From contig VIIQ02000047.1 of the NCBI GenBank assembly GCA_007449985.2, positions 444,001-508,000 on the forward strand: DNA of 64,000 nt. Direction: 5' to 3'. Made by a program: the position numbers and the translations under genes. The notes under the pieces were generated by a model. The model did no database searches and was not told the origin of the DNA. It was given only the letters and a program-made list of their open reading frames with translations. The stretch comes from Desmodesmus armatus. Taxonomy: Eukaryota; Chlorophyta; Chlorophyceae; Sphaeropleales; Scenedesmaceae. Positions 1 through 64,000 of the stretch are shown here, one piece after another; positions within the stretch are counted from its first letter, which is position 1, and each line of letters opens with the position of its first letter.

Positions 1-1
1 C

Positions 2-2623
2 TACCAAGTGCGTTGGGATGAGGGCACAGGCGGCGGCGGCAGCAGCCTGCAGCAGCAGGATGCAGCAGGGGCGTTTGTGGGGCGAGCCGGGCCTGCTGGA
101 GCCAAGTCAGCTTCAGCGGCCGTGGCAGCAGCAGAAGGGGCAGCTGCTAACACTACAGCGGGAGCAGCAGCAGCAGCAGCAGCTGCTGGCACAGGGGATG
201 AGGGCAACGTGCAGCGGCATCATGATGGTGGCTGCCTCCCTCAAGCACCAGCTGCTGCAGTTGCTGCAGCTGATGCCTCTGCTGCTGACAGCGAAGCTGG
301 TGTAGTCGTGGCTGGTGCTGGTGCTGCTGATGGGGCTGCAGCAGCCGGTGAAGTGGCGACTGCTGCTGCTGATGCTGCTGAAGCTGCTGGGTACAGCTGG
401 TGTAGCCCGTGGGAGCTGTATGCAGCTGGTGTGAGCACGGAGGAGGTGTTGGCGGCTGAGCATGCACCTGGCCTCACAGCAGAAGAGGTAAGCAGGGGTT
501 ATCCGACCTGCATTTGGATTGGATATGTATGTTCCCACTAAGTCCAGAGGATGGGCACTGCGCATGAGCAGCACTCGAGAGCAGCAGTGTAATTTGCAGT
601 GTAGTGCTAGCCATGCCAGCCTGGGAGTATTCCTGATGTGCGTGTTTGTGTCATTCCACTGACGCGTCATTGTTTTGCTCAGCAAGGCACTGTGGCAGAC
701 CCCTTTCTAGTACTACTTTACTGGATCAGGGCCTCGCCTGATCGCCCTTTCAGGAGCCAAACAAGGCTCATAGGGAACATGGAAGTGTATGCCTTTGGGT
801 GCGGTTGCGGCTGTTGCTGCGGCTGCTGCTGCCATGTTGCTGCTTCAGCCATGCCTGAGCTAGTGCTCTGTCTGTTGTCCAAATGCAGGTGGCTCACTTG
901 CTGCAAACAGTGGACCGGCTTCGGTGGCGGCAGTACAAGTTCTTCAATGCACCGCCCTCCCCCAGGGCCAAGTTTGTGTCGCATTCTGTGGTGCGTGCCT
1001 ACAACAGGGTCATACCCCTCCCCCTTGGCCTGGCAAACATACAGGTTAGTGAGGCTTCTCGTGGTTGCTATTTGCTGCTGGTGGTGTGTGCACCTCCTCT
1101 CTGTCACTGTTACTGCACTGCTCTGCACATGCACTGTACTGTACTGTACTGTACTGTACTGTACTGTACTGTACTGTACTGTACTGCACCAGCCATCCTG
1201 TGTACCGATAAACTTGACCTGCAACCGTGGGGTACAGGAGCCATGGTGCAAGGCCTCCTCATATCCCCGAATGCTTACTGGATACTGTAGGCTGTGTAAG
1301 TCTGTCCCCAATCACTGTGCTGTACTGCTTTTGGTATCATCGCAGGCCCGGTTGAGTGAGGGGTACTACCGCAGCATGCAGGGTGTGCTGCATGATGCCG
1401 CCCTCATTGTCAGCAACTCTGCAACCTTCAACGGCCCAGAGACAACATTCGCAGCCAAGGCAGTGCAGATGTACAACGCACTGTCAGAAGCAGCGTACGC
1501 GCTGCAGGGCCAACAGCAGCAGCAACACGAGCAGCAGCCTATTGGATGGCCTCCAGACCCAACAGCAGCAGCAGCAGCGGCGGCGACCTCGGCAGCAATG
1601 GGTGCAGGACATGACGGCAGTTGGCAGTGGCAGCAAGGTGGTGCCTGCCCTGCAGGGTTGACAGCTACGGAGCATGGACAGCAGGATGCAGCAGCAGCAG
1701 CTGCTGCTGCTGCTGCTGCTGAGGCATGGGAGGGGCATTGGCAGCAGCAGCCAGGGGCAGCAGGCTATGCAGCGGGGTACGCGGGTGGCGAAGCTGCTGC
1801 TGGGAACCTTCAGGGGAATGAGTCTTGGCAGCAACATCAGCAGTTTTGGCAGCAGCAGCAGCAGCAGCAATCAGCAGAAGCAGCAATGGCACAGGGATAC
1901 AGCGCAGACATGCACACAGGCATGCAGCATGCGGACGAAGAAGCAGCCACTGAACAAGCAGCGCTTGCACAGCAGCGTCCCCGCATCAGGCTGAAGCTGC
2001 GGCCCCCTGCCGCTGCTGCTGCTACGGCTGCCGCCAATCCTGCTGCTGATGGAGACCAGCAGGCCGTGCCTATTGGCCGGTTGCGCAGCAGCCGGCACTC
2101 GCGTGCAGGGCAGCAGCAGGCACAACAGCAGCAGCAGCCACGCAGCCGGCGGTCTGCTGCGCAACGTGCTCGGGAGTTTGTGGCCGCGGTGTCACAGGTA
2201 ACAAGTAAAGAAAATTTTCAGTAGATTTTCAGTAGATTTTGAAGTGACAGTGATGTCTATTGGACGTAAAATTCGTTAGCATCCGGTATGCATGTATGTG
2301 TTTGTTTTGCTATATGTGTCTGGCTGCAGTACATCAATAGTTTTATGTTTGTGGCTGCTGTGTCGCAGGTGGACGGGGGCTCTTCGGAAGAGGAAGAGCC
2401 CCAGCCACAGTCTGACAGTGAGCGCGATGCAGGAGGCTACTCCTCTAGTGGTGATGAGAGGCGTGGAGGCCGCAGGAGGAGAACTGGGGCAGCAGCGGCC
2501 GCTGCTGCAGCGAAGGGTCCGGTTCGGCACAGTGCCAGGCTGCAGCAGCAGGGGGGTGTGCGGCAGTACAGGACGCTGGCAGAGGGGTCTGATACCGACT
2601 TTGAGTCTGAAGACGGTGCCTAG
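2..2623 (+). CDS. BRWD/PHIP-type bromodomain protein, C-terminal part (5' end outside window)
   Basis: Four exons fit in phase: up to 487, 889-1044, 1346-2197 and 2369-2623 (stop TAG). The first exon is Ala/Gln-rich and ends in a segment with SPWELYAAGVSTEE. Exons 2 and 3 together encode a bromodomain: helix Z, a ZA loop containing VVRAYNRVIPLPLGLANIQ, then ARLSEGYYRSMQGVLHDA and IVSNSATFNGP. The Asn in the FNGP stretch is at the acetyl-lysine-binding position. The wording is closest to the second bromodomain of WD40-bromodomain proteins (BRWD/PHIP), which bind acetylated chromatin in the nucleus; this is from memory of the family. The rest is polyQ/polyA, then an acidic and basic tail (SEEEEPQPQSDSERD, RRGGRRRR). 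The WD40 repeats, if present, lie left of the window. Another bromodomain family (BET or GCN5-like) is possible. Confidence 0.62.
1134..1186. repeat. CTGTA pentanucleotide microsatellite
   Basis: About ten perfect CTGTA units lie inside the intron that splits the bromodomain (1045-1345). Length polymorphism is likely. Confidence 0.9.
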
Positions 2624-3197
2624 GTGCAGCCGTTGTCTGGCTTTGCTGTGATTTGCAGTGGTTGTGTAGGATGCTGTCAGCAGCGGTGGTTGTCTGCGTC
2701 GCTGGGCTGTGGGTTTTGACACGGTTTTGCTTGCATGTGAGAACGTGTCTGTGCGCCTATGGACACCAGCTCCCTTGGGAAATTGAGTAGAAGCTGTTCC
2801 TTTTGAATTTGCTTCCCTGCGGCTTGTGTCCTTGCTGAAGATCCTAATTGGTTATCACAATGTGTAGCACACTGGCGGCCAGTCTCACAACGTGAGATGA
2901 AGGCATGTCAGCTGCTTACAGCCAGTGCTGCCTATGATCAGTATCCTTCGCATCATTCAATTGGCTGTGACCGCGCCCATTGCAAAGTTGACTCAATTGC
3001 AGTGCAGACTGGGAAACTCTCATTCAATCTTCACATGTATGTATCCATATCTTTTCATCCTCCCATGCAGTATCCACAGCCAATATCTTGCTCTCAGAGG
3101 CTTGTGGTACAATGAAAGTTCAGCCTTGATCACTTACAACAAACGCTCAGCCTAGCAACAGTTGACAGACACGGCAGCTTCAGCCTCTGCGATCTTA
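2624..3197. other. 3' flank and intergenic DNA
   Basis: This holds the 3' UTR of the bromodomain gene and the space between two convergent genes. No convincing open frame was seen, and no TGTAA signal was found just after the TAG stop at 2621-2623. Confidence 0.5.
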
Positions 3198-3235
3198 TTA
3201 CAATACAACATAGCAACAGCAACAACCAGCTCTCA

Positions 3236-3573
3236 CTAAACATCACATGCTGCGCCAGGCCTGCAGTCCCATCTGCACAACCAATGCCAGCTAATAGTGA
3301 AGGTTCCTGGCCGCCACCAAAGGGATACTGCATGCTGCTCCACGAACCCCACCGCGTCAAGGTCAGCGAGCGGGGTATTGGGCCAATACACCACCACAGC
3401 CTCCCCTGACCACGCAGCGCGTGCCAGCCTGCCACACAGAGCCCCGAGGCTCAGGGCGTGACACGCCCAGGCAGACGGCAGCTTAGCCTGCGCGTTACGG
3501 TGGGATTTACGTTTCACCACATGCAGCACGCCCTTGGCAACACCACCGCGAGCTGCATCGCTGCCAGAAGCAC
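3236..3573 (-). CDS. last exon of an unrecognised minus-strand gene
   Basis: The exon starts after an acceptor (tttcctgcag, reading right to left from 3583) and runs about 112 codons to a stop at 3236-3238. A TGTAA motif on the minus strand (3198-3202) lies about 35 nt past the stop, where an algal poly(A) signal is expected. The peptide is non-repetitive and looks coding (KGVLHVVKRKSHRNAQAK, VVVYWPNTPLADLDAVGF, ending WDCRPGAACDV). No family was recognised. An upstream exon is probable near 3,725-3,860, with a hydrophobic stretch (AWYAVLALVLLLVSK), but its borders are unclear. The upstream 3.9-6.1 kb array holds decayed relatives of that segment. Confidence 0.4.
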
Positions 3574-3724
3574 CTGCAGGAAAACAGCAGCAGTGCCAGC
3601 GGAGCAGTACTGCTGTCAAGCAGCATGTACCAATGACTTGTGGTGCCTCCTGAGCTGACCTGCAAGCAACACCCACCATGAAACATGCTGGGTGTTGAAT
3701 AGAAAAACTCCCATGCCATTCATG

Positions 3725-6060
3725 ATGGTGTGATGTTCCAGGCTGGACCTGGACCTCTTGGACACCAACAGCAGCACCAGGGCCAAAACAGCGTACCACG
3801 CGCGATATCCTGACTGTACGTATCTGCCTGGGTCGCCAAGAAACACCTGCGGCACACACACGAGCATCAGTCCTAACAGTTCAAGTTTCCTGGCTGTGCA
3901 TGTACGCACTCAGGCTGTAATGCAGTCATTGGCGGCCATCCTGCATGTGTCCTTTTGGTCCCCTCTGCTGTGTAGCGTTTTGTATGTGCAACCCCATTGG
4001 CAGACACCCCGTGGGGCAAGGTGAATCTCCGCTAGGGTTTCTACTGCCAGCAGCGCAGGGGGCCTAGGCTTAAGGACGCATGCAGCCGGTGCTGTGTGTT
4101 GAGGGCCGGAACAAGGCTTTCCCCAAGACCCTGCCCCACCCCCAGTGTGTGCAGTGACACCGCAATGGGTCGCCCCTGTTTCGTACCAGTGGCATGCTGC
4201 GGCTGGTCCTGACCAGCATGACACAACAAGCGCTGTGCAAGCAGGGAGGTCGGACTCCCAGTCGCACGTCCCATTGCGGGCACATACAAGCACATAGCCA
4301 ACAGCAGCACCGGGGCCTCTATTAGAGTAACATACAGCGCGCATCACCCAAAACATACTCATCTGCATGGGTTCCTCCAGGATAGCATGTCAATGACCTG
4401 CGCAACACAGCGTATGTCAGTGTTGTTGCATGACGATGGCATGCACATGATGCAGAGCATCGATGAAAGCTTGCATGCATGCGCGCGTGTGCACACGCCC
4501 TTCGGCCCCCAATGCTGTGTAACGCGTGTGAGGCGTGCACCCCCAAACGGCAAACACCCTGTGGGGCAAGGTGAATTTCCGCCCAGTGGCTCTACTGCCA
4601 GCAGCGCAGGGGGCCTAGGGACGCATGCAGCCAGTGCTGTGTGTTGAGGGCCGGAACAGGGCTTCCCCAAGGCCAAGCCCCACCCTCAGTGTGTGCAGTG
4701 ACACCACAACCACTCGACATCTGTTTCGTACCAGTGATGTGCTGCAGGCTGGTCCTGAGCACACCACACAGATGGAACCATAACAGGTTGGCAGTCCCTG
4801 ATGCTCCCAAGCGTTGTGGGCACATACACAGCACATAGCCAACAGCAGCACCGGGCGCTAACATAGGAAGCAGCACTGATACGCATAAGAGTACTTATCT
4901 GCATGGGTCGCCAGTGATACAGAAACCACCCCCCACCAAACCTGCAGCACCACACAAATGACGTCAGTATGTGTCACCCCATCGGGTCATGAGGATGGAC
5001 CAAGTGTGATCTGTCAGTTTGTCCATGCATGCACTGGAATGCAATCCATGAACTTGCATGCGCATATGTGCACACGCCCTTTGGCCCCCTTTGTTGTGTA
5101 GCGCTTGTGAGGCGCACCCCCAACGGCAGACACCCTGTGGGTCAAAGTGAGTTTCCGCCGGGGGCTCTACTGCCAGCAGCGCAGGGGACCTAGGGATGCA
5201 TGCAGCCGGTGCTGTGTGTTGAGAGCCGGCACAGGGCTTCCCAAGGCCCTGCCCCACCCCCAGTGTGTGCAGGGACATCACAACGAGTGGCATCTGTTTC
5301 GTACCAGTGATGTACTGCAAGCTGGTCTCACAGACAACACAACAGATGCCATGCACCAGGGCCGCCGGGCTGGCTAGGCAGTCCCTGATGCACACCCCCG
5401 TTGTGGGTATACACAGCACATATCCAGCAGCAGCACCGGGCGCTAACACAGGCAGCAGCACTCGCTAACACAGGAACGTCACTTATCTGCATGGGTCTCC
5501 CAGCACCGCCAGCACACCTGCAGCACAGACAGGTGTGTCAGGTTGGTGCATTTCTTACAGACTTGGCTTGCACCAACGTATGCATGCATATGTGATGCAA
5601 TTGGCGTGCGTGCATCATGCGCTGGAGTGCCACATGCATGCATGTACATGAATACACATGTGTGTGTCCGGTCAGCCCCCTTGCTTTGTAGCGCCGAAGC
5701 GCACCCCCGCGGGCAGACACCTTGTGGGCACGGTGAGTTTCCTATAAGGGGCTCTACTGCCAGCAGCTCGGGGGGACAGGTTGGTGCAAAGGTGCTGTGT
5801 GTTGAGGGCCAGACAGGACTTGGCCCCAAAGCCCTGCCCCACCCTCAGAGAGTGCAGTGACACCACAAACGATCCGCACATGGTGTGCTGCAGGCTGTTC
5901 CCGCAACACACACACCCTGGGGACTCCCACACTGGGGAGTCCCATCCGCTGTCGCGCATGTGCGAGTGCCTGAGGGTGGCGGAGCTGGTCCCCGTCACCC
6001 AACAGATGCACTTCGTTTTGTGGGCATTACACAGCACATAGCCAACAGCAGCACCGGTGA
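3725..6060 (-). repeat. tandem array of exon-sized units (about 550-585 bp)
   Basis: A marker block (ctactgccagcagcgcag and what follows) recurs near 4,041, 4,592, 5,168 and 5,754, giving periods of about 551, 576 and 586 bp. Each unit also carries a shared block with ccggtgctgctg and a shared ttcgtaccagtgatg block. On the minus strand the units give similar but stop-ridden peptides (VLLP.LAPGAA.GYVLC; LQHITGTKQ). They resemble the hydrophobic exon near 3,725-3,860. The units differ by many substitutions and short indels, so the array is old. It probably reflects repeated duplication of one exon plus intron of the 3.2 kb gene, now mostly non-coding. Confidence 0.65.
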
Positions 6061-7002
6061 TGCTAAACTACGCAAGTCACACAAGCTACTTCCCTGATTT
6101 CTGGAGTGTGGTCCTCCAGGGAAGTACTAGGCCTGAGACACTTCTGCTGTTGCCGCCTGGACAGGCCCTGTTGGGCACCTGGAAGCATGCAAAACAAGCA
6201 TGCATGTTTGCCAGCAAAACATATAGAATTCAACTATGCCTTTGGCCAACTTGAGCCGGTTCCCTGGCAGCAAAAGCCACTGCTGTGTTGCAAACGATGG
6301 GAGTTGCAACCCGAGACTGTGCTGTCGCGGCAGGAGCCTGCTTGCATGCAGCCTTGCGCAGACATTACAATGGTGTTGTGACTAAAGCACCAGGGCCAGC
6401 ACAGCTGCGGAGACAGGGGCAGCTGCTCTGGGTTGTGGGACCCGCCCTTTTCTGCCTAACCTCCGTCTGCTGCCCCATCACCTACATACATGCACGGATA
6501 CGCACCTGAAAGGTACCTTCTGCTGGATAGAGCAGCTTCAGAGTGGCTGAAAGCGGGTCCTTCACAGGCCCCGAGTGCAGGCCTGCAGAAGCTGCCCGGC
6601 AGGATGCGAGATGTGCAGCACGATGATAAGAATTCCACCATTGGTGAGTTCCGTGGCTCGGTACAATACTCTCCCATCCACCTGCAGTATGAGTTCATTA
6701 TTTGCTTGCATGGTTCCAAGGTTTCCAAGGGTTCAACCGTCGTTGCATAACCATGCCAGCAACAGCGAGCAAACAATCAGCGAATATGATAAAAACAGTT
6801 CGTGAAGATATGGTTTGCGCGCAGTGCACATGCAAGCGGTGCATTGATGGTGCAGGCCAAACTGGTTGTCTGAGTGGTGTGCTTCAACATGTTGACTGTA
6901 CAGCCAAGGCTCGTCAGAGCGCATGCCACACAATCGAGGGCCAGCGCTTCTCAGGTGCATAGCACTGATGCAATGCGGCCCTGACTTGCTGCAGCACGCA
7001 AT

Positions 7003-7062
7003 GTGCAGGGTGCTTGTGCCGCACAAGGACATTGCACATTGTGCGGCACAAGGACCCTGCAC
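7003..7062. repeat. 24-bp inverted repeat, hairpin
   Basis: Arms 7003-7026 and 7039-7062 are complementary at 23 of 24 positions around a 12-nt loop. The next inverted repeat lies 20 bp further on. Confidence 0.85.
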
Positions 7063-7082
7063 AAGTTGTGCAACCCTGCAGC

Positions 7083-7116
7083 CTTGACCCCTGTCGAAGC
7101 TTCGGCAGGGGTCAAG
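7083..7116. repeat. 34-bp imperfect palindrome
   Basis: The arms cttgacccctg and caggggtcaag flank a self-complementary core, cgaagcttcg. It could form a cruciform or a short hairpin. Confidence 0.8.
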
Positions 7117-8865
7117 TTGAAGCCCCTTAAGAGGGTTCAACTCTTCCAGTGGAATGGGGTTCACTCCTTCTGCGTCATGCATTATAGTGGTATGCGTCCC
7201 CAGGAGGGACTGCCTCCGATGACGGTTCTTCGGAGAGACAGCATGCCCCGCAACAGGGTCAAATGCTGCCAGCAGTGCTGACCAGCGTGAGACCCAAGTA
7301 GGTGGCAGATGTGCATTTCTGAGCAGCTTTGCTTGCCATGCAGTAGGGGCCCTACCAACCAGGATGAGCTGTGATAGTGCGCCTGATGGCTCATAGCTGC
7401 TGCTCAGGGCCACCCCTTCTGTACACTGCTGGTGCTAGCCACTAAAGGCTGGTTCGACCAGTTGCGCTAGCTTGGCTGGCGTACTGGGAGTTGGCAACCA
7501 GGCCGTGTCTGTGTCGTGGTGTGCTCCTCTGCAAGCGCAACAGATCAGGGGTCACCCATGACCATCACCTATGTCATATCACACCACATCACATAGACAC
7601 TCACTGAGTGGCATGGCCGTCAGTGGTAACTTGTGGCCGCCAGTGTCCAAGTATGCATCCATGAGACATGGTGACAACCAAAAAAGGGGGTTCAACTCAA
7701 AAAAGAGAGGGGGTCATCTTGATCATAAAAATAGTCCATGCAGTAGCTCAACAAGTCACTGGTGGCATGCACCACATCATGATGGTGCGGGCTGGCTCTG
7801 AGGCCTCTCGCACAGAATGACTCAGCTTCTGTCACCATCACGCTGATGGTGACCCCCTGTGATTGCCTTTATGTCCGACAGACTTCTGCCCGACAGACAA
7901 GGCTCTTCCCGCACAGCCCCCTGCCGACACGGCTCTTCCAACAGGCCGGAAGAGGCGTCCGAAAGAGGGGCTGGTCTTGTATAGCTCTTTCGGAAACTCT
8001 GCTAAATTTCCGATGTTGTCCGATGGAGTGGGCATGCGCCTGACCCACGACAATAGGGGGTTGGACCCTTCGCACTGCAGTGCAAGTCTGTGGCTGGCTC
8101 CTGCAGCAGCGCACAGGGTGCACAGTATCATGCCTGCACTTTACCATGCCATGGCATGCCTAATGTTGATCGAAGAAACTCTATAGCGCAATTACACCAA
8201 GGGGGTGTGTAGTAGATTCAACTTGAACTTTATGCCTGGTAGAGTGCAGGCGCTCCACAGGCCAGTGCTGGGCGAGTGGCTGCCACCAGCTTTGTTTGGC
8301 CTGGTACATGACCTCCAATCAGTAGGTGCTTTGACTGCGGCAGAGACAGCAGAGGCTGCAGCTTGTTGATTTGCTGGTGTGCTGGTGTAAGTTTGCTGTG
8401 CAGTGTGGTGTGACAGGCCCTCATGCCCTGAGGGCCTGCTGACAGCTGTCACACACAACAACCGGCAGTCAGCCGTGTCAGACCGAACGGGAACAGATGG
8501 CAGTTGATCAAGCATGTATTGTATGACTTGAGTCAAAGCTGGGATACTTGCTGAGTGCAACCCTCTTTTGGGCAATGGGGTGTGGTGTTTGAGTGTTGGG
8601 GGGGGGGGGGGGGTTGTGTTGGGGGCACAGCATGATCCTACTGCCACCGCAACACAGCCATAATTATGGAAACAGAATGATGATATGATGCCTGATGTCA
8701 CCAATAGGTTTTGGCCCCTTCCCTCCTTCTCGTGGTCTCTGTCACTGTGTCTCTTTGACCGGTTGGTGGTTACAGGCTGGCGGGAAGGCAAGTTACTGTA
8801 GCAGCCCTCTGCGAGCATTGCAGTGGCGTGGTTGGGTGCCTTCTGTAGGGCTCTTTCTCGCAGGC

Positions 8866-10392
8866 ATGGCAGGCCTGCTTGCTCTCCTCTCCTTCTATGC
8901 TTGTGTAGGAGCGAGCCTCGCAGCCACAGCGCAACAGACAAGCCCTTCTCTGGATCTTGAGTTTATCAACGCCACTGATGTGGCAATCAGCGCACAAAAC
9001 ACGACGAACAAGACCGTAGTTGCTCAAACGTGTCAAAACAGCCCGTCTGAGGTTGGCTACGTTATCTGGCAGTGCCCTGCTGGCACAATTGAGGGGGGAC
9101 AGTGCACTGGCCAGTGTGTAGCGGGAGCAGTTGCGCTTTACGGCCCGCCTCTGGCAGTATGCTCCGGTGGCAAGTACATCATCAGCAGGACTTGCATGGC
9201 AGGTGTGCTACATGGTTGGGACGTGGCTTGCGATGCCCCGATTGTTTTCATTATGTACCATTAGATCGCAGCTGATCGATGCACCATGCAGTGCACCATG
9301 CCAACCTGGTATGCACTTGTGGTCCAGACTGGCCTTCTGTGGCCCGAACCCCACCCTGTCCACCCACACACCCCACCCCACACCATCCAAACCCTGCCTG
9401 CTGCACAACGCCACTGCAACTGCCTGTGCAGGTTATGCCTACAGCTTTGACGACGTTTCAGACGGCAGCTTCCCTACAGCCTTCCTGGGCCTCAAAATTC
9501 AGGGACTGCGAGTGACACGTTCAGACACATACAATGCATGCGATGGGCGCAGCGGGTACAGAACTGGCGTGATCAGCCCCCCCAATGTGGCTTACTCTTT
9601 GGAAGTGGGGGCAGCTGACGACCTTACGAACTTGGTCCGCATTGAAGCGCCTTCAAAGGCGTCAAAGATCTCTGTGTTCAAGTTCTGGGCAACGGCAGCG
9701 TGGCAGGTGGGCTTAGGCATGTGCTGTTGAGGCTGGACACTGTTGGGGCCCTGTGCTGCGACAGGATTCCTGCCCAGGCAGCAGCAAACAGCAGCTGGGT
9801 GGCATCTGCTTGTGAGCTAGTGCACTGGCGTTGCAAGGGGGAGAGTGTTGTAGTGTTTGTTCAAACCTGAAACGGCAGCAGCAGCACGGCAGCAGCAGCT
9901 GGGTTACACTCTGTTGTCTCATATGCACTGCGTTTGGGGCCTCCTTCACACAGCGCGCACTGGCAGCCATGCAGCAGACACGCCAACACCTTCCACACAC
10001 CTTCGCCCCCACCGCGCTCGTGCCTGCACCTCTTCACAACTGTCCTTGCTGCAGCACTCTCTCCCGGCCCTGCAAGCTATATCAGCAGCAAGCTAACACT
10101 ACTATATGCTGCTTTGCTTCTGCTGCTGCCGCCATCCTGCTGCTGCTGCTGCTGCCTACAGGACAAGCTGAACATCGACGTGTCCGCCTACGATGCCGCC
10201 AACACTAAGCTAGCCCTCAGGCGCTTCACGCTGTCCTTCTCCAAACCCACGCTGATCGACCTCAGCAGTGACCTTCGCTTCTCCGGCATCCACAGACTGA
10301 CCATCGTCACCAGCGGTGGAACCCCTGTGTCCTGTCAGACAGGAAAACAAATGGTCATCGACGACTTGGCAATCTACATTCACGGGGATTGA
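8866..10392 (+). CDS. secreted protein with a lectin-like beta-sandwich pattern
   Basis: Three exons join in phase: 8866-9202, 9432-9706 and 10162-10392 (stop TGA), giving about 280 residues. The ATG at 8866 begins a clear signal peptide (MAGLLALLSFYACVGASLA), so the product is exported. A Cys-bearing N-terminal third (TCQNSPSEVGYVIWQCP, GGQCTGQCVAG) precedes a region with the order FDD, SGYRTGVISPPNVAYS, FKFWATAAW, LNIDVSAYDA, PTLIDLSS and MVIDDLAIYI. That spacing recalls the uncharacterised secreted domain seen in many bacterial PEP-CTERM and fungal proteins (F-DD, ATAAW, V-GYD, F-LDDL). This resemblance is from memory. An extracellular matrix or cell-wall role is inferred from the signal peptide only. 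A further 5' exon cannot be excluded because cag precedes the ATG. Confidence 0.68.
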
Positions 10393-10984
10393 GGCCGGAG
10401 GCTGCGGTTCCTGGGCCCACTGCTGGGCCCACACATCCTCAACACCGCTTTGTTGCCACTGCTGTACCTGCAGCAGGCGCAGGGGAAAGTTTAGTAGGGG
10501 GGGTTTGCTGCTGCTGGTGCTGCTCTACTGCACGCTGGGCAGCAGCAGCAGCAACAGCCTCCTCCTCATCCTGACTTTGTGGCGTCAGTGAAGGTAGGCG
10601 CCACCTGAGGTTGGCTAGGCCATGTGATTGATTGTGCCGCATGCTTCAGATGCAGTTGCTGTCAGGGTTGCACTCACTGAGGGCTGAGGCCTGAGGGCGG
10701 GGTTCAGCAATGTGGGCTTTGTTTTTCGACAGGACGCGGCAGGGTCTGTATGCGCAAGCTGCAGCAGCAGCAGCAGCAGCAATGCTGCCACTGTGGGCGT
10801 CCTGCTAAGCCAGGGCTGCTGGACAATGTTGCTCCTTTGGTGGGCTGTCCTGCAAGTTTTAGCCTGCAGACAATGCACACGTTGGGGATGCTGTTGCCTG
10901 CTCAGGATGTGTGATAGTGTTTGCATCTCCATTGCAGCTGGCCCTAAGAGCAGCATCTTGAGTGGTTCGGCAAGACATGTGCAT

Positions 10985-11500
10985 TGGGATGCCGACCGCC
11001 TTCTGGCGCAGTGGATAGGTGTTTGCAGTTCCAGCGCGTTGCTTGGAGTGCTCCTGGCATTGGGGTGTGTGCAGCACGAGCGCAGTGCTGCTGCCTGGCT
11101 GAGTGCATGTTACTGGTGCTGTTCGAGTGGAGAGTGCTTTCGCAGTGGATGTGTGCGGCAGCATTGCAGTATGGACCCGAAGAGCAGCAGCGCTCGAGGG
11201 TGTATTGCCTTGACATGTGCACGCTGAGGCGACAGAAGTGCTGTTGTGAGCATGGAGGCGACAGGAGTGCACCTGGCATGGGTGTGTGCAGCTCCCTGGC
11301 CTGCTGGTGCATAGAGCTGCAGCCCTTCTGGGTGGTTAAAAGTGCATTGGGGATGCCCACCGCCTTCTGGCGCAGTGGATGGGTGTTTGCAGTGCCAGCG
11401 CGTTGCTTGGAGTGCTCCTGGCATGGGGTTGTGTAGCTCCCTGGCATGCTGGTGCATAGAGGCTGCAGCCCTTCTGGGTGGTGTGGCAGTGCATTGGGAG
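10985..11500. repeat. diverged direct repeats
   Basis: A block with accgccttctggcgcagtgg and the following gcgcgttgcttggagtgctc recurs at about 10,994-11,075 and 11,359-11,440. A second block (ctgctggtgcatagag...) recurs at about 11,300 and 11,449. Confidence 0.75.
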
Positions 11501-11525
11501 CCTTGAGTGCTGATTGCTACGTGTG

Positions 11526-11915
11526 CACGGTACCACTCAAGCGCTGCTGCAACAAGCAGCACTCTCGGGGTGTTTTATTCCGGCCTGCGCAACAACCTAA
11601 ACCCTGGTCAGGAGTGATGTTTGCATGTTTGTGTGCAGTGCCAGTGCCACTTCTTGACTGATGCAAAGTGCGAGGGCCGGCAGGCACGCAAAAGGAGTGC
11701 TTATGTGTGCAGGAGTGCTCATGTGTGCATGGTGGCGCCAGAAATGGGTGTGTGCGCAATAGCACTCAAGCGCTGCTGCAACAAGCAGCACTCCTCGCGG
11801 TGGTTCATTCCGGCCTTGCTCAACAAGGGCCAGGAGCGATGTTTGCATGTTTGTGTGCAGTGCCGGTGCCACTTTTGGACTGGTGCAAAGTGTGAGGGCT
11901 GCCAGGGCATGCAGA
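11526..11915. repeat. tandem duplication, period about 231 bp
   Basis: A block starting cactcaagcgctgctgcaac occurs at 11,534 and again at 11,763. It is followed in both copies by gatgtttgcatgtttgtgtg and a matching continuation. The two copies are about 85-90% alike by eye. Confidence 0.8.
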
Positions 11916-14284
11916 ATAGGGCGTCTTGACATGACCAGCATGTGCTGCTTTGCGACACATTCGATAGCCGTATGTTGTGTGACCAAAGTATGTCCGTTCA
12001 GTAACATTTCAGTGGGCAGTGGCTGGCCTGAGGGTGTGTGCTGCGCTAGTGCGCTAAGGCAGTGCTAAATTTGCACCTGGTGCTGGCACCTGGTTACCTG
12101 AGGGTAACCATAAACTTCTTGGACCTGGTGCATGTTAGTTTTGTCATTCGAGTGGCTGGGGGCGGTTGGCCAGATGCTGCGCTGTTTGTCGTGGCCGCCA
12201 GCGTTCCTCCTTATTGCGCACTGTCTTTGGCTTGGTCTCACGCACAGTGCAGAATCAAGGTGCTGTTGGGGCCTCCGTGTGGTCACTGGGTGGCGCAGGA
12301 GGGTTGCAACAGCAGTAGCCATCAGCCTGAAGGTGACTCCAATGGAGTTGAGGAGAAGTTGCCCTCGCGGCAGCCTTGCTGGCTTGGGTGTCGTGTGCAG
12401 GCGGCAGCTGGGTATGCTGCACAGGGGCTGTGGGCATGGGACCTCTGGTGCTGTGTGGAGCTGCTGTTGCGGCTCCTCGTGCGGTTCTGCGTTGAGCATG
12501 GCGGTTGAAGCAGTAGCCAAAAAGCTGCGGATCGATGGACACAGCAGCTGGTGTGGCCGCATTGGGGTGGAGGAGACGTCGGCCCTGTACGCACCTTCAG
12601 TGTGTGGCGTTTGTATGCGGCAGCTGGGTAAGCTGCACCGTGGGCATGGGCATGTGACCTCTGCTGGTGCTGTTATGTCAGCTGAAGCCTGCGTCCTTTT
12701 CTGGGCCTGGTAGATGCATGTTTTTCAAGGGCTGTTGCAGTAATCGGTGTGAGCACTTAGAGACCCCTTCGCTTTTCCTTGCCTTTGATGGTATGGTTGA
12801 TGCATGGTTTCTTTTAGAGCAGGGTTGCAGGGTGGGTTTTGTAGCTGCAATGTAGCTATAGCTGCTGCTCTTGTACTATGCTTACTGAGCCTCGTGTGTG
12901 TCATTGCGTCGTGTTTGTGTGTGCGAGAGTATATCTTTCTCAAGTGCTGCTTATGATCCACCAATGGTCAATCAAGGGTCGCAAGGCTTGGGGAGTCGGC
13001 ACCTGCTACTGCCAACAACACACTGCACATCTGATGCTCGTTTCAGCCCTGCTGAGAAGCAGGCACGGGCTTCCTGCTGTTGCACTGAGTGGATTTGAAC
13101 AGGCACCTGCCTGTTTTGACTGCTGGGCATACGGTAGAGCTGCAGTGCTGCACTGCCTGACGCCTGTGTTTTACCTGCTGTCTGGTGTGGTGCGGCCAGC
13201 TTTGGAGCAGCAGTGCAGGTGTTGGCCCACATCTTTCATTCGAGGGGGTTGAGTGGCTGCAGCTGGTGCTGGAGGTGTGTGCTCTGCGCAGTGCTGGCCG
13301 GCTGTTCCTTACATGCGGGGCTGCCAGCATGCGCTTTTGCCCGCAGGCGGTCATTGATGTGTGTATCTTGTGCTGGTGGTTGTGGTTGTTGCAGTTGTGT
13401 GCGCGTCAGTGGGTTTCAAGATGGTCATGCCCTGTACTTTGCTTGCAGGTGATTAGGCCATTCACATGTGTCCCCCACTCCTATTCATGTGACCCACCAA
13501 CAAGACACTGTGGCATGCATATGCCCATTTCATCATGTTTATGTTGTCGTTGGTGGATGCTGTGGTGTGGGTTGGTAGTATGTTTGTTCCAAGCCCACTG
13601 CGAGTGTTTTAGCAGTGATGTGCTGCGACCTGAGTGGGCGTCACCCCACTGTTGCTGTCACCGTTACATGTTTCGGGCCGTGCCTGAACACCCCGTATGG
13701 AGTCATTTTGTGTATCAGGGTGGGGCTGCTGCTGTTGCAAGTTGCGAGGGGCAAGTCGGATTCGTAATATTCGGGGCAGGGACCCGGAATGAGGGGGTGT
13801 GAGATGGGCGTAAAGAGGGGGAGTTTCTCATAATGGAGTTTAGGTGCATCGTGGGGCCTACTCATGAAGGTGCATGTAAGGGGGGTGTGCAGCAGCACAG
13901 CAGGATGGTGTGAATTAGTTGTGCGGGTGTGCACGCATGTGTGCGGTCACTGTGCACTTGCATGTTGAGGGGATGCCTCCCTGGCTAGGGAGGGCTGATT
14001 TGAGACCAAGCAGCTGGACATGTTGCATTTCCAATGGTGCTGTGGCCGTGTGCTGCAATCCTGCTGCGTCAGGGCTGCTAGCTTGGTAGCTGTATGTGGT
14101 GTGCTCTTGCTGTTTGGGACTAGTATTTGTGGGGTCGTGGTGCGGTGCGCTACCAGGGGCGTTGCCAACGCTGCAACACTACCACTACCAAAGGCTGTGG
14201 TTTGGATTGCTGACCTGCCACTGCTCCCGTGGTGACACATGTTTGTACCATTTTGCTGCAGTGTTGGCAAAATTGGTCAGCAGT

Positions 14285-14378
14285 TGGCATGGCTGGGATT
14301 CGAACCCAGGTCCTTCTGCAAGAGTTCTGAGCCGGATTGATACGATGAGCAGATGTCATTCCACTAGACCACCACACC
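14285..14378 (-). tRNA. tRNA-like gene with a probable intron, anticodon unresolved
   Basis: Read on the minus strand it folds as a cloverleaf. The acceptor stem GGTGTGG/CCATGCC (two G-U pairs) uses 14372-14378 and 14286-14292, with discriminator A at 14285. The D arm is GTC...GAC. The anticodon stem is TCTGC/GCAGA (14349-14353 and 14315-14319). The variable loop is AGGAC, and the T arm is CTGGG-TTCGAAT-CCCAG. The anticodon loop holds 29 nt rather than 7, implying an intron of about 22 nt. With the canonical intron site, position 33 would be C, not U, so the anticodon cannot be assigned safely (ATC by that rule; CAT if the stem is shifted by one). Internal A and B box sequences are present. 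A tRNA pseudogene or SINE head is the alternative. Confidence 0.6.
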
Positions 14379-14677
14379 AAGGCTACACAGTGGGGGCAGG
14401 GGAGCCCCTTATAGGACAACGGGCTTGAAAAATGCTGATGTGGGGCGGCTTTCCTGGGGCGACCCCTTGGCACACTCGTGCCACAGGTGGTTGGGCTGTC
14501 TTGAGTAGGATAGGTGGCGCCTTGAGTTACAAGGGCGGGACATGGATTGGGTCCCGGGGCTTGCTTCGGGTTGGCTGGGTCCTTGAGGCCTCTTTGTAAC
14601 GAACACTGACTGACTGACTGACCACTCAGTGTGCTTCACAACCTGTTGAGTGGGGCTTCCTGTACACAAATCATCAT

Positions 14678-14800
14678 GCTACTTGCTGAAAAAGGCAGGT
14701 CATAGGTTGGCGCCTCGTTACTTTTGGGGGGATAATGGATTGGTGCCCCCAGTTGCCACTGGTCGGCAGCTTATGGTCTGGATTGACAGGCCCCAATGTA
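14678..14800 (+). mobile_element. short retroelement-like insertion with 14-bp target duplication
   Basis: A 123-bp block (starting at or just before acttgctgaaaaaggcaggt and ending gacaggccccaatgta) is flanked by the same 14 bp, acacaaatcatcat, at 14664-14677 and 14801-14814. The right flank continues as a CAT triplet run to about 14830. A second copy lies at 16140-16256. The small size, the variable 14-bp duplication and the triplet tail suggest a SINE or a 5'-truncated LINE. Confidence 0.6.
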
Positions 14801-15603
14801 ACACAAATCATCATCATCATCATCATCATCCGATGTACACTATGCACCAAGTCTTGGACTGCTGCTCGCTGCCCATGCACATGCAAGGCCAGAGTCTCAG
14901 AGGCTGACCATGTGCACCCCAGGTTGGAGCTGTGTTGTTCTGTGTTTTGCATAGGACTTGTAACCGTGTGTGATGATACTCTCTTACAGTTCCTGTGCTG
15001 CTTACGCTGGCTTTGAGACACCCTGCCCCTTGCTTTCATGCCTTACCCTGCATACCCATGAATGATATACTTGCACCCCGTGCTGCAGCATTGCGTGCTG
15101 CAACTGTGGCCCTAAATGTGTTTCTTGAAAACCAGAACAACAGTTTTCTTTGCAAGTAATCAAAGTAAACCCAGCGTCTGAGGATCACTGCTTTACGATC
15201 AAACCTGCAAACGGCAGACATACAAATGTGTGCAAGCATAGAGTTGCTCAAAAGCTCTCTAAACACTTACACGTACACTTGAAACATTTGATTGGAACCT
15301 TGCGTGCATCAGCCCTTGTCCCAGCACCAACATTTGCCCCAACCTGTGCCAAGCCTACCCGCAAACACTGCGCCCTGCCCTCCCTGTCATGCGAAACACT
15401 TCAGATTCACAGAATCATTACTTCAAGTGCTAAGCGCCCGCGATCCAGCGCTGGAAAACAAAGTGCATGTTGCCGTGACTTCCAACAAACTTGTGATCGA
15501 ACACCTACTTAAGCGCGGGCACGCCCTAACTTCAGTCTCTCTCACCTCCAAGACCAAGCGACCCTTACCCCGACTACCTTTACCTACAAAACGAGAACAC
15601 AAG

Positions 15604-15870
15604 ATGCCTCCCAAGGCCAAGCCCCCGGCATCCGATACCCCGGCAGGCAAGTGTGCGCTGACTGGCCACATGGTGGTAGTCAGGGGGCAACGCGTTAGCA
15701 CGGTGTGCTTAAAGTACAGCCGACACCCACACGTGCACCCATCTGGGGGTCGTGTGCTGGCTGTGACCACCATGCAGCGTACACTGCTTGTCGATCACCG
15801 ACACAGTCAAACCGCAGACACAGCTCAGACACGTTGCACCGCATCCAGACTAAGCATATGCGCTGTGTGA
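15604..15870 (+). CDS. possible short ORF, unrecognised
   Basis: From the first ATG, 89 codons are open (MPPKAKPPASDTPAGK at the start), and the frame stays open upstream to about 15292 without another ATG. There is no family resemblance and no clear splice sites. It sits between two copies of a dispersed repeat, so a transposon remnant is as likely as a gene. Confidence 0.18.
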   Translation: MPPKAKPPASDTPAGKCALTGHMVVVRGQRVSTVCLKYSRHPHVHPSGGRVLAVTTMQRTLLVDHRHSQTADTAQTRCTASRLSICAV

Positions 15871-16139
15871 ACCACAGAATCCTGGCCACGGGCCTGTTGC
15901 AAGCAATGCTGCTTAACACTTGCAACAACCTGTGCTGCCCTGCAGTTGCACCTGTCTGCCCTGTGCAACTGCATGGCTCCCTTGCATACCTGCCTGTTGC
16001 ACTATGTCTGCATTTCACAGCCCAGCATCAGACCCGAGATCATCAAAATCATGCCTTGCGGCTTCACAAGGCCGCATCTTTCCATGCTCGATGCCTTGCA
16101 CATGCTTGCATGTCAGTTAACTCTGTGTGTATCGCAGGT

Positions 16140-16256
16140 ACTTGCTGAAAAAGGCAGGTCACAGGTGGCGCCTCGTCACTTTTGGGGGGATAATGGATTG
16201 GTGTCCCCGGTTGCCACTGGTCGGCAGCTTATGGTCTGGATTGACAGGCCCCAATG
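16140..16256 (+). mobile_element. second copy of the dispersed repeat
   Basis: It matches 14681-14798 over about 117 bp at roughly 93-95%. It shares cttttggggggataatggat, ggtcggcagcttatggtctg and the gacaggccccaatg end. No flanking duplication is visible here. Confidence 0.65.
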
Positions 16257-16351
16257 GAGTCAGTTCCAGCGTAGCTGCCAGCACAAGCCAGCGCTGACCA
16301 CAACCAGCCAGTAACATACCGGGCGCTGCGGCGCAATTACTAACCTACTTA

Positions 16352-17215
16352 CATTAGAGGCTTATTGGACGCCTGGAAGGGGGTATACCGGATCGGCTGC
16401 TGCCAACCGGTATACCCCCCCTCCCCACTGCCATGCTGGGCACTTGATCGCATTGTCAACAGCAGCAACACCGTTAGCAGGCCTGTGTTGACCACTGCGA
16501 GCCTGTTTGGTCTGCAGGAAACACACAAGAGCAGCAGGATGAGCAGGGTGAGTTGCTGTGTTGGTGTGCAAGTACACCAGACAGAGCATCGTTGCGCCGT
16601 TACAACAAATGCCGCATTTATGGCACTCGCAGACAGCAATACAGTTTAACAAACCTATTGCGTGATATTGCCTCGTGAAGATTTCGTGCCCCCATTGTCC
16701 ACGTGACCGCTCCCGGGGGGGGGGGGGTACAAACATTTGGCCCCCTCCGTAATGACCCGCAAGTGTTCGAGGGGCATATATGTAACATATATATTATACT
16801 CACAGCGCCTCAGCCAATACGGACGCCTGTGTACGCTGCTGCTGCCGCATTGGGATCATGATTGACACAGTGTGTCCACTTGGGAGCTGCAGACAGCCCT
16901 GACGTTCATAAACAAACGTAAATGCAGTTACTATTATACCACGTGATGTGTTGCTGCACTGTTCGTGGCCATACGGTGGGCTGGTGCACCTGCAGCACTC
17001 CAGTGTTGATCAAAGCAGTAGTACGCCCCAACTTGCTGTTTGGGCTGAATAAACAAGCAATGCTAGAAACAGTAATATACAGACATCAGTTTCACCCATT
17101 AAACGTGACAATTAAGAGTTGTTTGTGGGGTCTGTCATGCCCACTGTAATGTGACACACCCCTCAGACCGGTATACCGGCCGGTATACCGGGCTCAGTGT
17201 AATAAGCCTCTTATG
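16352..17215. mobile_element. 864-bp element with terminal inverted repeats, probably non-autonomous
   Basis: The left end CATTAGAGGCTTATT (16352-16366) is matched by the reverse complement CATAAGAGGCTTATT at 17201-17215, 14 of 15 bases. Just inside each end are GGTATACC palindromes (16382-16389, 16409-16416, and a doubled copy at 17169-17190). The interior has no recognisable transposase. The ORF at 16362-16736 on the minus strand is unremarkable. No clear target-site duplication was found, so the class is open. A poly-G run lies near 16,717-16,727. Confidence 0.55.
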
Positions 17216-20200
17216 GGGCCCATGGTCAAGCAATGCTTCGCTGGAGCACTGTCGCAGGTGGACCGTGCTGGTGGGCTTGCCACATCTGCTTTGCTAAAAA
17301 GCGCTTTGACAGCCCTGTTTTGCATTCGTTTGGCTGATGGTTGAGCCTTCCCATGTTGTTGATTCCTTGCCAGGCTGGCAACATACAGGATTGCATATGT
17401 TGGCTTGAAACTGCTTCACTGCACCAAGCGTAACCTAGCATGCATGTGCAGATGGTCGCAACATCCTCCACCATGTGATCCACTTCTACAAGCTTTTGTC
17501 CGATGACAGCCACGCTGTGCATGCCTCTGCTGGCGATCGCCAGTGCCAGAATCTGTTGCCCAGAAACAACCTGCAGCGCTGTTGGCCTCTCAGTTACATC
17601 CAAGCGCCAAACACAGACTCCACAACTGTCAAACATGGAGTCGTGTGGTTGCCACCCATATAGTATCGCAGTAAGGGACACCAGCTGCGCACCATCATGC
17701 TATGCACACAGGGGCAGGAGTACCGTACTACTGTGCGGCACAGTAATCAGACACGTGCAATGCGTACGTCCGCTGCCTCTTTAGCGTCCAAGTAATACAC
17801 CATCATTCACGGTTGGCAAAACCACTGCTACACACACCTCTGGCTACTGCATACCATCACTTTGCAATCCCAACTGGTAGCGTGCAGTGAAGGCGTTACC
17901 AAGACATGATAGGCCGTGCTAAAACAGCATTGGTTGCGGCAACCAGTGCCACACAAAAGCATCCCTGCCGCAGGATGTCAACATCTGCTGCCGGCATGCA
18001 GACCTCGAGAGTCTGGCTGCCTGGTGCGGCCGCATTGCACCCTGACACACAACCCAAGCCGCTAAACAATCTCATAGAACGGCTGGCGCCAGAGGCGACA
18101 GTACTGCATCGACCTCCATATTAGCCTGGCTGGTGCGCACAGCACGTGCTATGTGAATTTGCAGGTGTTGGTTGTGTTGTTCCAATATAATTGTGTGGAA
18201 GGCGAAGTTGATGATGTTTGGCACAAACTGCACACAGCAACAGCACAGATGCCCATCAGCAGTAGCACCACATACCCCATCAGCAGTAGCACCACAGTGT
18301 GGCAGGTTGGAACATGACCGATCCTGCACTGACCGTGCAGACAGTCATGTTGATGACTAACGCCACGTATCTTGCGTCAGCAGCGTGCGTGCGGGACACC
18401 CTGTTGGCGTTGCCACGAGTTGATCAGCAGCAGATCCGTATGTGTACACACATCTGACAGTGCGTGATGCTTGTTCCCTGCTGATCTAGTGGTTGCACTC
18501 CGTTTCCAAAACGTTCACATCTCCATAGCCTACTTCCAGAACATCAGTTGTCGATGTACCATCATCACGTCATCCCCGGCCAGCATGCCTTACGACAGTG
18601 CTGGCCATTTTTCAACACTGATGAGGCAACAACATGACATTTGCGGCAGCCCATGGGTAGTCAGGATCGCATCCTGGATTCTGTACTGCTAGGGCTGAGT
18701 AGTCCCCAGGGAGGCCTATATTGCACGTTTTGGTCAGTGCATAATTATCAGCGTTGAAATTTAAGACTTTTGTCGTGTAGGATTTTGGAATGGATGTCAC
18801 ACTGTGTAGAACCAATTCAGGTCCGCGTACATTGGCATCGGCACTCTTTCAGCAAGGTTTGAAATGATTATTATACATGTTTTGAAACGGAATTTGCGCA
18901 CCCTGGTCTGGCAACGGCGACTTGTCACCTGTGTTGTGACTTACTGCTTCTCCTGGGGGTGACGGACCGCTGCATTCCCATCTCCCTCCAGGGGAGGTCG
19001 ATGCAATAGCACGTGACAAAACATGGCCGACATCCAGATGTGCCGGCATCAAATGCCTCGGCGTCAGACTGCTCCCACCTGGGCTCTTTCTTCAGATCAA
19101 GCACAGGTCCAAGCCCCCGGGGCCAGGTCTGGTTGACTTATATAGAGTTGCACCAAGTGCTGAGCAGCGCAGCACATACAGGCAGTGGCACCAACACGAG
19201 TGAGCTGGATTGGATTCCTGTTGGCCTGATGAAACAAACAACCACACTTGGGGAGTGTCAATGGCAAGGCCAACCCTGACGGGAACAGAATCAAACCACC
19301 GATGAAACACGCAAGCAGACGATGCATGCCGCATGCAGTAGCTGCATGGCTTGTTGCCTCGCAGGCAAACATACAGAAATGCTGCCCAGCAGCACCAACA
19401 GGCAGTGCCCAACACAAGCTGATATCGATTGGATTCATGTTGGCCTGATGAAACCAACAACCAAATTGGGGGTTGTCGATGGCAAGGCCCACCCAGACAG
19501 AAGCAGAATCAAACCACCAATGCAACATGCAAGCAAAAGATGCATGCACTGCAGACAAAACTGAGCTGACGCTAGCAAGCAGTGAGCCATGTCGCCTGGC
19601 CCACCGCGAGCGATATATCCATGAAACTGGTAGGGAACAACACAGACTCATCACACCCAACAGCGCCGATTGCTCCACCCTTTCACCCTGCCAACCAGCA
19701 TCATGCTCGGAGTTGCATTCAAACCAAATATGTTGCACTCAGCACACATGCCGCAGAGACACAGCGTCCCAAATGCCATAAGCCCCCCTGCACCAAACGC
19801 ACAGTGCCCCCTACACCAAACACAAGCTAGCGCCACGTCAGCCAGCACCACTGCAGCAGGGTTCACCCGTGCCATTCTGGCGCCCATTCAGCTGCAGTCA
19901 GGGTATGGTATGCGGATGCAGCAGCAACAACAACCACAAGAGGCTCTTGCAGCCCTGAGACCATCCTGCAGTGCAGCGCACACAATTCAACAGAGGACAA
20001 CATGGCCACGACCTGTTTTGCCTGAACCATATGCATGCAGCAAAGTGCCACGTAGCGCTACAGTGGCACACCTGCCAGGCCTGTCAGTGACAACGGTTGA
20101 AGACGAAATAGTACTGGCAACAAAATACTACTGGCAACGACATGCACCTGACAACAAACTGGTACTGGCAACAGAATACTCACAACAACAAACTCAGCCG

Positions 20201-21389
20201 GTAGGCTACAGACAGGGTGCACAGTGGCACATGCCAACATGGGTTGATTTCAGCATGGCGTGGCTTGCCATACATTAAGACAGCAAGCAGCGACCACTGC
20301 AACGTCGGCTGATGCTGCCACTGTCCATTGTCCCAGTGACAGCTGCCAAGTGTGAGTGCACAATCCCACAAACTGCTAACAACTTGCATGCCGTCTGAGC
20401 CTCTGCAGTGCACCCTCCACGTCATGTGCACTGGCTGCCAGACGGCTCAGAGGTCGTGCTGCATTGTAACATAACTTATTGTCAGGGCCTGACACAACTC
20501 TATGAATGTATGCACACGGCGCTTCCAGCATGAGACTGCTGCGGCACGGATACTAGTGTGCAACATCCCAGGCTATTCCACAACACAGAAGCATCTCACA
20601 ACTGCAGACAACTCCAACTGACAATCAGCCAGCGCACACTTCCACGCAAATCAAACTGGTCAACAGTCCAATCAGCTTGGCGCCCAGCACCCTGCAGTGG
20701 GTTGGTGCTGATGAAACACGCGCGATCAACCCTCAGGAGGGTTGATGCTGATGCAATGGTTGCACCGCATGCAATGAAACCTCAGCAAGCAATCAACTAA
20801 GCCCCAACATCAACTGCAAGCAGCTGTACAGATAGTAGCAGCACCAAGTCTGTGGCAGCCATGAAGATGCTCCCCAAAACCCAACCACCCCCAAAGCGCT
20901 CAAACATACCGCCAGCAGTAGCCAGCAGAGGTGGTACGTACGATTGGTATAGCAAACACCAGCGTTTGGTATAGCAACCACCAGAAGAACACATGACTGG
21001 TGTTCCAGCGCAACAGGACTGAGCCGCACACACACGCAATGCTAGCTCTCAGTACGCATGATGTCACGACCTCTCCTCCTCACCAAGTCACAAGGCTTGC
21101 ACCCACCACCTCACGCAGCCTGAGTGACAGTAAGGGTGCTGTGTCACTCAGTGTCCCCCCAAGTACTAATTGATGTGGCACATTGCTACCCTGCGCCTAA
21201 CGCTCTTACCACCAACTTCCTTTCCCATCCCAGGGGAGAAAACAAAGCCCCCCACCAACTCCTCCTGCTGGCCCAGCAGTAAGAAATTCTGACCCCCTTC
21301 CACTGCTCCAGTGTTCCATGGCACTAGCCTCATGTGTGCTACCCAGGGGGAAGCATGTCGCCGCTGTTGCTGTTTCAGGCGTGAAGGCT
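17216..21389. other. gene-poor stretch
   Basis: Only one frame looks mildly coding, 17226-17681 (-), with CGVCVWRLDVTERPTALQ and SGQQILALAIASRGMHS. It has no family match and may be a transposon fragment. A tandem duplication lies at 19185-19560. Elsewhere nothing was recognised. Confidence 0.45.
19185..19560. repeat. tandem duplication, period about 230 bp
   Basis: The block ttggcctgatgaaac...caacaacca...gcagaatcaaaccacc...gatgcatgc occurs at about 19,208-19,330 and again at 19,440-19,550, with about 85% identity by eye. Confidence 0.75.
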
Positions 21390-24300
21390 TCACAGTACCT
21401 CCAGGGTGACCCCGTGCTGCTTGGCTAGCTCGACCAGTGCAGCAACGTAGCGAGCATGGAAGGATGCCAGGTCTTCCTCTGGCTGGGGCTTCATAGGCTT
21501 GCCGATGACAACCTGCAGGTACAACCGCACAGCAGACAGTGCTGACATGTGTCAACGTGATGTCCAAATTCAACAAGAGTGCAAGGCGATATTATGCATT
21601 TATCGGATAGGAAAGGCTCTGAAACCCACAGGCATTGCTTGAAGGGAACTGACTCACTGCGCAAGCAGTAGCAGGATGTGCAACATAGACAGGGTGCTTC
21701 TGCACTGCCATATTTGCTTCAGGCATCATCGGATGAAACTTGCAGCAATTGCAAGCTCCTAAGCAGATCATAGAGTGCTGTGATCTCTGTCACGATGTCA
21801 CAGCGCCGCAGCATGAGGACTGTGCATGACAGTCGGCACAGGGTTGCGCCCAGCAAGCAGGCGCTCACATGCAGCAATGCCGCACTCAGTCGGACCAACT
21901 GGGTCCTGGTTCAAGCTGCAGCAGCTGGGGCAATTCACATCAGCACTGCAAACTCTGATCAAGCACACGTTCAGTGCCCAACCCCATCCAAGAGCATGCT
22001 GCATTCAAGACTCACGTGCACAGGGACGCGCTTGGCAGGCAGCAGCAGCGCAGCGGTGAAGGTGGATGCGTAGGCACCCCCCACATGCTCTTCCCCCACC
22101 CCCAGCACAGGCACTAGCTGGGCTCCAGTCTCCATTGCAAGGCATACAAAGCCCAGCCGCTTTGACAGCACCACCTTGTTGCTGCGCTTGAAACGGGCCT
22201 CTGCCAGGCCACCGGGTGCGATGGCGATGGAGGTGCCCTCCTTGCTCTGTGCAGGAGTGCAGGAGTTCAGGCAGCGTGCACTGTGTGTGAGATAATGAGC
22301 GCCTGGTGAATTCAGAGCTTGCAGCGCAGGCAGGCCTGTGTGCGCAGCATGGCCTGTGATTAATTGGGGGTCATACACAGCTAGATAGGGGGCAAGAGTG
22401 TGCAGGCAACGTGTGATGTCTGTGACACATTGAGCGCCTGCCATTGAATCAGTTCAGAGCAGCAGTTGTAGCACAGGTATTGCTTGTGTGCGCAGCATGG
22501 CCTTTGACAAATTGAGGGTTTTACAAAGCTCAAGAGGGGGCAACAGTGAGCAGGCACCGTGCTGCTTCTGGACACTGGGCACTGGGCCCTCACATGCGGC
22601 TGGGCAATGAGCATGTGCAGCAAGGGCGTGCCTTACACCTTTGCGCATGTTAAGCGGCTTATTTGAGCCCATCGTATATGCATATGATGCAGGGTCAGCA
22701 CGATAGCAGCGCCGCACTGAGCAACGCATGCAGCCCACCTGAAGTTTCTTGAGGAGGGTGTCCTTGTCGAGTGCGCAGCCGCCCAGGATGCTGTAGACGT
22801 GCCTCACAACAGGAATGCTGAGCAGGGTGTTCACAACTGGCAGGGACACCCTGTAGGCACATGCGCAGCAGTTGAAAGCATACACACGGGGGGCAGGTCA
22901 GCATTTGCGCATTTGCAATGCATGCTTGGCCTGCCAGCCTGGCATTAGCCTCAGTAGGTTCAATTGACCAGGCTGGCAGTGTTCATGTACAGGCAGTACC
23001 ATATGGTACGTTGATGCCGCCTTGAGTTGGCACACAGGGAGCTGCGCAAAATGATCATTCCTACACCCATGCAAGCTGCATTGCTGCTTTTCACAGAACG
23101 ATACTCAGAGTGTGTTTCAAAGATGCATCCAAGGGGTGCTGAGCCCCCGCCCAGTAACAGCAAACTTAGTACACACCTGATGCCAGAGACGGGTGACTTG
23201 CGCCCAGTGAGTCCAAACACCAGCCACAACCCGCGCGCCAGCCTGCCATGTGGATGGTAGCCAAACAAATACTTCTGCTCAGGGTCAAAGGACACGCTGC
23301 CTGCGCAGGAGACGCTGCAAGCATATGCGCCCCGCACCGCGTCCCACACCGGCAGCCGCCTGAACCAAGTCCATCCAGTAGTAGACACCGGCATCAGCAC
23401 AACACAGCACAGCGCTGCTAGGCCGGGGGTGCTGAACAGCATTGGCAGCAGCCACTTGACGTTTGCGAGGGTCCAAGTGACCGCAAGGTAGTAGGCCAGG
23501 TTGTAGACCAGCAGGAGAGGAGAAGCGCCAGCACGCGTGTCCCCCTTGCCGCTGATGTGTGTGCCGCACCAGTCGTCCCAGTGACGGAAGTACAGGGAGA
23601 GGTTGTAGCGGCCGCGCTCATGGTGGTATTGATGGTCGGTGGGGCTGTGGGCTGTCCCCGTGAACAGCAGGCACGCAAACAGCGGGTTCAGCACGACAAG
23701 AACCAAGGGGCTACTGTACCGCATGCCAGAGTGGCCGATCATGCCCAGCTGGGTCGACACAATCATCGGCGCCACGAGAGTTGGAATGTTGGCGAACATC
23801 ACGCCATCCAACACACGCGTGAACAGCTGCATGTTGAGTGCAAGGGTAAAGGCATAGGGGATGCAGTGACCCAAGATGGACTCGGCCGAGGTGATGATCA
23901 GCCCTGTCCTTGCCTCCAACATGACCCTAGGGTCGTGGTGGTGTGCATGAACATGCCTATACAGCCACCGGTTGGCATGCAGGGCCCTATGCAGGAAATA
24001 GTAGTACGCATCATGCAGCAGCAGCATAAGCATAGTGGCCCACAGCAGATTGAAGGGCTGTAGGCCATATTCAAACACGATAGGCCACAAGGCCCCTGCA
24101 TGCGCAATTGTGCCGAAAGCCACAAGAGGCACCATGGTAATCATCGTGGCTGAAAACATGTCCCACACGACCCCCTGCCATGGTGCTGATATGTAGTAAT
24201 CGGAGGTGCGCACAGCTAGACCCTTGCGCAACAGCCAGGGCGCATAGACATAGTCGAACAAGATGGCTGTAATTGTGGGCACGACCCCGATGGATGAATA

Positions 24301-24417
24301 GGTTGCGCAGGCGCGGAGAGCCTCGGAGGAGTTGAATCTGCCGTTGAAGATGCCCCAGTTTCTTGGGGACAAAATGTACTTGATCCCCCTGCTGGCACCT
24401 GCAGGCACAATGCACAT
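21390..24417 (-). CDS. fatty-acid hydroxylase/sterol desaturase domain fused to DGAT2-type acyltransferase
   Basis: Exons on the minus strand are 24417-23177, 22850-22739, 22246-22016 and 21512-21390. All junctions are in phase, giving about 568 residues. Residues 1-300 are a membrane di-iron oxidase of the sterol desaturase superfamily. They carry HRALH at 143-147, HxxHH at 157-161 and HQYHH at 262-266, with several hydrophobic spans around them. Residues 380 to the end are a DGAT2/MOGAT acyltransferase: YLFGYHPHG (HPHG at 388-391), then SIAIAPGGLAEARF, LSKRLGFVCLAMETGAQLVP, VLGVGEEH and a C-terminal VVIGKPMKP segment. DGAT2 proteins esterify acyl-CoA to acylglycerols, sterols or alcohols at the ER or lipid droplets. 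The fusion suggests oxidation and esterification of one lipid substrate, which is inference. The start ATG (24417) lies only 18 nt before a good acceptor-like cag, so the true start may be in an upstream exon. Confidence 0.88.
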
Positions 24418-25641
24418 GCAGCGGCAGGCTCAGGGAATTGACGTAACGCATTTACCACTGAGGATTGTGAGGATTGTGGACATTGATACAGGTCAAAGCT
24501 TGAGAATGGAAGGCTGGTTGAAGCCTGCGCCCAGTGAACTTCAGCTTGAAGCCTTGCCCGACTGCCCATGGTTCCCCCCCGCCCCCTTGGCATGACGGAC
24601 TCGGCAGGCTTTACAAGCCACACCGAGGGTTGGTGGGAGCGAGCAGACACAGGAGCAGTGCGCACCTGGCTTGCCTGCGCTTGAAGCAGACTGTCCCGCT
24701 CTGGTCTCAGCAAAGCACTGGCGCCCAGCACTCCCTCTGTCTGAATGGTCCTGCAGAGACAGGGGGTGACAGCATGTACGCTTATGAGGCTAGCGCCCGA
24801 TCAGGTGTCTCAGCAACAGCGGTAGGTTGCAGCAAGCGTCCCTGCCACGCTTGTTACTGACAGCAACTGGCGGTTCATGTAACAGCAGCCAACCCAGACT
24901 AGTCCAGTACTGTTACATTGACAAAGAGGCAAAAAGGGGGTGGTGACGCCTTAGGCACTGCCGGGCTGCTAGCTGAGATGCTGCCAGCAAACTTGCACTA
25001 CCCATGCACCCCATGGTTTGAATCAGCAGCGCCCACACTGTGCATTCATTGCATATTGCTGATCAATGCACATTGCTGAGCAATGTGCAGGGTGTGTAGC
25101 ATCCATCTACCTGCTGAACCCACTGGGTTTCACAAACACTAGTCATGCTGCGGCCTGTCATCTCAGTAGTACCGCTTTCTACTGCGCTTTCAGATGACAG
25201 GCCGCAGCATCACTGGTGTTGGTGAAAGGGGCTGATGGGCAACCAGCTGGGGTCCATGCAGCACTCACCAGAGCAACATCAGCCTCCAAAGAGGCCTCAG
25301 GCGACTGCTGCTGGAGGTTGCGACAACGGGCATCCTTTGCCAGACTGTCACTGGCCAGCCGTGCATGGCCTGTGCCGAGCATTTCTGCGGGGGGCCAGAG
25401 CCAGCAACGGGCAGAAACATATATGTGGACGAGAGGAGGAGAGGTCAACTGCTCAAGCAGTTGGTGACGCGGAAACAACCGCACACATCAGGACAGGCTC
25501 ACCACCCCAGCGTCAAACGCAGGTCGCTGCATGGTCATAGTGGTATGATACTAGATGAAAACACAATGCTCGTGCTTGCTGGCTTGACCAGCGATCGCTT
25601 GCGAGTGGACTTCTCGAAGCCTTAGCCAAGACGTGACACAC
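24418..25641. other. intergenic, with one hairpin
   Basis: No gene is called. A minus-strand frame at 25179-25484 (ending SAPFTNTSDAAACHLKAQ) looks partly coding. It could be a second exon of the small secreted gene to its right, but the phase does not fit that gene's first exon. Confidence 0.4.
25131..25224. repeat. 94-nt hairpin, 33-nt arms
   Basis: Arms 25131-25163 and 25192-25224 match at 30 of 33 positions, with the innermost 19 bp perfect. The 28-nt loop contains a further stem (cagtag/ctactg), so the fold extends nearly to the tip. It has the size and shape of a small-RNA precursor. Confidence 0.8.
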
Positions 25642-25834
25642 CTGCACCACAAACTGGGGGGGCCCGCCCCTTCTGAGGCGCCACATGGGTGCTATTACGC
25701 TCCACGATTGTGTTGGAGTGCTCATTGACTGGCAGCACTGGCATTGAGAGCGGCCCTACTACGGAGGTGTCTGCCTGCGCTGCAGCGCTTATTGCTGCCA
25801 AACACAGAAGCATAACGATTGCGCATTGCGCCAT
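25642..25834 (-). CDS. first exon of a small secreted protein
   Basis: The ATG at 25834 opens a textbook signal peptide (MAQCAIVMLLCLAAISAAAQA), followed by a hydrophilic stretch (PVLPVNEHSNTIVERNST). That stretch has one N-glycosylation sequon and ends in RAPPVCGA at a GT donor (25641). If unspliced, the frame ends at a stop 12 codons later. The downstream exon could not be fixed: the frame at 25179-25484 is adjacent but out of phase. No family was recognised. Confidence 0.4.
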
Positions 25835-26815
25835 TCTCCTCTGGTGACTGGGCCAAAACGGACTCGCCCAGGCCCGTAACGCCTTCAACGACAATAGGTT
25901 ACGCGACACGTACTCAACGTCCTAGCTGTATATACTGCGTGACCTCTGGTTGATGGAGCAACTCTGCAGCCTTGGCTACAAAAAAGCCCAGTGCAACCCT
26001 TTTCCAACGTTGGTGCGCCGGTCAGTCTGGACTTGATGGAAACCGCCATGACAACCGCCCACGATACAAGAAGATTATCAATAGATTTGATCATTTGGGT
26101 GCATCTGTTGTGGATGCAAAGATGCATCAATATCATCATCATTGCGGATGTTTACAAGCTTCAGAGGCTTGGTTAAACAACTTTCGAACTTTCTCCGATG
26201 ACGTCACGTGACGGTCACGACGCGTCACAGCGGTTTGTGCACCACGCTGCTGAGTGCAATTGCTCCCCATCCAGCCGACCCTGCAGGAGCCGATGTCTGC
26301 CAGAGAGTCCGCTGCACTATCAACAACAGCATTGCAGCCAGTGTGACAGTACACACTCCTTGCTGACATGCCGGTGCCCCACTGTGGAAACTGCTCACAT
26401 ACAACAGCGATATCAGCATGCATTGCACCTCAAGCAATGCAGCTAAGACTCGACCCTAACAGCAGCCTAGCCTGGGGGAGGGGGGGGTCATAATGTGAGC
26501 CTCGGCTTGCGCTGAAAGCTGTGCAGAGCTGGTGCATGTGGATACACTGTGTTGAATTAAGTGGAGGTCAGTCCTTGCTGAGCAGGCGCATGTTACAAGA
26601 CAGTTCAACTTCTGATCTTTCATTTAATGATCAGGTGGCCACTCGCCAACATATGCCAGCAGATTCCCTGCTGACCACACACGTCAACATGCATGATTGA
26701 GAGTAACAGCCAATGGCCGCCGCGAAAAAGCTTATTCACAGGCCAGCATGCAACTCAGCCTGCATCCCACCCTACCCGGCTCTGTCATTCTGTCACTTGC
26801 AGCACCACCACTCCC
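25835..26815. other. intergenic
   Basis: No gene seen. A minus-strand TGTAA (26593-26597) about 220 nt past the stop of the large gene may be its poly(A) signal. A short poly-G run lies near 26,475-26,487. Confidence 0.45.
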
Positions 26816-29800
26816 TCAGCGCACCAGTGTGTGCAGAGCAGCCTGCACTTCCTCTTCAGGGTCAAACCCTGCGCGCACAACCGGCTTGGCTGCTGCTGCG
26901 CCACCTTCATCTTCGTCTTCCACTGCCACTGGGGCTTGCACTGGGCACACCTCAGATACCCACACCGCCCCGGGCTGCCCGTGCTGCAGCGCAGCCAGCA
27001 GAAGGTTCATCGCAGGCCCTGAAACTGCCAGGCTGCCGTGCGCCAAACCCATAGCATTCACTGGCGCCTCCGCCCCTGCCTGCGCAACAGCGCCCCCACT
27101 ACTGCCGCTGCTGCTGCCCAGGCTGCTGATGCCCTCGGGCAGCAGCAGGCTGCCGCAGCTGCAGAGCTCCAGCAGCAGCGGCAGTACCTGCTGGCTGGTA
27201 GCTGAGTCTCGATTGGCGGCCAGAAGCACTGACACCACTCTGAGACCGAGCACAAGCCTATCCAACCGTTTCTGCACAGCACTCGCTGCTGCCGAACCAA
27301 CACTTGCTGCCGCCTCTGCTGCTGCGTTTGTACCCTGCCCAGCAGAACCGGCGTCTGGATTGCCCTGCTGCTCTGCTGAGGTTCCAGCCTTAACCCTGCG
27401 CTTCTTATGCACTCGACCAGAGGGTGACAGCGGGTCGTCGGACACGTGCTGATTGCTGCTGCTGCCGCCGCCACTGCTGCCGCTAGTGCTGGCGGACGGC
27501 TGCAGCAGCGCAGCAGCAAGGTTCAGCCAGGCTTGCCTGGGCGTTGCACTGCTGCTAGGGCCGCCCATGAATCCCATGCCCCTGCCCCTACCGTGACCTC
27601 GCACAGGCTCAAACTCCCCATCACTGCCACTACCGTCACCAGTCCATCTGCCACTGTCGACGAATGACGTGCGGCGGTAGAATTGCCGCTCATGCATGGC
27701 TTTTGCTGCTGTTCTGTCGTGACGGCCCTGCCGGCTCCTCATAGCAGCCTTGCGCTGCTTGTTGGACAGCAAAGGCTGGCTTGGGGGGCAGGCTGCTGTC
27801 AGGACAGCAGTAGGCTTGGGAGGGTAAATAGGGGGCGTTGGGGGTGCAGTGCTGCTGCTGGCTTTGGCAATACTGGCTGCAAGGGCGTCACCAACCTGTG
27901 GGCGGCAAGCAGAAATGATGTGTAACCAATCATGGCACTACATGGTGGATTGGGTTTTGCTGAAGGAAGGGTTTGCATGCACTGTTGTGTGACCCGCCAC
28001 GAGCACCCATTTACAGACTACCTATGCAGTAAGCGGCGCTGCAGACTGCAGCAGCGACACTGCCTGTATTACGTCATCATGGCTCTGATGAGTCATCAGC
28101 TGATGACTCACCTTGTTGGCTGACAGATTTGACAACCTGGCAACATTTGGTGACACATGCAGCGGTGACTGTGCCACTAGTTTGAGAATTTGTTGAGACC
28201 TATGCGCTGTATCAAAATCTCTACCTAAAGGTACACTACCTTACTATCAATCCAATACACTACACCCAATCGTGCACTCACCGTGTCTGCTGGCAGGCCC
28301 GACAGCGCCAGCAAAGTGTCTAAAAGCTGCACACTGGCACTCGTGTTGTGCCACTCCTTCCAGGAACCCAGCAAAAACGCCACAGCGCTCGTCTTGGCAC
28401 GCAGCACTTCAGCGGCTTGAGAGCCAGGCTGCACGTGTGACGCATAACTGCCAACAGCTACGGCTGCTGTGACTGCTGCCTGGAAGTCAGCTGCAACAGA
28501 CAGGGGCTGCCAAGGGCGGGGGACGGGGGCAGCTATCGGGTGCTGTTGCAGCAGCAGGAGTGCCTGCACAAAATCATGCATCAAACCATGAGCAGATCCA
28601 GTCGTGAGCTCGGAATGATACACCCCAGCATCCACACACATCAACTTCAGCCACATCATGTGAAGTTCCGGCAAATATTGGACAGGCAGTGGCCTTTGGA
28701 GGCTGCGTAAATCAACCTGACAGCCTTGCCCACGCTGTTTCCTACAGGCCCAGCACAGGCATCATCAGCAATTCTGTTGAACGATGTTACTTGCCCAATA
28801 TGCAAACTTGCACTGGGTTCACACATACGCAGCAATCACTCCATACCTGCAGCGCCTCCTTGGGCTTGTGGAAAGAGCTGCTCGACAGCCCGGCCAACGC
28901 TTGGTCCAGCACACTCATCCTCCGGTCCTGAATGACGCTGTCGCTGCCGCCACTGCTGCTACTGGGCTGTGCAGCTCCGCTGCCTGTGCCTCCCTCGACT
29001 TCTGGTGCGGCATCTGTTTCCATCTCTGTGTCCTGATCTGCTGTATCCTGATCTGCCAGGGTGGCCACGAAGCCTGCTGCTGTTGCCAGTGCTGCTTTCA
29101 ACTCGGTGACCAGTCCTGCACCACCTCTGGTAAAATGTGTATGCCAGACTTGCAGTCTGTAGGCTGCCTGAAGATCTGGGGCACCTGAAAGAGCTGACTT
29201 GATGTTGTGATTGGTTGCCTGGAGGCTGGAGCAGCCTCTCCTGTTGGGAAGGTGTGAGTGAGTGCAAGTGAGTGAGTGGGTGAGTGAGTGAGTGAGTGAG
29301 TGAGTGAGTGAGTGAGTGTGCGTGTGAGTGAGTGAGTGAGTGTGAGTGTGTGAGTGTGTGAGTGAGTGTGTGTGTGAGAAACACACAACTAAGCGTGCAG
29401 TCAGTCAGGTTGCTGGCTCAGGTAAGCAGGCAGCAAGCAGCTTCTGTGTTTTCATGCACTGATAGCATGTGGTGGCAAGGAATAGAAGTCACTGGCATGC
29501 TACTAGCTGACGTGTGGCAGGCGCAACTGGATTGCGCTTTGCGTTGGACTGCACTAGTGTCTTCATCACTGGCAGGTAGGGGTTAGCACCTTTGGCCTTT
29601 GAAGGTGTGTGGTTGCGCGGCAGGCAATGCACGCCTACATGATGGAACATTACAGCAACTGTACTTGACACATGTGGTGCGCCCCACTTGTGAGGCCAGC
29701 ACGCCAGCAGCCCAAAGGTCCAAAAAGAGTTGCATGCTGCAACATAGATCAGATTCATGCTGCAACAAAGGTTACTGCTGGAAACTTTTATATTGCCCGT

Positions 29801-32800
29801 ACAAATCCTCCATCTGCACTCACCAGCACTCCCACAAGGGCCACTGCAGCTGCAATGGCATGCGCCAGAAGGTATCCCACCGCCGCGGCAGCAGCGGCAC
29901 ATCGCAGCAGTTGCGAGGCTCCCAACTGCTGGCCTGCGACGATGCAGCTGCAGGTGCTGCTGACCCAAGGACAGTCCTTGGACCCTGCTGATGGTAGGAC
30001 TGCAGGACTCTGTTAGTCATCAGCTGCTGTACTGCATCAGAGTCCTGCCAATCTGTTGCCGTGCATTCGAGCAGGCTGCAGCACTCCCCCAGCCAGCCCC
30101 ATGCTACAAATGCAGCAGGAGGCACCGTCCCGGGACTCCCGCCCTCCCCTTCCTGCTGCTGCTGCATGGCTGTTTCCCACCCCTGCCGCACAGCATCTAG
30201 CAAGGCGGCCGCCCGTATGCGGCACACCCTGTGCCACGCATGTGCGGCAGCGAGCAACTGCCTCGCCTGCTGCCTGGCAACTGCAATCTCCTCTGCAGAC
30301 ATACCCTTGAACACCTTGTTGTCAGCTGCGGTAAAATCAAGTGCAACCCCTGCACCAGCACCTATACCTTCTGTACCTGTACCTGCGCCTGCACTACTGC
30401 CTGGCCCCCCATCTGAAGAGCCCGAGGCTTGTGTTAGCTGGTATAGTGCCTCCCGTGCAGCCCGTGTCATGGCCTGTACCCCAGTCTCAGGCTGCTGCTG
30501 CGCCAGCGGCTGCAGCAAGCGCACCAAGACCTCTAAGGCTAGGCCTGCACCACAGCCGGCAGCATAAGCTGCCGACGCCCCTTGTGTGGACGCTGCCTGT
30601 GTCCCGAGTGCATTTGTGCCTGCAGTTGCTGAGGACCCAGCCTGGCAAAGGCCCTTCACTGCTGTGCTGATGAGTGCAGTGGCAAGCTTCAGTAGCTCCG
30701 GCTGCAGGATTTGAACCCCCGCAGCCAAATGGGCAGGATCCAAGAGCACCCCGCTAACGCTGCCAGCAGCGGCAGCAGCGGCTGAGCCGCCGCTACCAGC
30801 AGCAGCAGCTGCTGAGCCGCCGCCACTGGCAGCAGTTGCAGCGTGCTGTCTGCCAGCAGCTGCCAGCAGTGGTCCGTTGCTGAGCAAGCTGTTGAGGACG
30901 TCACAGGCCAGCTGCCTGCATGCTATGCCCTCCTGGTTAAGGTGTACTGCAGGGTCCATGCCCAGCAGCAAGTTGACCGTACTGGCAGTGATCTGCGGCA
31001 GCAGGGCAGCAAGGGCTGTAGCTCGAGCAGCAGCTGCCTGGGCGGTCTGGTCAGGCCATTTCACGGATTGTGAAGGCTGCTGCCCAGTGCCAGGCTCAGC
31101 TGGTGGTGCGCCTGCTGCTGCTGTGGCTGCTGCTGCTGCTGCTGTGGCTGCTGCTGCTGTGGCTGCTGCAGTGCCAGTTGGTGTGCTGCTTGTGACGGTA
31201 GTGGTGGGGTTGGCAGTGGCTCCTGCACCGCTTGCCATTCAAGCAGGCAGGCTCGGTGGCTGCAGCAGCTGCTGTAAGACCTCCAGACCACACTGTACTG
31301 CTAGCGGCTGATAGTTTGCAAGCAGAGGCAGCACCGCAGTGCCCACAAACTGCACCAGCAGCTCGTCGCTTGCTGTAAACCTCCTGCTGCGGCCCAGGGT
31401 GCTGTGTGTTTTGGCGGCAAAACCCATGCAGATTGCCGCCACCTTCATCGGTAGCTCTATCTCCTGCACTGTGTCAGCAGAGGCTGCTGCTGCTAGGAAG
31501 GGACCACAGGTGTCCGGGTGCTGTAGTAGCCACCTAGTAGCCAAAGGCAGCAGCTCCAACCTGATGGACAAGTGAAGGGGCTTGCGGTTTCTGCCGTGCA
31601 CCTGATACTGCATCAAACGGAGGAGGAGGTCCCTGGCCTGCAGGCACAGCAGCAGTGTGCATGCGTGCACATGTTTTGAGTTTTCAGCTGAAGTGCAAAG
31701 TATCAGTGAAAATTTTACTTGCTGACAGCACTACCCTGCTGCTCCAGCTGCTGGAGGTTGCAGCGCAGCATACCAAACAAGCAACACATCCCACAAGAGC
31801 ACAAGAAGCGATGTATGAAGGCAGCTCCACTGCAGACCAACAGTCATCAAGCCTTTTTGTCGGCAGTGTCAACTGCACCCCCTCTCACCTCTGCACTGTC
31901 AGCATCCTCTAGCATCCTCGACGCCTGAACCTGCGCACTGATCTTCATCACCCCCGCATCCTCAACCTCCAGCTTCTGCAGCAGCTGCAGCACCTGCTCT
32001 GAAGCAGCGGCAGCACAACCACCGGCACTGCCTGCGGCTGCTGCTAGCCCAGCATTCGGCATCAGAAGTGCCTCCAGCGCTGGCATTACTGCACTTGGCT
32101 GTAGCTTCAGCAGCAGCCGCAGAGCTACAGTAGCCTCGTTGTTGTCAGTGCTGGTGAGCTTAGCCAGCAGTAGGGGGGCTGCGGGGGCTGGGTTGTCCAG
32201 GTGAGCCAGGCAGGTGATGGCTGTGGAGGAGATCAGGGACTCGGGGTGAGCTGCTGCCGGCATGAAGTCTTCAATTGTGAGCACCTGCGAGTGAAAGATG
32301 TGTTGGAGGGTGTTATAAAGAGCATATTGGAGCTGCGGGGGGGGGGGGGGGTCCAGGTGGGCCGGGCAGGTTGTGTTTGTAAAGGGGATCAGGGACTCGG
32401 GGTGAGCTGCTGCTGGCATGAAGTCCTCAATAGTTAGTACCTGCGAGTGCGTCAGGAGATGCGTTGGAAGGTGTTGGAAATAGTACAGTGGAGCTGCGCG
32501 GTGGGGTGAGGGGATGGGGGGAGGAGCCAGGTGGGCCAGGCAGGTGATAGCTGTGCAGGAGATCAGGGACTCAGGGTGAGCTGCTGCTGGCATGAAGTCG
32601 TCAATAGTCAGCACTTGCGACAATAGACGGATCAGACGGGTGCTATGGAGTACACAAAGTCACACAAAAGAAATCTGCAGCTACTGGAAGGCATGTCACT
32701 CAAAATGTTCAGACCAGCACAGTTTGAAAGGAAAGAGGGAAACCGAGCTGTTGGAAAGGGCTTGTTAGCGAGCGATGAGACCATCGTCGCCTCACGGCTG

Positions 32801-35800
32801 ATGATGGCCTGGTGGCAGTGCGTAGGAAGCTTCAGGTACACATGCAGTACAGTACTTGTTAGTGGTTAGTATTGCCCTGCTATCATGATGAGAGTATGTG
32901 TGGTATCCCCAGCACACTGCCACTCCTGCAGCCAACACCATAGACCGTCCTTTGCACCATACCTTGCACCGACGCGCCATGTTCCACAGCACTCGAGCCA
33001 CCGCCTGCAGCTGCACAAGCTGCCCCACGTTGCCGCCAGCCCCAGCCCTGCCACCAGCACCACCACTGATCCCAACAACAGGCAGCAGCAGATCTGCAAG
33101 CTGGCGCTGCACCAGCGGCCGAGCCTTGGGACCCTGCTGGATGTTGAGCCCTAGGTCAGTCAGCCTCTTGATCCATTGCCAGCCCCTGTTGCTGTGGCAG
33201 GCAGTCAGCTTGGCTAGGAGATTGGTGGCCATGATAGGGAGCCAAGGGGACACTTCGGCGTCAGGGCACTTGCCTAGGGCCTTCCAAAAGGCGGCTTGCT
33301 CGGACAATAGGCCGGCACATAGAGGCTGCACAAGCAAAGTGCCTGCACAGGGAGTGTAGTCGCAGGGGAAGAGGGGTCATTTGTGCCCGTGTTGATTGCC
33401 AACCACAGTGTGCAGGCGTGAGTTTTGATAATCTCCGTGATGCATGCCCACAACCACATCGTGCCTTGATGCTGCACTGTGTGAAAGCCCCTGCCATCAC
33501 TCCCCGACAGGCTCTGTCACACAGTCCATCACCCAGCAAAAGCCTAGGGTCAGCACAAAGTGTAAGGTCAGTTCAATGGTGCCATCACAAGCGCTGCATT
33601 GCTGACACACCCACCTGAAAGCTCCTGCAGAGCCTTCCGCTGCAGCCCAGGATCCGAACCCCGCAACAGCACCTCCAGCACAGCTACAGCGTCAGCACCG
33701 GGGCCACCACTGGCTGCAGTCACTGCCACCGTTGCCAGCTCAAACTGCTGCGCTTGCAGCAGCTCCAGCAATGCTTCAGAGCATGGACCGCCAGTCCCAG
33801 CCCCTGCATTACTGCCCGTGTTGGCAGCAGGCTCCCCTGCGCCAGGGCCGGCCTCATCTGCCTGCACCTCCTGCCATGGCTCGCTGTCAGTGTCCATAGC
33901 CCCTGCGGCAGTGTCCCTGGGGACAACTTCGTATGCACGCTGGTGCTGTTTGAGGAGGCTTTCCTGGTGCTGCTGCATGCGCTGGCGCACACAGCGCAGC
34001 AGGAGCTGCTGCAGGGCGGGGGAGGACATCAGACCCTGCACAGTCAAGCGCGGCCCAGTCCAGCACGACAAACACGTGTCAGAACGTCACAAAAGCAGCA
34101 AGGCTGGCTGGTCAGCCATGCACAGCCATGCAAATTATCAAAGTCCAACATCTCCTTACTCACAGACCTGAGCCAGGGTGAATCAAGCAACCACCACTGT
34201 CTCCTGCCTGCCCCTGATCCTATTTTAGCAGCCCACACCTGTTCCCCCAAACATACAAGGGATAGAAACAGCAACACACATGGCTGCTGGTTCACATTGG
34301 AGGATTGCACCCGCACGTGCAAAGAGTGCACATATGTCAACTATCAGGGGGTGCCAGATCACCTTAGGGGGCACTTGTCATGTGCCCCCATTCCATGGCT
34401 GTGTTGCCCCACTCAAGGAGGGCCCGGTGATAGCGGGCCAGGGTATGGGTCATAGCTGCCAGCGCCAAGCAACGATGGACAGGGGTGCTGACCTGCAGTG
34501 GCAGTCAGGTGGGTAGCAGGAGCATGCTGCAAGCTCAGAATTAGGCTGATGCCGAAGACTCTGCGATACAAAGTGTATGTGATACAAGTTATCAAACGAA
34601 ACCACCAAGGCGCACCTGTATGCCAGCTTGCAGGGACTTCTTCCGGTTGGGCACCTTCTTGCGCACTGAGCTCCACCACTCAACTGCAGGCATGAGTGCC
34701 CTGGCTAGGTGTGCAGGATCAGCAGCTGCCGCTGCACCATCCTGCGCCAACAGCAACTGCTGCACGGCCTGCTCACATGACTGCCACCCTGGCCCCTGCT
34801 GCTGCTGCAGCTGTGACTCCCCCAGCCACTGCAGCCACTGCCTGAGATTCATGTCAATATCTATCGAATTTGCAGCACCGCTTGAGCGACGACCGTAAGC
34901 CCCACTGTGCAGCTCAAGGCGCCTCCAACAGTGCGCCAGGTGCCACTGCATCGCAGCAGGCATCAGCACTGCACAGGAGCTGCTGCAGGCCCGGCAGCAG
35001 TGCGGCCAGCACCTCTAGCACCGGAAGTTTGAGCTCTCGGGCCCGCTGCTGCACTGCACCGCTGCGGTTTAGCCAGGCAGCAGGGCTCTGCGGCTGCGTG
35101 GATTTGAGGAGGAGGTACCGGAGCTTTGGCAGCCCAGCAGCGGCATCCTCTGCTTCAGTGTGGACTTCAAACACCGAGGCTGTTAGGCGGCTGAGGTAGC
35201 TCGCTGCTTGTACAGGGTATGCGCCGATGGCCTCAGCGACGGCAGAGATATCCGCCGCGCTGAGAGCCACTGCAGGGCCTTGACCATCTGCCTCCATGGG
35301 TGTTGCTGCTTGTCGCGTCCCGGGTGTAAGCTGTGCTGCGTCTGCAGGCAGCACCTGCTGCCACACCCCTAGCAGCTGCTGCAGGACCTGCACCCCGCTG
35401 CCATCACTGCCACAGTACACCACTAGGTCTACTAGCTTCCCGAAGGTCTCAGCAACGCTGCTGTCCGTCCAGCGCTCGCTGTCCTGGCGGGTGCTGTGAG
35501 CAGCGTTTGACAGTGCCTCTGGTCGCGTGGACCCTGCCCCGGGCCCAGAGCTGTCTGTCAGGCATGCAATAAGCAGCTTGACCACAGCTGACAGCCCAGC
35601 TGCTGGCAGTTGCAGCACGCGCTGTGGCTCGAGGCTAGGCCCGTGCTGGGCTGCTGGGTTGTACTGCTGCTATGTTAGCAGCGGCCTGTTGCAAGCCATG
35701 ATGCCCTTGATGTGTGCACAGGTAGAGCTGGCGAGGGTAGCAGGCTCGCGGCAAGTAGTGAGTGACTGTAGGATTTTGTAGGGTTCCAGAAGCTGCTGCA

Positions 35801-38800
35801 GTGCTGGCTGCCAGATGGACCGCAGCCTGAGGGCTTGCCAGGGTGTTGTGTGCTGCAAAAGGCTGCTCATCCGAGCAAGCTGATCTGATACTGCCCCCGG
35901 CAGCAATACCTGGTCCTGGATAAACCCTGCATGCAACCAAATAGGAGATGAGACACGGACACATGGCGGAGTGTTTGTTGTGTCAGTTTGTGTGCTTCGC
36001 CAGGCCACTCAGCTAGGCTGGCCTAGCCACAAGCACATGCAATGCTGCTTCGACTCCCACATACTGCATGCCATTCCCCAATGAGTTGATGTTGACCTGG
36101 TGCTCGTGCATGGGGAATGGCATGCATACTGCATGCCATTCCCCAATGACTTGATTGTAGCCGCAGGGGTTTCCAACAAGCCCAGTTGCAACTGCCACAT
36201 GTAGCCCAAAAAAAGCCAGCACTGCTGAACTGTTTGTTGAAGGCAGTTGCTGACTGGCTAACTGGTTATGTAGGGCCTGTCTGTACTCACCAAGATGCAG
36301 GCCAGCTCCGAACCACTCCTGCAACGCCCTCGCAGACCGCGCCTGCATCACGTCTGCCTGCCTCAAGACCTCCGTCCTCTCCGCCTTCAGCTGATCGCGC
36401 TGCTGCGGATCATGCTCACCAACCAGCTGCCCGTCCATGTCTGACACCCTCAGCTCTGTCGTGGCTGCCTGCCAGAAATAGCTGAAGCCATAGCCACAGA
36501 GCTGCTGGCTGAGCCAGGGGCAGGCATGAAACAGGCAACGCACGATGCGGGCATCACACCCGAGCAGCACATGCACCAGCACTGCTGCCGGTCCTGAGAG
36601 GTACTCCGCCCCCTTGCTGGCTCCGTCTGCCGCTGTTGTAGTGCCCCAGGCCGGTGCTGCTGCCGCCGCTGCGGAACCGCTCCCCAGCCAGGCGGCTACC
36701 TCCTGCGCCCGGGCAGCTATGGTGCCGCCGACTGCTGCAGCAGCGGCGCCGCTGTCTGGGAGCAGTACGCTGCCGTCGATGCTGCTGACGCGCAGCGGCA
36801 GCGGGTCTGCCAGGGCTTGCTGCAGCAGGGGGGCTGCAAGTCAAGCCGCTGACAGCAGCCGCAGTGGGCGCTGCAGATGCAGGAGCAGCTTGAGGGAAGT
36901 CTCCAATTCTGACTCAGCTTTCAGAGCATCACCTCGCCTTGCACCGTACCTGTCGTACATACCATCAGCGTAAAGGGAGGCGCTTTGGCCGTCAAGGCTC
37001 CAGGTGTTGCAGGGTCCGCTGCCTGCGATCGCAACCTGCTCCTCTGGGTGCCTGTGCAGCAGCCTGCACACCCAAGCTGCTGCGCTGCCGGCGCTGCCGC
37101 TGCTGCTGTCCAAAGCAGCGACGGCATGCAGGCAGGCTGCCTTTAGCAGCGCACCCACAGCAGCATCCACAGCAGGAGAGCTCCAGTAGTTGGAGCTGTC
37201 GGCTGGCAGGTACTTGAGGCGCATGAAAAGCACGTCCAACAGCAGCGGAAGCAGCTCGTTGTGCTGCAGCAGCTGCTCAAGCAGCTCTGCATCCCAGAAC
37301 AGCCGCAGCAGCCACGGCGGCAATCCCAGCTGCTGCTGTGGCTGCTCCTGCTGCTGCTGGCCGGCAGGTCCCCAAAGACGCATGCACCGGGGAAAAGCAG
37401 CACCGCGGGCTGCTGCTGGTGCTGTGCAGCTGCTCCACGCCGCTGTGCCTGCTGCTGCTGCTGCTGCTGCTGCTGCGAAGCAGCGTCGGCTGCAGCATTC
37501 GCGCCCAGCATGTGAGCCTGCAGGGCCTCTGCCACCACAAAGAACCATGCCTCGCGCTGCAGGGCGTTCATGTCTGACAGTTGCACACGCAGTGCTGACA
37601 GCCAACTTGTTAGCTGTACGGTACCCCCTGCACCATCTTTCGTGCTGCCTGCATCACCAACACCACCGCTAGCAGCAGCAGCTCCTGCTCCTGCTGTGCC
37701 AGCAGCAGCGGACGCAGCAGCAGCAGCAGCAGCAGCAGGCGCAGCATGCTGCCATGTAGGACTCCATGCCAGGCCCTGGGCTTGCACCCCTGTAGTGCAA
37801 AGGCCCAGGACCTGCACCGGAGACCTGAAAGCCATTGCTTCGGCCAGCAGCTCGGCAGCACATGCTGTCATGGCATAGCGCACGCTGCCGTAAAGCCCCC
37901 TCCAGTCGCCGCTGCTGCCTGTGTTGGGACTACTACTGCTGCTGCTGCTGCTGCTGGTAGGGGTAGCGGTCCCGCCCAGCTGGCGTGCTGAATCGGGACC
38001 GCTGGCAGCGGCCACAAAACAGCTTGCCATGTGGAGTGCCTCTGCTACATCGTCTTGTGTGCTGTCCTTGGCCTGCAGGCACTGCTTGCCGAGCTGCAAC
38101 AGCAGTGCCAGCTGCGGCTCACGCAGATGCTGCAGGGCTATGGTGCTGCTGGAGCCGCCATTGCTGCCGCCACTGCTGCCGCTGCTGCCAGGGCGGCTGC
38201 TGGTCAGCTGTGTCATCAGGAGGTGCACCAGCTGGCAACGGATCTCTGTCTGCTCGTTGAGGAAGCGCTTGGACGCATCCTGCAGGCATGCGGCAACATC
38301 GGGTTTGGGCACGTTGTGATGATCGCAAGTGGAAGACCTCACAATCAGGCGATTGACACCTTGCAACAGCACACAGAGCTAATTCATTGCAGAAGGGTTG
38401 CAACCAGTAGACGGCCTGTTGGCTGCTGGCTAATAGGGTTGTTTGAGTCACTCAGTTCCCTCTTTGAAAGCGCAGCCCCGCAATTAGCCAGTCACAGAAG
38501 CTGCCTGAACACTGAGCACTCACCGTGAGCGCTCTGCCGAACACCCTCCAGTCATCAGACGCAACAGCAGCTGTGACCAGCAGCCTCCAGCCATTGACAC
38601 GAACTTCAGGGTCTGTGTTGCTGACGCGCTGCCAGGCATCATCCTTGACTGAGCTGTGGGCGCCTGCCGCTGCAAGAGCTGCCAACGCTGCATCCGGACT
38701 GCCAAGCTGCAACAGCACATAGCACAAAGAGGATACACGCACATAGCACAGCACAGCTCAGCACAGCATCATTTCTGCCGGTGCGGTGCATGCAAGTAGT

Positions 38801-41800
38801 GTGGTGCCAAAGCTGCATCTGGGCTGCCAAGCTGCGACAGCCACAGGCACGCAGGCACATTTCACAGCACGGCACAGCATGAATATGCCTATGGGGCACA
38901 TTCAAGAGAGATGATGATGCCACTGCATGTGGTGCAACCAGCACACAGGTGTGCTGCTTGCAAACAACACCTTGTTTCTCTACGCAGACTGGAGGCGACG
39001 TTGCCAACTGCTTTTAGACTGTGACAGTCCAAATACGTGCTGCAAGTTGTACGTGCAGCATCACATACAAATGGCCACAACAGCAGCCATGCTTTGTTGT
39101 CAGGTTGTATGACAGCACTACACCGGCAAGCGTTCTATCAGCACAGACCGCTCATCCGTAACAGCCATATCAACTTGTAAGTATGTTTAGCATGCTGTCG
39201 GATAGTACACATGCTGGGGGACAAGTACCATGCACTTACAATGTGTTCAAGTGTGCCGCTGGTCCACAGTGGCTCCAGAATGCTCCTCTGCTGCTGGCGT
39301 GGCAGCATGTCAAACACACTGCCCTTGTACCGACCCAGCAGCTTGTCAGCAGCCAGCAGGGGAGCTAGCTCGCCTGCAAACCGCTCACCCTCTCCTGCAG
39401 GGACAAATATCAGCAGCAGAAAGGCGTCAGGGTTTAGGGCCGGCTTCAACTCTGGTGGGCAATGTCATAGATGTGTGGGTACTGTGTCTACGAGTAACTA
39501 CACCTCATTAGACTCCCAAGCAAGGCCTGGCAGGTGCTGGCGCAGGTGGCAGGATTGGTGTATTCACCAAGTGAGAGATGTTGTGTAGTTGCACCCTTGC
39601 TGTCATACAGAGGTTTCCATCAGGTAGTAGACCCTGGTGGAATGGCAGCTACCGCGTTGCGTACACAATGCTGCTTGTGCATCCTGGGCTGTTTGTGGTA
39701 AAGATGCTTGCATTGAGACTGTGCAGCGCTTTTGAAGCGGTGTGGTGACCATTTTTGAAGAGACATTTGAAACTCCACAGTACACCACAGTCAAGTGCTT
39801 CCCACACCAAACTTAGCATGCCACTGTGCAACACCCATGCAAGAACCTCACCTGGTTGGAGCGCAGGGAAGGGGAAAATATCCAGCAGTTGCAGATTCCA
39901 TGGGTCGACTGATGTCAGTTTGGCTGCCATGTATCTGTTCAGTAAGGTGTTCATCTCAGCTGCTGATGGCCTGAGGCAACTGCGGTACTGTAGGACGTGC
40001 TGGGTGAATGAGGAATCAGCCCAAAGCTGTGAGCTGCGATGAGCCCAGCCTGCAAGCTGCAGTCCCACAGACTCCTGCAGCAGTAAGAGCAGTATCGGAT
40101 GCACATGTGAATATGCTGATATGGGGCACAGTGAGCTGTGCTGCAGGGAGTCACATGCAAAGACAGGCCCAACCAACCCGCTAAACAGCACCAGCATTGA
40201 TGTGGGGAAGAGGAATGCGCAGTCGGCAGCATGCCAGCGCAGCTCGAGTACACGCAAGCATGCGGCCATGCACGGTGCGGCGAGTCCCACCTTGACACGC
40301 CTGCAGCAGGACACCTGCTGCTCCTCGCTCAACAAGAAGAAATAGCTTGCAGGCAGCAGCAGCAGCTGCACAGCACTGCAGCTCTCTGCAACCGCTGCTG
40401 CATGCTCTGCCTGCATCTCAGGGGTCAGCTCCTGCAGGAGCGATGCCCGCAGCAGCGGGATGCAGGACGGGCTACTGCCGTCTTTCCCGCCGCTCAGCAC
40501 AGCATGCTTCTGTGGTTTCCTCCACTGTGCTGGCTCTGCCAGGAGCTGCAGGAACTGAGCCAGCAGTGCTGACTTGGCTGCAGGGTGCTTCTGGAGTGCC
40601 GTGAGGACCATAACTAGGCCTGTGGTGTGTTGAATGCTGGGGAGAGCTTTGGTGGTCTGTGGGGCGAGGTTTTCCTGCAGGAGGTTCTTCAGACTGGGCA
40701 CCAGTGCACCACTGATCACAAGCTCTGGGAGGCACCTGCACAAGGAGCAAAGGTGCATGCATGGACGTGTGGTCGACAACAACAACAACATGGTTATACC
40801 CCATTACAGGGTTGAAACGTGTAACACAGTGTGTAGGTCCTATTCCCATGCTTTTTTTGTTCCGGGCGCTGGGCACCTCCTGGCTTAGGGGGTTGGGCGT
40901 CTCCCATCGGTGTGAGGCTTTGCCTCAAGCTCCCGGCAGCTGGGTTTACTCGGCTGTTGCGTGTGTGGCCAGCCGGTGGGGGTCCGCCCCCCCCCCCCCC
41001 CCTCTGTACCTAAACAAAAAAACAGAGTGTGTTGCGTGACGCTGAGTGCACAGCAAAGTGGTGAGTAGCTGGTTGTGGAGGATGTTGCTGGACAGCACCC
41101 AGTCAGAAACGTACTACAATCAAGATGACAAGCTGCCAGATGCCCCTCATGAACTTCCAGCCACATGGCGCGACAGCGCATATACAAAAGAGTGCAGTGC
41201 CAGCCTTTCTGTTAGTCAGTAACCGTCCTGCCGCATACCTGAGGCCCTGCGTCTCCTCCCCCTTGCCTTCACTTGCCCCCCAGGCAAACGGTGTGCCCGA
41301 CCAGCCCCTCCTAGCAGTCGACTTCCATGCTGTCTCCTGCAAGGCCCTGCTGTCCTGCAGGAGCCCCAGCACAGCGCCCTTGTCCGCTGCATACAGCACA
41401 TCAAACAGGGCCCAGACCATGCATGCCAGGGCCTTCGCACGGCGCTGCTGGCTTGGAGATGCTGTCGCTGGCGCATCGTTTCCTGCACCGGCGCTGTCAT
41501 CATCGGAGGATTCATCGCTGCTGTCTGCAAAGCCATCCAGGACAGCAGCAGGGACGCTGCCTGCGGCTCGTGCTGACCTCAAACATGATGCGCTGCTGCC
41601 AGCCGATGCAGCAGCTGCTGGTGGTGGGCTGTCAGTGTCAGGCTGCTGCGGGCGAGCATCACAGCACAGATGGGTGCGCAGGAGCTGGAACAGCTGGGCC
41701 ATGTGCTGGGGGTGGTGCTGCAGGCGCTGCAAGTAAACCTCCATGCTGCCATCCGGCTCAGCTAGCTGCACATGAGAGTGGCGAGCAGCAGTGACAAAGG

Positions 41801-42804
41801 GTGCAAGAAGGGATGTGGGATCACAATCACAGATGCATGCATGGTGTCTTTACTCGTGCAGGGTTGAGCTGCTGGGCCCATGCCCGATGTAGTACTGCCG
41901 TGTGCGCACATCTGCTCATGTCATACAGCGGCCATGTGCATTTGTAACCGTCGGCTGCTATAACAACTGCGAATATGTCAGTCTCAGGCAGTACTGTGCA
42001 ATGTGCAGGTGCGCGCCCCTCACCCCTTCAGCTACACGCTGGTCAATCGCGTCCATGTTGAGCTCCAGTAGTTGCAGGAAGATGCCTGGCTCCCTCCTGA
42101 CTGACTGTGCCAAGGCCTCCTCCAAGGACACTAGCTTGGCATCTATGGCTGCCTGCAGTACGCTGCAGCTGCCGAAGCGCAGTACATGCTTGGCACCAAA
42201 AGCATTCAACAGCTGCTCTGCCTCTGCATGTGCTGAGGCGCTGTCTGTGCCAGTGCCAGGTAGGCCCGTGCTGGGGGCTTGGGAGGTGTTGGCAACAGCA
42301 GCGAGCTGCAGGAGGGCTTCACCCACTTGCTGGCTGGCTGCATCATGGCCGACACGCTTGATCAGCTGCTGTGCATGGTGCTGCAGGCAGTGGGAGTGTT
42401 GCCCGGCCAGCTGCTGGAGGTGCCCTTTCTTGGCGGCTCGTTGCAGCACCTGGGGCATGCATGGGGCAGCAGGGGTTCGCAAGGCGCCAGGTCAACGAAT
42501 GAACATCGACGGACGAATTCAGATGTCGAGGGCTGGGTGCAGCAGCTTACAATCGGGCTGATCCCATACTTGTGGTGGCGTGCAGGTCCCTGTGCATGTC
42601 AGCTGCTACAGGCATCTGATGGGCAGCAGGAAGACATATGCAATTATTCCAAGACGTAAGATTGCTGCCCTGACACACCTGCACTGTGAAGCTTTCAGCC
42701 ATGGCCCTCCTGGACCCAGTTGTGCTGTCATCTTGGAGACCCGCACACAGGGGGTCGAGCTGCCCTGCCTTAGCAGCAGCAATGAGGTCTTCATGTCTGA
42801 TCAT
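26816..42804 (-). CDS. very large helical-repeat (HEAT/ARM-like) protein, unrecognised
   Basis: Exons read in order on the minus strand: 42804-42679 (ATG), 42449-42024, 41765-41239, 40735-39852, 39394-39240, 38706-38524, 38279 to about 36291, 35926 to about 34616 (with breaks), 34035-33615, 33342-32963, 32284-31889 (preceded by two sister copies), 31637-29824, 29184-28847, 28702-28282 and 27895-26816. The first junctions agree in phase. The total is about 3,400 codons. The protein is Leu/Ala-rich and amphipathic throughout (LLQLLELNMDAIDQRV, ELLEQLLQHNELLPLLLDVLF), with polyQ/polyA/Ser-Gly inserts and a basic, Gly-Arg-rich C-terminal region (RGHGRGRGMGF). An alpha-solenoid scaffold is inferred. 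URB1-like and VIRILIZER-like proteins were considered but no diagnostic motif was found. Frame changes near 37.4 and 34.9 kb and in-frame stops at 36841, 35670 and 31239 mean it could be decayed, mis-assembled, or more than one gene. Confidence 0.5.
28089..28110. repeat. perfect 22-bp palindrome with two TGAGTCA/TGACTCA sites
   Basis: Bases 28089-28110 equal their own reverse complement. Each half carries the bZIP/AP-1 core TGAGTCA. It lies in an intron of the large minus-strand gene. Confidence 0.85.
29255..29380. repeat. GTGA/GTGT microsatellite
   Basis: A GAGT tetranucleotide run with interspersed GTGT lies in an intron of the large gene. It generates spurious His/Thr/Leu/Ser ORFs on the minus strand. 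Confidence 0.9.
32284..32640 (-). repeat. triplicated exon of the large gene
   Basis: Three copies of an exon start encoding VLTI(E/D)DFMPAAAHPESLI begin at about 32,612, 32,440 and 32,284, with spacings near 172 and 156 bp. All three stay open in one frame through the intervening intron-like DNA. The two left copies have a cag acceptor, while the right-most has caag. Only the copy at 32284 continues into the long downstream exon (AKLTSTDNNEATVALRLLLK). A poly-G run lies between copies near 32,338. Confidence 0.8.
36111..36145. repeat. 15-bp perfect inverted repeat, 5-nt loop
   Basis: Arms tggggaatggcatgc (36111-36125) and gcatgccattcccca (36131-36145). A third copy of the right arm lies at 36065-36079. 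It is in an intron of the large gene. Confidence 0.85.
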
Positions 42805-43434
42805 GTGTCTGTCATCAAGTCACGCCGTCCAAGGGCCTCGATTGCAAGGGCTCTTACAATCGGGCAGATCAGCTACAGCCTGGAAGGCTAGGTTTACCGC
42901 ACTGACGGTATGGATAGATCAGAACTGGACGATAGTATGCTAGGTCTAGCTGCTACCTCGTCCAAGGGGACCGATCCGCAATGCGGTGGTATCGGAGGTT
43001 TTGGGGGTTACGAGGTGTCGCAGAACATCGGACGGAGAACCTTCATACACATTGAACACTGTGTGACACCTGCAACCTACCATTTAATGTGCGCCTGAGC
43101 AGCCCCCTGCATTGAGTTGAACTGCCCCTGGCATCACTGATCAGTACACATGTGCTAGTACTGAAGGTCATGACCAGTACACATGTGCTAGTACTGAAGG
43201 AGTACCGTATGGACATGGACACCCAGGCGCAATTCTTCAACGCATAGCTGTGGTCAGAAAATGGATGCAGTCATTGCATGTATAGCACAGCTACAGGTCA
43301 ACAGCAACGCACATGCCGTACAGTGCGCAATGCAGTGCACAACTGCAACGTTCAACACACCACTGACACAACACGCTGCAAAACATGTGGCAACAAGGTG
43401 GACTGCACCTCACATGGTCACACTGCTACTGCTG
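42805..43434. other. intergenic between two minus-strand genes
   Basis: No gene seen. It contains two copies of cagtacacatgtgctagtac plus tgaagg (43141-43166 and 43174-43199), a 33-bp tandem direct repeat. It should hold the promoter of the large gene and the 3' end of the dehydrogenase gene. Confidence 0.5.
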
Positions 43435-44980
43435 CTAGCCCCTCGTCACAAACCACGTGGCAGGGTCCCTGCTGCTGTACAACTCCCAGAAGTCATCAGC
43501 CACAGACTCTGGTGTGATGGTGGCGGACCCGTCCGGGTCTCCCCTTGTCCCCTTGACCTGCAGCGACAGATTGTGCAGGTGCAATGGTATTCAGGATACT
43601 GCTGCATCAAGCTAAAGCAGATGGAGTGCAAGCATCGCAGAGTAGGGCTTGAAGGCGCTGGTGCATGCAATGATGCAGGGTGCAGGGATTTGATGCTGCA
43701 AGCCTGGGCCAGGACCAAAACAGTAGTCGCTTGAAGCAGTGCTCGCCGAGGCTGTGCTAGTAACACTGGGGTCATCCTCATGAGTCCTTGCAAGGCCGAT
43801 TGGCTTGCTGGCTAGTGCCAACATTGGGTTACTGTCCACAACTACTGTATTGTGCGGTACTGTACGATAACTGGGCTCACCCCTCCCATGACAGTGACCT
43901 CAGCCACGTAGATCCCATCAGGCGCCAGGGCCTTGTGCATGATGTGCACGAGCTTGCGCTGTGCTGCCTTCGCCACCCCAAGGGTGACCATGCCCCAGCT
44001 GACTGCAGCAGCAGCCATGTCATCCCGCTCCAGGGCTAGGCCCCCTCCTGTCACCAACACAGCACCCTGCTGTGCCTTGAGGTCTTTGTACGCTGCTTGT
44101 ACAGCTGCCACCAGCCCTGCAGCTCAGTGGAAGTTGCACATGAACACACACATTGCCAGTCCTGTAGTCAGGTAATCACTTTACAGCGCCGAGTCCCCTT
44201 CCTCCACCTCAGCAAGGGTGCTGTGTATGTGGATGCTGTTGTGAAGGTGTGCGCACTTCAGCACGTGGCGGTGCAGACACGTCAACAGCTGCTAACCGGG
44301 GAGGATTGCCTGACACACGATCGTACCCGGCAGTGACTCAATCTCACACAGACAGCACTTGTTGAGCTGCGTGAAGCCACAGGCGCATGTGCCTGCAAGC
44401 CTTGCTTGGCACTCAAACCAGTCACTGCTGCAGTGGTGTGTGGTTGCTGCTGCACACTGAGGCCTCACCTGTGACTGTGACATTGTAGGCACTCTGCAGC
44501 TGCTCAGGGGTTGCTGTCAGCAGCGGTGCTGGAGTGGAGAGGGGGTTCCAGAAGAGGACTGATACAGGCCCCAGGTCCTGGCGCACTGCTGCTATCGTGG
44601 CCTTGACTGCAGATGCATCTGTCAGGTCTGTAGGGTAGGCCTGGAACAGGGCACATCACATGTTGCACTGAAGGGGAAATCCCATGCAGCAACCTCGGAC
44701 ACACTGCATCATATGATGCATGGTGGTCTGTCTACCTTAGCGCTGATCCCCACTTCCTTGAGCTCTGCATGTGGCGTGAACAAGGTCAGTCGTGACAGCA
44801 CTTCAGGGGTTTTCACGCTTCTGCCTTGCACACTGTAGTACTCCTACCTGCTACAGCTGACTCCAGGCGAGCAGCAGTCCGGGCCAACAGGGCCAAGCTG
44901 AATCCCTCTTTTCCGAACCGTCTACTGAAGGACGCACTGATCCCAGGACCGTACCCTGCAACAACGCAAACCTTGGTCAT
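43435..44980 (-). CDS. short-chain dehydrogenase/reductase-like protein, atypical active site
   Basis: Five exons join in phase: 44980-44848, 44764-44736, 44640-44469, 44116-43881 and 43557-43435 (stop TAG), giving 230 residues, a normal SDR length. A Rossmann start is visible (VCVVAGYGPGIS, Gly 9/11/13) with the FSRRFGKEGFSLALLART helix. A YPTDLTD turn follows, then VSVLFWNPLS in place of the NNAG motif, and the C-terminal half has ALAPDGIYVAEVTVMGG. The catalytic YxxxK is missing its Tyr: the site reads LGVAK, with Leu at 157 and Lys at 161. The matching Ser region reads TGGG. Some bacterial and algal SDRs share this form (from memory), so the protein may bind NAD(P) without classical catalysis. 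The substrate is unknown. Confidence 0.85.
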
Positions 44981-45904
44981 GATCGATTGTGATCAGTACT
45001 TGATGTGTTGATCGGTACAACGGCAGAGTCAGGCGATACGGAAAGCCAAATTACGTGCTGCACGAGTGACCATTCAGTTCAACCTGGGCATGGAGGTGCC
45101 CACCAGCAATCCCACTGGTGACAGGTCATGACCCGTGATCACTGTACAGGTCACTGTATAATGAACTGCACATACAGTTTGGCATACTGCTCACAACAAT
45201 CCTTTTAATGGTGACACGGAAATCAGATGTTTCTGCAAGGCCTCACATATGGCTCAATGAGACACCGGCAGGCCACACAAACACAGCCATTGCAACTGCA
45301 TGACAACCGTGCAGACTGCAAGACAGACTGCAGCTGCACAGCTGCCATGGCATGCTGCAGTGTGACACAGTGCTGACACACACCCTGAATATATTTATTT
45401 ATATAAAACCAACAGACACTTCAACTTCATAATGACAGGTTGCAACTTCATCAACCGCCACACTGGTACTGCAGCCTCATGCCCTGCCCCTGTGGCGATG
45501 TGTTCCACGATGACGGCGGCACCTGCGATCATGCAGCAAGCCCAGCATAAATGGTGCCTTGCCTTGTGACCGCGTCTCTTTCAATGGGTTTCTTTCAATC
45601 CTGCCGGTAGGCAGGAAGACATGCATGAACAGGAGTGCAATGTGTGAAAGGAGCCCTGCAACCTGACAAGCTTGCACTTGTGATGTGCCAACCTTGCAGA
45701 TACTGCCACTGAACACTGCAGGCATAGTATGTCATTGCACCATGCTGCAGGCATGCATATGTGTCCTCTCACCGCCAGACTACACCTACCTTTGGGACAC
45801 TGCAATAGGTCTGTAGGATGCAGTGGATAACTGAATGAACACGATGCCAGTCGCTGCAGCGCACCAAGCGCTGTTCACTGTCAAAAAAACTGTGCTTCCT
45901 GGTG
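44981..45904. other. intergenic
   Basis: No gene recognised. It includes the presumed promoter of the dehydrogenase gene and an AT-rich patch near 45,390-45,410 (atatatttatttatataaaa). Confidence 0.5.
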
Positions 45905-46465
45905 TCAACTGCAGGCTGCTGCAGCATGCGCGGCTGGCACGTTGCAACGGCAGGCTGCTGAGGCCTGCGCAGCTGCAGGGTGCAACTGCAGGTTGCTGCA
46001 GCCGCCGCACTGGGCAGCTGGAAGGGTGCAACTGCGGCTGCGGCTACAGCCTGTGAAGCTGGCAGGGTGCAAGTGCAGGCGGCCACGGCCTGCGCAGCTG
46101 GCAGGGTGCAACGACAGGCTGCTGCTACCTGTGAAGCTGGCAGGGTGCTACTGCAGGTTGCTGCAGCCGCAGCAGTGCGCAGCTGCAGGGTACTACTGCA
46201 GGCGGCTGGGGCCCTTTGAAGCTGGAAGGGCGCAACGGCAGGGTGCAGGCTGCTCTAGCCTGCGCAGCTTGCAGGGTGCTGCTGCGGGCTGCTGCGGCCT
46301 GCGCAGCTGGCAGGGTGCAACTGCCGGCTGCTACAGCCTGTGAGGCTGGACGGGTGCAGCTGCGGGGTGCTGCGGCCTGTGAGGCTGGCCGGGCGCAACT
46401 GCAGGCTGCTACAGCCTGCGCAGCTGGCAAGGTGCAACTGCACGCTGCTGCGGCCTGCATAGCTG
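45905..46465. repeat. 39-bp minisatellite
   Basis: About 14 diverged units of roughly 39 bp, each around gcgcagctggcagggtgcaa followed by ctgcaggctgctac. It lies past the stop of the 46.6 kb gene. A minus-strand TGTAA at 46477-46481, just right of the array, is a likely poly(A) signal for that gene. Open frames through the array (Ala/Cys/Ser/Pro-rich) are by-products of the 13-codon period. Confidence 0.85.
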
Positions 46466-46624
46466 ACACGAGCGCATTACATGGCCATGCCCCTGCTGCC
46501 TATGTCCAGCAGCTTGCAAGACTGCCGCCTGTGCTGTCCCTGCTGCAGACAGGGCCACCGGAACCGCACCCAGCAGGCTGCTGCTACACTCTGCGCTGCC
46601 ATTGCCAGCGCGCCATGCCCTGCT

Positions 46625-47937
46625 TCACGCGTCTGCAGTTGACCTGCTGTCTTTGGCTGCTGCTGCTGCTGCTGCTGCGGCTGCAGCAATGATGCTGGCT
46701 ACGGCTGCTTCATTGGTGAAGGGCTGCAGCTCCCAGAGTGTGCTGAGCGTGCTGAGCTCCTCCTGCGTGGACTCTAGACCGATGGTGCTGACGGCAGCCT
46801 CCTGTAGAACATACAATTGCATAGTGCAGGTTGGTGTGTGTACCTGCAAGGACCTGCGACAACCCTTATAGCATGCAGCAATATGTTGCCCATTCGGGTG
46901 TGATGGGGTGCTGAACATGTGCCATGCCTGGCCACTGCACCCCCAAACGCCAACCAACACCTTTTCTGCCTGCAGGTATGCCGTTGTGCCGCGCGCACAC
47001 AGCAGTCACTGTCCTGTTCATGAAACCATAACGCTGCTGCTGCTTTGAGGAGGACTACCTCAGGCTTCTGCTACTGCATGCCTATGCAGTGGGCAGGGGG
47101 CTTTGCATGGGTTTCAGCTAGGAGCGGCTGTCAGTAGCACCTCATGCAGCAGTTCCTTACCATCCATTCTAGGTCTTGCTGCAGGCCTACTGTGACTGCT
47201 CCCATCAGCAAGGCCAACTCCTCCGGCTCCTGCTCCACAGGTGCTGCTGCCTGCATGCTTTGCCCTGCTGCCCCTGCTGCAGCGTCTGCAGGGTCTGATG
47301 CTGCTTGCTGCTCTGTGAACGTTAACTCGCTGGTTACAGGCGCCTTCAAGTCCAGATCTAATACGGTTTGTGACAGCACAGCATCTTGGTACTGTCTGCA
47401 GGCTGCTGACATGCTGACAAGCAGCTGCTGCTGTGACTCCAGCGCTGCCCGCAGCGAGTTGATGGCAGTATGGAGCTGGCTGGCGGCATCTGAAGAGGTT
47501 TCTGTTGGGTTCTGCTGTTGCTGGATGTACTGCTCGAGACGGAAAGAGGGTGCCTGCAGCACAGGGTAGCAAGACATGTAAGGGAAGTCACAGACAAAAC
47601 AGACAGAGCGGCATGCTGCTTGATCTGACCAGCAAGTGCAGAGGTGTGCAGGTAGCGACACGTACCAATTGCACGAGACGTGTGTACACCTCTGCGGCCT
47701 CTTTTGAAGGCTTGCTGGCTTCAAGCCCTCCCAGGCAGCGCTGAAACGTAGCAACAGCAGCCAGGCCAGCTGCTGCCTTAGCATCCCACGCCTGCACCCA
47801 GCACACGCACAGACGTGTAGTTGTATAATCAATTATGCAACAAAGTGTGACGGTTGCAGGACTGCTAGGCACACCTGCAGCCCGTTGGCAAATTGCACCA
47901 GATCATCATTCAGCACTCCAGATCCACTCTGGTCCAT
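46625..47937 (-). CDS. unrecognised 252-residue helical protein
   Basis: Four exons join exactly in phase: 47937-47875 (ATG), 47791-47666, 47553-47161 and 46801-46625 (stop TGA). The protein begins MDQSGSGVLNDDLVQF. It continues with predicted helices (EAAEVYTRLVQ; SFRLEQYIQQQQ; LHTAINSLRAALESQQQ), an acidic middle (EQEPEELALLMG), and a last exon rich in helix formers (EELSTLSTLWELQPF) ending in polyAla and KDSRSTADA. Coiled-coil character suggests a subunit of a larger complex, which is inference. No membrane span or signal peptide is visible. It is divergent from the GT2-GH9 gene, with 677 bp between start codons. Confidence 0.72.
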
Positions 47938-48614
47938 GTCTGCACGGCCGTACGTGTGCTGACCAGATATGAGCCCACCACACCACGATCGACATATGTG
48001 AGCATCTGCGAAAGGATGCCACCTTGATGCCACCCATGCACATGCATGCACATGCTCATGACTCCATGTACATAAGATCATGTACATAGTAGATAAATGA
48101 AAATTTGCTACTGATTCGGACAAAAACAGTCGTACTCAAACCACTCACGCCTGTGGGGACTCACGCCTGTGGGGACACAGCTATGGCAAAGGCATGGTGG
48201 GCACAGCAGCAGCATGGTGGTGCCGCTGTTGAAGTACTTTCACTGGCAAATCGGACTGCTCGACTAGCAGCTAAGATTATTATTTTGTCACAATTGATCA
48301 ACACTTTTCCACACTGTTTGCTTGTGGCTGTAGCCGTTGTGCACGATGTACTTCTGTGTACGTGAGCTCACGTACTCGAGTAAACGCTATGTCTTGCAGA
48401 CCATCTCAACAAACATTGATCTGGTCAAAGCTAAAAGGTTGACGTCAACTTTGAGCACGCAACTCTATCCAGCTCATCCCAGTTGCATCTGCTGCTCTCT
48501 GACCTGAGCTGTGCATCAGGCCCCCAGTAAACGCACCTTTGCACTGATCAAAGTAAAAAGTCTGTTCTTATCTACCAACACCATTACCTGTGGGCCACGG
48601 TGCCCCTGGGCACC
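47938..48614. promoter_or_regulatory. divergent intergenic region, putative bidirectional promoter
   Basis: It separates the ATG of the minus-strand 252-residue gene (47937) from the ATG of the GT2-GH9 gene (48615). It includes a short direct repeat, tcacgcctgtggggac, at about 48,147 and 48,163. No TATA box can be assigned with confidence. Confidence 0.35.
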
Positions 48615-50086
48615 ATGAAGCAAGGGTCAAGGGCAGCAGCGGATGGGGAAGACCCAAGCACCAGTACAGCAGCAAGGGCCCCAGGCACGAGACAAGCAGC
48701 AGAAAGGGAGCCAGACTATCCAGTTCTACGTAACGTGGCCACAGGCAATCCAGCTATAGCAGCAGATGCATTCCTGGTGGATTCCCCAGGCCCGGGTAGC
48801 CCCCAAGTACTGGGCAGCTTTGCTTTTGAAGCACAGCATCCAAGGCCATCTACTGCTGACACATCCAACTTTGGGTGGGTATCTCGAGATGGCTTTGATC
48901 GAGACTTTCAAGCCAGCAGCAGCCGATGTAAGCTGAGACAAAGGCCTTCTGAGCAGCAAAACAGCAGCTCGATGGAACAAGCTCGCCAACATACATCATG
49001 CCACAAACATTACCATCAGCCAAACCATCAACCTCGTTTGAAAGGCAGCCAGTCTCAGTAGCGGAGACTCTTCCTGTAGGCTTGCCATCCTGGGGCATAT
49101 TCCTTGCACATGTATGTTTAGAAGAGTTGTGGCCATCTTAGTTTGAAGTACGCGTCTGCAGCATATCAAGCTCACACTTGCTTCTACTGCTGCTGCTGCC
49201 CATCAACAGGTTCCACAGCCCCCTAACCAGTCCCCACAAGCGCCGCCAGCAGCAGCGCTACAACAATGTGGCAACGCCCTCCACCATCAGCAGCAGCAGC
49301 GACGACGGCAGCGGAGCATTCAGCCGCATCAACGCCTATCCCCCAGTGGCGCCCACAACACGCGCCACACCGCAGGTGGGTCACACAACTTGACAGTATG
49401 ATTGCTGCTTTAAGAGGGACATATGACCCGGTCATGTGCAGTGCTGTGAGGGCAGCACTTTGGCACAGTCTGCTGTAGACTTCGGTGTTCAGAGGGGGGG
49501 AGGGGGTCAGCCGCATCAACACCTACCCCCGGTGGCGCCAACAACACGCGCCACACCACAGGTGTGTTGCACACAACGTTATTATCACGCAGCCTGGGGT
49601 ACAGGGAGTAATGACTATGCTATTATTGCAGCACGTCGTCAAAAATGGGAGTCACTAGGCTGTGATGAAATTGCACCAACTTGGTATTAGGCTAATACTC
49701 AGGTGGTGGTGCAATTTCATCACAGTACATTGACCGTGTCACAGTTTTTTTCTTCAGTGTGCACGGATGATCCGTGTCAATGTATACACGGATGCCCTCA
49801 GCAGCCCCTAAGTGCCAATGCCACTGGCCAGCACCGCAATTCAACAAGTCTCGGACGGTCCTCCTGCTGAGGAAAATGCCAATTTCTTGAGGCACAACAA
49901 CCCAGACCAGCATGCAAACATCATCTGGATTTTGGTGCCGCAGCAGCTTATGAACAGCAGGCAGGATTGCGACAACAGCCGCTGCTGTCGGAGTGACATG
50001 CGCAGCGGGGCGTGAAATTTTGGACCACATGTTGACAGTTTGCTGTCAAGTCACCTGAACCATGGATGACATGATGTGTGGTGACC

Positions 50087-50140
<54 letters not shown>

Positions 50141-53100
50141 GCCGCTGCTGCTGCAGGGCTTTGATCAGATCATCAAGGGCAAGTACCTCAAAGGCCATGA
50201 GGCAGCACACAAGGCGACAATGAAGAAATACAACATCAGCAGTGATGGTGGCAAAGGCGGCGAGGTGATTAAAAAAGGAGGACTCCTTCGGCGATAACAA
50301 AGAATACATCAAGGAGGCGCCTGCGCAGTGGTGCCATGGAACTCCCCAGGAGCAGCTGCAGTATGCACAGCCCAACAAGCTGTGGTGCATGACGCCGCCC
50401 AGCCCCCCCCCCCCCCCCCGGGAGGGTGAGGATGCCGGGCTAGTGTCGTTATCATGATGAAGAATAATAATAAATGATATAAACATCTTTTATGTTTTAT
50501 AATTATCATTAATCAGGGGTCTGGGCTGTGGTGCATGACGCCGGGCACTGCAGTGGACTGCAGTGACTGCAGCACCCCGGGGCCCGTGGCTTGATGCCAA
50601 CTGACTAGACCTGCTGTGCGCTGGTCAACAAATTTACAAAAAAAATCCACCAACGTTTGGCCGTCTTGCAGGCACAGCCAGAACTGCGCTTTGCCCAGCC
50701 CAGCAAGAAGGCAAAGCCCCCAGAGGACTCGCAGCCTGTGACCTACCAGTGGAACTGCATTGGCATCCTGCTGTGCGGCTACTACATCGCAGCAGCGATA
50801 TACTACTTCGTTATCCGGGCTACTCGCACACTCAACATCGGATACACCGGGTGAGCTGCAGCCCCTGTGAATGCACTGAACGGCATTTGTCGGCAGCCAC
50901 TGCTCCGGCGCACGTGCAGCTGCGTATAGTGTATACAGTGACGAGCCTGTTCAGCGATTGGCAAGCTTTGCCGCCAGGCAGTAGTTCTCGAGTCCACCAG
51001 CTGTCCAGCGTCCCTGCAGGCAGCCTACTGCCAGCTGACACTGTCATGGCCGCCAGTGGTGTCACATTATGACATGCTATGTCCCACTGCAGGTACGGCA
51101 ACCTTGTGCTGGCTGTGGAGGTGATCTCCTCAACCGCCACCATCGGCTATGCCGTCCTGCTGATCAAGCAGTCAAAGCCCAGACCCAGCCTGGGGCTGCC
51201 AGTTGCAGACCCCAACGTACCGCTGCACCCAGATGACGTCATGTTCAACCTCAGGGTGCTGGTGCCCTGCTATAAGGAGAAGGTGAGGTTGGTGAGGGGT
51301 GGGGTGGGTGGTTTGGGGGGGGGTGACGGGGGGGGAGTGGGAAGGGGGGGGGAGGGTGGTTGGGCAGGAGAGCCTTATGAAGTGGCTACTGTTGACTTCA
51401 ACATTCAGCTCTCTGAAGATGACATCATGTTCAACGTTAGAGTGCTGGTACCCTGCTACAAGGAAAAGGTGAGGTCACCCCGGGCAGCCTTGGCCACTGG
51501 TGTGACACATGTGCCGCGCAAAAATAAGGGGCAATGAGGAGGGGGGGGGGGTGAAAGCGGCCTTTGGGGGGTGGGTTGGAAAGAGGGTGTGGGAAGGAGT
51601 GTGTTGGTGGGTGTCTTACTAGCCGGTAGCAGACCCCAACGTACCGCTGCACCCTGATGACGTCATGTTCAACTTCAGGGTGCTGGTACCCTGCTATAAG
51701 GAGAAGGTGAGGTGTCAAGCTTGTGTGAAAGGAAGCCTGCAGCTGGGCGGGCGGAGCCGTCGGTTTAACCTCAACAGGTTTTCAGGTTTGGCTCGTTTGG
51801 AGAGGACCTGTGTGCGGCCATTTCACCAGGAGCAGCGTGCGGCGGTGCAGTGCTGCGCCATAGTGCTTGATTGAGGTTGAGAATCACTGACGGCCCGGTC
51901 CACGGTGGTTGCTGAGGGCATGTCATGCTGATGTGTATGTTTGGCGCGCACAATGCTGCTGCAGGTTGACATCTTGCGTGACACAGTGATGGGTGCCCTC
52001 AACGCTGCACTGCCCATCGGCACCAAGCGAACCATCTACCTCTGTGACGACCTGCCAGGTGCGCCCGGCGCATGCGTGTGACACAATTAAAACTAATTTA
52101 ATTGGAAGCAGTGCTGCTGCAAGACAGCTTCAGTGCTTGATGGTAGTCACTTCTGGAAGCATCTAATCTTGCTTGACTGCAAGCGTGATCGCAACAGTGC
52201 AGGCGTTGGCAGTGTCAGCAGCTGCTTACCTTTTTCAACCACCCTTATAAGGACCCTAATCAGCTTCATTGTCAGCCTAGTTGTCTGCTGCAATCACATC
52301 TACACCTACTCTGCCTTCCCGCATTGCTGCTGCTGCTGCTGCCACCAGATCCTGAGAAGGAGGAGATGATGCGGCAACTAAACCTGCAGTACGGCAACTG
52401 CGTCTACGTCACCCGCAAGCTGCGCAAACATGAAAAAGAGGCTAAGGAGAGGGCAGAAGCGGCAGAGGCAGCAGCAGCCGCAGCAGCACGAGCCAGCCTG
52501 TCAGGTGGGTGGCTGTCGCTTGAGGGGGCTCGGGGGGATTTGATCCAAGTGCCTTACAGGGCGTGAAGCCAATGGGAGGTAATCCTATGGCGTTACTGGG
52601 TCACCCAGTGGAGGGAGTCCCGGGCTTCGGAAGCATTATTATCATTAAATGCCACGACGTCACGTGTATCGTCATCCACTCATATGGACAGCTTGAACCA
52701 TCACGTCGCCAACAGTAGGTCCCTGTGGGTTCTGGTCAGCCTGTACGGATCAGCTCTTGAGGCAGCAGCCGCAGCAGCACGGGCCAGTTAGTCAGGTATG
52801 CCGCATACGGCTGGTGTAACCAGGCGGCAGGGAGCCAGCGCTGAGGCTAGCCTCATGGTGGGGCAGCGTTATCTTAGAATGCGGCTTTGTTTGACTGCAC
52901 CCAAGCCCGCATCGTAATCACCACCCAATCTAGTGTGTAGGGAGCACAAAGTGCAGCAGCCATCCTCACCTTGTCCAGAAGCGTCAAGGTGTTGAGTGGA
53001 CTGTGAATATGGTGATGTTTGCAGGGGGAGCAGCTGATGCGGAGCCCAACACGGTGAGCACTGCTTGGCAGGGCCTGACATTGGCACATACTCAAAGGTG

Positions 53101-56100
53101 GCCTTGAACATTTTGGGCTACTGTATAGTCAAGGCAAACATTCAATGTCCCCCCCCCCCTCAGAGGCCCTGGAAAAAGCAACTGGTGTATGATTGTGCCA
53201 GTCATGTGCGCATACAGCAGCCGAGCAGTTGTCACTGGCAAGTTGCCAACCACTCTGTGACATGGAGGTATTCAACCCTGACGGCTTCCCTGCTGCTGTG
53301 CATTTGCAGGGCTGCTTCCCCTGGTGGGCTGACAAGGAGGAGATTGTCACCAAGAAGGCTCAGGGCAAGGAGATCAACGGAAAGTCCAACAACCTCAACA
53401 ACTGGTGAGTGCATTCATGCGAGGCCACCTGTCCCACAGGTGTGCGGCAGTCACTGCAGTACACCCACCCCAGCTTGGGTCAGCCCTAGTGCACAGCTCA
53501 GCTAGCCAAGCCAGAAGATGTTCATCAACACGGTGATCAGGGATCCAAGTCCAAAGATCTAGTAGGGTCAATGATGTGACTGTCTTTGCGGGATTTGCAT
53601 GCGGTGTTAGGGGTTAGGTGTGGGTTTTTGTGTCTCAGAACTGTGCCGGCTACTTTGTCTGTCTGCTGTACTGTTGCAGCTTGCGCAATGTGATATATGC
53701 TGACTATGTGGACACCTACAAGTCAAGGGCAGTGGGCAGCTCTGGAGCAGGTGAGCCTACCAACTTGAACACACTGTCTTACTGCCAGCAAATGCCATTT
53801 ACTTGAGTCGATTTTGGCTGTGTAACTCATACCATGTCCATATCTTCTGCTTGATATGAGAAGTACCAGTGAGGTACTTCTCACATCAAGCAGCTGATAT
53901 AAGCATGACATGTGTTACGCAGCCAAAATCGGGGGGCCAGTGTAGCATGCAGCACCAGGGCGCACTCAGTTGCGCTGGTTTGTGCGTCAACCAACGACGC
54001 TGTGTCAGAGAGCACTGGGCATGCCCTGGTGCTGCATACGCGCCAGCTGCGGTTGTACTCGGCCGTGGCCCCGCCTGTATTCAATGCTGTATCGTTGATG
54101 CACCTCGTGCTTTCTGCACGATCAAACCATGCATGATCAAGGAATTGCCAATGGCGCTGCTGTGCAGTCACAACTTGAGTGTGTAGCAGCGTATCAAAGG
54201 AATGTCAGGCTGAAGCTCAGCATCGGATATATGCGCATGTGCTTTGCAGGCCCCTGATTCCCAAGAGTGAGGTGATGGTGGTGCTGGATGCTGACATGGT
54301 CGCTGAGCACGACTTCTTTGTCAGGTAGGAGCATCTGACTGGCTGTACGGTAGCCAGGCTAGTAGCTAGTTGCTATCCATCAACCTAACAAGCTTGTCAC
54401 AGCTGAAACTTTCAAAGGCTAGAGGCTAGTACTACCAAGAGGCTAGTAGCCTCTTTCAAGCCTGTCACTGCGGCAGTCACAGTGCCTCTGGCAGTGACTG
54501 CAGCCAGCCGCTGGCTGGCATTTTGTTGTGATCCAGCAGACCATCAGGCCGAGAGTCCAACTTAGGTTGTGATACACTGGCTGTCAGGCTGCCAGACTGT
54601 CAGCACAGTAAGAAACTATGTGGCATTACAGCAACTCAGCAGTCAGTGGTGAGGTGGGGTGGAGTCTGTTGTGTCTTGACACAGGGATATTACTAATCCG
54701 GGAGCTGCTTTATTGTTGTCTGTTGGTGCAGGATCCTGGAGGTCATGGCAGATGATGACATTGCACTGACACTCACGCCCCAGGCCTTCCACAACGTCAA
54801 CGTAAGCAGGGGGCACTGGCAGCACCTGTCACGAGGGGTTTCGGCTGTCAAACACTGCCAGAGTTTTCCGTACTACGCTCGCTACCTGGCAAGGCCTTTG
54901 GCATATGGTATAGTCGCTGCGGGACTGATGTGTGGGGCACCACAGGTCGGGCCGCACTGGCCATATGCGCAATGCACAGTAAGCATATCATGACGGGCGT
55001 GGGCCACACGTGTCTTCAGCTTGGTGACCTCTCTCTGCCCTGTGTTTTGTTGCTTCTTGTTCGTGCAGCCCCAAACCGACATCTTCAACAACCTCAACCT
55101 GTCCTTTTGGGAGTACATGCTGCCAGGCACTGATGCATACAGGTGAGAAAGCAAGGGGTGCTGCCGTTTGCACGCATGTGGTACCTCAATATCAAAGTTA
55201 CACCTATAACTATGAAGCTCAAGAGTTCATGCCAGCCATTCACTGATATCACGGAGATGGCAGAACAAACTTTGGCAGAAACTTGTTCGTTCATACAGCG
55301 TCCAGTGCCATTGTTGGCCCAGTGATGTTGCAGCCGGCTGCACAGCCGGTGGCGCTGCCATAAGAGTGAGAGTGGGCTCAACCCTAAACCCTAAGCCCTT
55401 GACCTAAACCCTAAATACAATGAGTTATGTGTGTATGTCCCATGTGCAGGTATGTTGCCTGTACCGGCACCAACTTCTGCCTGCGTGTGCACCCCCTGGC
55501 TGAGTGTGGCTGGTTCCCTGACTACTCCATCACTGAGGACTACACACTGGTGAGTGGGGAAGAACGGCACACATAAGCTGGTGAAGAGCAGAGGCATTTC
55601 AAGGGTTAGAAGGGTCACTAGACGTACGTGCACGACTACGTTCAACATGTTGGCAACGGAGACCAAGGAAGGAAGGATTCCTTCCAGGAACTGGAAGGAA
55701 CTCAGCTTGTCTTGAGCAGAAGTTTGATTTTTCACATGTAGCGTACTGCCTGCTGACACACATTCGTAGATTGGATGCGGCTGACCGTTGGCATGTGTGC
55801 ATTATGTGTCTGTAGGGAATGGAGCTGAAGGCAAAGGGGTTCAAGGTGAGCTGCTGCCAGCAGATCAAAGTTTGATCAGCAAAGGGGCTCAAGCTTGAGC
55901 TCAGTGCGTTGCCTCATCCCTTCATATGCTCCGAGAGCCTTCACGTTGGGCCAATGTGGCTGGGCCATGTCTGTCAGGTCAGCGTAGAACTTCTACGGTG
56001 TGACTGTGTGCTTATCATCCAGTGACATGTGTATACTGTTTGTGGGATCCTTGTCCTTCACCCCCCCTGTACTTCCTGCAGGCCCGCTACTTGAATGAGT

Positions 56101-59100
56101 ACCTAGTGAAGGGTGAGGCCCCCACCGACCCCCGTGGCGTGTTCAAGCAGCGGTCGCGTTGGTGCAAGGGTCAAATCCAGGTGAGGCCGCTGCTGCATGC
56201 ACCTGCTTTCCAACACAGCACCCCCACTGGACACTGGGCGCTGTTGGCCCCTGAATCAGATCCTTGATACCAGTTGGTCTGCTGTTCATGTCCGTATCAG
56301 CAAGCGAGCCATGCACCAGTGGTGCATGTGGACCAACAAGCCCTGACGTGAAGCCCTGTTCCTGCCACTGCTGCTGCTGCTGCTGTTGCTGCTGTGCTGC
56401 TGCTACTGCTGCAGATCTTGTTTGACAAGCAGCACACCCCCATGCTTGACACCGGTCTCACATTGGGCATGAGGCTGCTTTACACATCAGGTGCGGGGTG
56501 TTGAGCGTTTACACTTGTCGGTGACACCAACGGGCGGTCTGCAACCAAAGGCACCTGTGCGTGCAGCGTGCAGGCCGCCCCCATTGAACATAGTGTGCAG
56601 GCAGTCGGCAGAATGTTCTGTCCAGCCGGCCTGCACTCTGCAGATGTCAACAAAATCCTTGATTTGCCAGCACATGCATGTGCATGGCATGCACAGACCA
56701 AGCAAGTAGCGGTGTTGTCCACAACATATGTGATATCATTTTCCCGCCTCAAGTTGCACCCAATTCACCGTTACTGTGATTCGATCAGTCAGCCGGGCTG
56801 TGAAACCCTGAGACCTGCTGCTGTGACGTGTGCTGTGTACATGACCACTTGTTGTCCTCCAGTGACCTGGTCCTACATCACCAACACAGTGGCTGTGCCC
56901 TGCTCAGGTAAGAACCAGCAGCTCACACATGTTTGCTGCAACCGTTAGTAATGTGATACACAGACTGTCCTGGAATCCTCTGAGGCATCATGTGAGAGAT
57001 TGCCTCACAGCGTTGGCTGTCAATGACTGTCACTGACGCCATCGTGGCTCTACGGCGGCCCAGTGGTTGTAGCACAACCCCTTGCCCAACCTGTCCCATT
57101 CAGAGACTTCAAGTCAACAAGCTGTCACATCTTCCTTGTGTGTGCTGCAGTGCTTGTGCCGTTCATCGCCCTGTTCTTTGGTGTGTACCCCCTGGTGCTC
57201 AACAGAGACTTTGCACTGGCAGCAACCCTCTACTTCACATCCTCATCACTTGTCACATCGGTGAGCCCCACCGCAAAATAGTATTTTGCTGTGCTTCCTC
57301 AGGAAGCAAATTGCGTTTGGTGTTTAAACCCATGAGACAGCTGTAGGCTGTGCCACACTCTTCCAGCAGCCTTGTGTATGCTGCATGCACAGTACTGTGC
57401 TGCACAAACGGATGTTGTGCATACTACTGCAACGTGCTGCTGTTCCTGTTGCTGTTGTTGTTCTGTGCTTGCAGTACTGCCGCGATCGCAAGCACGCCAA
57501 GCCCATGTGGTTCTGTGTGGTGTCCTGCCACATCCTGTGGTTCACTTTCACCAAGGCAATCTTCAACGTGATCAAGAAGAAGATCACTGGTGAGCACCAA
57601 AACCAGGCCCTGGCTAATACTAGTGCTTGCAGTCACTAGCCATAGCGGCAGGTAAACGGGATTTCTTGGGTTTCAAACCCAAGTTTGGCCACCCACAAAA
57701 CGTCTGAGCAATGGTGGTGCTGTCTTGGCATGCAGGTGGTGTGACCTCATTCAAGGCAACCGACAAAAAATTGGTCAACAAGAACCCCCAGCAGCAACAA
57801 GACCAAGCACAGGACGAGGCCGATAAGCTTCCCTGGCACAAGATGAAGAACCTAGGAGACATGGAAGGCACACTCGACGGCTGGGTGCTGTTCATTTCCT
57901 TCAGCCTTTCTTTCATCACGGCGATTGTGGGCGTCTTCCAGATGATCGACAGGCCATACACGGCACAGGTATGTTTTGCCGCGATGTCGACGAGCAGATG
58001 CTGCTGCCGACAGCGCTGTGCGCAGTCGGCACAGCGTTCGGTTGGCGGTTGGTCGCAGCGCGCAGCTGCGTTGGCACCATCATGTTGTGATCACAGGAAA
58101 CTTACGTAGTGGCACGTGTGGTGTTTCGCAGGGGGAGTTCCGCTGGTTCTTGGCGCTGTCCATTTTCTGGGCGTTGTACAACATGATCCCTCCCTCGCTC
58201 TTCATATTCTACCTGTTCAAGTCCGACGGCATCTTCGAAGACTACTGCTCCTTCTGCTTCGTTACGTCATTCATCCTCGGCATTGGCGGCATCATCTGCA
58301 CGTGGCTCGTGCCCGATGACTACAATCTGGGTCAGGTGAGGGCTAAACGTTTGGTTGGACAGCTAGCTGATGACTGCTTACATGACAGCAGGCGATACCG
58401 CTGAGGACCCACCAGTGGGGGCTGGGGATCGTCAGTGCGCGAGCATGCTCCTGCTGGCTGCAGATCGGGAAGCCATGCTTCCAGGTGGTACACTGTATGG
58501 CATACTGCGGTACGCCCTAGCAAAGCTTGAAGCTGGGGGCCCCTAACCTAAGCAGACTCTGCCGGGCTGACTTCCTTGGTATTGGTGGTGCTTGTGCTGT
58601 AGGTGCTCAACGTGTCGATGCAGTTCTTTGAGGCTCAGCGCTCTGGCCGCCTGCCGCGCATATCCAACGTGCCGTGGCGCGGGAACAGCGCAATCTTCGA
58701 CTCAGTGCTGCTGTCTGGCAACAGGAATGTGTCACTGACTGGCGGCTGGTGAGTTGCACTGCCAGTCTGAACGGGGGGGGGGGGGGGGGGGCTGGGCTAT
58801 AAGCACCCGCGGCAATAGGCTTGCCCAAGTATGTGCGAACCTGTGGGATGAGCTGGGGTCCATGTGGCATGCCTGTAAATTAGTCACGAAGGTAGCACCA
58901 CAAGCTGCTGCACGCGGTAGAGCTACCAGGTATACCTGGCAGGTCATAGTCACTCATGTAACACAACATCTTGTTGAAAGCTGTGGTTGTAAAAATGTCT
59001 CAGGTATGATGATGGCGGCATGCTGAAGGTCACCTACAGCACAGCCTTCACCGTTTCCCTGCTGAGCTGGGCCTTCATGCAGTTCAAGGAGGGATACAGA

Positions 59101-61695
59101 GCATCAGGAAACCTGGACTTTGGCGCAAACACTGTCAGGTGTGCGGCTGCTTGGCGCCCAATGATGGCGTTAGCCTGATGATTGCAAGTCTGCTGTACAA
59201 CATGTGTAGTGCACATTCCTGCCACGGCGGTTCGTCTGCTGGACAAGGCTTGGAATCTTGCACAGAGGCTTCGCAACCTCCATACTACACCAGAGAGCAG
59301 CTGCTGTGGCAGAATACGTAAGCCTTGAATTTTGAGCCTGAAACCAAAAACCCAAGATTTTTAAACCCTTGGGCATGCTGCGGTGTTTCTCTGTCGCTGT
59401 TGTCAGGTGGGGTGGTGACTACCTGGTGAAGACTGCCATCACCGATACAAGCGCTTCTGCCGATGTGGTGCAGCTGGTGGCGCAGGTATGTCTATGGTTC
59501 AAATCTGTCTGGCCATCTTGGCTGTTATCAATGCCATGAAAGTGTCACTGGCAGACTCGGTCTCGATAGGAAGATTCATAATCGGTCTCGGGCGGAAGAG
59601 CTACGGGTTCAGCATCACTACCCACTATTTATTCCACTTTGAAGTACAAACCAAGCCTGCAGCAGCAGCCAGTTGCACTGCCAGTAGTGGCACTACAGAT
59701 GGCTCTACACTGGCATGCAATCCTCATTGATTAAAGCGCCTGACAAAACTGCCCCCGAATAGTTGAACCAGTTTTGTTTCAGCCGCTCAGAGGTTTATGT
59801 TGTCGCACAGATTGGCAACCTGACCCGTGACCGCAACTACTGGGGTATGCCTGAGCGTGCCAACATCATCCGCCCTGTCACCTCCCTCACTTCCACAAGG
59901 GCTGGCACAGATGTGGTGGCCATGACAGCTGCTGCCCTGGCCGCGGCTTCGGTAGCAATAAAGGACGAGTCCTCACAGGTATGCACCTGGCCTCGGGCTG
60001 AAAACTGTTGTTGGCGGCTGGGTGCCCTGGTTCTTGCAGCTGCTCGACACCTGTGTGCATCCGATGAGTAAGACCTAATCTGTCTGGCTGGAATAAGTCA
60101 GAACCTACCAGCCTGGTACTCCGAGCCTCGGAAAGCAGCTGCTAGGGTGGCCGAGCACTTCAACTGCTGTCAAGTCACACACACATACGCTGACAGAGGC
60201 ACAAACACCTATGCCACTTGCTGCTGTACTTCTGTCCTTGTACAGAGCGCTGACATCTACCTGTCAAGGTCGATAGCTCTGTACCGCCTAGCGGCCCGTT
60301 GGCCGAAGCAGACCTACAACAGGTTTGTGGAGACGTCATCCATCTACCCCTCCGCCAGCATCTACGATGACCTGGCATACGCTGCAGCATGGTGAGGCTG
60401 TACTGTGCGCTTGTTCAACAGTAGTGTATTGTCACATCAAATTGATTGATTGATAAGTGGTGGAGAAGCTGTGGTGACGTGCAGTCATGCATTACGCCGC
60501 ATGGCATGCTGTCGTTGGCGCCCGACGTGCCTGCATGAAGCAGCAGCGTTGCAATGTTGTCATACATCACTGCAGCACGGCACAAGCGTGTCACGGGCTT
60601 CTGCAGCAGCACGCACAGGGCGTGTCGGTACCTCTGTTGACATGCCGCGCCGCACACTCAGTGGAGGCTCCTTTGTGTGTCCCATATTGTGTTCACCTTG
60701 TTTTGGGGGAGCAGATGCTGCGGCGTAGACACAGTCGCCGCACATCAATGGATGTGTGGCGATTGGCGTTGCCTACCGAGAATGAGCTGGCTGGAACCAT
60801 AAGCCTTGATTTTTTTGCTTTGCCTGTTCAGGTTATATGAGGCCACGGGTGATGCCGGCTACCTGACTGAGGCAGAGGCCTTCTACGAGCGCAGCAGGAC
60901 CACGGAGAGGTTCACAAACCCCAACCCAGACCGCTTCTCCTACGAGAACGTGATCCCAGCCCTGCACCTGCTGCTGTACAAGGTAGGCATAATGATCAAT
61001 TTGTTGGTCCACAGAGCAGCCTGTATTTGCCGCCTCCCTGGTTTTGTTGCAAACTGCAACAGACCTAGGGCCGCCGAGCACATACTGGCAAGTACACGCA
61101 TCGCCATTGCATAAATGAAGCCTGTATGCAGCGGCATTGTCAAGATCAGCTGCCGTGCTGCTCTGCCGTCCCACAGGGCACCAAGGACCCCGCATACAAG
61201 TCCGCCACCCAGTCCTTCATCAGCAACTGGCTCGCCTCCAACAACCAGATGAGCAAAACCTCCGCACAATTCTCATCTCCAAATGACCCCGGGAGGAGGA
61301 GGAGCTCGTGGGTACGTATCGCGAGGATTGAGATAACCGTTACCGGACTGAATCGGACGACACACACCCTGCTTTGGGCGGCACCGTGCCTCTCTAGTGA
61401 CTCTAGAGATCTGCAGATCTGTCAGCATCCTTACCACAGCATGGCCTTTCACAGTGTGTCAAACACACATGCGAGCACTGCCCAACACACCTGCTGCACG
61501 GCTGCTGTTACGATTACAGGTATCTACTACACGCCCAAGGGCCTGGCAAAGGCGCAGCCGGGCGGTTCGCTGCAGCACACGGCAAATGCTGCCTTCCTTG
61601 TTATGGCGGCGGCTGATGCGGGGGTGTACCCGGCGAGCAGGTTCATGCGGCATGCGTGCTGGGTGCGCAGCCAGATTGGATACATGCTGGTAAGT

Positions 61696-61727
<32 letters not shown>

Positions 61728-63734
61728 CTGGGCATCTTTGTGCAATGCCGTAAGGCAGCCAAGGTTGACATGCACACTATGTCACGCGGCAGTGCTACAT
61801 GTCATGCTTTGAAAAATCCCTACCAAACAGTCATAATGCTGGAAAAGTTTTCAAAGTGGGGCCCACAGGAGGCTGCGGACTGCTATGGTAGTCACACTTC
61901 GAAGTTGAAATCAACGGTGCACCGTGAACCATTCACGTGTGAGCGTACGAGCCGCTGGGCCAGCAGCTCATCTCAGAAGAATGGATTGAGGTCTCAGAGC
62001 AAGTCTGCTGTGTGTTTTGCAGGGTGACGCTGGCAAGTCGTATGTGACAGGCTATGGTGCCATCCAACCCCGCAAGACACCTCACAGGGTGAGCTGGTGG
62101 CAGTGTGGGGTGCCGTGCTGAATTGTGGGGCCACCCGTGGCAAATGCAGGCGTGCTACCAATGCCGCATTCCGGGACCGGGTCCCAGCACAAGGCTTCCG
62201 CATGTCTGCCACGACCATACCAGCCACCAACATGATGCAGTGCTGGCGTGTGCTGTCGACTTGACGCCTGTGCTTGTTGTCTCTGCTGCTGCTGACGCTG
62301 CAGGCTGCATCCTGCCCTCCACCATACCAATCAGACTGCACATTTGAGTCTGCCTACTTCACAACAGGTGTGTTTGTTACCACATCCATTGTCCATCGAG
62401 TGTTGGAAAGCGCACAGCATGCTGCACGGCATCAGCAGTTGGCTTTGGATGTTATGATCCTGTTCCAGTCCTCTTCTCCTTCGATACAGTTTGACCCAGC
62501 ATGCGCGCGCACTGCCTCTGTCATTCACCACTGCCCTGCTTCTGCACTGCCGGTGCAAGTTGCCTCCCTGACCTTCCCCGGGAAGGTCCCTTCCTGGGGG
62601 AGGCTCCCCCCAGATCCCAACTTCCACCAGCTGCCAGGTGGCCTGGTGGGTGGTCCTGATGACTTTGACCAGTCGGTTTGATGACAGGGACCAGTTCAAC
62701 CCCGCAGTTACCTCAACCCCCTTGTCGGAATTTCGGCGACTGTTACCAGCACCCCACTCCTGCACTGCTTGCCGCCCTGCCCTTCCCCTTTCCCCCAGAT
62801 CCCAACTTCCACCAGCTGCCTGGTGGCCTGGTGGGTGGTCCCGATGACTTTGACCAGTGGGTGGATGACAGGGACTAGTTCAACCCCGCCCCACGAGGTG
62901 CACCTCGTCCTAAATTCTGCATAGATTACTAACGCCCTGCTCTATTGCCATACTTCTGCACTGCTTTCCCCCATCCCCTCTGCCCTCTTCCTCCCCAGAT
63001 CCCAACTCCCACCAGCTGCTTGTTGGCTTGGTGGGTGGTCCCGATGACTTTGCCCAGTGGCTGAATTCCCATCCCCCCCCCCCCCCCCCGGTGGTCCTTG
63101 GCAGGGACCAGTTCAACCCCGCAGTCAGCCTGTTGGATGATGCCCCACTGCTGCACTGCTGGCCTCCCTGCCCTTTCCCTTCTCCACAGATCCCAATTTC
63201 CACCAGCTGCCTGGTGGCCTGGTGGGTGGTCCTGATGACTTTGACCAGTGGGTAGATGACAGGGACCAGTTCAACCCCGCAGTCACCGTCAGCCTGCTCA
63301 ACAACGCAGGATTCTCGGCTGCGCTGGCGGGATTGGTGCGTATGACATCAACATGGCCAAGTGCCAGCAGGGCAACGGCTTCATCCAGGTGAGGCTCGCA
63401 TTGCACTGTACATGTGTGTTGCTGTCGTCCAAAAATGCAAACATCGCACTGACACATGGATGCAGGGCTTGTGGGCCAAACCGGTTTGTGCTGTGCTGTT
63501 CAAAGCCTGCGGCTGGTGGAAATTGTTGGGATAGACGAAGCCGGTGCACACAATGCGCATAATGCAGTCATCGCTTACTGCTGCTGCTGCTGCTGTTGTT
63601 TGCAGACGCTGATGCTGAAGGCTCAGGGGCGCAGGGAGACTGACGGGGCCAAGTGGTGGGGGCAACTAGTTCAGTGGCACACAGCCTGTGTAGCGGCAGT
63701 GTGTGCGTGCAGAAGCCTTCAGTGCAATCCTTAG
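48615..63734 (+). CDS. cellulose-synthase-like GT2 glycosyltransferase fused to GH9 endoglucanase-like domain
   Basis: Core exons, with phases checked: 50672-50850, 51093-51282, 51965-52058, 52349-52504, 53025-53053, 53310-53404, 53680-53721, 54250-54324, 54732-54801, 55069-55142, 55450-55549, 55816-55845, 56082-56180, 56415-56490, 56863-56907, 57151-57260, 57475-57589, 57736-57968, 58132-58335, 58603-58748, 59004-59138, 59407-59485, 59811-59978, 60246-60391, 60832-60982, 61177-61315, 61520-61689, 62023-62088, 62304-62367, 63190-63335. The 5' exons (48615 to about 48,927; 49210-49375; 50157 on) are less certain. The GT2 part has two N-terminal membrane spans, then LCDDLP, VLDADM, ITEDY and KQRSRW, all four catalytic motifs, then about seven spans. 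The GH9 part follows directly (FFEAQRSGRLP, WGGDYLVK, GDAGKSYVTGYG, GGL near VGGPDDFD). Plasma-membrane beta-glucan synthesis is inferred. The end is open: coding may continue through 63389 and 63606 to the stop at 63734. Confidence 0.85.
49319..49562 (+). repeat. duplicated exon segment in the N-terminal region of the GT2-GH9 gene
   Basis: The end of exon 2 (49319-49375, encoding SRINAYPPVAPTTRATPQ, followed by a gtgggt donor) recurs at about 49,508-49,562. The second copy also ends in cag|gtgtg but has lost the frame. Confidence 0.7.
49660..49725. repeat. 66-nt hairpin, 19-bp perfect arms
   Basis: Arms 49660-49678 and 49707-49725 are perfectly complementary. The loop contains a second stem, gtatta/taatac. 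It lies in an intron of the GT2-GH9 gene. Confidence 0.88.
50091..50139 (+). repeat. CTG microsatellite at an intron 3' end
   Basis: A CTG run forms the pyrimidine-poor tract before the acceptor at 50156. CTG/CAG runs precede other acceptors here too (for example 52330, 56365 and 10140). Confidence 0.85.
51202..51706 (+). repeat. triplicated GT2 exon segment
   Basis: The segment DD(V/I)MFNxRVLVPCYKEK occurs three times: at the end of exon 5 (to 51282), as a 60-nt unit 51409-51468, and as a 74-nt unit 51633-51706. Each copy ends in a GTGAGG donor, and copies 2 and 3 have their own ag acceptors. Copy 3 also repeats the upstream ADPNVPLHPD. G-rich DNA separates copies 1 and 2. Confidence 0.88.
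53809..53931. repeat. 123-nt hairpin with 59-nt arms and 5-nt loop
   Basis: Arms 53809-53867 and 53873-53931 align without gaps, with 49 of 59 positions matching and most mismatches able to form G-U pairs. It lies in the intron before the DADM-encoding exon. Confidence 0.88.
55381..55416. repeat. interstitial CCCTAAA telomere-type repeat
   Basis: Degenerate CCCTAAA units (accctaaaccctaagccc, then cctaaaccctaaa) lie in an intron of the GT2-GH9 gene. Confidence 0.7.
62614..63300 (+). repeat. fourfold tandem copy of the last GH9 exon
   Basis: Units starting after a cag acceptor at 62614, 62799, 62999 and 63190 (spacing 185, 200 and 191 bp) each encode versions of DPNFHQLPGGLVGGPDDFDQ. Copy 1 loses frame at gtcggtttga. 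Copy 2 has a TAG in place of DQ. Copy 3 is interrupted by a poly-C insert. Copy 4 is intact and used in the gene model. Confidence 0.88.
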
Positions 63735-64000
63735 GCTACTGTACATCAGTACATGTGAAGCAGTACATGTACTGCTAGGTTAGCTGAACTTCACCAGGGT
63801 GATGATGTAGCTGTGTCAGGCACCAGCAGTTGCAGTTGTGTACATGCAAGAGAAACAGGGAGGCAGTTGAGCAGAGTTGTGGTACAATACCGGTGTGATC
63901 AACACACAGGGCTGAGGGATGTCATAATCAGCCGCCTTAGGGCAAAGCTGTTGATGACAGAAGGGGTGTGTGAAGTGCACTGTGGGGTCACGTGCACTGG

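Follow-up and report, generated by a model that had tools for sequence, protein, structure and literature searches.

A predicted cellulose synthase-like protein of Desmodesmus armatus joined to a GH9 cellulase fold with replaced catalytic base and acid

Background

Glucanases that serve a cellulose synthase include KORRIGAN, a GH9 enzyme of plants, and BcsZ, a GH8 enzyme of bacteria. Both are separate, active enzymes, whereas the GH9 domain described here is fused to its synthase and is very probably inactive.

The CesA-GH9 architecture itself is not new. Passages of Blanc et al. (2012; PMC3446292) describe four of the nine GH9 proteins of Coccomyxa subellipsoidea C-169 as fused to a tunicate-like cellulose synthase-like domain, and already draw the comparison with tunicates. 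Compared by description only, these proteins resemble ours in having GH9 attached to a cellulose synthase-like domain; however, those passages (PMC3446292) name no more than three algae with the synthase domain, while in the present family Chlorophyceae carry it, and they are silent on the catalytic residues, which here are replaced as a pair. Tunicate CesA-GH6, an animal gene, likewise joins a synthase to a cellulase fold that has lost its catalytic Asp; passages of PMC7464555 report this Asp as not conserved and leave the activity undetermined, in contrast to those of PMC3446292, which ascribe cellulase activity to the domain. The tunicate parallel drawn in the earlier note thus stands and goes deeper than proposed, the tunicate GH6 being without its catalytic Asp too, but the architecture has been known since 2012 (PMC3446292), and our domain belongs to GH9, not GH6. 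A third hydrolase family is joined to cellulose synthase in the bacterial GT2-GH8 combinations P0164 and P0153. P0164, from Nitrospira moscoviensis, combines a synthase with a glucanase fold in a single protein like the present one, but with the GH8 match before the synthase and with PilZ present, while our GH9 follows the synthase.

In the literature searched, with supplements and most subscription papers outside its scope, we found no description of lost GH9 catalytic residues, of two subfamilies or of a spread through the Chlorophyceae; passages of PMC3446292, PMC7464555, PMC9915684, PMC10762512, PMC5977491, PMC4981690 and PMC3797821 do not mention lost GH9 catalytic residues in such fusions.

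Gene structure and the junction

The window is the whole stretch of D. armatus DNA analyzed here, 64,000 nucleotides of contig VIIQ02000047.1, and all coordinates refer to it. The gene has 34 predicted exons with GT-AG borders, which start at 48615 on the + strand and end near 63670, for a product of about 1,360 residues (sum of exon lengths). The order in the protein is an N-terminal stretch, two membrane spans, the GT2 core, further spans, a six-residue linker, the GH9 fold and a tail that is common to relatives. The run of exons that the earlier note placed at 50672 to 63335 is upheld, with wider limits, the gene starting three exons earlier, at 48615, and ending near 63670. Its features are listed below, with residues identical to the relative P0001 in brackets.

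48615 to 48874, +, exon 1, predicted initiator ATG and N-terminus; weak similarity to the P0102 N-terminus
49210 to 49375, +, exon 2, ending in RINAYPPVAPTTRATPQ; weak similarity to P0102
50157 to 50264, +, exon 3, MKKYNISSDGGKGGE; P0001 begins inside it (11/13)
50672 to 50850, +, exon 4, first membrane span (52/58)
51093 to 51282, +, exon 5, second membrane span and start of GT2 (52/63)
51965 to 52058, +, exon 6, GT2 motif LCDDLP (30/31)
52349 to 53404, +, exons 52349-52504, 53025-53053 and 53310-53404, GT2 insert and GKSNNLNN
53680 to 53750, +, exon 10, alternative donor at 53722; P0001 resembles the long form (14/23)
54250 to 56180, +, exons 54250-54324 (DADM), 54732-54801, 55069-55142, 55450-55549 (TED), 55816-55845 and 56082-56180 (QRSRW)
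56415 to 57589, +, exons 56415-56490, 56863-56907, 57151-57260 and 57475-57589, two predicted membrane spans and interface helix
57736 to 57968, +, exon with the FKATDK loop and one span
58132 to 58335, +, exon with two spans and the linker VPDDYNLGQ
58603 to 58748, +, first GH9 exon, joined in phase 0 to 58335 (47/48)
59004 to 59138, +, GH9 exon with the former catalytic site, YDDGG (usual YDAGD), Gly at the Asp57 position
59407 to 62367, +, GH9 exons 59407-59485, 59811-59978, 60246-60391, 60832-60982, 61177-61311, 61520-61689, 62023-62088 and 62304-62367
63190 to 63388, +, GH9 exon with DQFNPAVTVSLLNNAGF, Thr at the Glu412 position, then the conserved tail (44/50)
63606 to 63670, +, last coding exon, TLMLKAQGRRETDGAKWW, stop position approximate (17/18)

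In a set of 168 sequences the first two exons are weakly backed by P0102 (33/122 aa, E 0.025), and the third matches P0001 at 79% over 42 aa (E 4.7e-15). Exons 52349-52504 and 53310-53404 agree with P0001 at 47/49 and 28/31 residues, and the six exons within 54250 to 56180 at 142/145; the position of exon 53025-53053 follows solely from the reading frame, as its apparent P0001 match is spurious.

The predicted gene encodes GT2 and GH9 as one polypeptide, and the domain search proposed in the earlier note finds both in the spliced protein: Pfam Glyco_hydro_9 at 303.6 bits (E 4.1e-90; residues 814-1264, profile positions 3-443 of 444) and Glyco_tranf_2_3 at 73.9 bits (E 2.5e-20). All four GT2 motifs (LCDDLP, DADM, TED and QRSRW) are present here and in P0001, giving the D, DxD, TED, QxxRW pattern of BcsA/CesA-type processive beta-glucan synthases, and the GH9 fold is recognized both by Pfam PF00759 and by a GH9 structure; the protein thus has both domains of a chlorophyte CesA-GH9, and the full set of motifs and fold claimed for one exon run is there. 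The junction is also as the earlier note gave it: exon 58132-58335 corresponds to P0001 residues 631-698 (64/68) and exon 58603-58748 to residues 699-746 (47/48), joined in phase 0 in an unbroken alignment, and relatives, intron-free contigs included, run on across it. Over aligned columns the window protein and P0001 are 95% identical in GT2 and 85% in GH9. The 1192 residues of P0001 come from a 5,025-base contig, which is most likely a transcript, since the window gene has 33 introns and P0001 is a single uninterrupted frame. P0003, P0004 and P0111, all labelled 'ORF type:complete', have accessions with a TSA-style prefix.

Two introns contain repeated exon material. Copies of the 3' part of exon 51093-51282, splice donor included, lie at 51384-51475 (74%) and 51622-51713 (95%), possibly as alternative or dead exon copies, and the last large intron has three upstream copies of 63143-63280, at 62567-62704, 62752-62889 and 62952-63089; compared with the copy at 62752, the other copies of this repeat are 62, 63 and 92% alike.

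Elsewhere in the window, a Pfam scan of seven unspliced neighbour frames gave matches in one, a 489-aa frame at 22960-24429 (- strand) resembling FA_hydroxylase (2.5e-14) and DAGAT (1.1e-6), possibly a second fusion gene judging from these matches. A tRNA gene lies at 14285-14378 (- strand, 50.2 bits).

Distribution and phylogeny

Among the matches listed by three protein searches, which scored the roughly 8,000 candidates with the most words in common, Pfam finds both domain types in at least 31 of 166 distinct proteins, a count that omits the partial records P0009 and P0123 as well as P0075, in which GH9 precedes a PF00535 stretch. The named holders among these matches are all green algae: Tetradesmus obliquus, Monoraphidium neglectum, M. 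minutum, Raphidocelis subcapitata, Chlamydomonas sp. UWO 241, Haematococcus lacustris, Trebouxia sp. C0006, Myrmecia bisecta and Elliptochloris bilobata. Of four whose class was looked up, Tetradesmus and Haematococcus are Chlorophyceae, and Myrmecia and Elliptochloris are Trebouxiophyceae. The earlier note had suggested looking for the same architecture in other Chlorophyceae, where it does occur as single proteins, for example in Tetradesmus and Haematococcus. In Chlamydomonas and Volvox GH9 is described as absent or fragmentary in passages of PMC5977491. The E. bilobata protein, P0130, is annotated as one chain of 1963 aa with a kinesin motor domain before GT2-GH9; the kinesin part may be a gene-model join.

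The GH9 tree of 52 rows holds 29 of the 34 fused proteins (window included; P0013, P0107, P0115, P0119 and P0143, broken or incomplete, are omitted) and 23 stand-alone rows (22 of 90, plus the termite reference). Subfamily A (P0017, P0129 to P0134, P0137 and P0143, with P0130 the one named member) forms a clade in it (100/99), and the 21 other fused rows lie on one side of a branch at 91/90, below accepted support. Forcing all fused GH9 domains together lowers the log-likelihood by 0.54 (p-AU 0.45), and subfamily A and the rest may go back to one fusion event or to more than one.

The GT2 tree takes in 53 of 78 matching rows, leaving out the fused P0005, P0007, P0009, P0123, P0132 to P0134 and P0137. 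Its 40 rows from algae or from records without a name stand apart from 13 bacterial rows (100/99), and every large branch among the 40 contains fused proteins, with the exception of the pair P0124 and P0146. Separate genes in related species, which the earlier note held would count against the fusion, were not found among the closest relatives, but 14 rows of the GT2 tree that have no GH9 lie dispersed between the fused ones. Judged by their fused sisters, P0102 and P0105 look like incomplete gene models, while P0109, P0113 and P0117, which all end alike after the last span, look truly unfused.

Topology and linker

An FxVT-type loop is cytosolic in BcsA and plant CesA, and the window protein has a similar loop, FKATDK. 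In the P0001 model this loop is followed by three helices (599-623, 634-659 and 663-689), all hydrophobic; the spans are predicted from model helices and hydropathy. Should this loop be cytosolic as well, the three spans after it would put GH9 outside the membrane, on the side from which glucan would emerge, and the model agrees with the span count of the earlier note. The linker is about six residues long, the helix ending at 689 in the model and the next beginning at 696, and the same short pattern is seen in 30 of 33 database rows. A Cys pair (ASC...C), kept in many fused rows, would fit an oxidizing compartment without being proof of it. N-glycosylation sequons give no support for an outer position outside subfamily A: 17 non-A proteins show no enrichment in GH9 (53 observed, 55.1 expected), against 8 observed and 3.7 expected in three A proteins.

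Catalytic residues of the GH9 domain

GH9 is an inverting family, in which both a general acid and a general base are needed. We number residues after the termite enzyme NtEgl (1ks8), the best solved match to the GH9 part, in which we take Asp54, Asp57 (the base) and Glu412 (the acid) to have their usual roles; these numbers agree with the printed chain. The window protein has YDDGG for YDAGD, so that Asp54 is kept and the base is replaced by Gly, and at the acid site (NPAVTVSLLNNAGF) Glu412 is replaced by Thr; a Val at this position was considered and rejected, as profile alignment and equal spacing to NAGF give Thr. Several cleft residues are also gone, and sugar binding may be weaker because Trp301 and Trp253 have been substituted.

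Among fused proteins outside subfamily A, the window included, none of 22 keeps Glu412 (Arg in 9, Thr in 7, Ser in 4, Ile in 1 and Ala in 1; three of the 25 are without that column), while it is kept in 4/4 of subfamily A (the other five of nine records end before the column) and in 85 of 93 stand-alone domain rows. Asp57 is kept in 6/23, 9/9 and 93/94 of these groups respectively. Subfamily A, which shares architecture and linker with the window protein, is unlike it in having an intact DAGD, with Asp54 and Asp57 both kept, in 9/9. Arg at position 412 in both algal classes would fit one early loss of the acid. The replacement letters are themselves constant, with DDGG in 9/9 nearest rows (window included) and Pro for His359 in 16/24; the residue alignment behind the DDGG count has 3/9 A rows and 18/25 non-A rows and leaves out short rows and the stand-alone P0002, P0010, P0018, P0034 and P0092, of which those without Glu412 do enter the all-row Glu412 counts.

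The eight stand-alone rows without Glu412 are P0010 (twice), P0092, P0099, P0100 and three of the four P0002 domains. P0002 and P0010 are multi-domain tunicate GH9 proteins of Styela clava, in which five of six domains have Gln or Lys for the catalytic Glu. P0075, with the reverse of the GT2-GH9 order, has a GH9 with intact DAGD and Glu ahead of its GT2-like stretch.

With base and acid both replaced in the window protein, and the acid gone in 22/22 fused proteins outside A, the domain is very probably a non-cleaving cellulase fold and not, as the earlier note had it, an endoglucanase acting in cis.

Proposed role and alternatives

We therefore read the gene, with a probability of about 0.6, as encoding a single membrane protein that combines a BcsA/CesA-type glucan synthase with a non-cutting GH9 fold. 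From the GT2 motifs, the junction, the short linker and the replaced residues, all present in the sequence and its relatives, and from the GH9 fold and outward-placing spans predicted by the P0001 model, we infer the absence of hydrolysis and a guiding role. The synthase part would extrude glucan, and the GH9 fold, tethered near the last span, would receive the chain without cutting it and would guide it, or help to order it, as it leaves the synthase. The kept linker and constant replacement letters suggest that the GH9 domain is in use, with some caution due to its changing faster than GT2.

That same rate of change, with the loss of catalytic and cleft residues and the apparently truly unfused P0109, P0113 and P0117, could mean that GH9 is a decaying passenger without function and that the synthase alone matters. 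Median identities are 47% for GH9 and 60.5% for GT2 over 36 pairs of 9 non-A proteins (the comparison took in 3 A proteins also), with GH9 equal or higher in 4/36, so the constraint on GH9 outside A may be weak. We nevertheless consider this unlikely: GH9 is near full length in most fused records, the DDGG and Pro letters and the linker pattern are kept, and between P0003, P0004 and T. obliquus P0006 GH9, at 73-74% identity, is as well conserved as GT2 (62-73%) or better.

It is about as doubtful that the product of the synthase is a different polymer, for example mixed-linkage glucan, and that the GH9 fold handles this product. Scores against cellulose synthase models are low, P0001 reaching 111.4 bits with NCBIfam TIGR03030 (UDP-forming cellulose synthase), far under the curated cut-off of 699.1, and the window protein 23.1 bits with Pfam Cellulose_synt, just under 24.7; according to passages of PMC9915684, the relatives of CslO found in various microalgae are likely to synthesize mixed-linkage glucan. 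Yet the GT2 part matches seven solved sequences, all of them cellulose synthases, and Scenedesmus obliquus walls are said, in the abstract of PMC11839794, to have an inner cellulose layer. We take the chain to be, by inference, beta-1,4-glucan.

That the family is functional but its copy in the window a pseudogene seems improbable. Compared with P0001 the window appears to be one base longer or shorter at three places, near 54251, 61291 and 63341, the stop region differs too, and degenerate exon copies lie in the introns. Every exon, however, has an open frame, the 95% and 85% identities to P0001 are high, and each one-base difference sits in a short run of the same base, as in long-read assembly errors, so that all three are probably such errors. 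Use of the donor at 53722 avoids the first and leaves a frame open from the ATG to 61311 (1134 aa); this model was built without exon 50157-50264, which at 108 bases leaves the frame unchanged.

Still less probable is a GH9 domain that works as an active endoglucanase, trimming or editing the emerging glucan in cis as KORRIGAN or BcsZ would. The window protein does have a full GH9 fold with Asp54, and the intact residues of subfamily A mean that other algae may have a fused cellulase that is active, but an inverting enzyme needs both the acid and the base, which the window protein is without, and the acid is missing from every scorable non-A row.

Two adjacent genes wrongly joined are very improbable: although the window gene is a prediction, its splice join is in phase 0, 111/116 aa over the two junction exons are identical to the continuous P0001, and many relatives are continuous there.

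Significance

Returning to the non-cutting fold at the exit of a glucan synthase, we would tentatively, and at somewhat less than even odds, extend it to the core green algae as a whole, where it would have been kept since before the split of Chlorophyceae and Trebouxiales as a chain guide or a part of microfibril assembly, tunicates having reached a similar disarmed design with GH6. The linear-complex CESAs of Chlorophyceae were seen by ultrastructure and not found in the genomes then analyzed, according to PMC3797821, and as part of the same tentative proposal the window gene is a candidate for this missing synthase. The need of cellulose synthases for a cellulase partner is still unexplained, and a family in which the cutting residues are gone from one large fused group and present in a sister group would offer a natural experiment separating cutting from binding.
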